Assembly: GCA_016873935.1 (NCBI GenBank)
Contig: VGVT01000012.1
Coordinates: 1-62,236 of the forward strand
Length of the DNA stretch: 62,236 nt
Reading direction: 5' to 3'
Source: Betaproteobacteria bacterium
Lineage (GTDB): Bacteria > Pseudomonadota > Gammaproteobacteria > Burkholderiales > Thiobacillaceae
Positions 1 through 62,236 of this stretch are shown here, in pieces; the first letter of the stretch is position 1, and every line of letters starts with the position of its first letter. A program made the translations under genes and the position numbers. Under the pieces are notes generated by a model, which searched no databases, was not told the origin of the DNA, and worked only from the letters and a program-made list of their open reading frames with translations.

Positions 1-104
1 GCGTCCTGCACCTGCAGCCGCATTTGCGAAATCCAGCGTTCGTCGGCCTCCGCGCGATCGGCCTGCATCGTGCTGGTGAGCTGGTCGCGGATCGGTTCGA
101 TCAT
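1..104 (-). CDS. Frame continuing from fliK, partial (possible FliK C-terminal part)
   Basis: This frame is open from an ATG at 104 to the window edge (34 codons). The ATG overlaps the fliK stop as ATGA. The visible residues, including ADERWISQMRLQVQDA, resemble the stretch just before the conserved C-terminal domain of FliK, which the upstream frame lacks. It is either the rest of FliK after a frame break or a separate, translationally coupled gene. Too little is visible to decide. Confidence 0.4.
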   Translation of the reverse strand, partial: MIEPIRDQLTSTMQADRAEADERWISQMRLQVQD

Positions 105-724
105 GCAGGGTTTGCCGGTCTGGTCAGCCCATCGGCGGGGTAGCGTGACAGGTCTGCCCGGGTCTTCGCGGTTTCCGGCAGTCCAGTGGCCGATGCTGGC
201 GCGGGGTGCGCTGTTGCGAACTGTTGCGGCGTGTCCTCCGCGGCGATCTGCGCGGATGCGCGCGATGACTTACCCTGCAGGCTTGCGGACTGCGGCACGG
301 CCGCCCCGGGAGTAGCGGGAACCGGGCCGGTGAACGATGCGACAGGTGCTTGCCCGGACGCCGCAGCCGCCGGCTGACCGTTCATGGCCGCGGCCAAGGC
401 GGGATGGGCGGCGGGATGAGCGGCGGGATAGGCAGCGGGATCGAGGACGGCATCGATGGCCACCTCGCTGGCCACTGCCTGGGCCGGCAGGTCGCTGGCA
501 AGTTCGCTCGCGAACAGTGCATTGCCTCCGGCCGCGGACTCGACGCCGACACTCAGCGGCAGCGCGGCCTCCACCCCGTTCGCATCACCCGCCGGCGCCA
601 TGCGCGCTGCAAGCACGGCAAAGAACGAAGCGGCGGTCTTGCCGCCCTGCCCCGCCACACCGGGATCGAGCTTGCCGGCCGCCACACCGGCGGCCGCATC
701 CAATACCGTCGAAACATCGACCAT
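101..724 (-). CDS. fliK: Flagellar hook-length control protein FliK, N-terminal part
   Basis: A 207-aa protein rich in Ala, Pro and Gly, as the poorly conserved N-terminal part of FliK usually is, encoded just downstream of fliJ. FliK is the exported ruler that sets hook length and switches export from hook to filament subunits. The ATG at 724 is chosen because GGAGGA lies a few bases upstream; an in-frame TTG lies further up. The conserved C-terminal domain is missing because the frame stops at 101, and the next frame continues with plausible FliK sequence. A frameshift, natural or from assembly, is likely. The identification rests on composition and on the neighbour fliJ, since the diagnostic domain is not in this frame. 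Confidence 0.6.
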   Translation of the reverse strand: MVDVSTVLDAAAGVAAGKLDPGVAGQGGKTAASFFAVLAARMAPAGDANGVEAALPLSVGVESAAGGNALFASELASDLPAQAVASEVAIDAVLDPAAYPAAHPAAHPALAAAMNGQPAAAASGQAPVASFTGPVPATPGAAVPQSASLQGKSSRASAQIAAEDTPQQFATAHPAPASATGLPETAKTRADLSRYPADGLTRPANPA

Positions 725-773
725 GTCTTCCTCCGTGCCACTATGAGGAAGCTTAAGCAAGCACCGTGCCGTC

Positions 774-1229
774 TCAGATCATGGAACCGCCGTCCCGATG
801 CAGATGTCGGCGCAGGGCGGTTTCGTCGGTCAGGCGCTGTTCGCGTTTCTCCTGGCGCGCGTTTTCCCGGTGCTGATGGCGCGTGGCCAGGGTTTCATAG
901 GCTTTCACCTTGCGCCGCAGGGCGAGCCAGTTGTCGAGGGCGGTGCGCCAATTGCCCTCGGCCTTGTCCACCTCTCCGGCCTGATGCGCGATGGCGGTGT
1001 CCAGTTTGCCGAGAAAGACGTGAAAATCACGCAGCAGATGGATGTCCATGCCGCGCGCGCCACCGCCGGTGAGGCGCTGCTGATAGTCCAGCTTGTATTC
1101 GCGCAGTTCTTGCAGACGCTGCTGCGCGGCTTCCACCCGGCGCTTCAGGATGCGCAGCAGGCGTTCGCCCGCATCCATGCGATGGCGGGCGTGATCGAGC
1201 AGGGATTGCAGCGGGAAAGGCTGGGCCAT
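774..1229 (-). CDS. fliJ: Flagellar export chaperone FliJ
   Basis: A 151-aa, strongly charged, almost entirely helical protein, typical of FliJ (about 145-150 aa). FliJ is the coiled-coil stalk that couples the FliI ATPase to the FlhA export gate of the flagellar type III apparatus. It starts MAQPFPLQSLLDHARHRMD, the usual FliJ opening in which a short segment leads into a long antiparallel coiled coil. The gene is followed about 50 bases later by fliK, the normal fliJ-fliK order, and it ends the visible flagellar operon. Confidence 0.85.
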   Translation of the reverse strand: MAQPFPLQSLLDHARHRMDAGERLLRILKRRVEAAQQRLQELREYKLDYQQRLTGGGARGMDIHLLRDFHVFLGKLDTAIAHQAGEVDKAEGNWRTALDNWLALRRKVKAYETLATRHQHRENARQEKREQRLTDETALRRHLHRDGGSMI

Positions 1230-1263
1230 GCGGCGACCGCCGTTGGGCTGGTGGCGCCGCCGA

Positions 1264-1446
1264 TCAGGCGACTTCCTCGGTTTCCTGCAGACGCCGGGCT
1301 TCTTCCTCCAGCATGACCGGGATGCCGTCGCGGATGGGGAAGGCCAGGCGATCCGCCTTGCAGATCAGTTCCCGCGCCTCTTTGTGATACACCAGAGGCC
1401 CCTTGCAGACGGGGCAGACGAGGATTTCAAGCAGTTTGGGGTCCAT
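1264..1446 (-). CDS. Trm112-family small zinc-ribbon protein (YcaR-like)
   Basis: A 60-aa protein beginning [18 protein letters not shown], with the single CPVC pair and the ending [11 protein letters not shown] typical of the bacterial YcaR/Trm112 family. In bacteria this family normally follows lpxK, as here, overlapping its end by about 20 bases. Eukaryotic Trm112 activates methyltransferases; the bacterial role is not well defined. The usual next gene, kdsB, is absent; fliJ follows instead. Confidence 0.85.
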
Positions 1447-2440
1447 GGCGGGCCTTCATGACATTCGACAGCAGGGTATTTAGTCCCGCCTCAACCTCGG
1501 CGTCAACCGAAAGAAACCAGTCATCCGGCCGGGCGAGGGCAGCGCATTTCACCGCGTCCTTTTCCGTCATCAGCAGCGTGCCGGCGGGCAAATCGGCGGC
1601 GGCATAGGGATGATGATCGGGAAAGGCGTGCGCCTCGATGTCGAGGCCGAGTTCGCGCAGGCGCTCGAAGAAACGCGCTGGATCGCCGATGCCGGCCAAT
1701 GCGTGCAGCTTGCGCACGCCGAAATGGGCGGCGTCGACCACCCGCGCGGGATCGGCGAGATTGACGAATTCGGTGCCGCGCAAAGCCATGGCGAAGGTGG
1801 GTACGGGCAAGCCGCTCATACCGCCGCCGTTGACCACCACCGCATCCACTTCGGCCAGGCGGGCAAGCGGTTCGCGCAGGGGACCGGCGGGCAACAGGCG
1901 AGCGTTGCCGAAGGCACGCCGACCATCGACGACGACGATCTCCATGTCGCGCGCCAGGGCCAGATGCTGCAGACCGTCATCGGCCAGCAGCACATCCACT
2001 TCCGGATGCCGGGCCAGCAATCGCCGCCCGGCCTCGCCCCGGGCGCGCCCCACCCAGACCGGGCAGACGGCGCGGCGCGCCAGCAGCACGGGCTCATCCC
2101 CCACCAGGGCGGGATCGCTGGCGGCGGACACCGGCATGGGTTCGCGCGCGGTGCCGCCATATCCCCGGCTGATCAGACCGGGCCGGTATCCGGCCCGCCG
2201 CAGCCAGTCCACCAGGGCCAGCACCAGGGGGGTTTTGCCGGCACCGCCGACGGTGAGGTTGCCGACGACGATGACGGGTACCGGCAGGCGCACGGCCTTG
2301 AGCAGGCCGAGGCGGTAGAGACGGCGGCGCAGCGCCACCAGCGCCCCGAACAGCAGACTCAGGGGATACAGGCCGAGCAGCAGCGTACGCGCCCATCCCG
2401 GACCCTGGCCGTGCCACGCGCGCGTGAGCGCCTGGCTCAA
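1427..2440 (-). CDS. lpxK: Tetraacyldisaccharide 4'-kinase LpxK
   Basis: A 337-aa inner-membrane-associated kinase that phosphorylates the 4' position of the tetraacyldisaccharide lipid A precursor to make lipid IVA. A membrane anchor lies around residues 18-35, followed by the P-loop VGGAGKT at residues 64-70; the length fits the family. It starts with TTG, which overlaps the exbD stop as TTGA, so the two are translationally coupled. The order exbB-exbD-lpxK-ycaR is common in betaproteobacteria. Confidence 0.93.
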
Positions 2441-2862
2441 GGCTGTTCGGCGGGAGAGATATGGGTGACGAAGGTCACCCGCGGGTAACCGGCGCGGCGC
2501 GCGGCATCCATCACCCGTATCACCGCCTGGTGCGTGGCGTGGGCATCGGCGGCGATGACGATGACCGGGTCCGCCTGCCCGCCGGCCGCCGCTTTCAACG
2601 CGTCGACCAAGGCTTCCACGCCGCCGGCCGGCACCGGCGCGCCGGCTATGTTGTAACCACCCTGCTGGTCGACGCCGACGTTGATCTGGGTGGGCACTTC
2701 CTTGGGACTTTCGCCCTCGGCCTCGGGCAGGTTGATCTGCAACTCGGCGAAGCGCGCGTAGGTGGTGGTGACCGCCAGAAAGATGAGGATCACCAGCAGC
2801 ACGTCGATCAACGGAATGAGGTTGATCTCCGGCTCGTCACGGCGCAGGTGGCGAAAATGCAT
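2437..2862 (-). CDS. exbD: ExbD/TolR-family biopolymer transport protein
   Basis: A 141-aa protein with a short cytoplasmic start, one membrane helix around residues 17-37 that carries the conserved Asp (LIPLIDVLLVILIFL), and a periplasmic domain. The family uses proton flow through an ExbB/TolQ partner to energise outer-membrane processes. It starts at the ATG overlapping the exbB stop (TAATG). Because a separate tolQR pair lies at 50.4-51.5 kb, this copy is called ExbD. Its position beside lpxK suggests an envelope-related role rather than siderophore uptake, but no receptor is nearby. Confidence 0.85.
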   Translation of the reverse strand: MHFRHLRRDEPEINLIPLIDVLLVILIFLAVTTTYARFAELQINLPEAEGESPKEVPTQINVGVDQQGGYNIAGAPVPAGGVEALVDALKAAAGGQADPVIVIAADAHATHQAVIRVMDAARRAGYPRVTFVTHISPAEQP

Positions 2863-3467
2863 TACTTGCGCTCGCCGTGCAGGATCTCCACCAGACGCAC
2901 GGCGTTCTGCTCCATCTCGACCAGGTAGGCGTCGACCCGTCCGCGGAAGAAGCGGTAAAAGATCATGCTGGGAATGGCCACGATGATGCCGAAGGCGGTG
3001 TTGTACAGGGCCACCGAGATGCCGTGCGCGAGCGCCGCGGGATTGCCGCCGGTGGGCGACTGCGCGCCGAAGATCTCGATCATGCCCACCACCGTGCCGA
3101 GCAGGCCGAGCAGAGGCGCGACGGTGGCGATGGTGCCGAGGGACAGGAGGAAGCGCTCGAGATCGTGGGCCACGGCGCGACCGGTCTCCTCCAGCGACTC
3201 CTTCATCACCTCGCGCGAGTTGTGCAGGTTGCGGATGCCCACGGCGAGGATGCGCCCGAGCGGCGAGCCCTCGGCGAGGCCGCGCACAAGGTCGGGATTG
3301 GGTCCATGCTGGCGCAGGTTGTTCAGGGCCTGTTCGAGCAGGCCCTCGGGGATCACCTGGGTGCGACGCAGGGTATAGAGACGCTCGAAGATGATGGCCA
3401 GGGCCAGGATCGACGCAATGATCAAAGGCCAGATCGGCCATCCCGCTGCTTCGATGAGGGCTAACAC
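2862..3467 (-). CDS. exbB: ExbB/TolQ-family proton channel protein
   Basis: A 201-aa protein with an N-terminal membrane helix (residues 8-26), a cytoplasmic loop, and two further helices containing the family signature VAPLLGLLGTVVGMIEIF. It forms the stator channel with the following exbD, whose ATG overlaps this stop. The start is GTG at 3467, since no in-frame ATG precedes the first helix. A credible promoter lies at 3501-3529, divergent from pcnB. Confidence 0.87.
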   Translation of the reverse strand: MLALIEAAGWPIWPLIIASILALAIIFERLYTLRRTQVIPEGLLEQALNNLRQHGPNPDLVRGLAEGSPLGRILAVGIRNLHNSREVMKESLEETGRAVAHDLERFLLSLGTIATVAPLLGLLGTVVGMIEIFGAQSPTGGNPAALAHGISVALYNTAFGIIVAIPSMIFYRFFRGRVDAYLVEMEQNAVRLVEILHGERK

Positions 3468-3500
3468 TCCCTATATCCCCTTGCGCTGAAAACTCGCGGT

Positions 3501-3529
3501 ACTGTAGCCCCTGCGGACCCCGCGGGCAA
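3501..3529 (-). promoter_or_regulatory. Sigma-70-type promoter for exbB-exbD-lpxK
   Basis: On the minus strand a TTGCCC box and a TACAGT box are separated by exactly 17 bases, about 35 bases upstream of the exbB start codon. It lies back to back with the pcnB promoter. Confidence 0.6.
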
Positions 3530-3553
3530 GCCGAAAGACCATGCCCCTGCGTG

Positions 3554-3559
3554 TATAAT
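3554..3559 (+). promoter_or_regulatory. -10 box of the pcnB promoter
   Basis: A perfect TATAAT about 58 bases upstream of the pcnB ATG. No good -35 is visible at 16-18 bases. It likely drives the pcnB-folK-dgk-panBC run. Confidence 0.5.
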
Positions 3560-3616
3560 GCCCGCCGCTTCGGAGAACCTTCCCACCCCCATGACCGCTC
3601 CCCCGTGCCGGCAGCC

Positions 3617-4972
3617 ATGATCCGCCGGCTCATCGACAAGGTACTCGGCAGAAAAACGGCGCCGGGTCCGCGCATCCTTCCCCTTGAGGACCACGGCATC
3701 CGGCGCGAGCAGGTGCCTTCCTGCGCCCTGCGCACCACCCGCGCCCTACGCGAGGCTGGCTACACCGCCTTCGTCGTCGGCGGCGCGGTGCGCGATCTGC
3801 TTCTGGGCCGCGAGCCCAAGGATTTCGACGTCGCCACCGACGCCAGGCCGGAGGAGGTCAAGCGGGTGTTCCGCCGCGCCCGCCTGATCGGCCGCCGCTT
3901 CCAGATCGTCCACGTCTATTGCGGCGCCGACCTCATCGAAGTCACCACCTTCCGCGCCGCGACGCCCCAGGTCGAGGACGAGGAGGACGAGTCCCGTGTC
4001 ACCGCCGAGGACGGCATGCTGCTGCGCGACAACGTCTTCGGCAGCCAGGAGGAGGACGCCGCCCGCCGCGACTTCACCATCAACGCCCTGTATTACGACC
4101 CGGAGCGGCAGGAGGTCTGGGATTGGCATGACGGCGTCGAGGACGCCCGCCGCAAGGTGCTGCGCATGATCGGCGACCCCGCGCGCAGGTTCCGCGAGGA
4201 CCCGGTGCGCATGCTGCGCGCCGCCCGCTTCGCCGCCAGACTGGATTTCCACATCGACCCCGCTACGCGCGCGCCTATCGCAGAACTGGCGCCGATGCTG
4301 GAACGCATTCCCGCCTCGCGCCTGTTCGACGAGATGATGAAGCTGCTGCTCTCCGGCCATGCCGAGCGGGGCGTGCGGCAGTTGCGCGCCGAGGGCCTGC
4401 ATCACGGCATCCTACCCATGCTCGACGCCATCCTCGACGACGCCGAGCGGCAGGCCTTCCTGCACGCCGCCCTGCACGACACCGACGAACGCGTGCGGCA
4501 CGGCCATTCCGCCTCGCCCGCCTTCATGCTGGCCTGCCTGCTCTGGTTCGACATGCGCGCGGAATGGCGCCGCAACAAGGAAACCGGCCAGAGCGCGCAA
4601 CCTGCCCTGTATGACGCCATGGACGCGGTGCTGGAGCGGCAGCGCGACGCGCTCGCCTTTCCGCGCCGCTTCGACGGCACGATCAAGGAGATCTGGGCGC
4701 TGCAGGCACGCTTCGAGCAGCGCAGCGGCGCGCGTCCCTACCGCCTGCTCGATCATCCCCGCTTCCGCGCCGGCTACGACTTCCTCCTCATCCGCGCGCG
4801 CGGCGGCGACGCCGCGCCTGAACTGGCGGACTGGTGGACGCGTTTCCAGGACGCCGACAAGGATACCCAGGCCGGCATGCTGCTGCCGGCCACCGCCGGC
4901 GAAGGCAAGCGCCGGCGCCGACGTCGCCCGGGTGCGAAGAAGGACGACGCGGTCGAGGTCAAGCTTGCCTGA
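3617..4972 (+). CDS. pcnB: Poly(A) polymerase I PcnB
   Basis: A 451-aa nucleotidyltransferase that adds 3' poly(A) tails to RNA and promotes decay. The class II signature FVVGGAVRDLLLG lies at residues 52-64 and the catalytic Asp pair DFDVAT at 69-74. A tRNA-nucleotidyltransferase-like head follows, and the basic tail (GKRRRRRRPGAKK) is typical of PcnB and likely binds RNA. The ATG at 3617 gives the normal opening MIRRLIDKVLG; the upstream in-frame extension includes promoter sequence. The stop overlaps the folK start. Genuine CCA-adding enzymes lack such an Arg-rich tail. Confidence 0.92.
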   Translation: MIRRLIDKVLGRKTAPGPRILPLEDHGIRREQVPSCALRTTRALREAGYTAFVVGGAVRDLLLGREPKDFDVATDARPEEVKRVFRRARLIGRRFQIVHVYCGADLIEVTTFRAATPQVEDEEDESRVTAEDGMLLRDNVFGSQEEDAARRDFTINALYYDPERQEVWDWHDGVEDARRKVLRMIGDPARRFREDPVRMLRAARFAARLDFHIDPATRAPIAELAPMLERIPASRLFDEMMKLLLSGHAERGVRQLRAEGLHHGILPMLDAILDDAERQAFLHAALHDTDERVRHGHSASPAFMLACLLWFDMRAEWRRNKETGQSAQPALYDAMDAVLERQRDALAFPRRFDGTIKEIWALQARFEQRSGARPYRLLDHPRFRAGYDFLLIRARGGDAAPELADWWTRFQDADKDTQAGMLLPATAGEGKRRRRRRPGAKKDDAVEVKLA

Positions 4973-5474
4973 CATCGCCGCCTACGTGGCGCTGGGCGCC
5001 AATCTGGACAACCCCGTCGAGCAGGTGGAACTGGCCATGGCCGAACTGGGCCGCCTGCCGGACAGCCGCCTGTTCGCGTGTTCCGCGCTGTACCGTTCGA
5101 CGCCGGTGGGCTACGTCGAACAACCCGACTTCATCAACGCCGTCGCCGGCCTGCGCACCCGCCTGTCGCCGCGCGCGCTGATGTCCGCCCTGCTGGAAAT
5201 CGAGACCCGCCACGGCCGCGATCGCGTGTTCAAGAACGCGCCGCGCACCCTGGATCTCGATCTGCTGCTGTATGACGGCCTCGTCATGCACGAACCCGGC
5301 CTCACCCTGCCGCATCCGCGTATGGCTGCACGCGCCTTCGTCATCGCCCCGCTGGCCGAGATCGCGCCGGATGTCCTCGTGCCCGGCTGTGGCCGCGCCG
5401 CCGACTGCCTCGCCGGCCTTTCCCTGGACGGTGTCGAGCGCCTGCCCGCCGAAGGCCTGCGGGCCGTGCGCTGA
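4965..5474 (+). CDS. folK: HPPK, folate pyrophosphokinase FolK
   Basis: A 169-aa enzyme transferring pyrophosphate from ATP to 6-hydroxymethyl-7,8-dihydropterin in folate synthesis. The opening AYVALGANLDNP and the Mg-binding signature APRTLDLDLLLYD are both present, as is the LPHPRMAARAFVIAPLAEIA block. The best start is TTG at 4965, overlapping the end of pcnB by 8 bases; no ATG lies before the conserved AYVALG. The pcnB-folK pair is conserved in beta- and gammaproteobacteria. Confidence 0.92.
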   Translation: MPDIAAYVALGANLDNPVEQVELAMAELGRLPDSRLFACSALYRSTPVGYVEQPDFINAVAGLRTRLSPRALMSALLEIETRHGRDRVFKNAPRTLDLDLLLYDGLVMHEPGLTLPHPRMAARAFVIAPLAEIAPDVLVPGCGRAADCLAGLSLDGVERLPAEGLRAVR

Positions 5475-5498
5475 CCGCCTATTTCAGCAGGAGACAGG

Positions 5499-6137
5499 AT
5501 GCTCGGCCGCTTCCGCCACATCGTCGTGGAAGGCCCCATCGGCGCCGGCAAGACCAGTCTGGCGCGCCGGCTGGCGGCCCACATGGGGGCGGAACTGGTG
5601 CTGGAGAGTCCCGACGAGAACCCCTTCCTGGCCCGCTTCTACGAGGACCGTCGGCGCCACGCCCTGCCCGCGCAACTGTTCTTTCTGGTCTCGCGCGTCG
5701 AGCAGGCGCGGCGCCTCAGCCAGGGCGAACTGTTCTCGCCATCGACGGTGGCGGATTTCATGCTGGAGAAGGATCCCCTGTTCGCCCGCCTCAACCTCGA
5801 CGATGCCGAATACCGTCTCTACCGCCAGCTTTACGAAGGTCTCAGTCCCCAGGCCGCGTCGCCCGATCTGGTGGTCTACCTGCAGGCCGCTCCCGCCGTC
5901 CTCATGGAGCGCGTGAAGAAGCGCGGCCGCGCCTACGAGCGCCAGCTGGGCGAGGCCTATCTCGCCGATCTGGCCAGGGTCTACAGCGACTTCTTCTATC
6001 ATTACGAAGGCGCGCCGCTGCTCACCGTCAACAGCGAGCATCTGAACTTCGCCGAGCGGGACGAGGACTTCGCGCTGCTCGCGCAACGCATCCAGGACAT
6101 GCGCGGCGCGCGGGAATTCTTCAACCTGGGTAGCTGA
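5499..6137 (+). CDS. Deoxynucleoside kinase (dGK/dAK family)
   Basis: A 212-aa salvage kinase that phosphorylates deoxynucleosides with ATP. The P-loop GPIGAGKT is at residues 12-19, followed by the family features ENPFLARFYED and the lid-like KKRGRAYER. AGGAGACAGG precedes the ATG. It sits between folK and panB, the position this gene usually holds in betaproteobacteria. The preferred base cannot be read from the sequence. Confidence 0.85.
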   Translation: MLGRFRHIVVEGPIGAGKTSLARRLAAHMGAELVLESPDENPFLARFYEDRRRHALPAQLFFLVSRVEQARRLSQGELFSPSTVADFMLEKDPLFARLNLDDAEYRLYRQLYEGLSPQAASPDLVVYLQAAPAVLMERVKKRGRAYERQLGEAYLADLARVYSDFFYHYEGAPLLTVNSEHLNFAERDEDFALLAQRIQDMRGAREFFNLGS

Positions 6138-6152
6138 AACGAGGAGGCCCGC

Positions 6153-6935
6153 ATGTTCCTTCCCCAACTCCTGGCCCGCGCCGAACAGGGCGAAAAGCTC
6201 TGCGTGCTGACCTGTTACGACGCCAGCTTTGCCCGCGTCCTCGTCGACAACGGCATCGACGTGCTGCTGGTGGGCGATTCCCTGGGCATGACCGTGCAGG
6301 GCCATGCCACCACCCTGCCCGTCACCCTGGAGCAGATGGCCTACCACACCGAGGCGGTGGCGCGCGGCGTCGCCGGCAAGGCCTTCGTGGTGGCCGACCT
6401 GCCCTTCGGCGCCTACCAGAAAAGCCCCGCCCAGGCCTTCGACGCGTCCGCCCGGCTGATGGCCGCCGGCGCCAACATGGTCAAGCTCGAAGGCGGCGCG
6501 GTCATGCTGGAGACGGTGCACTTCCTGACCCGGCGCGGCATCCCGGTGTGCGGCCACCTCGGCCTGCTGCCGCAGTCCGTCAACGCCACCGGCTACCGTG
6601 CCCAGGCGCGGGAGGCCGGCGCCGCCGCGCAACTGTCGCGCGACGCCGCCGACCTGGAAGCCGCCGGCGCCGGCATGCTGGTGCTGGAATCCATCCCCTC
6701 CGCCCTGGCCGAGGCGGTCAGCCGGCAACTCGCCATGCCCACCATCGGCATCGGCGCCGGTCCCGGCTGCGACGGCCAGGTCCTGGTCTTGCAGGACCTG
6801 CTCGGCCTGACCGCGAAACCGCCGCGCTTCGCCCGCGACTTCATGCGCGGCGCCGGCGACATCGCCGCCGCCATCCGCGCCTACGTGGCGGCGGTGAAAA
6901 CCGGTGAATTTCCCGGCCCGGAACACGCCTTCTGA
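6153..6935 (+). CDS. panB: 3-methyl-2-oxobutanoate hydroxymethyltransferase PanB
   Basis: A 260-aa enzyme that makes ketopantoate from 2-oxoisovalerate and methylene-THF, the first committed step to pantothenate and CoA. The signatures [34 protein letters not shown] and [15 protein letters not shown] are intact. Its stop overlaps the panC start (TGATG), so the pair is coupled. Its substrate comes from the valine pathway encoded at 39-43 kb. Confidence 0.95.
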
Positions 6936-7756
6936 TGCGCCTGATCCATAGCATCGCCGAACTGCGCGAGTCCCTCGCCGGCGAGCGCGAAAGCGCCTTC
7001 GTGCCCACCATGGGCAACCTGCACGCGGGCCACGTCGGCCTGGCCCGGATCGCCGCGCGCCACGGCCGGCCGGTGGTGGCCAGCATCTTCGTCAATCCGC
7101 TGCAATTCGGAGCCGGTGAGGACTTCGCGCGCTATCCCCGCACCCTCCATGCCGACTGTGAAAAGCTGGCTGCGGTGGGCACCGACATCGTCTTCGCGCC
7201 GGACCTCGACGAAATGTACGCGGAACCCCAGACCTTCACGGTGCGACCGCCCCTGGCGGACGAACTCTGCGGCGCGCACCGGCCCGGCCATTTCGAGGGG
7301 GTGGCCACCGTGGTGCTGAAGCTGTTCAACATGGTCCAGCCCCGCTACGCGGTGTTCGGCAAGAAGGACTACCAGCAACTCTTCATCCTCAAGGGCATGG
7401 TGCGCCAGTTCAATCTGCCCATCGTCATGCTGGAAGCGGAAACCGAGCGGGCCGCCGACGGCCTCGCCCTGTCCTCCCGCAACGGTTATCTGTCGGCGGC
7501 GGAGCGCGCCGAGGCGCCGCGCCTCTACCGCCTGTTGCGCGCCGCCGCCGAACGCGTCGGCGCCGGCGCGCGCGACTTCGCCGGGATCGAGGCGGAGGCC
7601 ACGCAGGCACTGGCCCGTCACGGCTGGGCGGTCGATTACGTCGCCGTGCGCAGCCGCGCCAGCCTGCTGCCGCCGCGGCCGGATGAACATGAACTGGTCA
7701 TCCTCGCCGCCGCCCGCCTGGGCGCAACCCGGCTGATCGACAACATCGAGTGCTGA
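6935..7756 (+). CDS. panC: Pantothenate synthetase PanC
   Basis: A 273-aa ATP-dependent ligase joining pantoate and beta-alanine. The nucleotide-binding motif appears as [10 protein letters not shown] (usually MGALHEGH), and the catalytic stretch FGKKDYQQL and the SSRNGYLS block are present. It starts at the ATG overlapping the panB stop. It completes the panBC pair; panD, which provides beta-alanine, follows after a 118-base gap with its own promoter. Confidence 0.95.
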
Positions 7757-7813
7757 GTCACTGCGCGGCAGCCCGCCATGTCCGACTAGGTCATTCATAC
7801 CCCGCCCGCATTT

Positions 7814-7842
7814 TCTTGTGCACTGCAAAATCGAGCTATAAT
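7814..7842 (+). promoter_or_regulatory. Promoter upstream of panD
   Basis: A perfect TATAAT at 7837-7842, 32 bases before the panD ATG. The best -35 at 17 bases is TCTTGT, a weak match. The AT-rich stretch stands out in the panC-panD gap. Confidence 0.5.
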
Positions 7843-7874
7843 CGCAGCCCGTTTGTCCGTACCCCGTCATCGCC

Positions 7875-8255
7875 ATGCAACGCACACTGCTCAAGTCCAA
7901 GCTGCACCGCGTTCGTGTCTCCGCCTCCGAGCTGGAATACGAGGGTTCCTGCGCCATCGACGAGAACCTGCTGGATGCCGCGGACATCCGGGAATACGAG
8001 CGCATCGAGATCTACAACGTCAACAACGGCGAGCGTTTCGCCACCTACGCCATCCGCGGCCAGCGCGGCTCCGGCATGATCTCGGTGAACGGCGCCGCGG
8101 CGCGCAAGGCGGCGGTCGGCGACATCCTCATCATCGCCAGCTACGCCACCTACAACGAGATCGAGTTGGCCCAGTTCGAGCCAACCCTGGTGTACGTGGA
8201 CGAGAAGAACCGCATCAAGCGCGTCGGCGCCCAGATTCCCGCGCAAGCGGCCTGA
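7875..8255 (+). CDS. panD: Aspartate 1-decarboxylase PanD
   Basis: A 126-aa pyruvoyl enzyme that makes beta-alanine from aspartate. It is made as a proenzyme cut between Gly24 and Ser25; the site is visible in YEGSCAID. The length, the SKLHRVRV opening and the NGAAARKA block match the family. It has its own promoter and converges on ampD with no obvious terminator in the 48-base gap. Confidence 0.95.
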
Positions 8256-8303
8256 ATCCCCCCACTTCGGCTTCCAGCGCTGCCGGCCACCCGGCGGCGG
8301 GAC

Positions 8304-8879
8304 TCAGGGCGACGGCGCGGGCGGCCAAGCCACCCGTTTCCAGTCGAAATGCGGCCCGGGATCGGTCTTGCGGCCGGGCGCGATGTCCGCGTGGCCGGCC
8401 AATCCCTCGATGGCATAGTGCCCGGCGAGAACCGCCAGCAAACGGTTCAGGACGGCGTACTGGGCATCGGCGAACGGCTGCTCGTCGGTGCCTTCCAGTT
8501 CGACGCCGATGGAGAAGTCGTTGCAGCGCTCACGCCCCCGCCAGCTCGACGCGCCGGCATGCCAGGCGCGCAGGGCGCAGGGCACGAACTGCACCAGTTC
8601 GCCGTCGCGGCGGATGAAGAAATGGGCCGACACACGCAGGTCGCGGATCGCCGCGTAATAGGGGTGTGCGTCGGCATCGAGACGGTTGGTGAACAGCTCA
8701 TCGACGCCGGAACCGCCGAATTCGCCGGGCGGCAGACTGATGTTGTGGATCACCACCAGGCGGATGTCCTCGCCCTCCGGACGCGCGTCGCAATTGGCGG
8801 AAGGCAGCCGCCGCGCGCCTTCAAGCCAGCCTTCCCGATCCAGGCGCGGCAGGCCGCCCGGCACCCCGGTCCGACTCAT
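8304..8879 (-). CDS. ampD: 1,6-anhydro-N-acetylmuramyl-L-alanine amidase AmpD
   Basis: A 191-aa cytoplasmic zinc amidase of cell-wall recycling. The zinc-ligand regions VIHNISLPPG, FSIGVELEGTD and GHADIAPGRKTDPGPHFDW are present, and there is no signal peptide. The ATG at 8879 overlaps the stop of the upstream thioredoxin-like gene (ATGA). In other bacteria loss of AmpD raises muropeptides and can induce ampC; no ampR or ampC is nearby. Confidence 0.93.
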   Translation of the reverse strand: MSRTGVPGGLPRLDREGWLEGARRLPSANCDARPEGEDIRLVVIHNISLPPGEFGGSGVDELFTNRLDADAHPYYAAIRDLRVSAHFFIRRDGELVQFVPCALRAWHAGASSWRGRERCNDFSIGVELEGTDEQPFADAQYAVLNRLLAVLAGHYAIEGLAGHADIAPGRKTDPGPHFDWKRVAWPPAPSP

Positions 8880-9220
8880 GGTTCCTCCTCGGCCGGCCGC
8901 GACAACGCCGCATGCAGGGCGGACGCCAGCGCGGCGGCGCTGATCTCGCAACGCAGGCGGGCGTGGAAGTGGCCATCGCGGTAGAGCAGCAGCTCGGGCA
9001 GATGGAAGATGTCGAGGGCCCGCGCCAGGCCCGTGGCCTGCCGCACATCCACCTTGAACAGCGAGGTGCCGGGCGGCGCCGCGCTCGGCAGGCGACGTTC
9101 CGCGACGCGGCAGCCGCCGCATTCGGGCGAGCCGAACAGCACCAGGGCGATGCCGGGCGTCGCCGCCAGGCGGGGGTGGTAGCTGGCTTCGTCGAGCGAG
9201 GACAGGGCGGCGTCGGACAT
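8876..9220 (-). CDS. Thioredoxin-like protein
   Basis: A 114-aa protein with a thioredoxin-fold pattern: the active-site-like motif GSPECGGCRVAER, a strand FKVDV, and a cis-Pro region HLPELLLYRDG. The redox pair is CGGC rather than CGPC. There is no signal peptide, so it should act in the cytoplasm. It starts at ATG 9220 and is coupled to ampD. Its partner is unknown. Confidence 0.7.
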   Translation of the reverse strand: MSDAALSSLDEASYHPRLAATPGIALVLFGSPECGGCRVAERRLPSAAPPGTSLFKVDVRQATGLARALDIFHLPELLLYRDGHFHARLRCEISAAALASALHAALSRPAEEEP

Positions 9221-9271
9221 GCCGGCATTCTGCGCGATTCGGCGGCGGCCTGGAAACGGGCCCGGCACCCC

Positions 9272-9298
9272 TCAATTTTTCCGCGCCGGCACCGATAA
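9272..9298 (+). promoter_or_regulatory. Sigma-28 (FliA)-type promoter
   Basis: TCAA, then 15 bases, then ACCGATAA, close to the flagellar sigma consensus (TCAA-N15-GCCGATAA). It lies 52 bases before the PAS gene. It would place the PAS-MCP pair in the late flagellar and chemotaxis regulon. Confidence 0.6.
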
Positions 9299-9349
9299 CG
9301 CGGACATGCGCGGGGTGGCCCCGCCCCCGCCCGAGAGGAGAAGCACGGC

Positions 9350-9868
9350 ATGAAGAATCCCGTCACGCCCACCATGGTGGAAAAGGTGATGCGCGAGGAC
9401 GATTTCATCGTCTCGAAAACCGACCTGAAGGGCCGCATCACCTACGGCAACCGCATCTTCATCGAGTTTTCCGGCTATACGGAACAGGAACTGCTCGGCG
9501 CCCAGCACAACATCATCCGCCACCCGGACATGCCCAGGGCGGTGTTCAAGCTGCTCTGGGACACCATCCAGAACAAGCGGGAATGCAACGCCTACGTGAA
9601 GAACCTGGCGAAGGACGGCAGCTTCTATTGGGTGTTGGCCAACGTCACGCCCAGTTTCGACCGCGACGGCAACGTTACCGGCTATTTCTCGGTGCGCCGC
9701 AAGCCGCGCGCCTCCGCGGTGCAGACGGTAACCGGCCTGTACCGCGGCATGCTGGAAGCGGAAAAGCGCGCCGGCGCGCGCGACGCCATCGCCGCTTCCT
9801 CCAAGATCCTCAACGACCTGCTGGCCGAGAAGGGCATGAGCTATGACGAACTGGTCCTTGCAATCTAG
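9350..9868 (+). CDS. Stand-alone PAS-domain sensor (Aer-like)
   Basis: A 172-aa cytoplasmic protein made of a single PAS domain (about residues 15-120) and a helical tail. The signatures [21 protein letters not shown], cut here as [16 protein letters not shown] and TEQELLGA, and [10 protein letters not shown] match the FAD-binding PAS of the aerotaxis receptor Aer. The signalling part is not fused but encoded by the next gene, which overlaps by 26 bases. AGAGGAG precedes the ATG. The likely role is redox or oxygen sensing passed to the MCP partner. Confidence 0.8.
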
Positions 9869-11291
9869 GCTCGGCGCCCTGCTTTGGGCGTCCTTCGGCC
9901 TCATCCTGCTCGGCATCGTGGCGGCCTCCGCGATGCACGGCCCACAGTGGCCGATGTTGGCCTTCCTAGTCGCCGGCCTTGCCCTGGCAGCCTGGGGGCA
10001 GCGCATGATCCGCGTCTGGCTGACCCCCATCGCCCAGCTCGACGCGCTCGCCGGCGAGATCAGCCAGGGACGCTTCAGCGGTCGCATCACCGGTATCGGC
10101 GACACCGACGAGATCGGCCGCCTGTGCTGGCACCTGAACGACATGCTGGACCAGTTGGAGACCTATTTCCGCGAGGAAAGCACCACCTTCCGCTTCCACC
10201 TGAACGGCGAATTTTTCCGCAAGGCGATGCCGGTCGGACTGCATGGCGGCTTTCGGCGCGGTCTGGAAAGCCACAACGTCCTGCTCGACGCCATGGCAGA
10301 CCAGACCCGGGGACAGATGCGCAACCACCTGCTGGGCAGGGTGCAGGAACTCAATACCGGCAATCTGCTGGAAAACCTGGCCTCCAACCAGACCGACCTG
10401 ATGAGCATGACCGCCACCATGAAGCAGGTGGTGGATCTGGCCACGCGCACCAGCGCCGACGCCGAGGAAAGCCGCGGCGCCGTGAACCAGGTGGTGGAAC
10501 GGCTCAACGACATCAGCGCGCGCATCGACAATATGGCTGACGCCATCGTCGACCTGAACAACCACAGCCACGAAATCACCGACGCGGTGCAGCTCATCAC
10601 CGCCATCGCCAACCAGACCAACCTGCTCGCCCTCAACGCCGCCATCGAAGCGGCGCGCGCCGGCGAAGCCGGGCGAGGCTTCGCGGTGGTGGCGGACGAA
10701 GTGCGCAAGCTGGCGGAAAACACCAAGAACGCCTCCGAGTCGATCGGCCGCGTCATGGACACCCTCAACGGCGAGGCCGCGCGGATGCTCGACGACTCCC
10801 ACGCGATGCGCGATCTGGCCTCCGGTTCACGCCAGGTCATCGGCGAGATGGAGGGACGCTTCGCGCAGTTCGCCGGGTCCGCGCGCGACACCCAGGGGCA
10901 CGCGATGCGGGTGGAGGACATGAGCTTCGCCTCACTGGTGAAAGTGGACCACGTCATCTTCAAGCAGCGCGCCTACATGACCCTGAACTCCCAGGATCGC
11001 GGCTACGCCGAGGCCGTGCGGGTCGATCACCACAACTGCCGTCTGGGCAAATGGTATGAAGGCGCGGGCCGTGAGCGCTTCGGCGCCCTGCCGGCCTTCA
11101 AGACGCTGGTGCAGCCGCACGCGCGGGTGCACGCCAGCGTGCACGCCATGCTGCCTTTCCTCGAGCAAGGTTGGGAAAAGGATCCCGGCATGCAGCAATC
11201 CATCTACGGCCATCTCCTGGCCGCCGAGGAAGCCAGCAAGGAGGTCATGGCCGTCATCGACCAGATGGTGCGCGAGAAGCACGGCGACTGA
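9843..11291 (+). CDS. Methyl-accepting chemotaxis protein with C-terminal CZB domain
   Basis: A 482-aa receptor. Two membrane helices near the start (about residues 9-25 and 33-50) leave almost no periplasmic domain. A HAMP-like segment and the signalling domain follow, with the hairpin core [20 protein letters not shown] and [20 protein letters not shown]. The C-terminus is a zinc-binding CZB domain ([29 protein letters not shown]). With no outside sensor, it fits a transducer for the overlapping PAS protein, together a split Aer. CZB domains respond to zinc and hypochlorous acid in studied receptors. Confidence 0.9.
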
Positions 11292-11301
11292 GGCCGCCCG
11301 G

Positions 11302-12636
<1,335 letters not shown>

Positions 12637-12646
12637 CCTTGATTCC

Positions 12647-14258
12647 TCAACAGGGTGGCGCCTGGCAGGTCAGCCGGAACACGGCGCCTTCCTGGCCTTC
12701 GACGTAGCGCAGTCCTGCCCGGTTGGCCTCGGCCAGTTCGCGCGCGATGTAGAGCCCCAGGCCGGTGCCCTGCTTGTCCGTGGTATAGAACGGCTCGAAC
12801 AGATGGGCGCGGACCTCCGGGGTGATCGGCGGCCCGTCGTTGCCCACCTCGATCTCGGTGCGATCCTCGGCGCCGGCGACGCGAATGCGGATGCTGCCCG
12901 GCCGCCGGCTGCAATAGCGCCAGGCGTTACGCATCAGGTTCCACAGGATCTGTTCGAGGTGACCCGGGTCCATGCAGACCGCGCTCTGCCTCGACAGGTG
13001 CACGTGGACGACGCCCGGCCCCACCGATTCGCGCTGCGAGAAATGCTGCACGAAGGCCGGCAGGAATTCCTCCAGGTCCACGTGTTCGCGCTTGATCCGG
13101 TCGCGGCGGTTGAGGGACAGCACGTCCTCGACCAGGCCGTTGAGGCGGCGCACGTGATCCTCGATGATGCGCGTGAGCTTGGGCGCGATGCCGTCGCGCG
13201 CGTCCTCCTTGAGCAGTCCGGCGGCGTGGCTGATGGCGGACAGGGGATTGCGGATTTCGTGCGCCAGGTTGGCGGTCAGCATGCCCAGAGAGGCCAGCTT
13301 CATCTTCTGCGCCTGCGCTTCCAGTTCCGTCATGTCCTCCAGCACCACCACCGCGCCCTCGCGGCGTGTCGGCTCCAGCTCGATGAAGCGGGCGCGCAGG
13401 CGGTGACCGCCCTCGTCCACCTGGAAGGGATGCTCCGGCAGCGCCCGGTTCTGCCGCCAGGCCGCCCACAGGCCGGCGAGCACGGGCGCGCAGCGGGCGA
13501 GGCCGCTGCCGACATGGAAGCGCGTCGCCAGCAGGATCTCGGCGCGCGCGTTGTATTGCAGCACCTCGCCCTCGCCGTTGACCGCCAGCACGGCATAGGG
13601 CAGCTCCTGGATGACGCGTTCGTTGATGCGCGCGAGGCTTTCCGCCTGGCGCGACTTTTCCCGCGCCAGGGCGGCGGCCGCCAGGAACCAGGGCGGCGGC
13701 CGCCAGGGCGCCGCGCGCCAGGGCGTGGGAGAGCAGAGCGACGCCGAAAAAACCGAGGGACAGCAGCCCGGCGCGGACGAAGCCACCCACGCCGGATTCG
13801 AAGCGGATCAATTGCAGGGTCTGCTCGCCAAGCACCACCAGGGAGGCCACCGCGGCCCAGAACAACACGGCGCGGGTCTCCGGCAACATGCCCACCGCCG
13901 CCACGGTGACGATGAGCAGCAGGCCCATGCCGCTGGCGTTGCCGCCGGACAGATACATGAGCAGGCCCAGGCAGGCCAGGTCGGCGATGACCTGGCGCAC
14001 CACCTGGCGCTCGAAGGCCTCTTCGCGCCTGACCAGCGGCCTGCGGAACAGCAGGGCGCTGAGGAAATAGGCGGCGCAGGTCAGGGTGAAGAGAACGGGA
14101 TGGTCCAGCCGGGTAAAAGGCTGGCCGGACAGCAGCCCCGTCAGCCCCAGCGCGCAGGCCAGGAACAACCGAAAATGATTGAGATGGACCAGGGACCGCC
14201 AGAAACCGTCCGGATAACCGGCGGCGGGAACATCAGGAATCGGCGCGGCGATGTTCAT
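12647..14258 (-). pseudogene. pilS: Sensor kinase PilS, disrupted by a 22-bp tandem duplication
   Basis: The N-terminal half (start 14258) has about six membrane helices in one frame. The PAS-like, H-box (NLAHEIRNPLSAISHAAG) and ATPase (GTGLGLYIARELAEANRAG) parts are in another. The frames meet at 13666-13709, where a 22-bp unit occurs twice. Dropping one unit rejoins the protein exactly as HALARGALAAAALAREKSRQ. Both halves look otherwise intact, so the break is recent, phase-variable, or an assembly error. PilS senses pilin in the membrane and phosphorylates PilR, whose intact gene follows 10 bases downstream. Confidence 0.85.
13666..13709. repeat. 22-bp tandem duplication inside pilS
   Basis: Two adjacent 22-bp units (13666-13687 and 13688-13709) share their first 19 bases, ccagggcggcggccgccag. 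One unit more shifts the frame by one base. The unit is GC-rich and self-complementary (ggcggccgcc), a likely slippage site. Confidence 0.9.
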
Positions 14259-14451
14259 CGCAACAGTAGAAACGCCCCCCGCTGAGGATGGCCTCCGAGC
14301 GGGGCAGGTTCACCCCGCAGGTCTTGCAGCGCACCATGTCTTCCGCCGCCGGGGCTTCGCGGGTGTCGGCGGCATCGCGCTTCCGTATCATGCGACGGTA
14401 GAGATAGACGCCGAGCAGGACCAGCAGGATGAGGGTGATCAGCTTACCCAC
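14233..14451 (-). CDS. Small membrane-anchored zinc-finger-like protein (PP0621 family)
   Basis: A 72-aa protein with one N-terminal membrane helix (LITLILLVLLGVYLYRRM), a short linker, and a Cys-rich end (CKTCGVNLPRSEA, then FYCCDEH) that could bind a metal. This matches the small PP0621-type proteins often found before pilS. The start is GTG at 14451; the gene overlaps both its upstream neighbour (8 bases) and pilS (26 bases). Function unknown. Confidence 0.75.
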   Translation of the reverse strand: MGKLITLILLVLLGVYLYRRMIRKRDAADTREAPAAEDMVRCKTCGVNLPRSEAILSGGRFYCCDEHRRADS

Positions 14452-14752
14452 GCGACAGCCCGTCCTTGTGCGCCTGGTTGACCACCACCAGCAGTTGCTT
14501 GAAGGGGATCTCCCGGCCCCAGCGGTTGAGGAACTGCATGTAGGGCAGATCCTTGCCGGTGGGAAACTGGTATTGGTCCGAGATCATGTCGTCGTAGAGC
14601 TTGCGCAACACGCCATCCAGGTGGTCCAGCATGTTTGACCAACGCTCCGCGTTCTCCGGATCGTAGTCGATGCCGGCGCGCATCTCGTCGATTTCGTACA
14701 CCGCCTGGTGCACCAGATCCACGTATTCGTCGTAGGTTTTCGGGCCTTTCAT
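14444..14752 (-). CDS. Conserved hypothetical protein, 102 aa
   Basis: A soluble, acidic, mostly helical 102-aa protein (MKGPKTYDEYVDLVHQAVYE...). It has no signal peptide, membrane helix or Cys motif. It heads the run that leads into the PP0621-type gene, pilS and pilR, so it may be co-transcribed with them. I do not recognise a function. Confidence 0.65.
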   Translation of the reverse strand: MKGPKTYDEYVDLVHQAVYEIDEMRAGIDYDPENAERWSNMLDHLDGVLRKLYDDMISDQYQFPTGKDLPYMQFLNRWGREIPFKQLLVVVNQAHKDGLSRG

Positions 14753-14848
14753 GCTCGTTCAGTCGCCTTGGGTTGTGACCAGCCGTAACGATACACGAGC
14801 TATGCCGTGACCGTCCCAGCGCGCGCGGCTCCACGGCATGCACATGAG

Positions 14849-14862
14849 TTGATTGGTATCAA
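14849..14862. promoter_or_regulatory. FNR/ANR-type box
   Basis: TTGATTGGTATCAA, a perfect match to TTGAT-N4-ATCAA, lies in the divergent gap 124 bases before the ATG at 14986. It suggests oxygen- or nitrogen-oxide-responsive control of the secreted four-helix protein gene. Confidence 0.7.
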
Positions 14863-14985
14863 TGAAGCGAGCACGGTCTTTCACCAAGATGGCGGCCCCC
14901 CGTGCGTTCGCCATACCGCTTATCCGGCGGTTGGCGCGACGGGCATTCGTCGCCGTTCCCGCAATGTTTCGCAAAGGACCCCGCC

Positions 14986-15396
14986 ATGTACAAGAAATCC
15001 CTGCTCATGATCGCCTCCCTGGCCGTCTTCTCCAGCGGCGCCGCCCTGGCCGCCCCCGCCGACGACGCCTGCGCCGCCCTGATGGACGCGCGTGGCAACC
15101 TGGTCAAGATGCTCGACTCCACCGACAAGGCCATCAACGATGGCCTCAAGGCCAACATCGCCGCCGCCTCCGCCAAGCTCGACGCCACCCTGGCCGCAAT
15201 GGCGAAGAGCTACAACGCCGACGACGCGGCGAAGGCCGCCACCTTCAAGCCGACCTGGGAGGAATTCAAGGCAACCCGTGACGGCGAGATCGTGCCCCTG
15301 ATCTACGCTGGCAAGAACGCCGACGCCAAGGCCATCGGCACCGGCATCCAGGCCCAGCGCATGGGCAAGATGCGCGCCGCGATGGGCTGCAAGTAA
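14986..15396 (+). CDS. Secreted four-helix-bundle protein
   Basis: A 136-aa protein. A signal peptide of about 22 residues ends at GAALA-APADD; the mature part is all helical. Its pattern (TFKPTWEEFKATRDGEIVPLI, then repeated Ala/Lys helices) resembles stand-alone versions of the four-helix ligand domain of chemoreceptors. It has one Cys near each end of the mature chain (DDAC, MGCK) and no CxxCH, so it is not a cytochrome c'. The ATG at 14986 follows AAAGGA. An FNR-type box lies upstream and a strong terminator downstream, so it is a single-gene unit. Function not known. Confidence 0.7.
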   Translation: MYKKSLLMIASLAVFSSGAALAAPADDACAALMDARGNLVKMLDSTDKAINDGLKANIAAASAKLDATLAAMAKSYNADDAAKAATFKPTWEEFKATRDGEIVPLIYAGKNADAKAIGTGIQAQRMGKMRAAMGCK

Positions 15397-15408
15397 CCCC
15401 TTCGCCAC

Positions 15409-15442
15409 AAACGAAAACAGGGGCCTCGGCCCCTGTTTTCGT
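15409..15442. terminator. Rho-independent terminator, bidirectional
   Basis: A perfect 15-bp stem (aacgaaaacaggggc) with a CTCG loop, 12 bases after the four-helix gene. The stem ends in TTTT on both strands, so it could also end transcription arriving from the hdrB side. Confidence 0.85.
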
Positions 15443-15456
15443 TCCTGAGAGCAGGC

Positions 15457-15640
15457 CTATTTGCCAGCGAACTCTTACAGCTTGCGAGCCCGCACCACGT
15501 TGCCGTTGAGGCCCGCTTCCTTGGCGGAGCCACCTTAGGCCAGGGTCATCAGCTGCGAGTAGTAGAGCACCGGGATGTCGAACTTGGTGCCGTAGCGCTT
15601 GTTGATCTGGCCCTGGTAGACCTCGACGTTGGCCTGGCAC
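15457..15640 (-). pseudogene. Fragment of the hdrB 3' end
   Basis: Positions 15461-15640 match 21322-21501 (the end of the intact hdrB) with only 4 differences in 180 bases. One (15535) turns TAC into the stop TAA. The copy ends with Lys then TAG. It breaks off sharply at 15640, so only about the last 60 codons are present. With the intact hdrB it forms a direct repeat bracketing the MoxR segment. Confidence 0.9.
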
Positions 15641-15734
15641 GATCGTGTCCCTGGACGTGGTGTAAGAAGCGATCAGGCGGTCGGCGTGAACCCATTGCTT
15701 GGTTTGGGCTCTCGCGTAGCGACATCCCGGCGTC

Positions 15735-15832
15735 GGCGCGGGGCTTGTTCCGCTAGCGCCGCACTGCCCTGAAACGACAACGGGGCACCTCTCGTTTCAT
15801 GCACGCACCGCGGGCAAGCCCGTTCCTACGCC
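15735..15832. repeat. REP-like palindromic region
   Basis: Two related GC-rich sequences in opposite orientation lie at 15735-15760 and 15808-15832 (core gcgggcaagcccgttcct). Between them is a small hairpin (gaaacga ... tcgtttc, 15771-15798). The core resembles REP sequences of pseudomonads. It follows the end of the minus-strand operon and may act as its terminator. Apart from this and the hdrB fragment, the gap 15397-15878 holds nothing I can recognise. Confidence 0.4.
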
Positions 15833-15878
15833 GCTTTCCGATGCACCATTCCGGCTTGGCGGCCGGTCTAGGCGCGCC

Positions 15879-17300
15879 TCAGCGATAAGCGTGAATACGC
15901 AGATAGAGCGCCCGCATGCGCGCGATAGGCTCTGGACTCATATCGCCTGCGCCGTAGCGGGCATCCTCGAATAACCGGGTCAACTCCGCGGCCTCGCGGT
16001 ACAAGTGGCCCTGGCGTTCGCGCAACTGGGCCAAGTAGTCGCTGGCATTGGCCAGATTGGATCGCCGGACATCCTGGAGCTCAAACAAGCGTCCCATGGC
16101 CTGATAGAGGCGGTGGGCTGCTAGCCGTCCTTCGCCATGCCAGCCAAGGATACCGTAGCGCAGAAACTCGTAGCGCGCGCGCAGCCAGATGTCCGCCTTG
16201 GCCTCCCGAAGAAGGCGCCACACGGCGAAACAAAGCGCCAGGATCGCGAGCAGGGCCATGGCCAGGGCAATCTGCTTCAGGTGTTGGGCCAACCACTCCT
16301 TGAAAGATTGCCAAAGCTTGTCCAGGTACCTCGTGATGGGTTGCAAGGTCAGGTTCATCCACTCGCCGGCCGCCGCCACGTGATTGATCGTGCTCTTCTG
16401 CCATTGGGGCATGCCTTCGCGTTTCGCCGCCAGACGCATCTCGGCCGGGCTTGGCCAGCCCCCTCCCGGGCGCATGCCCAGGCCGCTCCCGGATTCTCCC
16501 GTCCCCCCGCCATAGCCTTGGCCCAGACCGTCTCGACCTGCCGCGGCTTTTCCCTGATCCTGTCCACTTGCGCCATGTCCCTCTCCCCCCGGCCGGTCGC
16601 CCTGTGCAAGTTCCGATTCCGGCGTAAACCAGCCCAGGCTGCTCAGCTGGCCGAAGCGCCATTGCAGGTAAGGCCAGGTCGGTTGCGGTGTGAGGGTATA
16701 GAGCAAGGTACCCAGCAGCAGGATGGTCGTGGTGGCGGCTGCGATGGCCGCGTACTGGCCGCCCGCCACGGCCTGTGCCAGGCTCTGCTGGCGCAGGTCC
16801 TGGGCGCGGCGGTTGATCTGCTCCGCCACCAGGGTAAACACCACCGCCGCCACGTAGGGCACCAGGTAAAACAGCATGGTCCAGTCGGCGCGGAAGTGGG
16901 TGGCGGCGAACATCACCATCACCGCCGAAACCAGCAGGCCCAGGTACAGTTGCCGCCGCGTCACGGTGACGCAGTTCTGGGCCGCCTGCAGCATGCCCAA
17001 CATGGCGATGCCGGCCCGGGGCAGTCCCCACATGGGCAGAAACAGGATCAAGGTCAAGATGAGCGCCAACACCAGTACCGTCTTCTGGCCCAGCCTACCG
17101 TCGTCGCCGAGCTGGCCCCGCTGGCGCCAGCCCACCCGCAGGGTCAGACCAAACACCACGGCCCACATCAGGACCTCTAGCCCGAAACTCCCATGATGGA
17201 TGTCGAGGAAGGCATTGCAGGTCACGGCCAGCAGCAGCGAAGCAAACAGACCCACATAGGCGGGGAAGTAAGTAAGGGGCGGGGAGACGCCGGGCTTCAT
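15879..17300 (-). CDS. TgpA-like membrane protein lacking the transglutaminase domain
   Basis: A 473-aa protein. About six membrane helices fill the first 220 residues, like the N-terminal block of TgpA/DUF3488 proteins. A Gly-rich linker (about 245-310) and a periplasmic helical part follow, then one more helix (LALAMALLAILALCFAVW region) and a cytosolic tail resembling DUF4129 (RLYQAMGRLFELQDVRRSN). Normal family members carry a Cys-His-Asp transglutaminase domain where this has the linker; no such triad is visible. The ATG at 17300 overlaps the DUF58 stop. It likely acts with the MoxR and DUF58 partners at the membrane. Confidence 0.65.
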   Translation of the reverse strand: MKPGVSPPLTYFPAYVGLFASLLLAVTCNAFLDIHHGSFGLEVLMWAVVFGLTLRVGWRQRGQLGDDGRLGQKTVLVLALILTLILFLPMWGLPRAGIAMLGMLQAAQNCVTVTRRQLYLGLLVSAVMVMFAATHFRADWTMLFYLVPYVAAVVFTLVAEQINRRAQDLRQQSLAQAVAGGQYAAIAAATTTILLLGTLLYTLTPQPTWPYLQWRFGQLSSLGWFTPESELAQGDRPGGEGHGASGQDQGKAAAGRDGLGQGYGGGTGESGSGLGMRPGGGWPSPAEMRLAAKREGMPQWQKSTINHVAAAGEWMNLTLQPITRYLDKLWQSFKEWLAQHLKQIALAMALLAILALCFAVWRLLREAKADIWLRARYEFLRYGILGWHGEGRLAAHRLYQAMGRLFELQDVRRSNLANASDYLAQLRERQGHLYREAAELTRLFEDARYGAGDMSPEPIARMRALYLRIHAYR

Positions 17301-18586
17301 GGGTTGAACAGCCGAACCAGATCGTCGCCCCGGCGCACGTTCAGGCAATTGGCGCCCAGGTCCAGCAAGCCCGCCGGGCCAGCCTCCCCCTTGACCGTTC
17401 GCGGGGTGCCAGATCGGGCGTCCTGGAATGTCGCCCGGTTGAACACCACCGCCAGCAGGTTCGCCCCCTTGGCCCGCAGCAGGGCCAGAGCCAAAAGGGT
17501 ATCGGCCCGCTGGGCCTCGGGCTCGGAGAGGAACACCACCACCGTTTCTCCCTGCTGGCAATCCACGGCTACCTGCTCCAGCACCCGTGCATAGGGCGTA
17601 TCGCCGTCGGCCGCCACCACCGCCAGTTCGTCCAGCAGGCCCTGATAGTGGTGCTCTCCGCTGCCGGGAGGCAGGTAAAGGCCGCGCGCGCCCTGGCCCA
17701 TCAGACGCGTGGGGATGCCGTTGCCGGCGGCATGCTTGGCCGCGGAGGCGGTGATGCGCACGGAGTACTCGAAGGTGGATTCCCGTCCCTGGCCCAGGTT
17801 GGCGGCCGCCGACTGGTCGAGGACAAGATACAGGCAGGCGGAAGCCAGGGGCTCGAATTCCTTCACCATCAACTCGTTGAGCCGGGCCGTGGTGGGCCAG
17901 TGCACGTGGCGCGGATTGTCGCCTCTCCGGTATTCCCTGAGGCCCGAGAAATCCGCCGCGCCGGAACCCTCCGGCAACAGGAAACCGCCACGGTGGATCT
18001 GGCTGGGGGCGCCCTTGAGGGGCAGTGCCATGATGGGGAAGACGTCCGGGTAGATGCTCAGGGTCTGCACCCCGTCGTTGCGCTGCTGGCGCGCCTCCGC
18101 CAGGCCCAGGGGAAAGCTGGAGGCCAGGCCCACCGGCCCCAGGCGGTAGAAACCCCGCTTCTCGCACAGCACCGGCACCTCGAACCTGCGCGCGCCACCC
18201 CCCGGCACGTAGGTCACCACGCCCAGGGTCTTCTCGCCGCTATCCACGCGACCCTCCGCCGTGCCGACGAAGGGCAGCCGGTCCACCAGTTCCACCATGA
18301 AACGGGGCAGCCAGCCGTGGTTGGTGACCTCCACCTGGAAGGCGATGGTGTCGCCTTCCTCCGCCCGCTCAGGCCCGCTGCGGGTCACCGACAGGCGCTT
18401 GACCAGCCAGTGGGGCCAGGAAATACCGGTGATGAGGGTGGCGGAGAGCAGGGCGGCGATGGCCCAGGGCAGGGCCTGGGCCCGGTTGATGGCGGCCACG
18501 TAGGCCACCAGGATGAGCAGGCACAGCACCAGGGGCTTGACGTGGCGGGGTTGCCAGGCGGGCAGGGTGAGGCCGGGGGATTTCAT
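17297..18586 (-). CDS. DUF58-domain membrane protein
   Basis: A 429-aa protein with two N-terminal membrane helices, a beta-rich middle region, and the DUF58 core (DFSGLREYRRGDNPRHVHW, then LMVKEFEP) around residues 230-260, followed by a von Willebrand A-like domain. DUF58 proteins are standard partners of MoxR ATPases. ATG 18586 is chosen; a GTG at 18598 is also possible. It is coupled to the next gene (ATGA). Confidence 0.8.
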   Translation of the reverse strand: MKSPGLTLPAWQPRHVKPLVLCLLILVAYVAAINRAQALPWAIAALLSATLITGISWPHWLVKRLSVTRSGPERAEEGDTIAFQVEVTNHGWLPRFMVELVDRLPFVGTAEGRVDSGEKTLGVVTYVPGGGARRFEVPVLCEKRGFYRLGPVGLASSFPLGLAEARQQRNDGVQTLSIYPDVFPIMALPLKGAPSQIHRGGFLLPEGSGAADFSGLREYRRGDNPRHVHWPTTARLNELMVKEFEPLASACLYLVLDQSAAANLGQGRESTFEYSVRITASAAKHAAGNGIPTRLMGQGARGLYLPPGSGEHHYQGLLDELAVVAADGDTPYARVLEQVAVDCQQGETVVVFLSEPEAQRADTLLALALLRAKGANLLAVVFNRATFQDARSGTPRTVKGEAGPAGLLDLGANCLNVRRGDDLVRLFNP

Positions 18587-18601
18587 CGTGGCCAGCACAT
18601 C

Positions 18602-20149
18602 TCAGAAGATGTCCCAGGTCGGGTTATGGAAGCCGTCCTTCTTGGCCCGGGCCGCCGCCTCCGGGTCAATGGTCTGCAGGACCGGCAGGAGGCGATGGAA
18701 GAGGCCGACGCAACGGGTCTTTCGGTTTGCATCGGCATCGCTGTAGAAAGTGTTCCGGGCCAGGCGGACGAGGGTCGCTTCCGCCGTCTTGCTATCCCGC
18801 CTGGCCATCGCTTCGAAGACCTCGGCCAGACGCTCAACGGCCTGTTCAGCGAGGCCGGCCTCATCGCGTTCGATGCCTAGCGCCAGGACCGGCAGGCACC
18901 AGGCTGAATGCTGGGCTGCCAGCCAATCCACCAGCCCCCAGTAGGCCCGGACGGCCACCTCGACGATGGGGTGGCCTGGATTAGCCGGCAGGTCGACATT
19001 GCGGCCCTGGATGACTTTTTCGCTACGGGCGACGGAAACGGTTTCCAGAAGTTTCCGGGCGTGTTCCTGCAAGGCCCGGTCAGTTTCCAAGGCCAGTTCA
19101 CGATAACCGTCGGCCCATGTCGAAAAGCGGGTCATGGCCCGGCTGTGGAGCGCCGATCCGGGGACTGCATTTATCGCGACGGCACGAAACCAGCCCACCG
19201 CCTGCATCGGCTGTTCCGATCGCTCCGCGGCGGCGAACAGCCTTTCCAGCACGCTCGCATACCAGCCGGCATCGGGGTGGCCCCATTGCCCGAGCTGGTA
19301 ATAAACGCTACCTGCCTGCTGGTTATTCGCATACGGAGTGGCGGTTTCCAAGGCCAGCAACTCGTCGGCCACCCTGCGTAGGGCGTCGCTGGGGGGTGAG
19401 AAGGAAAAAACCGGGTGGCGGCCCAGGAAGAGATAGTTCGATAACACCGACTTGCAGAATGCCGGAGCCAGGGGTTTCAGGTTGCGGCCCAGGACCAGCA
19501 GCAGTTCGGGGTCCTCCTGGCTTGTGAACACCCAACCCGCGTTGCCGGATTTTGCCCGCAGCGGCTGGATCATGCGAAGGATGTATTTCGGGTCTACCTC
19601 CGATTCCTGCACGATGAGTTCGAGCAGGGCGTGCTCCAGGCCCTCTACCTTGTTGTATTTGTCCGGCCAAGTCTCGCGGATTGAGATTCCAAGTTCGATA
19701 CGGGTGCGGGAGGGTACATCGTCCTCCAGCAACCATGTGCAGACCCGACGGCCGGCCTCCTTGGCTAGGACGTAGTGCATGGAGGTGGTGGCCACCACGA
19801 TGGCGGCGATCTTGATGGCCGCCCGCGGTCGCCGGGCATGCAGGTCGTCCAGCTCTGCCAGGTAGCGCTCGGCACCCTCGCTCAGCTTCTTGGTCCAGTC
19901 TGGGCCGCCATACGTAGCGCTCTCCGGGAGTACCCTCAGATCACGGGCGTAGGGCGCGAAGCGGAACCAGGGTTCGTGCGCCATGAGCTTGCGGCGATAG
20001 GCATCGTGCTTTTGGATATCTTCGCTGGAGCCGTAAAAACGGAAACTCCAGCGCAACTCGCCTGATTTCGTCCTGCCGAAGGTGCCGCCACCGGGGATCT
20101 TCGGGGGATAGACGAGGCGGAGTGTCTGATCGATCAGGGTCATCAGCAT
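18602..20149 (-). CDS. Unrecognised 515-aa protein between moxR and DUF58 genes
   Basis: A soluble protein of 515 aa with no signal peptide or clear membrane helix. It starts MLMTLIDQTLRLVYPPKIPGG and ends KDGFHNPTWDIF. After residue 100 it looks almost wholly helical, with repeated amphipathic segments that suggest a helical-repeat scaffold. I recognise no catalytic motif. It sits in the slot between moxR (24 bases away) and DUF58 (16 bases), so it is probably part of that operon. Its codon use looks less GC-biased than the housekeeping genes, consistent with transfer. An in-frame ATG at 20143 is an alternative start. Confidence 0.75.
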   Translation of the reverse strand: MLMTLIDQTLRLVYPPKIPGGGTFGRTKSGELRWSFRFYGSSEDIQKHDAYRRKLMAHEPWFRFAPYARDLRVLPESATYGGPDWTKKLSEGAERYLAELDDLHARRPRAAIKIAAIVVATTSMHYVLAKEAGRRVCTWLLEDDVPSRTRIELGISIRETWPDKYNKVEGLEHALLELIVQESEVDPKYILRMIQPLRAKSGNAGWVFTSQEDPELLLVLGRNLKPLAPAFCKSVLSNYLFLGRHPVFSFSPPSDALRRVADELLALETATPYANNQQAGSVYYQLGQWGHPDAGWYASVLERLFAAAERSEQPMQAVGWFRAVAINAVPGSALHSRAMTRFSTWADGYRELALETDRALQEHARKLLETVSVARSEKVIQGRNVDLPANPGHPIVEVAVRAYWGLVDWLAAQHSAWCLPVLALGIERDEAGLAEQAVERLAEVFEAMARRDSKTAEATLVRLARNTFYSDADANRKTRCVGLFHRLLPVLQTIDPEAAARAKKDGFHNPTWDIF

Positions 20150-20172
20150 GGCGGCACCTTTTTGGATTCCAC

Positions 20173-21102
20173 TCAGACCGGTGGGGCCAGTTTGTCGAGG
20201 ATTTCCTTGAGAATGCCCTTCGCGGTCTGCCCCATGGCTGCGGCCTGGGGCCGGACGATGAGGCGGTGCTCCAGCACCGGCCCCGCCATGGCCTTGACCA
20301 TGTCCGGGGTGACGTACTCCCGGCCGCGCAGGTAGGCCAACCCTTGCGACCCCCGGGCCAGGGCCAGGGTGCCTCGGGGGCTGGCGCCCAGGCGCAGGTC
20401 GGCGTGGGTGCGGGTGGCGGCGGTGATGCGGGCGGCATACTCGGCCACATCCGGCGCCAGGTGCACTGCCTTCACCGCCCCCCGGGCGGCCAGTACCTCG
20501 GCCTCGTCGGTGACGGGCTCCAGAGTCTCGATGGGGTGCGCCTGGGCCTGGGCGCCGAGGATGCGCAGTTCCTCCTCCAGGGTGGGATAGCCCACGGCCA
20601 GACGCACGAAGAAACGGTCCAGTTGGGCCTCCGGCAGGGCGTGGGTGCCGGCCATGTCGATGGGATTCTGGGTGGCCAGCACCATGAAGGTCTTGGGCAG
20701 TTCGTAGGTGGTGCCGTCCACGCTGACGCTGAACTCCTCCATGCATTCCAGCAGGGCAGACTGAGCACGAGGCGTGGCGCGGTTGATCTCGTCAGCCAGC
20801 AGAATGTGGGTAAACACCGGGCCGGGGCGGAACTCGAATTCGCCGGTCTTCTGGTTGTAGATGGGTACGCCGGTAATGTCCGATGGCAGCAGATCCGGCG
20901 TGCATTGCAGGCGCTTCATGTCCACCGCCACCGAGCGGGCCAGGGCGCGGGCCAGCATGGTCTTGCCCGTGCCCGGCACATCCTCCAGCAGCACGTGGCC
21001 GCGGCACAGCAGGGAGATGACGGCCAGCTCGATGACGGGTCGCTTGCCGACGATGACTCGCTCGACGTTGTCGATGAGCGCATGGATGGCGTTCCGGTGC
21101 AC
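20173..21102 (-). CDS. moxR: MoxR-family AAA+ ATPase
   Basis: A 309-aa AAA+ ATPase with Walker A (DVPGTGKTM, residues 41-49), Walker B (ILLADEINR, 100-108), sensor motif (VLATQNPID) and the C-terminal lid of the MoxR family. MoxR proteins act as chaperone-like ATPases that mature metalloproteins or periplasmic complexes, usually with DUF58 or VWA partners, as here. The start is GTG at 21102, preceded by AGGGAGAT. It is first in a four-gene run. Confidence 0.93.
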   Translation of the reverse strand: MHRNAIHALIDNVERVIVGKRPVIELAVISLLCRGHVLLEDVPGTGKTMLARALARSVAVDMKRLQCTPDLLPSDITGVPIYNQKTGEFEFRPGPVFTHILLADEINRATPRAQSALLECMEEFSVSVDGTTYELPKTFMVLATQNPIDMAGTHALPEAQLDRFFVRLAVGYPTLEEELRILGAQAQAHPIETLEPVTDEAEVLAARGAVKAVHLAPDVAEYAARITAATRTHADLRLGASPRGTLALARGSQGLAYLRGREYVTPDMVKAMAGPVLEHRLIVRPQAAAMGQTAKGILKEILDKLAPPV

Positions 21103-21270
21103 GGCTTGCTATCTCCCTGGTTTCGTTATTTGGTCCGCGTGGCTGGTTGCTACGCGGCCCGCGGCGGGGATCGAATTTTAGCTTATCCGGCGCACCCAAT
21201 CACCGGCTCCGCCGTATCCTGGCCGATCCATCGTGGCGCTTAGCTTGGCGGACCCGGCAAGTACAATAAT

Positions 21271-21298
21271 GCAAACGGGCGCCTTGGCGCCCGTTTGC
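21271..21298 (-). terminator. Terminator of the qmo-hdr operon
   Basis: A 12-bp stem (gcaaacgggcgc) with a CTTG loop, 20 bases after the hdrB stop, ending in GTTTGC on the minus strand. It has the same layout as the hairpin at 15409-15442, beside the hdrB fragment, but a different sequence. Confidence 0.75.
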
Positions 21299-21317
21299 CG
21301 TTGAGAGGCGGGACGAC

Positions 21318-22214
21318 TCACTTGCCGGCGAACTCTTCCAGCTTGCGAGCCTGCACCACGTTGCCGTTGAGGCCCGCTTCCTTGGCGGAGCCACCGTAGG
21401 CCAGGGTCATCAGCTGCGAGTAGTAGAGCACCGGGATGTCGAACTTGGTGCCGTAGCGCTTGTTGATCTGGCCCTGGTAGACCTCGACGTTGGCCTGGCA
21501 CAGCGGGCATGGCGTGACGATCATCTCGGCGCCACCGTCATAGGCGGCCTCGATGATGTCCTTGATCTGGCCCTGCGCCTTGTCCGGCTCGGAGAAGGCC
21601 AGGGCGCCGCCGCAGCAGGTCACCTTCTGGTCGTACTTGACCGCTTCGCCGCCCACGGTCTCGATGAGCTTGTCGAGGTACATGGGGTTCTCGAAGGATT
21701 CGCCGGCGATGCCAAAGGGACGGTTGGTCTGGCAGCCAACGTAGCCGGCGAACTTCATGCCCTGCAGGGGCTTCTTCACCGGCTTCTTGAGTTCGTCGTA
21801 GCCCAGGTCCTCGATCAGCACCTCGACCATGTGGCGCACTTCGGGGATCACCTTGATGGCGAGGCCGGCTTCCTTCAGCGCGGTCTGCGTGTCGGCCATC
21901 AGGCGGTCGCTGTGCTCCAGGCGCTCCTTCGATTCCCGCGCGCCCAGCCAGCAGGCGGCGCAGGTCGCGACGATGTCCTGGCCGGGCAGGTTGGTCTCGG
22001 CCAGGGCGAAGTTGCGGGCGTTCATCACGTGGCGCGGCAGTTCGCCGGCCTCGGCATAGCTGATGGAGGCGCCACAGCAGTTCCAGTCGGGGATCTCGGT
22101 CATCCTGATGTCCAGGGTCTTGCACATGGACTCGACGGAAACCAGGTAGTTGGAGGCCGAGGCGCCCTTCTGGGACGAGCAGCCGGGGTAGAAAGCGTAT
22201 TCCTTGCGTGCCAT
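21318..22214 (-). CDS. hdrB: Heterodisulfide reductase subunit B-like protein HdrB
   Basis: A 298-aa protein with two complete CCG motifs: C12, C46-C47, C85, C88 and C161, C200-C201, C236, C239. These hold the non-cubane iron-sulfur clusters of HdrB-type subunits. It ends the qmoA-qmoB-hdrC-hdrB operon, where HdrBC replaces the membrane subunit QmoC. The likely role is electron transfer between quinone-side carriers and AprAB in dissimilatory sulfur metabolism. The last 60 codons are duplicated at 15461-15640. Confidence 0.88.
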   Translation of the reverse strand: MARKEYAFYPGCSSQKGASASNYLVSVESMCKTLDIRMTEIPDWNCCGASISYAEAGELPRHVMNARNFALAETNLPGQDIVATCAACWLGARESKERLEHSDRLMADTQTALKEAGLAIKVIPEVRHMVEVLIEDLGYDELKKPVKKPLQGMKFAGYVGCQTNRPFGIAGESFENPMYLDKLIETVGGEAVKYDQKVTCCGGALAFSEPDKAQGQIKDIIEAAYDGGAEMIVTPCPLCQANVEVYQGQINKRYGTKFDIPVLYYSQLMTLAYGGSAKEAGLNGNVVQARKLEEFAGK

Positions 22215-22220
22215 GTCTGA

Positions 22221-22859
22221 TTACTCCTTACCCTTCGCGGCCTTGTTCCTGGCTTCCAGCTCTTCAGCCTTGGCCAGCATGGCGTGGATGCCCTTGATGT
22301 CCTTGCACTTGTGGCCCATGCCCAGCGCTTCCATGGGGTTCAGGCGGCCGGCCTTGACCAGGCCCAGGGCCACGTCCTTCATCTCCAGGCCCTTCTTGAT
22401 GCCGGCGCCGAGGCCGTCCTTGAAGTACAGGCTCTGCGTGAGCTGCACCTCGTTGACGCGGCCGTACTTGGTGGCGTTACTCCAGAAGGTCTTCGACAGG
22501 TGCAGGGTGGGCTGCGCCTTGGGCGCCCGGCCGATGCGGTAGGCGTACTCGGCGATGCCATGCATGACGTGGGTCACCGGCACCTTGCGCGGGCAGCGCA
22601 CGTAGCAGTTGTAGCAGGACGTGCACATGTACATGCCCTCGGAGTTCAACACCTCCTCGCGCTTGCCGGCGCGGATCAGCATGAAGATCTCCTGCGGCGG
22701 GTGGTCCCAGCCGGAATGGAAGTTGGTGGGGCAGGAGCCGGAACACAGGCCGCACTGCATGCACATCTTCACCCACTCGCCCATCTCGGCCTGCTCTTCA
22801 ATCTCCTTGAGGAAATTGTTCTTGTAGCGCTCGGCCATCTCTTGATTCAGGTCGCTCAT
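22221..22859 (-). CDS. hdrC: Heterodisulfide reductase subunit C-like protein HdrC
   Basis: A 212-aa soluble iron-sulfur protein with two [4Fe-4S] motifs, CMQCGLCSGSCP and CTSCYNCYVRCP, in the first 90 residues, and a helical tail longer than in methanogen HdrC. It passes electrons between HdrB and the flavoprotein subunits. The ATG at 22859 is supported by AAGGAG seven bases upstream. It is 6 bases from hdrB and 10 from qmoB. Confidence 0.88.
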   Translation of the reverse strand: MSDLNQEMAERYKNNFLKEIEEQAEMGEWVKMCMQCGLCSGSCPTNFHSGWDHPPQEIFMLIRAGKREEVLNSEGMYMCTSCYNCYVRCPRKVPVTHVMHGIAEYAYRIGRAPKAQPTLHLSKTFWSNATKYGRVNEVQLTQSLYFKDGLGAGIKKGLEMKDVALGLVKAGRLNPMEALGMGHKCKDIKGIHAMLAKAEELEARNKAAKGKE

Positions 22860-22869
22860 CACAATCTCC

Positions 22870-25125
22870 TTAGAAGCCCTTGAACGGGGACGGCGGGAAG
22901 GACTTGATCAGCGCCGCGTAGTCGTTGATCTTCTGGGGCAGGGTGGCGATGTCGGTGATCGCCACTTCCATGTCCATCACCCGCTCGGTTTCCAGGTTCA
23001 TGCCCTTCAGGGTGTCGCCCACCTTGGACAGGCGGTAGCGGCCCAGCTCGGAACCCTTGACGAAGTGGCACTGGTATTCCTCGCCGTGCTTGCAGCCCAT
23101 CAGCATGACGCCGTCGTAGCCGCCGTTGAGCGCGTCGGTGATCCAGATGGTGTTCACCGAACCCAGGCAGCGGATCGGGATCACCCGCACGTAGGGGTCG
23201 TACTCGTGGCGATTCATGCCGGCCATGTCCAGGGCCGGGTAGGCGTCGTTCTCGCAGGCCAGGATGAGGATGCGCGGCTTCTCGGAGAACTCGTCCGGCA
23301 CGTCGACGGCCTTGATCTGCGAGCCCACGGTGTTCACCGAGTAGTTCTCGAAGGAGATCACCCGCACCGGGCAGGCGCCCATGCAGGTGCCGCAGCGGCG
23401 GCAGCGGGACTCGTTGAACAGCGGGAAGCGCTTCTCGTCCTCGTCGATGGCGCCGAACGGGCATTCCACCGTGCAGCGCTTGCACTGGGTGCAGCCTTCC
23501 AGACGCACGGTCGGGAAGGACAGGTCGCCGGCGCGCGGATGCGCGGCCTTGCCCAGGCCGGCGTTCTCCATCGCCTGGATGGCCTTCATGGCGGCGCCGG
23601 TGGCGTCTTCCTGGGCTTGCAGGATGTCCATCGGGCGGCGCACCGGGCCGGCGGCGTAGATGGCCGTGCGGCGGGTCTCGTAAGGAAAGCAGATGAAGTG
23701 GCTGTCGTTGAAGCCGTGCTTGAACTGCGGCACATCCGGGCCCTGGCGGTAGGTCAGGTTGAGCACCGACTGGTCCATCATCGCCACGACCTGCGACTTG
23801 GCGGTCTCGTCGCCGCCGTCGGCCAGGCGGTTGGCCTCGGCCAGTGCGTCCAGATCCGGACCGGAGTTGGGCACCACGCCGGTGGCCAGGACCACCAGGT
23901 CGGCCTGGGCCTCGGTGTCCTCGTTCAGGATCAGATCCTTGAACTTGACGGCGCAGGCGTTGCCGCTGGGGATGACGCTGGAGACCACGCCCTTGGAGAA
24001 GATCACGCCCTTGTTCTGGGCGGCGCGGTAGAAGTCCTCGCCGTTGCCGGGGGTGCGCAGGTCGGTGAACAGCACCACGGTGTCGATGTCCGGGTTGCTG
24101 TCCTTGAAGTACATGGCCTGCTTGATGCTGGTGTTGCAGCAGAAGCCGGAACAGTACTGCAGGTGGGTGCCGGAAGCGTCACGCTGGCCGGCGCACTGCA
24201 CGAAGACCACGGATTTCACCGGCTGGCCGTCGGAGGGGCGGCAGATGGGCTTGCCGGCGGCGGCGGCTTCCTTGGCCAAGGCTTCGAGGCCGGCCTGATC
24301 CACCACGTTGGGGGTCTTGCCGAAGCCGAATTCGGGCAGCTTGTTGGCGTCGTAGAGGCTGAAGCCGGTGGCCTGGATGATGGCGCCGATGTCTTCCTGG
24401 GCCACGGCACCGGATTCCACGGCGATCTCCACCTTGAAGCGGCCGGGGGCACCGTCGGTCTTGGCGATGCTGGCGTTCAGGTAGACCTTGATGTTGGAAT
24501 CGGCCTCGATGCGGGCGACCATGTCGGCCACACCGTTGTCCTCGGGAGACTTGAACGGCTCGCGGGTGGGCACGCGCTTGTGCAGCTTGGAGGCCCAGCC
24601 GCCCAGGGCGCCGTTCTTCTCGACCAGCACCACCTTGTAGCCGGCCTTGGAGGCTTCCAGGGCAGAGGTCATGCCGGACATGCCGCCGCCCACCACCAGC
24701 AGGGTCTTCACCGTGCCAGTCTTCTGGTTGCCCGGCGGCACCTGCATGGCCTTCACTTCGGCGCAGGCCATGCGCACGTAGTCTTCCGCCATTTCCTGGG
24801 TGGTCTCGCGGGCTTCCTCGGTGTCGGGACGGATCCAGATCACGCCTTCGCGCAGGTTGCCCCGGCTCATGGCGATAGTCGGGAAGTTGAACGCCTCGGT
24901 CTTGGCCCGGCGGGAGCAGGCGCAGATGGCGGCGTGGGTGACACCTTCCGTCTCGATGTCGTTCTTGATCATGGCCACGCCGTCGGCGGAGCAGAGGAAG
25001 TCGTGCTCGCGCACGAGGTTCATCTTTCCGGACTTGGTGGCGACTTTGGACAGGGCAGCGACATCGACGCGTTGGTCGATCTCGCAGCCCTTGCAGATGT
25101 AAGCAGCAGTTTTCGTATCAGCCAT
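22870..25125 (-). CDS. qmoB: QmoB-like (HdrA/MvhD fusion) iron-sulfur flavoprotein
   Basis: A 751-aa subunit of the Qmo complex. An N-terminal Cys region (ICKGCE, ICACSRRA) is followed by an FAD-binding HdrA core (LLVVGGGMSGM near residue 145). Two ferredoxin motifs (CTQCKRCTVECP, CRRCGTCMGACP) come next, then an MvhD-like C-terminus (from about residue 615). This order is diagnostic of QmoB. ATG 25125 is chosen because GGAGG lies ten bases upstream. Qmo exchanges electrons with APS reductase; aprAB is outside the window. Confidence 0.88.
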   Translation of the reverse strand: MADTKTAAYICKGCEIDQRVDVAALSKVATKSGKMNLVREHDFLCSADGVAMIKNDIETEGVTHAAICACSRRAKTEAFNFPTIAMSRGNLREGVIWIRPDTEEARETTQEMAEDYVRMACAEVKAMQVPPGNQKTGTVKTLLVVGGGMSGMTSALEASKAGYKVVLVEKNGALGGWASKLHKRVPTREPFKSPEDNGVADMVARIEADSNIKVYLNASIAKTDGAPGRFKVEIAVESGAVAQEDIGAIIQATGFSLYDANKLPEFGFGKTPNVVDQAGLEALAKEAAAAGKPICRPSDGQPVKSVVFVQCAGQRDASGTHLQYCSGFCCNTSIKQAMYFKDSNPDIDTVVLFTDLRTPGNGEDFYRAAQNKGVIFSKGVVSSVIPSGNACAVKFKDLILNEDTEAQADLVVLATGVVPNSGPDLDALAEANRLADGGDETAKSQVVAMMDQSVLNLTYRQGPDVPQFKHGFNDSHFICFPYETRRTAIYAAGPVRRPMDILQAQEDATGAAMKAIQAMENAGLGKAAHPRAGDLSFPTVRLEGCTQCKRCTVECPFGAIDEDEKRFPLFNESRCRRCGTCMGACPVRVISFENYSVNTVGSQIKAVDVPDEFSEKPRILILACENDAYPALDMAGMNRHEYDPYVRVIPIRCLGSVNTIWITDALNGGYDGVMLMGCKHGEEYQCHFVKGSELGRYRLSKVGDTLKGMNLETERVMDMEVAITDIATLPQKINDYAALIKSFPPSPFKGF

Positions 25126-25130
25126 TTTTC

Positions 25131-26414
25131 TCAAGCCTCCGCGCGGGCGACTTTGTTGACGACCTGGATGGCCCGCAGCGCGGCCGCGGTGGCGCTTTGC
25201 ACGGCGCGGTTCACATCCAGCGCGTTGGTGGCGCAGCCGGCGCCGAAGATGCCGGCGTTGGCCGGATCGGCCATGAGGAAGCCGGAGGAATCCGACATCA
25301 CTTCGGCGGGGATTTCCACGCCCTTCACCGACGGCTCCATGCCCAGGGCCAACACCACCAGGTCATGAGCATTCGCGTAGCGCACGTAGCCCTCGGTGTT
25401 GACGCCGTTGCAGACGGGGTTGCCGTCCTTGTCCTCGGTGATGCGCGCCACCTTCGACTTGACGAAGCTGACGTTGGGATTGGCCTTGACCTTCTGGTAG
25501 AAGTCCTCGAAACGGTCGATGGCGCGGATGTCGATGTAGTAGATGGTCGATTTGCCCGCGTCGCCGTACTTCTCCTGCACGTAGTGGGTCTGCTTGAGCG
25601 AGCCCATGCAGCAGAATCGGGAACAGTGGCGCAGATGGTTCTCGTCGCGGGAGCCGGCGCACTGGATGAAGGCGATGTTCTTCGCCTCCTTGCCGTCGGA
25701 CGGGCGCAGGATCCTGCCGCCGGTGGGGCCGTGCGGATCGGCCAGGCGCTCGAATTCGACGTTGCTGATGACGTTGGGGAAGCGGTCGTAGCCGTAGTAG
25801 ACGATCTTGGAAGCGTCGTACGGCTGCCAGCCGGTGGCCCAGACGATGGCGCCGGCGTTCAGGCTGATGACTTCTTCCTGGTCGTCCAGGTTCACCGCGT
25901 CGTACTTGCAGGCGGCCTTGGCGCGCTCGGCGTCGGGCGTGCCGATGATCGACGGGTCGATCACGTAGCGCTGGGGATAGGCCATGCTGGACGGCAGGTA
26001 GGCCGCCTTCACCTTGCCCAGGTTGTAGTTGAACGCGTCGGCGATCTCGGTCTGCACCGCCTTGCCACACTCGCCACAGGCGGTGCAGTTGGTGTTCACG
26101 TAGCGAGGCTTCAGCTTGACGGAAACGCTGTAAGCGCCCTTGCCACCGGTGATGCCGGTCACTTCCGCCAGGGTCAGCACCTGGATGCGGGGATTGGCCT
26201 TGAGGCGGCGCAGGTTGATTTCCAGGCCGCAGGTGGGGTGGCACATCTTGGGGAAGTACCGGTAGAGCTGGACGGTACGGCCGCCCAGGTACGGGTTCTT
26301 CTCCACCAGCACGACTTGCTTTCCGGTTTCGGCCGCTTCGAGCGCCGCCGTCATGCCGGAGATGCCGCCGCCCACGACCAGGATGGTCTGGTTGGTCGCA
26401 ACGATGGACGTCAT
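25131..26414 (-). CDS. qmoA: QmoA-like HdrA-type flavoprotein
   Basis: A 427-aa FAD protein, shorter than methanogen HdrA as expected for QmoA. The dinucleotide fold is ILVVGGGISGMTAALEAA at residues 11-28. Conserved Cys regions follow: MCHPTCGLEINL, NCTACGECG and CSRFCCMGSLKQ. It is first in the qmoA-qmoB-hdrC-hdrB operon and likely starts the electron path with AprAB. ATG 26414 follows GGAGG with 6 bases of spacing. The 200-base gap upstream holds the valS terminator and presumably the promoter, which I could not assign. Confidence 0.88.
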   Translation of the reverse strand: MTSIVATNQTILVVGGGISGMTAALEAAETGKQVVLVEKNPYLGGRTVQLYRYFPKMCHPTCGLEINLRRLKANPRIQVLTLAEVTGITGGKGAYSVSVKLKPRYVNTNCTACGECGKAVQTEIADAFNYNLGKVKAAYLPSSMAYPQRYVIDPSIIGTPDAERAKAACKYDAVNLDDQEEVISLNAGAIVWATGWQPYDASKIVYYGYDRFPNVISNVEFERLADPHGPTGGRILRPSDGKEAKNIAFIQCAGSRDENHLRHCSRFCCMGSLKQTHYVQEKYGDAGKSTIYYIDIRAIDRFEDFYQKVKANPNVSFVKSKVARITEDKDGNPVCNGVNTEGYVRYANAHDLVVLALGMEPSVKGVEIPAEVMSDSSGFLMADPANAGIFGAGCATNALDVNRAVQSATAAALRAIQVVNKVARAEA

Positions 26415-26576
26415 GGTTCGCCTCCGATGGGTGAAGACTGCAGGAATTTCGCGAGACCGGACAGGCTGAAACGGCCCGGCCAAATAGGCGCGAATGTTAC
26501 CCGCAAAGACCCACCCCCCGCGAGATAGGTTTAATCGAATGTACTTATGAATGAATAGACTGGGTAAATCCGAGAA

Positions 26577-26600
26577 CAAGCCGGGGTCTTGCCCGGCTTG
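26577..26600 (-). terminator. Terminator after valS
   Basis: A 9-bp stem (caagccggg / cccggcttg) with a six-base loop, 16 bases after the valS stop, followed by TTCTC on the minus strand. Confidence 0.6.
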
Positions 26601-26615
26601 CTTGCCCCACCACGT

Positions 26616-29411
26616 TCAATCGAGCCGAAGCCGCTGCGCCCGCAATTTTTCGAGGGTGGCGCCGAAATCGGCGAGGCGCTTGCGCTCCTGCTCCACCACC
26701 GCGGCGGGTGCCTTGTCGACGAAGCTGGCGTTGGAGAGCTTGCCGTTGGCCTTGGCGATCTCCCCTTCCAGGCGGGCGATCTCCTTGTCCAGGCGGGCCC
26801 TTTCCGCCTCCCGGTCCACTTCCACGTGGAGCATGACCCGCCAGTCGCCCAGCACGGAGACGGGGGCGTCGCCCTCGGGCAGGGCGGCCACCGCCTCCAC
26901 TCCGGACAGGCGGCCGAGAGCGGCGATATAGGGCGCGTAGGCGGCGGCCCGGCTGGCGTCGCCTTCCAGGTAAAGCGGCACTTTCTGGGCTGGGGACAGG
27001 TTCATCTCGCCGCGCAGGTTGCGCACGGCGTTGACGAGGTCCTTGAGGCCGGCCATCTCCGCCTGGGCGGCGGGATCGGCGCGGGAGCGCTCGGTTTCTG
27101 GATAGGGGGCCAGCATGATGCTTTCCCCCTGCTTTCCGGCCAGAGGCGCCACCGCCTGCCAGAGTTCCTCGGTGACGAAGGGGATGATGGGATGGGCCAG
27201 GCGCAGCAGGGTTTCCAGCACGGTAAGCAAGGTGTGCCGCGTGCCGGCCGCCTCCGCTCCGCCGCGGGCGATCTGCACCTTGGCCAGTTCCAGGTACCAG
27301 TCGCAGTACTCGTCCCAGACGAATTCGTAGACCGCCCGGGCCGCCATGTCGAAACGATACTGGTCGAAGCCGGCCCGCACCTCGGCCACGGCCTGATCCA
27401 GGCGGGCCAGGATCCAGCGGTCGACGAAGGAGAGCCCGACGGGAAACGGGAAATGGGACTCGCCGCTTCGCGGCTCAGGGAAAATGTGGCCAGCGGGGGG
27501 CGCTTCCCGTTTCCCGTTTCCCGTTTCCCCATTCTCGACATTCATCAGCACGAAGCGGCTGGCGTTCCACAGCTTGTTGCAGAAGTTGCGGTAACCCTCG
27601 CAGCGGGCCATGTCGAACTTGATGTCGCGGCCGTGCGTGGCGAGTGAGGCGAAGGTGAAGCGCAGGGCGTCGGTACCGAAGCTGGGAATGCCGTCCGGGA
27701 ATTCCTTGCGCGTCGCCTTCTCGATCTTGGGCGCATCCTTGGGATTCATCAGGCCGCTGGTGCGCTTCGCCACCAGATCGTCCAGGGAGATGCCGTCGAT
27801 GAGGTCGATGGGGTCCAGCACGTTGCCCTTGGACTTGGACATCTTGTTGCCGTGGGCGTCCCGCACCAGGCCGGTGACGTAGACGTCCCGGAAAGGCACC
27901 TGGTCGGTGAAGTGCAAGGTCAGCATGACCATGCGCGCCACCCAGAAGAAGATGATGTCGAAGCCGGTGACCAGCACCGTGGTGGGCAGGTAGTGCTTCA
28001 GCTCCCAGGTGTCGTCAGGCCAGCCCAGGGTGGAGAAGGGCCACAGGGCGGAGGAGAACCAGGTGTCGAGCACATCCTCGTCGCGGTGGATGGCCTTGCC
28101 CCCGGCAAGCTTCTGCGCTTCCGCCTCGTCCCGGGCCACGTAGACGCCGCCGTCCTCGTCATACCAGGCGGGGATGCGGTGACCCCACCAGAGCTGGCGG
28201 GAGACGCACCAGTCCTGGATGTTCTCCAGCCACTGGCGGTAGGTGGTGGTCCAGTTCTCGGGGACGAAGCGCAGTTCACCCTTGTCCACCACGTCCAGGG
28301 CCCGCCTGGCCAGGCCTTCCATGCTCATGAACCACTGGTCGGTGAGCATGGGCTCGATGACCGCGTGGGTGCGGTCGCCGCGGGGAATCTGGAGCTTGTG
28401 GGGCTTGGCGGAGACGAGCAGGCCCTTGGACTGCAACTCGTCGAGAATCTTCTGGCGGGCGACGTAGCGGTCCAGGCCCTGGTACTCGGTGGGCGCGAGA
28501 TCGTTCATCTTCGCGTCCAGGGTGAGGACGTTGATGGCGGCGAGCTTGTGGCGCTGCCCCACCTGCCAGTCGTTGAAGTCGTGGGCGGGGGTGATCTTCA
28601 CCACGCCGGTGCCGAACTCCCGATCGACATAGTCGTCGGCGATGATGGGAATGCTGCGCTCCGCCACCGGCAGGCGCACGCTCTTGCCGATGAGGTGGGT
28701 GTAACGCTCGTCGGCCGGGTTCACCGCCACGGCGGTGTCGCCCAGCAGGGTTTCCGGGCGGGTGGTGGCGACGGTCAGCACGCCGCTGCCGTCTTCCAGG
28801 GGATAGCTGATCTCCCAGATGAAGCCGTCCTCCTCCTCGCTCACCACTTCCAGGTCGGACACGGCGGTCTGCAAGACCGGGTCCCAGTTCACCAGGCGCT
28901 TGCCGCGATAGATGAGGCCCTCGTTGTAGAGGCGCACGAAGACCTCGGTGACGGCGCGGGAAAGGCCCTCGTCCATGGTGAAGCGCTCGCGCGACCAGTC
29001 GGGGCTGGTGCCCAGCCGGCGCATCTGCCGGGTGATGGTGGAGCCGGAATGCTCCTTCCACTCCCACACCTTCTCCAGGAATTTCTCGCGGCCCAGGTCG
29101 TGGCGGCTCACCTTCTGTGCGTCCAGCTGGCGTTCCACCACGATCTGGGTGGCGATGCCGGCGTGGTCGGTGCCCGGCTGCCACAGGGTGTTGTCGCCGC
29201 GCATGCGGTGGTAGCGGGTGAGGGCATCCATGAGGCCGTGCTGGAAGGCGTGGCCCATGTGCAGGGTGCCGGTGACGTTGGGCGGCGGCAGCAGGATGCA
29301 ATAGAAGGGTTGGCTCTCCTCCCGGCCCATGCCGTAGTAGCCGGCGCCCTCCCAGTGGGCATACCAGCGTTTCTCGATGTCGTGGGGTTCGAAGGATTTG
29401 GCGAGTTCCAT
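26616..29411 (-). CDS. valS: Valyl-tRNA synthetase ValS
   Basis: A 931-aa class I synthetase with the HIGH-type motif [21 protein letters not shown], an editing domain between them, and the C-terminal coiled-coil arm. After [11 protein letters not shown] an extra stretch of roughly 20 residues ([14 protein letters not shown]... to FPFPVGLSF), compared with the E. coli enzyme as remembered, is encoded by a heptad-repeat element at 27440-27531. It sits between the catalytic core and the anticodon domain and keeps the frame. The gene is preceded by a leader with a terminator-like hairpin. Confidence 0.95.
27440..27531. repeat. Heptad-arm inverted repeat inserted in frame in valS
   Basis: The left arm (27440-27458) has two GGGAAAC-type units. 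The right arm (27503-27531) has four in opposite orientation (gtttccc). The 44-base core contains a small palindrome (ccgcttcgcgg) and ends gtggcca. On the minus strand the right arm reads GGG four times with 4-base gaps, a canonical G-quadruplex pattern. Related elements lie at 39604 and 40727. Confidence 0.75.
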
Positions 29412-29430
29412 GCTGCGGTCCTGAAAAACA

Positions 29431-29456
29431 CGAGGCGCGGAATGGGCCGCGCCTCG
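29431..29456 (-). terminator. Terminator-like hairpin in the valS leader
   Basis: A perfect 10-bp stem (cgaggcgcgg) with a six-base loop, followed on the minus strand by TGTTTTTC and then, 11 bases later, the valS ATG. It lies downstream of a TATAAT box at 29476-29481. It either ends the holC transcript or attenuates valS. Confidence 0.65.
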
Positions 29457-29475
29457 GAATGAATGAAGGGTCGAA

Positions 29476-29481
29476 ATTATA
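29476..29481 (-). promoter_or_regulatory. -10 box of a likely valS promoter
   Basis: A perfect TATAAT on the minus strand, about 65 bases before the valS ATG and upstream of the leader hairpin. No convincing -35 is seen at 17 bases. Confidence 0.45.
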
Positions 29482-29508
29482 CGGGCAGCCCCGGCCCGCT
29501 CGCGGAGA

Positions 29509-29922
29509 TCAGCTTTCCTCGTCGCGATGCCGCTGCATTTCGTCGCGGATGGCCTTGCGCACCGATTCCTCCATACGCAGTTGCTGGCGGATGAACATGT
29601 CGGTCAGCCGCTGCTCCATGGCGATCACCAGACGCTCCATTTCCACGCTCATGTCGGCGGGCAGGGGCGGCGGCGGCGTGGCCTGGTGGTCGCCGGCACG
29701 GCGTCCGGCCTGGCGCCGGTCGCCCAGCCGCCGATCGAGCTCGCGGCGATCGCCGCGACGGCGCTCATGCTGTTCCGCGTCGTCCGCCGCGGTCGCGTCC
29801 ACCACCTCGGTGAGCAGGGGGAAATCCTCGAATTCGAGGCTCTTGTCGAGCAGCGCATCGGGGGCGCGCCGGACGAGCAGGGCATCGATCTTGCCGAACA
29901 GGTCGCCCTTGTGTTCGCTCAT
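29509..29922 (-). CDS. Conserved hypothetical protein downstream of holC
   Basis: A 137-aa soluble protein. The N-terminus ([17 protein letters not shown]) resembles small proteins found after holC in betaproteobacteria. An Arg/Asp-rich middle follows ([16 protein letters not shown]), then a Pro run and a helical C-terminus that could form a coiled coil. It is coupled to holC by an ATGA overlap. Function unknown. Confidence 0.65.
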
Positions 29923-30344
29923 TTCGCGGCCGCCAGATCGTGCGTGTCCACCGCGTAGCCGCGCTCGCGGAAGAAGCGCAGGCGCGCGCGCGCTCGCTCG
30001 CGGTCGGCGGGGTCGGTGGTGACGATCTCCATCACCCGCTCGAAGCGGCCGAAGAAAGCCGGTGTCTCATCCTCCAGGTTGATGAGCACGTCGGCGCTGG
30101 CCAACTGGTCCGGATCGTCGCCGATGAGGATAGGCGTCTCAGCGGCCAGGGCATGGCCGCAACGCACGTGCGGCAGGAAGGAGAGTTGCTGGGCGGTCCA
30201 GAACAGACCGTCCAGTTCCTCGCAGCGTGCCGGCTGCCGGCTGTACACCAGCGCCCGCTGGCCGGCCTGGAAGGTTTTCGCGGCGAGCCTGCGGGCCACC
30301 TCGGCCTTGGCCGGAGCGTTGAAGTAGAAATCGATGCGGGTCAT
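29919..30344 (-). CDS. holC: DNA polymerase III chi subunit HolC
   Basis: A 141-aa protein with the family opening RIDFYFNAPAK and the motifs LVYSRQPA, LFWTAQQLSFLPH and VLINLEDETP. Chi links the clamp loader to single-strand binding protein. Its position upstream of valS is typical of proteobacteria; the usual partner pepA is not beside it, and sucD lies upstream instead. Confidence 0.9.
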   Translation of the reverse strand: MTRIDFYFNAPAKAEVARRLAAKTFQAGQRALVYSRQPARCEELDGLFWTAQQLSFLPHVRCGHALAAETPILIGDDPDQLASADVLINLEDETPAFFGRFERVMEIVTTDPADRERARARLRFFRERGYAVDTHDLAAAK

Positions 30345-30426
30345 CGGCGGTGCGGCATGTCACACGTTGGTGCCAAGGTTAGTGCCATTACGTCCGCCAC
30401 GCCAGCCATGGCCGGCGTACCCACAT

Positions 30427-33908
<3,482 letters not shown>

Positions 33909-33909
<1 letters not shown>

Positions 33910-34274
33910 TGGGCATGCATACCCTGAAGGGCATCAATCCCGCGCACTACCGCTACGCCGCCTCGGCCAGCCTGATCGCCCTGATCTTTCTCGGCGTGGC
34001 CTGGGAGCTCTGGCTGGCGCCGCTGCGTTCGGGCGGTTCCTGGCTGGTGCTGAAGGTGCTGCCCCTGCTGCTGCCCCTGTTCGGCATCCTGCACGGCCGT
34101 GTCTACACCTACCGCTGGTCCACCCTGCTGATCTGGCTCTATTTCACCGAGGGCGTGGTGCGGGCCTGGTCCGACACGGGGCTCGCATCCACCCTGGGCA
34201 TGCTCGAAGTTCTCCTCGCCCTCGTGTTCTTCGCGGCCGCCGCGTTGTACACCCGCAACCCTGAACGGTTCTAA
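33909..34274 (+). CDS. DUF2069 small membrane protein
   Basis: A 121-aa protein with four membrane helices. The short loop FGILHGRVYTYRW and the ending YFTEGVVRAWSD match DUF2069 proteins. These often follow wrbA; their function is unknown. It overlaps the preceding stop by one base. Confidence 0.85.
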
Positions 34275-34285
34275 CCCGCCCGCCG

Positions 34286-34299
34286 TTGATCCATATCAA
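34286..34299. promoter_or_regulatory. FNR/ANR-type box upstream of cytochrome genes
   Basis: TTGATCCATATCAA, a perfect TTGAT-N4-ATCAA palindrome, lies 79 bases before the ATG at 34378. It implies activation of the two cytochrome genes under low oxygen or by nitrogen oxides. Confidence 0.75.
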
Positions 34300-34377
34300 T
34301 GCGTGAGTTCGAGGTCCGGATATCATTCCGCGCATTAGCAATTCCTGATATTCCACTTCAGCCTCAAGGGTATCGTC

Positions 34378-35151
34378 ATGACCACCGTGAAATCCATCCA
34401 CTTCCAGTTTTTGCCCCTATCCATGCGCGTGCTGTTCAGCATGGTGCTGATCGTCTTCGGCATCGGTTATCTGATGGCGATGATCCAGGTGTGGGAAAAC
34501 CACGCGGGCAAGGACGGCGATCCCATGCTCACCGCGAAGGATCTGATGATCTCCTACAGCGGCAACCCGGAGGGCACGAAGCTGGAAAGCTCTTTGCGCG
34601 CCTCCATGGCGGACATGCTACCGGCTGAAAAGCGTCAGGTCATCTTCGACTGGCTGCACGCAGGAGCGAAGCAGGAGGAATTCGAGGGCAAGATCAACCC
34701 CATCCTGCAGGAACACTGCGTGATGTGCCACACGCCCGAGGCCAACCCGCATCTGCCCAATTTCACCAACTTCGAAGGGGTGTCCAAGGTCACCGCCAAG
34801 GATGAGGGCATGAACCTGCATACCCTGGTCCGCGTGTCCCACATCCACCTGTTCTCCATCACCTTCATCTTCTTCATCGTCGGCTACATCTTCTCGCACG
34901 CCTACGTGCGCCCGACCTGGCTGAAATGCGTGCTCATCGCCACCCCCTTCCTGGTGCTGATCACCGACGTGGCCTCCTGGTATCTGACCAAGGTATGGAC
35001 CGGCTTCGCCTGGGTGGTGATCATCTCCGGCGCCTTCATGGGCATGTCCTTCGCCGCCATGTGGCTGATCTCGATGTGGCAGATGTGGTTCTTCAAACCG
35101 CCCCAGGCGATCGCCGAAGACGATGGCAGGGTTCCCTGCATCCAGCGCTGA
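34378..35151 (+). CDS. Membrane-bound monoheme cytochrome c-like protein
   Basis: A 257-aa protein. A membrane helix (about residues 17-37) leads to a periplasmic domain with one heme motif CVMCH (114-118). Three further helices follow (about 157-178, 183-201, 208-235). The helices carry His residues (RVSHIHLF, FSHAY) that could bind further heme or a metal. I do not recognise a named family. It is probably co-transcribed with the tetraheme gene 48 bases downstream under the FNR-type box, so an electron-transfer role in anaerobic respiration is inferred. Confidence 0.7.
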   Translation: MTTVKSIHFQFLPLSMRVLFSMVLIVFGIGYLMAMIQVWENHAGKDGDPMLTAKDLMISYSGNPEGTKLESSLRASMADMLPAEKRQVIFDWLHAGAKQEEFEGKINPILQEHCVMCHTPEANPHLPNFTNFEGVSKVTAKDEGMNLHTLVRVSHIHLFSITFIFFIVGYIFSHAYVRPTWLKCVLIATPFLVLITDVASWYLTKVWTGFAWVVIISGAFMGMSFAAMWLISMWQMWFFKPPQAIAEDDGRVPCIQR

Positions 35152-35199
35152 ACCACCCCGTTACCGATCCTACGACCTACGACTACGACCGAGGCCATC

Positions 35200-36324
35200 A
35201 TGAAACATCTTCCCTCGCTGCTTCTTGCTTCCCTGTTGCTCGCCGCCTGCTCGCGCGAACAACCCGCCGAAACCCCCGCTCCGCAGAGCGACCTGGCCGC
35301 CGGCAAGGCGGTCGCCGAGGCCAAGTGCGCCAGCTGCCATGGCCTCGACGGCAAGGGCACCGGCCCGGACATCCCCAACCTGGGCGGCCAGAAGGAAGCG
35401 TATCTGCTCAACGCCCTCAACGGTTACCGCACCGGCGCCCGCCAGCACATCGCCCTGCAACAACTTTCGACGGAATTGAGCGAAGCCGACGTCGCCAACA
35501 TCAGCGCCTACTACGCCAGCCAGAAAGCGGCCACGCCCGCCGCCATGGGTGGCGGTGACGCCCTCGCCGCCGGCAAGGTGGCCGCCGCCAACTGCTTCGC
35601 CTGTCACGGCGAAGACGGCAACAGCCGCATCAAGGGCACGCCCAGTCTGGCGGGCCAGCACCCCGGCTACCTCAAGACCGCCATCCTGGCCTACAAGGAT
35701 GGCGGCAGCCGCAAGGATGCCGTGATGGCCGCTCATGTCGATAAGCTGGACATGGTCGCGGTGGAGAGCATCGCCCTGTATTTCGCCGCGCAACCCGCCG
35801 CCACGCGCGAGAAGCCGGGGGTCGGCGATGCCACCCTGGGCGAGCCGCTCTCCGGCAAATGCGGTGGCTGCCATGGCCAGCAAGGCCAAAGCGCCGACGC
35901 CAAGACGCCCAGCCTGGCAGGCCAGGATGCCCGTTACCTGTTCACGACCATGAAGCAGTATCTCGCCGGCATGCGCGGACACCCCGAAATGAAGACCATG
36001 CTCGCCGGGGTCAAAGACAAGGATCTGGAGCACATCGCCGCCTTCTACAGCGTGCAGAGCCCGGCCAAGGCGGTGATCGGCAAGCCCACCGCGGGCGCGC
36101 AATGGGCCGAGCGCTGCGACAAGTGCCATGGCCCGGCCGCGCAAGACAACAGCATGGCCGCACCGCACCTGGAAGGCCAGCCGGTGGGCTATCTGGTGAA
36201 GGCGCTGAAGGATTACCGCGAAGGCAAGCGCGCCCAGTCCGCCATGCACGCCATGGGGGCTCCGCTCAACGACGCCGACATCCAGACCATCGCCGAGTAC
36301 TACGCCAGTCAGCCCATGCGCTGA
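35200..36324 (+). CDS. Tetraheme lipoprotein cytochrome c (four c553-like domains)
   Basis: A 374-aa periplasmic lipoprotein. The signal peptide ends in the lipobox LAAC at Cys17. Four repeated cytochrome c domains carry CASCH (43), CFACH (132), CGGCH (221) and CDKCH (306). Each has the TPSLAGQ- or NLGGQ-type loop and the ending AAFY/AEYYASQ of cytochrome c553/c4 proteins. Two c4-like halves appear to have been doubled. It likely shuttles electrons from the membrane partner encoded just upstream. A strong terminator follows. Confidence 0.88.
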   Translation: MKHLPSLLLASLLLAACSREQPAETPAPQSDLAAGKAVAEAKCASCHGLDGKGTGPDIPNLGGQKEAYLLNALNGYRTGARQHIALQQLSTELSEADVANISAYYASQKAATPAAMGGGDALAAGKVAAANCFACHGEDGNSRIKGTPSLAGQHPGYLKTAILAYKDGGSRKDAVMAAHVDKLDMVAVESIALYFAAQPAATREKPGVGDATLGEPLSGKCGGCHGQQGQSADAKTPSLAGQDARYLFTTMKQYLAGMRGHPEMKTMLAGVKDKDLEHIAAFYSVQSPAKAVIGKPTAGAQWAERCDKCHGPAAQDNSMAAPHLEGQPVGYLVKALKDYREGKRAQSAMHAMGAPLNDADIQTIAEYYASQPMR

Positions 36325-36360
36325 GCCGGCTGCGCCACCGAACTGGCGCATGCGGCATGC

Positions 36361-36390
36361 AAACGGCGGCCCGCGGGCCGCCGTTTTATC
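36361..36390 (+). terminator. Terminator after the cytochrome genes
   Basis: An 11-bp stem (aaacggcggcc / ggccgccgttt) with a CGCG loop, followed by a short T run, 37 bases after the tetraheme gene. It may also serve leuA from the other strand. Confidence 0.85.
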
Positions 36391-36404
36391 TGGGCGCGTA
36401 CCGC

Positions 36405-37940
<1,536 letters not shown>

Positions 37941-38021
37941 GACAAACTCCAAATAGCTTGCCCGCCCATGCCTGGGGCGGTCAGGAATAACCGTTGCGGT
38001 ACTGCCGAGGGGGAAGTGTGA

Positions 38022-38105
38022 TCAGTGCCCGCGCGGGGGCAGCAGCAGCCGGGTGGCAAGCCGCACGAGACAGAAGAAATGGCCGTTGGGGATGGCGTCG
38101 CGCAT
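38022..38105 (-). other. Possible leuA leader peptide (speculative)
   Basis: A 27-codon ORF between pssA and leuA ends RLATRLLLPPRGH, with three consecutive Leu codons. A modest hairpin (37966-37985) lies between it and leuA. leu operons in some bacteria use such leaders for attenuation. No ribosome site or U run is clear, so support is weak. The rest of the 183-base gap shows nothing else. Confidence 0.25.
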
Positions 38106-38123
38106 GGAACCGAATATAAACAG

Positions 38124-38921
38124 CTATTTCTCGCTCGGCAAGGCATCCGGGCGTTTCCGGGTAAGACGGCGTTTCAGCCAGTAGATATAACCCGACAGGC
38201 CATAAGCCAGCAGCAGCAGGAACAACACGATGGGCGGGTCCACCGAGATGAGACCGAATCCCAGCGCAACCAGGACGATGATGACGAAGGGCACGCTCTT
38301 CTTCAGGTTGATGTCCTTGCCGCTGTAGAAGCGCAGGCTGGTGATCATGGAGAGACCGGCGAACAGGGTCAGCCCCCAGGCCAGCCAGCTCACCTCGTCG
38401 CCCTGCACGCGGTTGTCGGCCATGACCCAGACGAAACCGGCCACCAGGGTCGCCGCCGCCGGGCTGGGCAGGCCCATGAACCAGCGCTTGTCCTGCACCG
38501 CCAACATGGTGTTGAAGCGGGCCAGGCGCAGGGCGGCGCCGGCGCAGTAGACGAAGGCGGCGATCCAGCCCAGCTTGCCCATGTCCTGCAGGGCGAAGCT
38601 GTAGATGACCAGGGCCGGGGCGACGCCGAAAGACACCATGTCGGACAGGGAATCGTATTCGGCGCCGAAGGCCGACTGGGTGTTGGTCATGCGCGCCACG
38701 CGGCCATCCAGGCCGTCCAGGATCATGGCGATGAAGATCGCCACGGCGGCCATTTCGAAGCGGCCGTTCATGGCCTGGACGATGGCGAAGAAGCCTGCGA
38801 ACAGGGCGCCGGTGGTGAACAGGTTGGGTAGCAGGTAGATGCCGCGCCGGCGTGGTTTGGTGGTCAGGCCGTCATCGCCGGAATCCGGCTCCCTGTCGGG
38901 ACCGGGCGTCATGTCGTGCAT
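38124..38921 (-). CDS. pssA: CDP-diacylglycerol-serine O-phosphatidyltransferase PssA
   Basis: A 265-aa membrane enzyme making phosphatidylserine. The CDP-alcohol phosphotransferase motif appears as DGLDGRVARMTNTQSAFGAE, continuing to DSLSD. About six membrane helices follow PNLFTTGALFAGF. It belongs to the multi-helix type rather than the peripheral E. coli type. It starts at ATG 38921, two bases after psd ends, so the two consecutive steps to phosphatidylethanolamine are coupled. Confidence 0.92.
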   Translation of the reverse strand: MHDMTPGPDREPDSGDDGLTTKPRRRGIYLLPNLFTTGALFAGFFAIVQAMNGRFEMAAVAIFIAMILDGLDGRVARMTNTQSAFGAEYDSLSDMVSFGVAPALVIYSFALQDMGKLGWIAAFVYCAGAALRLARFNTMLAVQDKRWFMGLPSPAAATLVAGFVWVMADNRVQGDEVSWLAWGLTLFAGLSMITSLRFYSGKDINLKKSVPFVIIVLVALGFGLISVDPPIVLFLLLLAYGLSGYIYWLKRRLTRKRPDALPSEK

Positions 38922-38923
38922 GG

Positions 38924-39577
38924 TCAGAACTGGGCGAGCACGTCGCTGGCGGCCCGAACCTTGTCGCCCAGGGCGACACGGGGCTTCGCGTCGGTGGGCA
39001 GGTAGACGTCCACCCGCGAACCGAAGCGAATGAAACCGTAGCGTTCGCCGCGCTTGAGCTGGGCGCCCGCTTCCACGTAGCAGAGGATGCGGCGGGCGAT
39101 GAGGCCGGCGACCTGGACACTGGTGACGTCCTGGCCGGCCGGCGTGCGGAACCACACCGCGTTGCGCTCGTTCTCGGTGGAGGCCTTGGCCAGGTCGGCA
39201 TTGACGAACTTGCCGGGGTTGTACCAGCGTCCCTTGACCTCGCCATCCACCGGCGCCCGGTTCGAATGCACGTTGAACACGTTCATGAACACGCTGATCT
39301 TCAGGGCCCGGCGCTTCAGCCAGGGGTCGTCGGTCTCCTCCACCGCGACGATGCGGCCGTCAGCGGGGGACAGCACCAAATCTTCACCAATGGGCACCAC
39401 CCTCGCCGGATCGCGGAAGAACTGGAGAACGAAAACCGCGATGATCCAAAACGGCGCCGCCCAGGCCCAGCCGGCGAGCCAGGTGACAAGCAGGGCGGCA
39501 AGCAGGGCGCCGACCAGGAACGGCCAGCCCTCGCGGGCGATGAGGGGATGGGGCCAGGGGGCTTTGGTGGGGGGCAT
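38924..39577 (-). CDS. psd: Phosphatidylserine decarboxylase proenzyme Psd
   Basis: A 217-aa short-type enzyme converting phosphatidylserine to phosphatidylethanolamine. Two membrane helices at the start are followed by PADGRIVAV and [14 protein letters not shown]. The self-cleavage site is in [11 protein letters not shown], where the Ser becomes the pyruvoyl group. ATG 39577 (MPPTKAP) is chosen; an in-frame ATG at 39592 is possible, and neither has a strong ribosome site. Confidence 0.92.
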
Positions 39578-39603
39578 GAGTCCGATGCACATTATGGGAG
39601 CTA

Positions 39604-39691
39604 GAAGCGGGTAGTGGGTAGCTGGTGGCCAAATCCATTGCGCCTTAGGCGCGGACGAATGGCTACCCGCTACAAACTACGGGCCACCCGC

Positions 39692-39694
<3 letters not shown>
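39604..39694. repeat. Heptad-arm inverted repeat abutting the ilvC stop
   Basis: The left arm (39604-39630) reads GGGTAGT, GGGTAGC and a degenerate unit. The right arm (39661-39694) has the inverse (ctacccg, ctacaaa, ctacggg, ccacccg) and ends on the ilvC stop codon. The core contains gcgccttaggcgc and a ggcca motif also seen in the valS element. It fills most of the gap between ilvC and psd. Confidence 0.75.
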
Positions 39695-40799
<1,105 letters not shown>

Positions 40800-40800
<1 letters not shown>

Positions 40801-41291
40801 CAGATTTTCATCACCCGGTCGCCGCGGCCGATGCCTGAGGCACCGGTGCGCACGGTTTCCAGGATGGCTGCGGGATCGATGGCGGCAAGGAATGCATCCA
40901 GCTTGGTCCCCGGGCCTGTCAGTTCGATGGTGTAGGTCTTGTCCGACACGTCGAGGATATGGCCGCGGAAGATGTCGGCCATGCGCTTCAACTCCTCGCG
41001 CATCTCGCCGCTGGCACGCACCTTCACCAGCATGAGTTCGCGCTCGATGTGGCTGCCGTCGGTCAGGTCCTGCACCTTGACGATGTCGACGAGCTTGTTG
41101 AGCTGCTTGGTGATCTGCTCGATGACGTCGTCGGAGCCCCGCGTGACGATGGTCATGCGCGACAGGGTGGCGTCCTCGGTGGGCGCCACGGTAAGGGACT
41201 CGATGTTGTAGCCGCGCGCGGAGAACAGGCCGGAAACCCGGGAAAGCGCGCCGGATTCGTTTTCCATCAGCAGGGAAATAATGTGTCGCAT
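40800..41291 (-). CDS. ilvH: Acetolactate synthase small subunit IlvH
   Basis: A 163-aa regulatory subunit with an N-terminal ACT domain (ISLLMENESGALSRVSGLFSARGYNIESL), cut here as ISLLMENESGALSRV and SGLFSARGYNIESL, which gives valine feedback on IlvB. It starts 10 bases after ilvB. Its stop is flush with a heptad-arm repeat. Confidence 0.95.
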
Positions 41292-41301
41292 CGCCTCGTC
41301 C

Positions 41302-43011
41302 TTACACCAGGATCATCTCGGACAGGCCCTTGCCGGCGGGAATCATGGGGAACACGTTCTCGCGCGGGTCGGTGAGGAAGTTGAGGAACACCAGGCGGTC
41401 CTTGTATTTGCCGAAGGCATCGCGCAGGGCCGGTTCGACGTCCTCGGGCTTCTCGATGGTCATGCCGACATGGCCATAGGCTTCGGCCAATTTCACGAAG
41501 TCCGGCAGCGAAGTCATGTAGGACTCGGCGTAGCGCTCTTCGTAGAAGAACTCCTGCCATTGTCGCACCATGCCCAGGTAGCCGTTGTTGAGCAGGATGA
41601 TCTTCAGCGGCAGCTTGTTTTCCTTGCAGGTGGACAGTTCCTGGATGTTCATCTGGATGCTGCCCTCGCCGGTGATGCAGGCCACCGTCGCATCGGGATG
41701 CGCCATCTGCACGCCCATGGCGGCGGGCAGGCCGAAGCCCATGGTGCCGAGGCCGCCGGAGTTGATCCAGCGGCGCGGCTTGGCGAACTTGTAGTACTGC
41801 GCCGCCCACATCTGGTGCTGGCCGACGTCGGAGGTGACGAAGGCGTCGCCGCCCGTCACCTCGTAGAGCTTCTCCACCACGAACTGCGGCTTGATGACGG
41901 GAGCGGAGCGGTCGTACTTGAGGCAGTCCTGGGAACGCCACAACTCGATCTGCGCCCACCAGGCCTTGAGCGCCTGCTGATCCGGCTTCTCCTTGCCGGC
42001 CTTGATGAGCTTGATGATCTCGTCGAGCACCTGGCCGACCTCGCCGACGATGGGCACGTCCACCCGCACCCGCTTGGAGATGGAGGACGGATCCACGTCG
42101 ATGTGGATGATGCGGTGGGCTTCCTTGGCGAAGTGCTTGGGATTGCCCACCACCCGGTCGTCGAATCGGGCGCCCACCGCCAGCAGCACGTCGCAGTGCT
42201 GCATGGCCATGTTCGCCTCGATGGTGCCATGCATGCCCAGCATGCCCAGGAACAGCGGATCGGGCGAGGGATAGCCGCCCAGGCCCATCAGGGTATTGGT
42301 GACCGGATAGCCGAGCAGGCGGGCCAGTTCGGTGACCTGCTCCGCCGCGTTGCCCAGCACCACCCCACCGCCCGTGTAGAGGATGGGCCGCTTGGCTTCC
42401 AGCAACATCTGCGCGGCCTTCTTGATCTGGCCCGCGTGCCCCTTGCTGGTGGGGTTGTAGGAGCGCATGGTCACGCTCTTCGGATAGGCATACGCGCACT
42501 TGTGCTGGGTGACGTCCTTGGGCACGTCCACCACCACCGGGCCGGGACGACCGGTCGCGGCGATGTAGAAAGCCTTCTTGATGGTGGAAGCCAGTTCCTT
42601 CACGTCCTTGACCAGGAAGTTGTGCTTCACGCAAGGCCGGGTGATGCCGACGGTATCGACTTCCTGGAAGGCATCCTGGCCGATCGCGGCGGTGGGTACC
42701 TGGCCGGTGATCACCACCATGGGAATGGAGTCCATGTAGGCGGTGGCGATGCCGGTCACCGCATTCGTCGCGCCCGGTCCGGAGGTCACCAGGGCCACAC
42801 CGACCTGGCCGGTGCAGCGCGCATAGGCGTCGGCGGCATGCACGGCGGCCTGCTCATGGCGCACGAGAATGTGCTGGAAGTCCTTCTGCTTGTAGATTTC
42901 GTCGTAGATATTGAGCACCGCGCCACCCGGGTACCCAAAGATGTGCCTGACGCCTTCGTCGCGCAAGCAGCGGACCACGATCTCCGCTCCGGTCAATTCC
43001 ATGTCGGCCAT
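41302..43011 (-). CDS. ilvB: Acetolactate synthase large subunit IlvB
   Basis: A 569-aa ThDP-dependent enzyme making acetolactate and acetohydroxybutyrate. The FGYPGGAVL and HEQAAVHAADAYAR substrate regions are seen, and the ThDP motif runs from GEGSIQMNIQELST to LLNNGYLGMVRQWQE. ATG 43011 (MADMEL) is chosen; an ATG nine bases downstream is also possible. A sigma-70-like promoter lies at 43046-43074. Confidence 0.95.
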   Translation of the reverse strand: MADMELTGAEIVVRCLRDEGVRHIFGYPGGAVLNIYDEIYKQKDFQHILVRHEQAAVHAADAYARCTGQVGVALVTSGPGATNAVTGIATAYMDSIPMVVITGQVPTAAIGQDAFQEVDTVGITRPCVKHNFLVKDVKELASTIKKAFYIAATGRPGPVVVDVPKDVTQHKCAYAYPKSVTMRSYNPTSKGHAGQIKKAAQMLLEAKRPILYTGGGVVLGNAAEQVTELARLLGYPVTNTLMGLGGYPSPDPLFLGMLGMHGTIEANMAMQHCDVLLAVGARFDDRVVGNPKHFAKEAHRIIHIDVDPSSISKRVRVDVPIVGEVGQVLDEIIKLIKAGKEKPDQQALKAWWAQIELWRSQDCLKYDRSAPVIKPQFVVEKLYEVTGGDAFVTSDVGQHQMWAAQYYKFAKPRRWINSGGLGTMGFGLPAAMGVQMAHPDATVACITGEGSIQMNIQELSTCKENKLPLKIILLNNGYLGMVRQWQEFFYEERYAESYMTSLPDFVKLAEAYGHVGMTIEKPEDVEPALRDAFGKYKDRLVFLNFLTDPRENVFPMIPAGKGLSEMILV

Positions 43012-43045
43012 GGCGAGCAATTCTTGTTTATCAGAAAAGGCTGAA

Positions 43046-43074
43046 ACACTAGCGACTGCGCCTCGCCGGGTCAA
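43046..43074 (-). promoter_or_regulatory. Possible ilvB promoter
   Basis: TTGACC and TAGTGT are separated by 17 bases on the minus strand, 34 bases before the ilvB ATG and after the tRNA terminator. Confidence 0.5.
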
Positions 43075-43102
43075 GCCGCGAAGCTTGTGGCCCTGAAACG
43101 AA

Positions 43103-43128
43103 AAGGGTTTGGCGCGAGCCAAACCCTT
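43103..43128 (-). terminator. Terminator after the tRNA-Lys genes
   Basis: An 11-bp stem (aagggtttggc / gccaaaccctt) with a 4-base loop, then TTCGTTTC on the minus strand, directly after the tRNA CCA end. Confidence 0.85.
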
Positions 43129-43134
43129 GGTTGC

Positions 43135-43210
43135 TGGTGGGTTGTCACAGATTCGAACTGTGGACCTACGGATTAAGAGTCCGCTGCTCTACCAACTGAG
43201 CTAACAACCC
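43135..43210 (-). tRNA. tRNA-Lys (CUU)
   Basis: A 76-base cloverleaf with acceptor GGGTTGT/ACAACCC, D-loop AGCTCAGTTGGTAGAGC, anticodon loop CTCTTAA (anticodon CUU), T-loop TTCGAAT and an encoded CCA. It is second in a two-tRNA transcript. Confidence 0.95.
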
Positions 43211-43213
43211 GAA

Positions 43214-43289
43214 TGGTAGGTCGGGCGAGACTCGAACTCGCGACCAACGGATTAAAAGTCCGCTGCTCTACCAACTGAGCTACCGACCC
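43214..43289 (-). tRNA. tRNA-Lys (UUU)
   Basis: A 76-base cloverleaf with acceptor GGGTCGG, anticodon loop CTTTTAA (anticodon UUU), T-loop TTCGAGT and an encoded CCA. The D and anticodon arms nearly match the CUU gene three bases downstream, so the pair looks like an old tandem duplication. The first acceptor pair is G-U. Confidence 0.95.
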
Positions 43290-43303
43290 ATAAAAGGAGC
43301 GCG

Positions 43304-43333
43304 ATTATTCCAGACCCGCGCCAATCCGGTCAA
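43304..43333 (-). promoter_or_regulatory. Promoter of the tRNA-Lys pair
   Basis: TTGACC and AATAAT with 18 bases between, 15 bases before the first tRNA. Confidence 0.6.
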
Positions 43334-43345
43334 ACCGAAAATGCA

Positions 43346-44014
43346 TCAATAGGTAACGGTTCTCGGCTTGCCTGCCGGCGCCTGCGGCTTCGCGGCGGGC
43401 TTATCGCTTCGCGGCGCGGCGGTCTTGGACTGCGGCTTGCTGTGGCTGACTTCCTGGATGGGGGACGGACCCTGACGGGGTTCCGCCTTGCCGCCGGCAA
43501 GCTTGGTTTGCTTGTTCCTGTAGTCATCCATGAAGGCAAGAATCCTGTTCATGCGAACCTGGCCGGGAATGAACATGACGATTTCGCCGTCTGGATCGTA
43601 GACGTAGGAGGTGGGGTAGAAGTCCACCGGGCCCACTTGTCGGAACGGGCTGTCGGGATTGCGGCGGGCTCCGCCGGCGACGATGGCGTGGAAATCGATG
43701 TTGTGGCGTTTGGCGGTTTCCTTGACCACGTTGGCATCCGGACCGTAGTCGAGGCCCACGCCGATCACCACGAAGTCCTTGCGCTTGTTCAACTCGTTGA
43801 GGGTCGGCACTTCAACCCAGCACAACGGGCACCAGGGCGCCCAGAAATTCACCAGGACCCATCTTCCCTTGAAGTCGGATAGCTGGAAGCTCTTGCCCTC
43901 GACGTCGGTAAACTCGAAATTGATGGCCTTGGTCGGCTCCTCGGAGGCCAGCGCCGGACCCGACAGAAGCGATGCGAAGCCGATCAGCCACACACCCAGC
44001 AACTTATGCATCAT
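43346..44014 (-). CDS. TlpA-like periplasmic thioredoxin
   Basis: A 222-aa exported protein. The signal peptide ends near GPALASEEP. A thioredoxin-like domain follows with the active site FWAPWCPLCWVEVP (CPLC) and the cis-Pro region FYPTSYVYDPDG. A low-complexity tail of Lys, Pro and Ala makes up the last 55 residues. It probably acts as a periplasmic thiol reductant, for example in cytochrome c maturation. ATG 44014 follows AAAGGAAC. Confidence 0.82.
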   Translation of the reverse strand: MMHKLLGVWLIGFASLLSGPALASEEPTKAINFEFTDVEGKSFQLSDFKGRWVLVNFWAPWCPLCWVEVPTLNELNKRKDFVVIGVGLDYGPDANVVKETAKRHNIDFHAIVAGGARRNPDSPFRQVGPVDFYPTSYVYDPDGEIVMFIPGQVRMNRILAFMDDYRNKQTKLAGGKAEPRQGPSPIQEVSHSKPQSKTAAPRSDKPAAKPQAPAGKPRTVTY

Positions 44015-44110
44015 GTTCCTTTCCATCTCCCCCATAGGGGACAAGACACCGCGCGCACACCCGTGTTGATTATCGGCAGCACTCCCGACCCCTTGAATAG
44101 GACATTCGGA

Positions 44111-45205
44111 TCAGGCTTCACGCATCATCAGATAGTACTGAATTTTCATGGTGAGAGCCGCTCCGGCGACGATGCCGAAGAAAACAATGAATGAACTGAT
44201 GGATAAAGTCGACACTCCGGTGACCGCCTGGCCGATGGTGCAGCCCATGGCGGTGATGCCACCGAAGCCCATGAGCACGGCGCCGACCAGATGCCGGAAC
44301 ATGTCCTGGGGCGAATTGAAGTACTCCCAGCGGAAGCTGTGATTGAACATGGAGTAGAGGAAGGAACCCACCACCACGCCGAATACGCAGGCCACCGCGA
44401 AGGTGACGTGCTTGTCGCGCCAGTAGGCCCAGAGGTCCATGGTATAGGCCAGGGGCCCGACGAAAGTCATCGACTCGGCCATCTTCGAATCCGTGCCCAC
44501 GTAAGCGCGCTCCATGAATTCGTTTTCCGAGAATCCGAGATGGCCGGTGACATACCAGCCGGCGGCGACCACCAGGCCGACCACGATGCCGGCAAGGATG
44601 TTGTCGCGGTTCTCGCGGAACTCGCGGCTGGCGAACACGAACGCCAGGATCGCCAGCGCCAGGATCACCCCCACGGACAGCTGCGAGATCTTGTCCGCCA
44701 GCCCCAGCAGCGCGGGGAGCGTCTGCAGCCCGTCCAGATGGATAGTGAACGGTTCAGCGCGCAGGGTACCGTCCACCACATGGCGCAGGATACCGTTCAT
44801 GGTCACCAGGGCGGTGTAGCCCAAGAACATGAACACCACCACGGATTTCAGATTCCCCCCGCCCAGTCTGACCAGGGTGCGCTGACCGCAGCCGCCGGCC
44901 AGGGTCATGCCCACACCGAAGGTCAGTCCGCCGACCAGGGCCGCCAGCCAGTGCACCGTGCCGCGCGTGTAGATAGTTTGACCGAGATCGAGGTAACCGA
45001 AAAATACCAGCAGATTGGCGCCCAGGAGAGCCACCGCGATGCCCAATAGCCAGGCGCGCATGCGGCCCCAGTCGCCCATGTTCACCACGTCGGAAACCGC
45101 GCCCATGGTGCAGAAGCTGGTCTTGTTCGCCACATAGCCGAATACAAGGGCCAGAAAAAATCCCAGCCAGGCAACGAGCACTGCGGGGTTTTCCACGTAA
45201 TTCAT
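44111..45205 (-). CDS. YeeE/YedE-family sulfur-compound permease
   Basis: A 364-aa protein with about ten membrane helices and the two family repeats, each with a conserved Cys: LAGGCGQRTLVRLGGGN and GGITAMGCTIGQAVTG. YeeE (TsuA) imports thiosulfate through such cysteines; other members are linked to selenium or sulfur. It fits the sulfur-oxidiser context, though the substrate is inferred. No TusA partner is adjacent. It lies downstream of queC in the same direction. Confidence 0.85.
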   Translation of the reverse strand: MNYVENPAVLVAWLGFFLALVFGYVANKTSFCTMGAVSDVVNMGDWGRMRAWLLGIAVALLGANLLVFFGYLDLGQTIYTRGTVHWLAALVGGLTFGVGMTLAGGCGQRTLVRLGGGNLKSVVVFMFLGYTALVTMNGILRHVVDGTLRAEPFTIHLDGLQTLPALLGLADKISQLSVGVILALAILAFVFASREFRENRDNILAGIVVGLVVAAGWYVTGHLGFSENEFMERAYVGTDSKMAESMTFVGPLAYTMDLWAYWRDKHVTFAVACVFGVVVGSFLYSMFNHSFRWEYFNSPQDMFRHLVGAVLMGFGGITAMGCTIGQAVTGVSTLSISSFIVFFGIVAGAALTMKIQYYLMMREA

Positions 45206-45277
45206 CCTTGGTCTCCTGTGGGTGGGACGATGCCTGGGGCGGGATTATGAGGCAAATTCAGAGTCATCATGAGCCGC

Positions 45278-45952
45278 TCAGACGAGGTAACGGGTGGGAT
45301 CCGGGATGCCCGCCTGCTCGAAACCCTGGCGGCGCAGGCGGCAGGAATCGCAGCGTCCGCAGGCCAGGCCGGAGGCGCTGGCCTGGTAGCAGGACACGGT
45401 GAGGCCGTAATCCACCCCCAGGCTCACGCCCAGGCGGATGATCTGCGCCTTCGACAGATGGATCAGCGGCGCCCGGATTTCGATGCGGCTCCCCTCCACG
45501 GCCCTCCGTGTGGCGACATCCGCCAGGTTCTGGAAGGCGTCGATGAAAGCCGGACGGCAGTCCGGATAGCCGGAGTAATCAAGCGCGTTGACACCGATGT
45601 GAATGGCTTCCGCATCCAGCACCTCGGCCCAGCCCAGGGCCAGGGCCAGCATGATGGTGTTGCGCGCCGGCACGTAGGTGACGGGAATGCCCGGCGCGGG
45701 TGTTTCCGGCACTGCGATGCCGGGATCGGTCAGGGCTGACCCCGTGTAGGGCCCCATGTCCAGGCGCATGATGCGATGCTCCACCGCCCCCAGTTGGGCG
45801 GCGACGGCGCGGGCCGCGTCCAGCTCGGCGTGGTGGCGCTGGCCATAATCCAGGCTGAGGGCATGGCAGTCGTAGTCGTCGCGGCGGGCAATGGCGAGGG
45901 TCGTGGCCGAATCCAGGCCGCCCGACAGCAGCACCACCGCGCGCGGCCTCAT
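45278..45952 (-). CDS. queC: 7-cyano-7-deazaguanine synthase QueC
   Basis: A 224-aa enzyme converting 7-carboxy-7-deazaguanine to preQ0 with ATP and ammonia. The PP-loop [13 protein letters not shown] is at the start and the zinc-binding CYQ...CGRCDSC at the end. The ATG at 45952 overlaps the queE stop (ATGA). Confidence 0.95.
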
Positions 45953-46602
45953 CGCCCCGGCTCCTGCCCCCACAACAGCTTGTGCAATTGCACCTGCACA
46001 CGCACGTCCAGGCCATCCCGCAGCACCCATTCCGCGAGCCGCGCGGCATCCAGCCTGCCCCAGGCCGGGGAGAAAAGCACCGGACAGCGCGCCGCGAGGC
46101 CATGTTCGGCCAGTCGTTCGCGCGCCCACACATAGTCCGCCTCGTCCGTCAGCACGAATTTCACCTCGTCGCGCGGAGTCAGCCACTCGATATTGGCCCA
46201 GTGATTCCGCGCCACCTCCCCCGAGCCCGGCGTCTTCACGTCAACGATGCGGGCGACCCGCGCATCGACGCCGGAGATGTCGAGGGCACCGCTGGTTTCC
46301 AGGGAGACATCCAGCCCTGCGTCGCAGAGGACGCGCAGGAGGTCGCAACAGGACTTCTGCGCAAGGGGCTCGCCGCCGGTAACGGTGACATGGCGGGTAC
46401 GGTGCGCGCGCACGCGCCCGAGGATGGCAGGGACATCCATCCATTCGCCACCCTGGAAGGCGTACTCGGTATCGCAATACCCGCAACGCAGGGGGCAGCC
46501 GGTCAGGCGGATGAACACCGTCGGCAGTCCGACCCGACTGGCCTCACCCTGCAGCGACAGGAAGATTTCCGTGATGCGCAGCCGCGTGTCCGGCGGAGAC
46601 AT
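45949..46602 (-). CDS. queE: 7-carboxy-7-deazaguanine synthase QueE
   Basis: A 217-aa radical SAM enzyme that ring-contracts carboxy-tetrahydropterin in queuosine synthesis. The cluster motif CPLRCGYC (CX3CX2C) sits in [19 protein letters not shown], and the SAM-binding VTGGEPLAQ follows. ATG 46602 is used; the preceding GTG is an alternative. It overlaps the cpoB stop by one base, so queE follows the Tol-Pal genes, a common proteobacterial order. Confidence 0.94.
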
Positions 46603-47477
46603 CACTTCAGCGTCGCCAGAAGCCTCTTGCCCCCCTCCGCCGCACGGCTCTGGGGATGCGCGCCAATGAGCTGCTCCAGCGTGGCACGCGCCTGTTCGGG
46701 CTGGTTCAGTTGCACTTGCGCGCGCGCCAGGGACAGCATGGTGTCGGGTACCTTGGGGTCCGAGGGGAAATCCTTCAGCAAACGCTGATAACTGGTCAGG
46801 GCGCTAGCGAAATCCGACAGCGCGGCGTAGGAGACCCCGGTCCAGTACAAGGCATTGGCCGCGAGCGAACCCTCGGGATACTGTTTCAGGAAGGCTTGGA
46901 AGGCGGCCACCGCATCCTTGTATTTGCCCGATCTAACCAGGGCATGCGCGGAGGTGTAGGCGCGCGTCTCCGCCTCGCCGTCCTGCGGCGAGGGCGTCAC
47001 CGTCACCGGGGTGGGCGCCGCAGTGGGCGGCGTTGCGGCAGGGGCTGGTGGAGGGAGAGCAGGTGGCGTGGCGGTCGGCGCCAGGGACTGGGAAACCTGC
47101 AGGCGGATGGCGTCGGCGGGCGCCGCCGCGGGACGGCTGGCCAGTTCCTTGATGCGTCCGTCGAAGTCCGCGAACAGTTCACGCGCGCGCTTGTCGGCGT
47201 TATCCAGGCGATAGGTCTGTTCTTCCTGGCTGCCGCGCAGGCGGGCCACCTCGGCCTTCAAGGCTTCCACCTGATTGAGCAGATTCAGGAGGCCCTGGCT
47301 GTGCAGCTGTTTTTCCAGGCGGGCGAGGCGCTCATCCTGGCTGATCATCATCCTGCGCAGTTCCGTGGCCTGGGCCAGGGCATCCTCGGCCGGCCCCGCC
47401 CAGGCGGGTGCGCACGGCAGCGAGGCGGCGCAGGCCAGCGCGCACAGACGGGTGAAGGAAAGGGCGCGGGGGATCAT
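46602..47477 (-). CDS. cpoB: Cell division coordinator CpoB (YbgF)
   Basis: A 291-aa periplasmic protein: signal peptide to APAWA, an N-terminal coiled coil (about 35-110), a Pro/Ala/Thr-rich linker, and TPR repeats in the last 130 residues (ALVRSGKYKDAVAAFQAFLK). CpoB links Tol-Pal to peptidoglycan synthesis at division. It is coupled to pal by ATGA. Confidence 0.9.
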   Translation of the reverse strand: MIPRALSFTRLCALACAASLPCAPAWAGPAEDALAQATELRRMMISQDERLARLEKQLHSQGLLNLLNQVEALKAEVARLRGSQEEQTYRLDNADKRARELFADFDGRIKELASRPAAAPADAIRLQVSQSLAPTATPPALPPPAPAATPPTAAPTPVTVTPSPQDGEAETRAYTSAHALVRSGKYKDAVAAFQAFLKQYPEGSLAANALYWTGVSYAALSDFASALTSYQRLLKDFPSDPKVPDTMLSLARAQVQLNQPEQARATLEQLIGAHPQSRAAEGGKRLLATLK

Positions 47478-48190
47478 TCGCCTTCGTAGACGATCTCGAC
47501 GCGGCGGTTCTGCTGCCAGGCCTCCTCGTCATGTCCTTCCGCCACCGGTTTTTCCTCGCCGAATGAAACCGCCTCCATCTGCGCATCCGCTACGCCCAAC
47601 AGGCTGAGGGCCTTGTACACGCTTTCGGCGCGGCGCTGGCCGAGGGCCAGGTTGTACTCGCGGCTGCCGCGTTCGTCGGCGTGGCCCTGCAGGATGGTCT
47701 TGGCCGCCTTTTGCTGTTTCAGGTACTGCGCATGCGCCTCCAGCAGAGCGCGATATTCATCACGGATGGCGGCGCTGTCGTACTCGAAGCGGAGGACACG
47801 TTGCGCCAGCGGACTGGCGGGGTTTTTCGGGTCCAGCACGGGCGCGGCGTCCGGCCCGGCTGTGCCGGCCTGTCCGGCCGCTGCAAGCGGCTTGCCATCG
47901 GGGCCGATGGCCACGCCTTGGCTGGCACCCAGGCTGGCCACCTTGGTATCCGGATCCACCATGGGTCGGGTTTCCACGATCGATGTGGGCTTGCCGGCCG
48001 GTTTCGCGGCATCCGCGGCAGTCGCAGCGGCGGTGCCAGAACCTGTGGTGGCGGTAGTGGCCGACGTGGCGGAGGGCTTCGCCGCATCCTTGCTGGGCAC
48101 CGCCCGGTCCTCGATGCTGGCCACCGTGGCGGTATCGGCGCAACCCGCCAACAAGCCGGCGAGCACCAGCGCAGAGATCAAAGATTTCAT
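47474..48190 (-). CDS. pal: Peptidoglycan-associated lipoprotein Pal
   Basis: A 238-aa lipoprotein, longer than usual (about 170). The lipobox is LLAGC17. A long Ala/Thr/Pro-rich linker of about 100 residues leads to the OmpA-like domain, with LQGHADERGSREYNLALGQRR and the ending QNRRVEIVY. Pal anchors the outer membrane to peptidoglycan and binds TolB. The extended linker is unusual. Confidence 0.93.
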   Translation of the reverse strand: MKSLISALVLAGLLAGCADTATVASIEDRAVPSKDAAKPSATSATTATTGSGTAAATAADAAKPAGKPTSIVETRPMVDPDTKVASLGASQGVAIGPDGKPLAAAGQAGTAGPDAAPVLDPKNPASPLAQRVLRFEYDSAAIRDEYRALLEAHAQYLKQQKAAKTILQGHADERGSREYNLALGQRRAESVYKALSLLGVADAQMEAVSFGEEKPVAEGHDEEAWQQNRRVEIVYEGE

Positions 48191-48217
48191 GACAGCTCCT
48201 TGTCGTTCAAATCTGTA

Positions 48218-49474
48218 TCAGGGCCCCCAGGCCGGCTCGCGCAGGTCACCGCTTTGCGACAGGCGCTGCCTCACGGCGCCGTCGACGCTGACGGTGGCCA
48301 ACACCCCGCGACCGTTGACCAGCGTGGCGTAGAGAATCATGCGTCCGTTGCTGGCGAAACTGGGCGACTCGTCCAGGGCGGTATCGGTCAGCACCTGCAT
48401 CTGGCGGGTGTTCAGGTCCATCACGGCGATGTGGAACTTGCCATTGCGGCGATGCACGAAAGCCAGGTTGTTGCCATCCGGCGACAGCGCTGGGGAAACA
48501 TTGTACGCGCCTTCGAAGGTGACGCGGCTCACCTGCCCGCCGGGCAACTCGGCCCGGTAGATTTGCGGCGAACCGCCGCGGTCCGAAGTGAAATACATCC
48601 AGCGCCCGTCCGGACTGAACACCGGTTCGGTATCCAGGGCTCCGCCTCGGGAAAAGCGGGTGAGTTCGCCGGTATCCGGATTCAGGAAATAGATCTGCGA
48701 AGTTTCATCCTTGGACAGGGTGACGGCCAGGCGCCGGCCATCCGGAAACCAGGCCGGCGCCGAATTGGAGCCGCGGAAGCGGGCCACCGCGCGACGGCCG
48801 CCATCGGCCAGATGTTGCACGTAGACCACCGGCTTCTTGTCCTCGAAGGACACATAGGCCAGCTTGCTGCCATCCGGCGACCAGGCGGGAGAGATGAGGG
48901 GCTCCGGCGAGGACGCCACGGTGATGGCGTTCTGGCTGTCGGCGTCGGCGACCTGCAGTTCGTAGCGACCGGGCCGCTTGAGGATGTAGGCGATGCGGCC
49001 CGAATAGCTGCCCGGCTCCCCCAGCAGCTTCTCATGCACCACGTCGGCAATGCGGTGCGCCACGCCGCGCAGGCCGGCCGGGGTGGTCGTATAGGACAAG
49101 GCGGCGAGTTGGCTTTGCCGCACCGCATCAAACAACCAGAAGCGCACCTCGATGCGGCCGTTGGCGGCGGGCAGGGCCTGGCCCATGAGGACCGCGTCGG
49201 CGCCGCGCGACTTCCAGGTCGGCAGGGAAAGCCCCTGCGGCGATTCCGGTGACACCACGCCCTGGGCGTCCACCAGCCGGAAATATCCGCTGCGGCCGAG
49301 GTCGCCGGACACCACCGCGGCCGGGTCCGTCGCGCCCGGGGCGCTCAGGGTGAAAGGCAGGATGGCCACAGGGATGCGGTTGAGGGCGCCGCCCACGATC
49401 TCGATGGTCATGGCGGCCATGCACAGGGGGCTGGCCAGGGCCAGCAGCACTACGAGAAGCAGTCGATGCATCAT
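48218..49474 (-). CDS. tolB: Tol-Pal system protein TolB
   Basis: A 418-aa periplasmic protein: a signal peptide (LLLVVLLALASPLCMAA), an N-terminal alpha/beta domain (VAILPFTL), and a C-terminal beta-propeller with repeated SPDG blades (SPAWSPDGSKLAYVSFE, FSPDGRWMYFTSDRGG). It moves between Pal and TolA. ATG 49474 starts MMHRLLL; the upstream open frame does not code. Confidence 0.95.
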   Translation of the reverse strand: MMHRLLLVVLLALASPLCMAAMTIEIVGGALNRIPVAILPFTLSAPGATDPAAVVSGDLGRSGYFRLVDAQGVVSPESPQGLSLPTWKSRGADAVLMGQALPAANGRIEVRFWLFDAVRQSQLAALSYTTTPAGLRGVAHRIADVVHEKLLGEPGSYSGRIAYILKRPGRYELQVADADSQNAITVASSPEPLISPAWSPDGSKLAYVSFEDKKPVVYVQHLADGGRRAVARFRGSNSAPAWFPDGRRLAVTLSKDETSQIYFLNPDTGELTRFSRGGALDTEPVFSPDGRWMYFTSDRGGSPQIYRAELPGGQVSRVTFEGAYNVSPALSPDGNNLAFVHRRNGKFHIAVMDLNTRQMQVLTDTALDESPSFASNGRMILYATLVNGRGVLATVSVDGAVRQRLSQSGDLREPAWGP

Positions 49475-49515
49475 GGTCGGTTCAAATCGGCTCGCGGACA
49501 GTTTATCAGCTTTGC

Positions 49516-50394
49516 TCAGGCGCCCCCGCCCGCCTCGGCAGAGGGGCGGAACTTGAGGATCAGCCCCTCGCGGAACACCTGCGCGGCCTCGCGCTCGGGC
49601 GGCAATGGCAGTGGGGAGGCCTTCAGGATGGCGCGTTCCACCTCGGTGTCGTAGGCCGGCTGGCCGCTGCTTTTCACCAGGACCGCGCGGACCACCTCGC
49701 CATTGGGCAGCAAGCTGACCTCGAACACCGCCTCGGGGTTCCCGGTCAGCCTGTACGGAAGGCGCACGTAGGCCTGAATCTTGGCCTGGATGCGCAGCTT
49801 GAAATCGTCGACCAGGCGCGCATGCCGGCTGGCGCGGGAACGCTCCTGCAGGGCGTTCAACTGGGCCCGTTCGGCCTCCAGGTCTTCCCGCATCTGCCGG
49901 GCGAGATCCTGTTCCACCTGCCGACGGGCCTGCTCCCTTTTCTCCTTTTCCTGGCGCTCCCTGTCCTGCTGTCGACGCAGTTCTTCCTGTTTCCGGGTTT
50001 CCTCCTGGCGTTTCAATTCTTCCTGCTGCCGCAGTTCCTCCTGACGCTTGAGTTCGGCCTGGCGTTCCTCGCGCAGGCGCGTTTCCTCCAGCCGGCGGGC
50101 TTCCTCCCGTTTCTTCCGCTCGGCTTTCTCCAGGGCAATGTCCACCTGCTCGGGCGCAGCCTTTACCGGCGGCGGCGGCTCCGGTGCGGGCAGGGGCTCG
50201 GGCGCTGGCGGAGGGTCGAGGATGGGTATGGCAGGCGGCGGTTCCGGCAATTCCGTCCACAGATCGGCCTGCACCGGAATCAGCGGCGGGTTGTTCCAGG
50301 ACACACTGAAAACCAGGCCAACCAGGAACAGGCCGTGCACCAACAGCGACAGACCACCCGAGGAAACGTGCTGGAGGCGGCCGGCGTCGGTCAC
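49516..50394 (-). CDS. tolA: Tol-Pal system protein TolA
   Basis: A 292-aa protein. One membrane helix (about 15-33) leads to a Pro-rich stretch and a long Glu/Arg/Gln/Lys helix (about 85-185) that spans the periplasm. The C-terminal domain (AYVRLPYRLTGNPEAVFEVSLLPNG, cut here as AYVRLPYRLTGN) is of the TonB/TolA type. It transmits force from TolQR to Pal. The start is GTG at 50394, overlapping the tolR stop. Confidence 0.93.
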   Translation of the reverse strand: MTDAGRLQHVSSGGLSLLVHGLFLVGLVFSVSWNNPPLIPVQADLWTELPEPPPAIPILDPPPAPEPLPAPEPPPPVKAAPEQVDIALEKAERKKREEARRLEETRLREERQAELKRQEELRQQEELKRQEETRKQEELRRQQDRERQEKEKREQARRQVEQDLARQMREDLEAERAQLNALQERSRASRHARLVDDFKLRIQAKIQAYVRLPYRLTGNPEAVFEVSLLPNGEVVRAVLVKSSGQPAYDTEVERAILKASPLPLPPEREAAQVFREGLILKFRPSAEAGGGA

Positions 50395-50806
50395 GGCTGG
50401 GCGGTCTTCACCAGAAGGCCGACGCGCGCGACACCCAGAGTTTGCAGGGTATCCATTACCTGCATGACGCGTTCATATTGCACGTTGCGGTCGGCGGAAA
50501 TCACCACGGGCTGGCCCGGTTGCGCTTGCGCACGGGCGCGCACGGCGGCTTCCAGGCCCGCGCCCGATACCGTTTCGCCGATTTCATTGGCGCCACGATC
50601 GCGCAGCAGCAGGCTGCCGTCGGCGCGTACTACCACCTCCAGAGGCGCGACCGGGGCGGCGGTGCTCTTGCCGACGCTGGGCAATTCGACCTGGGTCGGA
50701 CTGATGAAGGGCGCGGTGACCATGAAGATCACCAGCAGCACCAGCATCACGTCGATATACGGCACGACGTTGATCTGACTGACCGCCCGGCGCGAGCGAC
50801 GCGGGA

Positions 50807-50810
<4 letters not shown>
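50391..50810 (-). CDS. tolR: Tol-Pal system protein TolR
   Basis: A 139-aa ExbD-family protein with one membrane helix carrying the proton-path Asp (INVVPYIDVMLVLLVIFMV) and a periplasmic dimerisation domain. It is coupled to tolQ (ATGA) and to tolA (GTGA). Confidence 0.94.
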
Positions 50811-51486
<676 letters not shown>

Positions 51487-51487
<1 letters not shown>

Positions 51488-51912
51488 CAGCGGGGCGTCC
51501 CGAAGGCGAGAGTCACGAATGCCGGGATTCTAGCCGGCCGGAATGTCGCCCGCTCGACACAGGCCACGCGCACCACCGCCTCCAGCAGAATTTCGTCATC
51601 GCGCGTGACGCGCTGGGCCATTTCCAGACTGGCGCGATTGAGCGCCGTCAGGCGGCATTCCACTTGCAGCCGGTCGTTGAAACGGGCCGGACGCAGATAG
51701 TCCGCCTGCACCCGGCGCACCACGAACACCACCCCGGCCTCTTCCGCCAGCCTGTCCTGCTCCAGGCCCAGGGCGGAGAGCCATTCGGTGCGGGCGCGCT
51801 CGAGGAACTTCAGGTAGTTTGCGTAATACACCACGCCACCGGCGTCGGTGTCTTCCCAGTAGACGCGCACGGGCCAGGAAAAGCTTGGGTTCTGGGTCGA
51901 GGTCTCGCTCAT
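51487..51912 (-). CDS. ybgC: Acyl-CoA thioesterase YbgC
   Basis: A 141-aa hotdog-fold thioesterase with the active-site block [20 protein letters not shown] (catalytic Asp in DTDAGG) and the [10 protein letters not shown] helix. It is usually the first gene of the Tol-Pal operon, as here. ATG 51912 gives the normal length. Confidence 0.93.
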
Positions 51913-51976
51913 GTCCGGAAATGTCGGCAGGCCGGGACGCTTGCACGACCAACCGGGTTGGCCCACCCGGGGCGGA

Positions 51977-53005
<1,029 letters not shown>

Positions 53006-53021
53006 GGCGCTTCAGCTCCCT

Positions 53022-53606
53022 CTATTTCTTCGCCAGCAGTTTCAGGGCCTGGCGGATGGATTCCTCCAAGCTCAGATCCTCGGGCAACTGCTTGATCGCG
53101 GGCACGGCCTCCTTGTCGGAGTAGCCCAGGGCCAGCAGGGCGTTGAGGGCGTCAGCCGCGACCCCGGCAGCGGTGGGCGCCCCCCCCGGCCCGGTCGGCA
53201 GTGCATCCGCCAGCTTGCCCTTGAGTTCCAGCAGCAGCCGCTCCGCCGTCTTCTTGCCGATGCCCGGCACCCGGGTCAGCCGGCCGGCGTCCTGCATCAC
53301 CACGCACTGGGCCAGATCGTCCACCGAGAGGCCCGAGAGCACCGCCAGGGCCAGCTTGGGGCCAACCCCGGAAATGCGGATGAGGGCGCGGAAGGCCTCG
53401 CGCTCCTTGTGGGTGAGGAAGCCGAACAACTGCTGGGCATCCTCGCGCACCACGAAATGGGTGAACAGGCTGACCCGCTCGCCCGTGGCGGGCAGGTTGT
53501 AGAAGCTGCTCATGGGCACGTCCACCTCGTAGCCGACGCCGGCCACGTCCAGCAGCACCTGGGGCGGCTGCTTTTCCAGCAGGATGCCGGTGAGCCGCCC
53601 GATCAC
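53022..53606 (-). CDS. ruvA: Holliday junction DNA-binding subunit RuvA
   Basis: A 194-aa protein opening [15 protein letters not shown]. It has the OB-fold domain, two helix-hairpin-helix motifs ([32 protein letters not shown]) and the C-terminal RuvB-contact domain. The start is GTG at 53606, overlapping the prenyltransferase stop (GTGA). Confidence 0.95.
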
Positions 53607-54556
53607 GCCCAGGCTCCCCAGGCCAGCACGGCGGCCAGGATCACGGGTTGCAGATGGGCGGCGGCGATGGTCATTTGCAGGGCGGGCATCAGTCTGGGCG
53701 GCTCGTGGGCATGCGTGGAGAGGATGCGGCCGGCTTTCAGCGCCGGCAAGACCGCCAGCAGCGACAGCAGCGCCAGGGCGGGCAGCCAGCCGGTGGCCAC
53801 CAGGCCGGCCAGGGAAGCGGCGGCCAGCAGCAGGATGAGCCAGTAGCCGCGCGCCGCGACGGCGGGTTCGAGGCGCGCCACCCAGTGGCGCTTGCCGGCC
53901 TGGATGTCCGCCGCGCGGTCGGGGAACTGGTTGATGTAGAGGATGTTGGTCACCAGCAGGGCATAAGGCAGGCCCAGCAGCCAGGGCTTGGCGGACGGGG
54001 CGCCGCGCTGGACGAAATCGGCGCCGGCGACGATGAGCAGGAAACCCGCCGCCACGCAAACCTCACCCAGGCCGCGGCTGTTGAGCTTGAGGGGCGGCGC
54101 CGAATAGGCCCAGCCGATCATCAGGCCCGCCAGGCCGATCCAGAACAGGCCCGGACCCCGGGTCTCGATGAGCCAGAGTCCGCCGGCGATGACCCCGCCA
54201 AACAGGACCACCGCCCAGGCCAGCATCTGGCGCGGCGACATGACCGCGTTCTGGATGAAGCGTGAACCGCCGGTGAACGGAAACAGCCGGTCGACGTTGA
54301 CCGCGTCGGTACCGTTGAGGTGGTCGTAGTAGTCGTTGAAGACGTTGACGCCGGCCTGGGTCGCCACCGCCAGCAGCACGGTAAGCAGGGCCAGGGGCCA
54401 GGAGAAGGCGGCATCCAGGGCGGTGGCGAAGCCCAGCAGGCAGCCGGCCAGGGCAATGGTGAGGAAAGCCGGACGGGTCGCCAGCAGATAGCGCAGGACC
54501 GGGTTGGACAGCCTGTCCCGGGTCGGTTCGAGGGGGGTGGCGGCGGTCTTGCTCAC
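53603..54556 (-). CDS. UbiA-family prenyltransferase, MenA-like
   Basis: A 317-aa membrane protein with about eight helices. The first Asp motif is [14 protein letters not shown], and a second region, [18 protein letters not shown], fits the 1,4-dihydroxy-2-naphthoate prenyltransferase (MenA) type. That enzyme would make demethylmenaquinone, but other men genes are not seen here, so the acceptor is uncertain. It is coupled at both ends, to ruvC and ruvA, by GTGA overlaps. This is an unusual place for a quinone gene. Confidence 0.8.
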
Positions 54557-55071
54557 AGCATTCTCCCGGCCCGCCGGCGGCGGGTGGCGGTGGTCAGCCC
54601 GCCCAGGCCCATGCCGCCGTGGGCATGACAGATGGCGCAGGCGAGGGCGTCGGCGGAATCGGACCGGGGCTCGGCGGGCAGGTTGAGCAGGCGCTTCACC
54701 ATGTGCATGACCTGCTGCTTGTCAGCGTGGCCATTGCCCACCACCGCCTGCTTGACCTGCAGCGCCGTATATTCGAACACCGGCTGGCCGGCGGCGGTCA
54801 GCGCCGCGATGGCCGCACCGCGGGCCTGGCCGAGCAGCAGGGTGGATTGGGGATTCACGTTGACGAACACCTTTTCGATGGCGGCGGCATCGGGCTTGAA
54901 CTGCTCCAGCACCTCCAGCACGCCGTCGAAGATGATCTTGATGCGCGCCGGCAGTTCCCCGGTTTCCGTGCGCACCACGCCGCTCGCCACGTAGGACAAC
55001 TTCTGGCCGTCCTTGTCGATGACGCCGTAGCCGGTGACGCGCAGGCCGGGATCCAGGCCGAGGAGTCTCAC
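54553..55071 (-). CDS. ruvC: Holliday junction endonuclease RuvC
   Basis: A 172-aa resolvase with the catalytic acidic residues in ILGLDPGL-type context ([14 protein letters not shown]), [13 protein letters not shown] and the C-terminal [15 protein letters not shown]. The start is GTG at 55071, overlapping the yebC stop. Confidence 0.95.
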
Positions 55072-55796
55072 TCCGGCAAAATCGCCGAAGTGTAGACGTC
55101 CTGCACGTCGTCCAGGTCGTCGAGCATGTCCAGCATCTTCTGGAACTTCACGGCGTCGTCGCCGGCCACGTCGGTCTCGTTCAGGGCCTTCATGGTGATT
55201 TCCGCGACCACGGGCTTGAAACCGGCCTTATCCAGGGCCTCCTTCACCAGGGTGAGGTCGCCGGTGGGCGCGGTGAGTACCTCGACGGAGCCGTCGTCGT
55301 TGGCGATCACGTCCTCGGCCCCCGCCTCCAGGGCCACTTCCATGACCTGATCCTCGGAGGCGCCGGGCGCCAGGACGATCTGGCCGCAGTGCTTGAACTG
55401 GAAGGCCACGCAACCGTCGGTGCCCAGGTTGCCACCGTGCTTGGACATGGCGTGGCGCACGTCGGCGACGGTGCGCACCCGGTTGTCGGTGAGGCAGTCG
55501 ACGATCACGGCGGCGCCGCCGGGTCCGTAGCCCTCGTAGCGGATTTCCTCGTAATTCACGCCTTCCAGTTCGCCGGTGCCCTTCTTGACGGCCCGATCGA
55601 TGTTGTCGTTCGGCATGTTCTCGCCCTTGGCCTTGTCGATGGCCAGGCGCAGGCGCGGGTTGAAACTAGGATCGCCACCGCCCATCTTCGCCGCCACGGT
55701 GATTTCCTTGGCATAGCGGGAAAAAATCTTGCCGCGTTTTTCATCCTGACGCCCCTTGCGGTGCTGGATGTTCGCCCATTTGCTGTGTCCTGCCAT
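55068..55796 (-). CDS. yebC: YebC/PmpR-family transcription or translation factor
   Basis: A 242-aa protein with the family opening [18 protein letters not shown] and the central [19 protein letters not shown]. Members have been described as transcriptional regulators and, more recently, as ribosome-associated factors helping at proline stretches. It heads the ruvC operon, as in many proteobacteria. Confidence 0.94.
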
Positions 55797-55876
55797 GCTC
55801 GTTACCCGCTGAAAAATGTTGTGATTTTACACCGGGGCGGGACCGCCGCCGGCTACACATGGCCCGCGTTGGAGCG

Positions 55877-56716
55877 TCAGGGCCGACCGGCCTCGCGGGC
55901 GGGAAGATGCGCGGCGAGGAATCGCTCCAGGCCGAGCACGTAGTCTTCTCCGCTCAACAGGAAACCGCCGTTGTGATCGCCGCGCAATCGCAGAAAGCCT
56001 TTGGGAGGATGTGCCGCCTCGTAGAGCGCGAGGCCGTGCCGATAGGGAATGATCTCGTCCTCTGGGCTGTGAATCACCAGCACGGGCAGCCGTGCCCGCG
56101 TAAGTTCGGCAAGGGTGTCGTGGCGCAGGCGCGCGAGCTGGCGCGCGGGCAGCCACGGATAGAGTTCGGCGGCCAGCTCGGGCACCGAGGTGAAGGCGGA
56201 TTCGAGGATCAAGGCCCCGGCCGGCTCGCGCGCCGCCAGCCAGGCGGCCAGCGAGGCGCCCAGGGAGCGACCGAAGAGGACGATGCGGTGCGGCGCCTCG
56301 CCGCGCATGTGCACGAGATGGCGCCAGGCCGCCGCGGCATCCCGTTGCAGGCCCGCCTCGCTCGGACTGCCCTGGCTGAGGCCGTAGCCGCGGTAATCGA
56401 TGATCAGCACCGACAGGCCCAGGCGGTTGAAGATGCGCAGGGAATCCAGGCGGTGGGAAATGTTGCCGGCGTTGCCATGCAGGAACAGCAGCGTGCCGCG
56501 CGGCTCGCGCGACGGCACGAACCAGCCGTGCAGGGTGACGCCGTCCTCGGTTTGCGGACGCACCTCCTCGTAGTCCAGGCCGATGTCGCGGGGATTCGCC
56601 ACCAGTTCGCGGGAAGGCAGGTAGAGCAGCGAAGACTGTCCGAGAAAGACGGCCAGAACCAGGGCGCCATAACCGACGCCCAGCAGCAGCAGGGCTTGCA
56701 TCAGGGCGCGGCGCAC
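55877..56716 (-). CDS. Membrane-anchored alpha/beta hydrolase
   Basis: A 279-aa protein. One N-terminal membrane helix (about 7-25) leads to an alpha/beta hydrolase domain with oxyanion loop LFLHGNAGN, nucleophile elbow [12 protein letters not shown] (Ser in GRSLG), the Asp in [11 protein letters not shown] and a His near GDHNGG. It resembles the YfhR/BEM46 group. The start is GTG at 56716; ATG 56701 is possible. Substrate unknown. Confidence 0.8.
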
Positions 56717-56764
56717 GGCACGCGGGAGACGGGCGTCCGGCGGGGGCTTCGTTGCGGCATGCCT

Positions 56765-56896
56765 TCAGGCCAGGCGTTTCGTCCTGGCCCGCCTATCGCC
56801 TGCCGCGCGCATGGCCACGGTGGCGGCGCGGGCAAGGCGGCGACGGAGGGAGTCGCGCCGGATGCTTCCGGCGTAGACCAGGATGTTGCAGCGCAT
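56765..56896 (-). pseudogene. N-terminal remnant of an NADPH-dependent FMN reductase
   Basis: A 43-codon ORF reads [20 protein letters not shown] and then [13 protein letters not shown] before running into unrelated Arg-rich sequence and a stop. The FMN-binding start (AGS.R..S.nr.LA) is typical of the NADPH-dependent FMN reductase family, but the remaining 130 or so residues are missing. It sits in the 374-base gap between the hydrolase and the HerA-like gene. No other gene is seen there. Confidence 0.5.
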
Positions 56897-57090
56897 GGCG
56901 TGTCCTCGGTGCGGCGGTGGAACCGGGTTTTATCACCAAACTCCGGACCGGCGCGAAAAGGCGTGCGGCCATCCCCTGCCCCGCCGGCGCAGAATTCTCG
57001 GCCGCATTGGCCAAAGCCGGCTGTGCCCCGCCGCACTGTCGCGGTGCGCGGCGGTCTCCTAGAATGAACGGAATTTTTCGAGGAGACACC

Positions 57091-58620
57091 ATGACCGCGC
57101 CCCTGCTCATCGCCAAGAACGACACCATGGAACTGCATCTGCTGCCGCAGATGGCCAACCGGCACGGGCTGATCACCGGCGCCACCGGTACCGGCAAGAC
57201 GGTGACCCTGCAAACCCTGGCGGAACAGTTTTCCGCCATCGGTGTGCCCTGCTTCATGTCCGACGTGAAGGGCGATCTCTCCGGTATTTCCCAAGCCGGC
57301 GGCGGCAATGCCAAAGTCGCCGAGCGTGTAGAGAAACTGGGCCTGACGGACCACACCTACCAAGGCTTCCCGGTCACCTTCTGGGATGTCTTCGGCGAAC
57401 TGGGTCACCCGATGCGCGCCAACGTGTCCGACATGGGCCCTCTGCTGCTCGCCCGCATGCTGGAGCTCAACGAAACCCAGGCCGGGGTGCTCAACCTGGT
57501 GTTCAAGGTGGCCGATGACGCCGGCCTGCTGCTGCTGGACTTCAAGGATCTGCGCGCCATGCTGCAGTTCGTCGGCGACAACGCCAGGCAGTTCACCACC
57601 GAGTACGGCAACATCTCCGCCGCCAGCGTCGGCGCCATCCAGCGCGGCCTGCTGGCCCTGGAAAGCCAGGGTGGCGAGAGGATCTTCGGCGAGCCCATGC
57701 TCGACATCGCCGACCTGATGCAGACTGACCGCGGCAAGGGCGTCATCAACATCCTGGCCGCCGACAAGCTCATGCAGTCTCCCAAGATGTACGCCACCCT
57801 GCTGCTCTGGCTGCTCTCCGAACTGTTCGAGAACCTGCCGGAAGCAGGAGACCTGGACAAGCCCAAGCTGGTGTTCTTCTTCGACGAGGCCCACCTTCTC
57901 TTCGCCGACGCCCCCGCCGCGCTGGTCGACAAGATCGAGCAGGTGGTACGCCTGATCCGCTCCAAGGGCGTGGGCGTCTACTTCGTCACGCAGAACCCGG
58001 CCGACGTGCCGGACAAGGTGCTGGGTCAGCTTGGCAACCGCGTGCAGCATGCCCTGCGCGCCTTCTCGGCGCGCGATCAGAAGGCGGTGCGCGCGGCCGC
58101 CGAGACCATGCGCGACAACGCCAACCTCGACGAGGAGGCGGCCATCACCGAACTGGGTGTCGGCGAAGCCCTGGTGTCCTGCCTGGACGAGAAGGGTCGC
58201 CCCGGCATCGTCGAGCGCGCCTTTGTCGTGCCGCCACGTGGCCAGATCGGCCCGATCGACGCCAGCCGGCGCCAGCAGATCATGCAGTCCTCGCTGGTGG
58301 CCGGGGTGTACGAGAAGCTCATCGATCGCGAGTCGGCCTACGAGGTGCTCAAGGCCCGCGCCGAGCAGGCCCAGGCGGAACAGGCCCAGGTCCAGGCGGA
58401 GGCCGCCGCGCGCAAGGCCGAAGCCCAGGCGCCGGCTGCTGGCGGCGGACTGGGCGGCGTGCTCGGCGACCTGCTGGGTGGCGCTGCCGGCGCCGGCGGC
58501 CGGCGCCGGGAAGGCGTGGTCGAAGCCCTGGCCAAGAGCGCGGCGCGTTCGGTCGGCAGCCAGGTGGGCCGGGCCATCATCCGCGGCGTGCTCGGCTCAC
58601 TGCTGGGAGGACGTCGGTGA
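57091..58620 (+). CDS. HerA-like ATPase, DUF853 (YjgR family)
   Basis: A 509-aa ATPase. Walker A is [17 protein letters not shown] near residue 27, and Walker B is [14 protein letters not shown]-terminal Ala/Gln helix and a Gly-rich end ([22 protein letters not shown]) match the DUF853/YjgR family of helicase-like proteins of unknown role. ATG 57091 follows CGAGGAGACACC. Its stop overlaps the next start (GTGA). Confidence 0.88.
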
Positions 58621-59261
58621 GCATGGATAAAGTAGTCCTCGACGCCGCCCATTTCGACAGCAAGGCGCGTCAGTGGGACGAAAATCCGGTATTCCGGGAA
58701 CGGGCCGAGAACATCGCGGCGGGCATCCGCGCCGCCGTGCCGCTTTCCAGGTCCATGGCCGCCCTCGACTACGGCAGCGGCTCCGGCCTGCTGAGCTTCC
58801 CGCTCAAGGACGAGTTGGGCCAAATCACCCTGAAGGACACTTCGGCAGGAATGCTGGCGGTGGCGGAGGAGAAAATCGCGGCCCAGGGTGTCACCAACAT
58901 GGTCACGCGGCAGGCCGATCTCACCGCGGACACCCCGCAGGACGAGCGCTACGACCTCATCTACTCGTCCATGACCCTGCACCACATTCCGGATACGGAC
59001 GCCATCCTGAAGACCTTCCATACCCTGCTGAACCCCGGCGGCTGGCTGTGTATCGCCGACCTGGACGAGGAGGATGGCAGCTTCCACGGCATCGAGGTGG
59101 AGGTGCATCACGGCTTCGGGCGCGAGATGCTGGCGGGAAAAGCCACCCGGGCGGGCTTTGCGCGGCCCCGCTTCGAAACGGTGTTCGAAATCGTCAAGGA
59201 AACGGAACAGGGCGCCAGGGCCTACCCGGTGTTCCTGATGGTGGCGCAACGCGCCGGCTGA
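58617..59261 (+). CDS. Class I SAM-dependent methyltransferase
   Basis: A 214-aa methyltransferase with the SAM loop [15 protein letters not shown], acidic motif [14 protein letters not shown], and motif [15 protein letters not shown]. The acceptor is unknown. GTG 58617 is preferred because GGAGG lies six bases upstream and it overlaps the ATPase stop; ATG 58623 is possible. It converges on folB with no gap. Confidence 0.85.
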
Positions 59262-59618
59262 TCAAAGGCGCGAGCCGCGCTCGACGATGATGCCGAGTTC
59301 CTTGACGCCGCGCAGGATGGCCAGCTTGCGCACGGCCACGCGCACCCAGGGCGCGCCGAATTCATTGCGCACGATGTCGGCGATGAGTTCACCCAGGGTT
59401 TCCACCAGACGGATTTCGCGACCGCCCGCCACCTCCCGGATGCGCGCCGCCACCTGTCCATAATCGATGGTGTCGGCGACGTTGTCGGTATGCCCGGCCT
59501 TGTGGTCGTAAAGGCCGATCTCCAAGTCGATCATCACCGGCTGGGGCGCTTTGCGCTCCCACTCGTACAGCCCGATAATCATCTCCAGGCGGAAGTCCCG
59601 CAGAAACAAGATATCCAT
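59262..59618 (-). CDS. folB: Dihydroneopterin aldolase FolB
   Basis: A 118-aa enzyme of folate synthesis that makes 6-hydroxymethyl-dihydropterin, the FolK substrate. The opening DILFLRDFRLEMIIGLYEWE, the DTIDYGQVAARI block and LVETLGELIAD are diagnostic. ATG 59618 is used. It is divergent from plsY, its common neighbour. Confidence 0.93.
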   Translation of the reverse strand: MDILFLRDFRLEMIIGLYEWERKAPQPVMIDLEIGLYDHKAGHTDNVADTIDYGQVAARIREVAGGREIRLVETLGELIADIVRNEFGAPWVRVAVRKLAILRGVKELGIIVERGSRL

Positions 59619-59677
59619 CGCAATCCGTTCGACCGACCGCTGAAAAGGCCGCGATTGTACGCAAACACTCCTCACTC

Positions 59678-60292
59678 ATGCTCGCTACCGCTCTGACATT
59701 GCTCGCCGCCTACCTGCTGGGCTCTATTTCCTTCGCCATCCTGATCGCCCGCATCTACGGTCTGCCTGACCCGCGCAGCCATGGCTCCGGCAATCCGGGC
59801 GCCACCAACATGCTGCGCACGGGCCGGAAGTCGGCCGCCGCCCTCACCCTGTTCGGCGACGCCTTGAAAGGATACTGCGCCGTGCTGCTGGCGCAGTGGG
59901 CCACCGTGCACTTCGGTCTGCCAGCGCCTACCCCCTATCTGGCCGCCCTCGCCGCCTTCCTCGGCCATCTGTTCCCGGTCTTCCACGGCTTCAAGGGCGG
60001 CAAGGGCGTGGCCACCGCGCTGGGCGTGCTGCTGGCCCTGGATGCCCGCCTGGGCGGCCTGGTGGTGGCGACCTGGCTGGCGGTGTTCGCCGTCACCCGC
60101 GTCTCCTCGCTGTCCGCGCTGGTGGCGGCGACCCTGGCGCCGGTCTATGGTTATTACATATTGCGCGGCAGCGCGGATGGCGCTTACCCGACCGCCATCC
60201 TGGTCGCGCTCTCCCTGCTGGTGCTGGCGCGACACCACCGCAACATCCGCAAACTGCTGTCCGGCGAGGAAAAGGCGTTCAAGAAACCCTGA
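59678..60292 (+). CDS. plsY: Glycerol-3-phosphate acyltransferase PlsY
   Basis: A 204-aa membrane enzyme that acylates glycerol-3-phosphate from acyl-phosphate. The three conserved motifs are GSGNPGATNMLRTG, HLFPVFHGFKGGKGVAT and the LVLARHHRNIRKLLSGEE tail. It has about five membrane helices. Confidence 0.95.
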   Translation: MLATALTLLAAYLLGSISFAILIARIYGLPDPRSHGSGNPGATNMLRTGRKSAAALTLFGDALKGYCAVLLAQWATVHFGLPAPTPYLAALAAFLGHLFPVFHGFKGGKGVATALGVLLALDARLGGLVVATWLAVFAVTRVSSLSALVAATLAPVYGYYILRGSADGAYPTAILVALSLLVLARHHRNIRKLLSGEEKAFKKP

Positions 60293-60294
60293 GC

Positions 60295-61026
60295 ATGTTC
60301 GAAAAGACCATCGACTATGCGCGCGAAAGCCTGATCGCCGCTTCCGAGGCGGCGGTGGACCGGGCCGGCGATCGCCTCGGCCAGGTGGTGGACAACGCCA
60401 GCCAGGCTATCGACGACAAGCTGGACAAGATTTCCCAGGAGCTGCACAACCAGCGCAGCATGACCAAGGATGACGTGCGCGACATGGTGGACTATGCCGC
60501 CGAGCGCCTGACCGTGGTGCTGGACGACCGCATCGCTGCCATGCGCCGTGAGATCGCCGGCCTGGTGGAGGAAAAGACGGAGTACTTCAAGGCCGAGATC
60601 GACAGCTTCTTCATCAAGCGCCAGCAGGATCTCGCCCGCGAACGCCGCCGTCTGCTGCTCAACATTGTGCTGGCCAGCCTTGCCGCCCTCGGCGTCGGGG
60701 CGGTCTCCCTGTTCTACAAGGGCATCCAGGATTGGGACCTGCTCACCGTCTTCCGCGTGGTGTTGGCCTCCCTGGCCGGCGGCTATGCGGTCTGGCTGGT
60801 CCTGTCGCTGCTGCGCGACTGGCTGCGCATGACCGAGCACCGCAAGGACATGGTGTTCCTCGCCGCCCGTTACTGGGGCTGGCTACGCCCCGCCAGCGTG
60901 TTTTCCACCCTGTTGGTGCTGATTCTCCTCGGCGTGCTCGGACTGGCGCTGGCCTTCCCTGAATTCGTGCTGGACCTGCTGGAACAGCAGTTCGACCTCA
61001 AGTTCGACCTCCGTCTCAAACCCTGA
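60295..61026 (+). CDS. Coiled-coil membrane protein of unknown function
   Basis: A 243-aa protein. A long, charged N-terminal helix region (residues 1-120) could form a coiled coil. Three hydrophobic segments follow (about 121-138, 150-175, 198-220), with basic loops between. It resembles YqjD or phage-holin-superfamily proteins only in layout. It starts two bases after plsY and is followed at once by a palindromic element. Confidence 0.65.
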   Translation: MFEKTIDYARESLIAASEAAVDRAGDRLGQVVDNASQAIDDKLDKISQELHNQRSMTKDDVRDMVDYAAERLTVVLDDRIAAMRREIAGLVEEKTEYFKAEIDSFFIKRQQDLARERRRLLLNIVLASLAALGVGAVSLFYKGIQDWDLLTVFRVVLASLAGGYAVWLVLSLLRDWLRMTEHRKDMVFLAARYWGWLRPASVFSTLLVLILLGVLGLALAFPEFVLDLLEQQFDLKFDLRLKP

Positions 61027-61030
61027 GAGC

Positions 61031-61303
61031 TTAGAGCCTATTTCAGTAGGACTCATGCCCCGCGCCGCTGGTGTGCGGGATGCAGTGCAAGGCGCGGGTG
61101 GCGCGGTTTGGTCGTTCCAAACAAGCCACCCGCAACGCGGCAATGCGCCCGCACACCAACGGCCCTTCGGGTTGAGGCCAGGAACGGCGTCTGCGGCGTT
61201 GCGGCGCTTGGCCATGGAATGACCATGGCCGGCGCGTCGCGCCTTGCATCCATCCGTTCCTGGCCTCAACGCGGGGCATGATCCCTACTAAAATAGGCTC
61301 TTA
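61031..61303. mobile_element. Palindromic MITE-like element at the tsaD stop
   Basis: Imperfect terminal inverted repeats (61031-61063 and 61271-61303, 29 of 33 matching, gagcctattt at the tips) are bounded by TTA on both sides. Inside are two long hairpins. One (about 61064-61163) has arms ccgctggtgtgcggg / cccgcacaccaacgg. The other (about 61172-61270) has arms gttgaggccaggaacgg and the inverse, around ggccatgg / ccatggcc. No protein is encoded, so it would need a helper in trans. The right TTA is the tsaD stop codon. Confidence 0.8.
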
Positions 61304-62236
61304 GGCGGCGATCGCCACCAGCTCGGCCAGGTCCCAGCGCGGCCGCACGGCAAAACGGCCGTCCGCGGCCGGCAGGCCGGCGGCCAGACGCAAGCCACCG
61401 GCGAAGGCGATCATGGCGCCGTTGTCGGTGCACAGATCCAGGGGCGGATAGAACACGCTGAGATGACGTTGCGCCATCTCGGCGTCGAGGCGGGCGCGCA
61501 GGGCCCGGTTGGCCCCTACCCCGCCCGCCACCACCAGCCGCTTCAGGCCGGTCTTCTTCAGTGCCGCCAGGCATTTGCCCGCCAGCACGTCCACCACCGC
61601 GGCCTGAAAGCCGGCGGCGATGTCCGCCTGGTTGTCCAGTCCCGCCTTCTTCACCAGGGTCAGCACCGCGGTCTTCAGGCCGGAAAAGCTGAACTCCAGG
61701 TCGCCGGAATGCAGCATGGGCCGGGGCAGGTCGAAGCGGTAGGGATGACCGGTATCGGCCAGTCTGGACAGGGCGGGTCCACCGGGATAGCCGAGGCCGA
61801 GCAGTTGCGCGGTCTTGTCGAAGGCCTCGCCGGCGGCGTCGTCGACCGTCTCGCCCAGCAGCGCGTAGCGTCCCACCCCGTCCACCCGCATGAGCTGGGT
61901 ATGGCCACCGGAGACGAGCAGGGCGACGAAGGGGAACTCGGGCCGCGGATTCGCCAGCAGGGGCGAGAGCAGATGGCCTTCCAGATGGTGGATGCCGAGT
62001 GCGGGAATACGCAGCGCCGCCGCCAGGGCGTTGGCGAAACCGGCGCCCACCAGCAGGGCGCCGGCCAGGCCCGGTCCCTGGGTGTAGGCGACGGCATCGA
62101 GGTCGGCCAGGACCAGTCCCGCCTGTTTCAGCACGGCCCGGGTGAGGGGGATGACGCGGCGGATGTGGTCGCGCGAGGCCAGTTCCGGCACCACGCCGCC
62201 GTATTCGGCGTGCATGGCCACCTGCGAGTGGACGGC
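61301..62236 (-). CDS. tsaD: tRNA N6-adenosine threonylcarbamoyltransferase TsaD, partial
   Basis: The last 311 codons; the start lies beyond the window. TsaD transfers threonylcarbamoyl to A37 of ANN-decoding tRNAs. The iron-binding [32 protein letters not shown], the HLEGHL metal motif and SGGHTQLM are intact, with [10 protein letters not shown] near the end. The stop TAA coincides with the edge of the palindromic element, so the normal terminator region is replaced. Confidence 0.95.

Follow-up and report, generated by a model that had tools for sequence, protein, structure and literature searches.

A direct repeat of the hdrB 3' end brackets a MoxR gene segment and suggests integration by single crossover

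The window, which is the whole stretch of 62,236 nucleotides that was analysed, holds the 3' end of hdrB twice with a run of four genes between the two copies, raising the question of how these genes entered the junction behind hdrB and which of the two ends is the older. The initial annotation had attributed the arrangement to foreign DNA that carried an hdrB end and integrated by single-crossover homologous recombination. This reading is supported by the repeat, by the gene order in relatives, one of which (G016) has the site uninterrupted, and by the intact hdrB and the decayed remnant, and, in the form of a circle recombining inside the hdrB 3' end, we place its probability at roughly 0.6.

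Two copies of the hdrB end and the segment between them

The hdrB gene closes a minus-strand cluster in which two HdrA-like flavoprotein genes and hdrC precede it, with similarities below curated cut-offs, and which we take to be QmoAB-HdrBC. This name agrees with PMC2211403. The intact hdrB (21318-22214, minus strand, PF02754) encodes 298 amino acids, and its last 184 nt form the second repeat copy; over residues 1-298, the protein is 98% identical to that in L033, a named record with the same coordinates as G015, the closest relative (95% identity in hdrB DNA). The order past hdrB is MoxR, an orphan open reading frame, DUF58, DUF4129, the hdrB remnant, a hairpin, a convergent gene for a small four-helix-bundle protein (14986-15396, plus strand; 4HB_MCP_1, PF12729, E 1.1e-9) and a gene for a conserved 102-aa protein (14444-14752, minus strand), which is the ancestral downstream neighbour of hdrB and was without a match in Pfam or NCBIfam. 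The four-helix protein is conserved at 97% in L033/G015 and at 70% in G016.

The 180-base repeat of the hdrB end with four differences, as previously described, was confirmed at 15461-15640 and 21322-21501, where the two copies lie in the same orientation with 98% identity and mismatches at 15466, 15477, 15491 and 15535. When the stop codon is included (15457-15640 versus 21318-21501), the repeat comprises 184 nt with 7 mismatches, all of which are outside an inner identical run of 105 nt. A 260-nt query (15441-15700) matched just two places in the 2.7-Mb assembly, the second with an E value of 2.7e-84, so that a chance repeat is excluded; this search found no third copy of the hdrB end in the genome, nor any other match in it to the first 60 bases of the non-coding segment end that adjoins the remnant (15641-15878).

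The intact copy completes hdrB, and the other is truncated, representing a decayed remnant of the gene's 3' end (15457-15640, minus strand, hdrB nt 714-897). A gapped alignment past its inner edge gave no hdrB similarity above that of shuffled sequences, 452 of 1000 of which scored as well. One of the four differences had been described as a stop, and this has to be corrected, because two of them make in-frame stops, with a tyrosine codon changed to TAA at repeat position 105 and a glutamate codon changed to TAA at position 163. Both nonsense changes are absent from relatives, as position 105 is C (93 rows) or T (16 rows) and position 163 is G in all 108 scored rows; at position 174, the T of the remnant occurs in no aligned row, and at position 149 the commoner base (G, 71 rows) is found in the remnant and the rarer one (A, 37 rows) in the intact gene. 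These counts omit loci of the own genome as well as rows with a query gap, and they include many genomes twice through two overlapping locus sets. Apart from the two nonsense changes, the other five mismatches all fall within the last 35 nt (P 2e-4 for random placement, the pattern having been picked post hoc). At 9 of the 11 positions within the 180 nt at which hdrB differs from that of G015, the intact and remnant copies agree, indicating that the duplication postdates the split from G015 or that the copies were kept alike by conversion.

Each copy was confirmed to be followed by its own hairpin, which is ACAGGGGCC..GGCCCCTGTTTT (15410-15443) 13 nt past the stop position of the remnant and GCAAACGGGCGCC..GGCGCCCGTTTGC (21271-21298) 19 nt past the stop of the intact hdrB. 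The hairpin on the remnant side is similar to those that follow hdrB in G007 and G014 and to the one that follows a second remnant, in G021, and the one behind the intact gene is of another type, GGGCGCC..GGCGCCC, with similar hairpins in G015, G016 and G020 and also at the other hdrB end of G021. As for the earlier suggestion that the old end decayed beside the original hdrB terminator, the identity of the remnant-side hairpin as that terminator is likely but not certain, because the same type is also found beside the four-helix gene in G015. The hairpin types thus support, without proving, which hdrB end is the older, given that the first type occurs in G015 as well and that such hairpins are common.

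The segment itself was previously described as a run of moxR, an unknown gene, DUF58 and a TgpA-like gene, all on the minus strand. The first three designations stand, for a MoxR-family AAA ATPase (20173-21102, PF07726, E 2.8e-60), an open reading frame of ~515 aa with no match in Pfam, NCBIfam or PADLOC (18602-20149), lying between moxR and the DUF58 gene, and a DUF58 protein (17297-18598, PF01882, E 2.1e-17). The fourth is only partly apt, because the protein (15879-17300) has a C-terminal DUF4129 (PF13559, E 1.2e-6) as its sole Pfam match at E 0.001 and no transglutaminase match. PADLOC gave only weak MoxR matches in the segment. Among 61 genomes, the whole segment was found in the window's own genome only (0 of 60 relatives), and the case that would have spoken against the initial annotation, namely the segment at the same place in a relative without the hdrB fragment, was not seen. 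Partial matches occur in 49 of the 60 relatives, mostly to the moxR part and with a longest stretch of ~640 nt, as expected of paralogues. The four segment proteins are absent from 112 hdrB loci, with flanks of up to 10 kb and many genomes included twice, save for three own-genome loci.

No donor was found in plasmids or the 60 relatives, nor, by way of the orphan and the DUF4129 protein, in 368 other genomes of the class, and the plasmid records searched held no free circle or circular donor. In those 368 genomes, the DUF4129 protein had one weak match (28%) and the orphan none; a weak match to the orphan (22%) was present in 1 of the 60 relatives. As an observation on the orphan in its own right, 18602-20149 had no clear relative in the collections searched, plasmids included. 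Its model, a low-confidence prediction with a pLDDT of 59, is mostly helical and was judged too weak for a structure search.

The junction behind hdrB among relatives

Of 14 family members from other genera, 11 have hdrB immediately in front of the 102-aa gene, with 72-185 bases between the matched ends of the two genes; in the remaining three, the genes are at contig ends (G023), separated by 8.5 kb (G029) or on separate contigs (G032). In the window's genus, both genes were placed in 22 genomes, including its own, with G011 represented by an hdrB fragment only; G013, which is without the 102-aa gene, is not among them. They are adjacent in four (G007, G010, G014 and G019), 1.9-6.6 kb apart in another four (G001, G002, G015 and the window), 114 kb apart on one contig in G016 and on different contigs in 13. 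The adjacency is thus broken in 18/22 genomes in the genus versus 2/13 resolved genomes outside it (Fisher P 2e-4, which is descriptive only as the genomes are related). In a DNA tree of qmoB-hdrC-hdrB covering 29 of 30 hdrB loci, with G023 left out and G011 and G021 without a locus in the set, the window genome joins G015 (100/97), and the adjacent and broken states are scattered, which suggests several independent breaks, 14 of the 26 inner branches not being strongly supported. The genes adjoining hdrB or the 102-aa gene vary between many genomes, as judged from heuristic clusters of open reading frames, so that the cargo next to these conserved genes is not the same from genome to genome. 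In the window's genus, insertions or breaks have recurred behind hdrB.

The initial annotation had predicted that a relative without the segment would have the four-helix gene directly facing hdrB, and this is the arrangement found in G016, with 335 bases from stop to stop. The 102-aa gene of G016 is far off, at 114 kb from hdrB on the same contig. As a side observation on this genome (L135, L190), that contig is without a Phage_integrase match, and both an insertion and a rearrangement are possible. In G015, as seen through L033, a different insert of ~5 kb lies between hdrB and the four-helix gene (L033 10961-15760), with genes for a PIN-domain protein, an S-adenosylmethionine decarboxylase, a deoxyhypusine-synthase-family protein, a SET-domain protein and a methyltransferase. 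No hdrB remnant was found at the site of this insert, indicating that remnants are not the rule. Both outer flanks of the window structure are collinear with L033/G015.

A second decayed hdrB end is present in G021, where it begins at ~nt 570, contains a deletion and a one-base gap, and lies ~75-85 bases before the 102-aa gene with a hairpin of the ACAGGGGCC..GGCCACTGTTTT type after it; this stretch aligns on into the 102-aa gene in the layout of G007. G021 has another hdrB end at the end of a different contig, with an open frame of 48 aa at 96% identity, another hairpin and TRAP-transporter genes behind it. Since the start of hdrB is on a third contig, with ~290 nt missing, the intact gene in G021 is a putative one. 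A scan for remnants around the 102-aa gene, in 30 loci drawn from 37 genomes that have the gene, gave a gene-end remnant in two loci only, G000 (the window genome) and G021, together with weak matches of 24-74 nt. The strongest of these, a 74-nt match in G016 (E 2e-4, inside the gene), was dropped, being absent when G016's own hdrB was used and equalled in 1 of 40 shuffles. No further remnants appeared when 80 named loci, some of which hold <300 bases behind hdrB, were scanned with their own hdrB, the resulting matches of 15-51 nt being taken as chance. An hdrB fragment in G011 was set aside, since it begins ~120-130 bases into a contig and the genome has 6% contamination. This fragment (L139 119-845) is an hdrB end that lacks the 5' part of the gene and contains a small insertion; an AT-rich stretch lies before it and a PIN-domain gene behind it, as behind hdrB in L033.

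The proposed single crossover and its alternatives

According to the single-crossover reading, the incoming DNA would have consisted of the final ~184 nt of an hdrB allele with the MoxR/orphan/DUF58/DUF4129 segment behind it and would have acted as a circle, for example as a fragment with joined ends; both this circular form and the manner in which the DNA was taken up are inferred. A single homologous crossover within the 3' end of hdrB would have completed the resident gene with the incoming end, which would have brought its own hairpin, and would have pushed the resident old end with the older hairpin 5.9 kb downstream to lie beside the four-helix gene, where the displaced end may then have gathered its two stop codons. 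The donor would probably have been a near relative, because the two copies agree at most of the positions that separate hdrB from that of G015. A direct repeat of the target sequence brackets the insert, and the site is uninterrupted in most family members of other genera and in G016. The more decayed remnant in G021, with an ancestral-type hairpin beside the 102-aa gene, also counts for this reading. Against it count the insert in G015, which lies there without a remnant, the failure of the searches to find a donor or free circle, the partial moxR-type matches in relatives, the Phage_integrase matches on relevant contigs of G003, G008 and G012, and the bunching of mismatches in the last 35 nt, which is not predicted by a simple crossover between two alleles. 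A gene of the ComEC family is present in the window genome and in 3 of 4 relatives tested, G021 being without it, but its presence says little, because the E. coli control has one too.

The mechanism is already known. In the E. coli experiments of PMC3240628, DNA homologous at one end gave a duplication PCR product in 56 of 60 Lac- clones, and the 14 clones sequenced had gene-end duplications of 109-950 bp, a range that includes 184, which were ascribed to loss of an end, closure and a single crossover. In both that system and the window, foreign DNA lies between the copies of a partly duplicated gene end, although the former involved a laboratory plasmid, lacZ and selection, whereas the latter is a natural locus with a decayed remnant and no known donor.

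The nearest rival is a one-sided event on linear DNA, in which a crossover in hdrB at one end would have been accompanied by illegitimate joining of the other end inside another hdrB copy, leaving the recipient's own hdrB end as a remnant. It would account for the identical inner 105 nt and would better account for the clustered non-nonsense differences, and a one-sided route has been proposed, in PMC5361080, for displaced effector modules in the T6SS clusters of Vibrio cholerae. We nevertheless regard it as doubtful, since only 4 of the 60 E. coli clones appeared one-sided, with a deletion predicted there, against the 56 with a duplication ascribed to single crossover (PMC3240628).

Elements that restore the gene they target typically leave repeats of its end. 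An integrative element inserted site-specifically at the 3' end of hdrB, with the repeats as its attL and attR, would fit this general pattern, and Phage_integrase was found, among the matches listed, on the contigs of the 102-aa gene in G003 (at 7 kb) and G008 (at 29 kb) and on that of hdrB in G012 (70 and 88 kb from hdrB). This explanation is improbable, because the four segment proteins include no recombinase match in Pfam and a search of 9 genomes, the window's own included, that covered Phage_integrase as the recombinase family found no match to it on contigs with hdrB or the 102-aa gene. Furthermore, in the two cases available, the G021 remnant extends further into the gene (~nt 570) than that of the window (nt 714).

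A history of two events has a similarly small probability. In it, the segment would have been gained between two hdrB ends that already existed as a duplication, or it would have arrived by another route and a copy of the hdrB end would have been added on its far side. The insert of G015, which sits there without a remnant, would be in keeping with such a history, but two events are required, and the copies differ in their stop codons and hairpins, the remnant's hairpin resembling those of relatives with the ancestral layout. A misassembly at the repeat, conceivable in an assembly of 121 contigs, is unlikely, as the identical stretch at the inner edge measures 105 nt, both outer flanks are collinear with L033/G015 and joining the contig the other way would leave hdrB with two stops in its end.

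Relation to other systems and a possible landing site

The single-crossover integration proposed for this locus leaves the known recombination mechanism unchanged; what is added here is the ancestral layout, the uninterrupted relative, the second remnant and the recurrently broken junction behind hdrB in the genus. A literature search showed no earlier account of this locus, which is no proof of absence. The structure can be compared with the displaced effector modules of Vibrio cholerae T6SS clusters and with displaced Rhs ends (PMC5361080), where a new module likewise joins a conserved gene and the older 3' part is displaced downstream. The exchanged end has a new function in that system, whereas the HdrB end in the window has hardly changed and it is the cargo behind it that differs. 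The gene-turnover hotspots of PMC5635113, many of which are without mobile elements, also have varied cargo beside the same conserved genes and, like the window segment, no recognised integrase. Double recombination in both flanks was proposed there, whereas the footprints here are one-sided in two genomes.

A broader view, which we offer tentatively and consider possible rather than probable, is that the hdrB 3' end serves as a recurrent, integrase-free landing site in the genus, where incoming DNA would be tolerated since the respiratory gene stays whole. Incoming DNA would bring its own hdrB end and hairpin, cargoes would be stacked or swapped, and the old ends, as in the window genome and G021, would remain as datable remnants. 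With a fresh and an older scar at hdrB, an uninterrupted relative and varied cargo, the locus would allow integrase-free uptake to be studied by comparison of natural genomes. As a separate observation, six members of the genus (L185, L188, L191, L192, L193 and L194) have a common gene run before the 102-aa gene, as judged from heuristic clusters of open reading frames.
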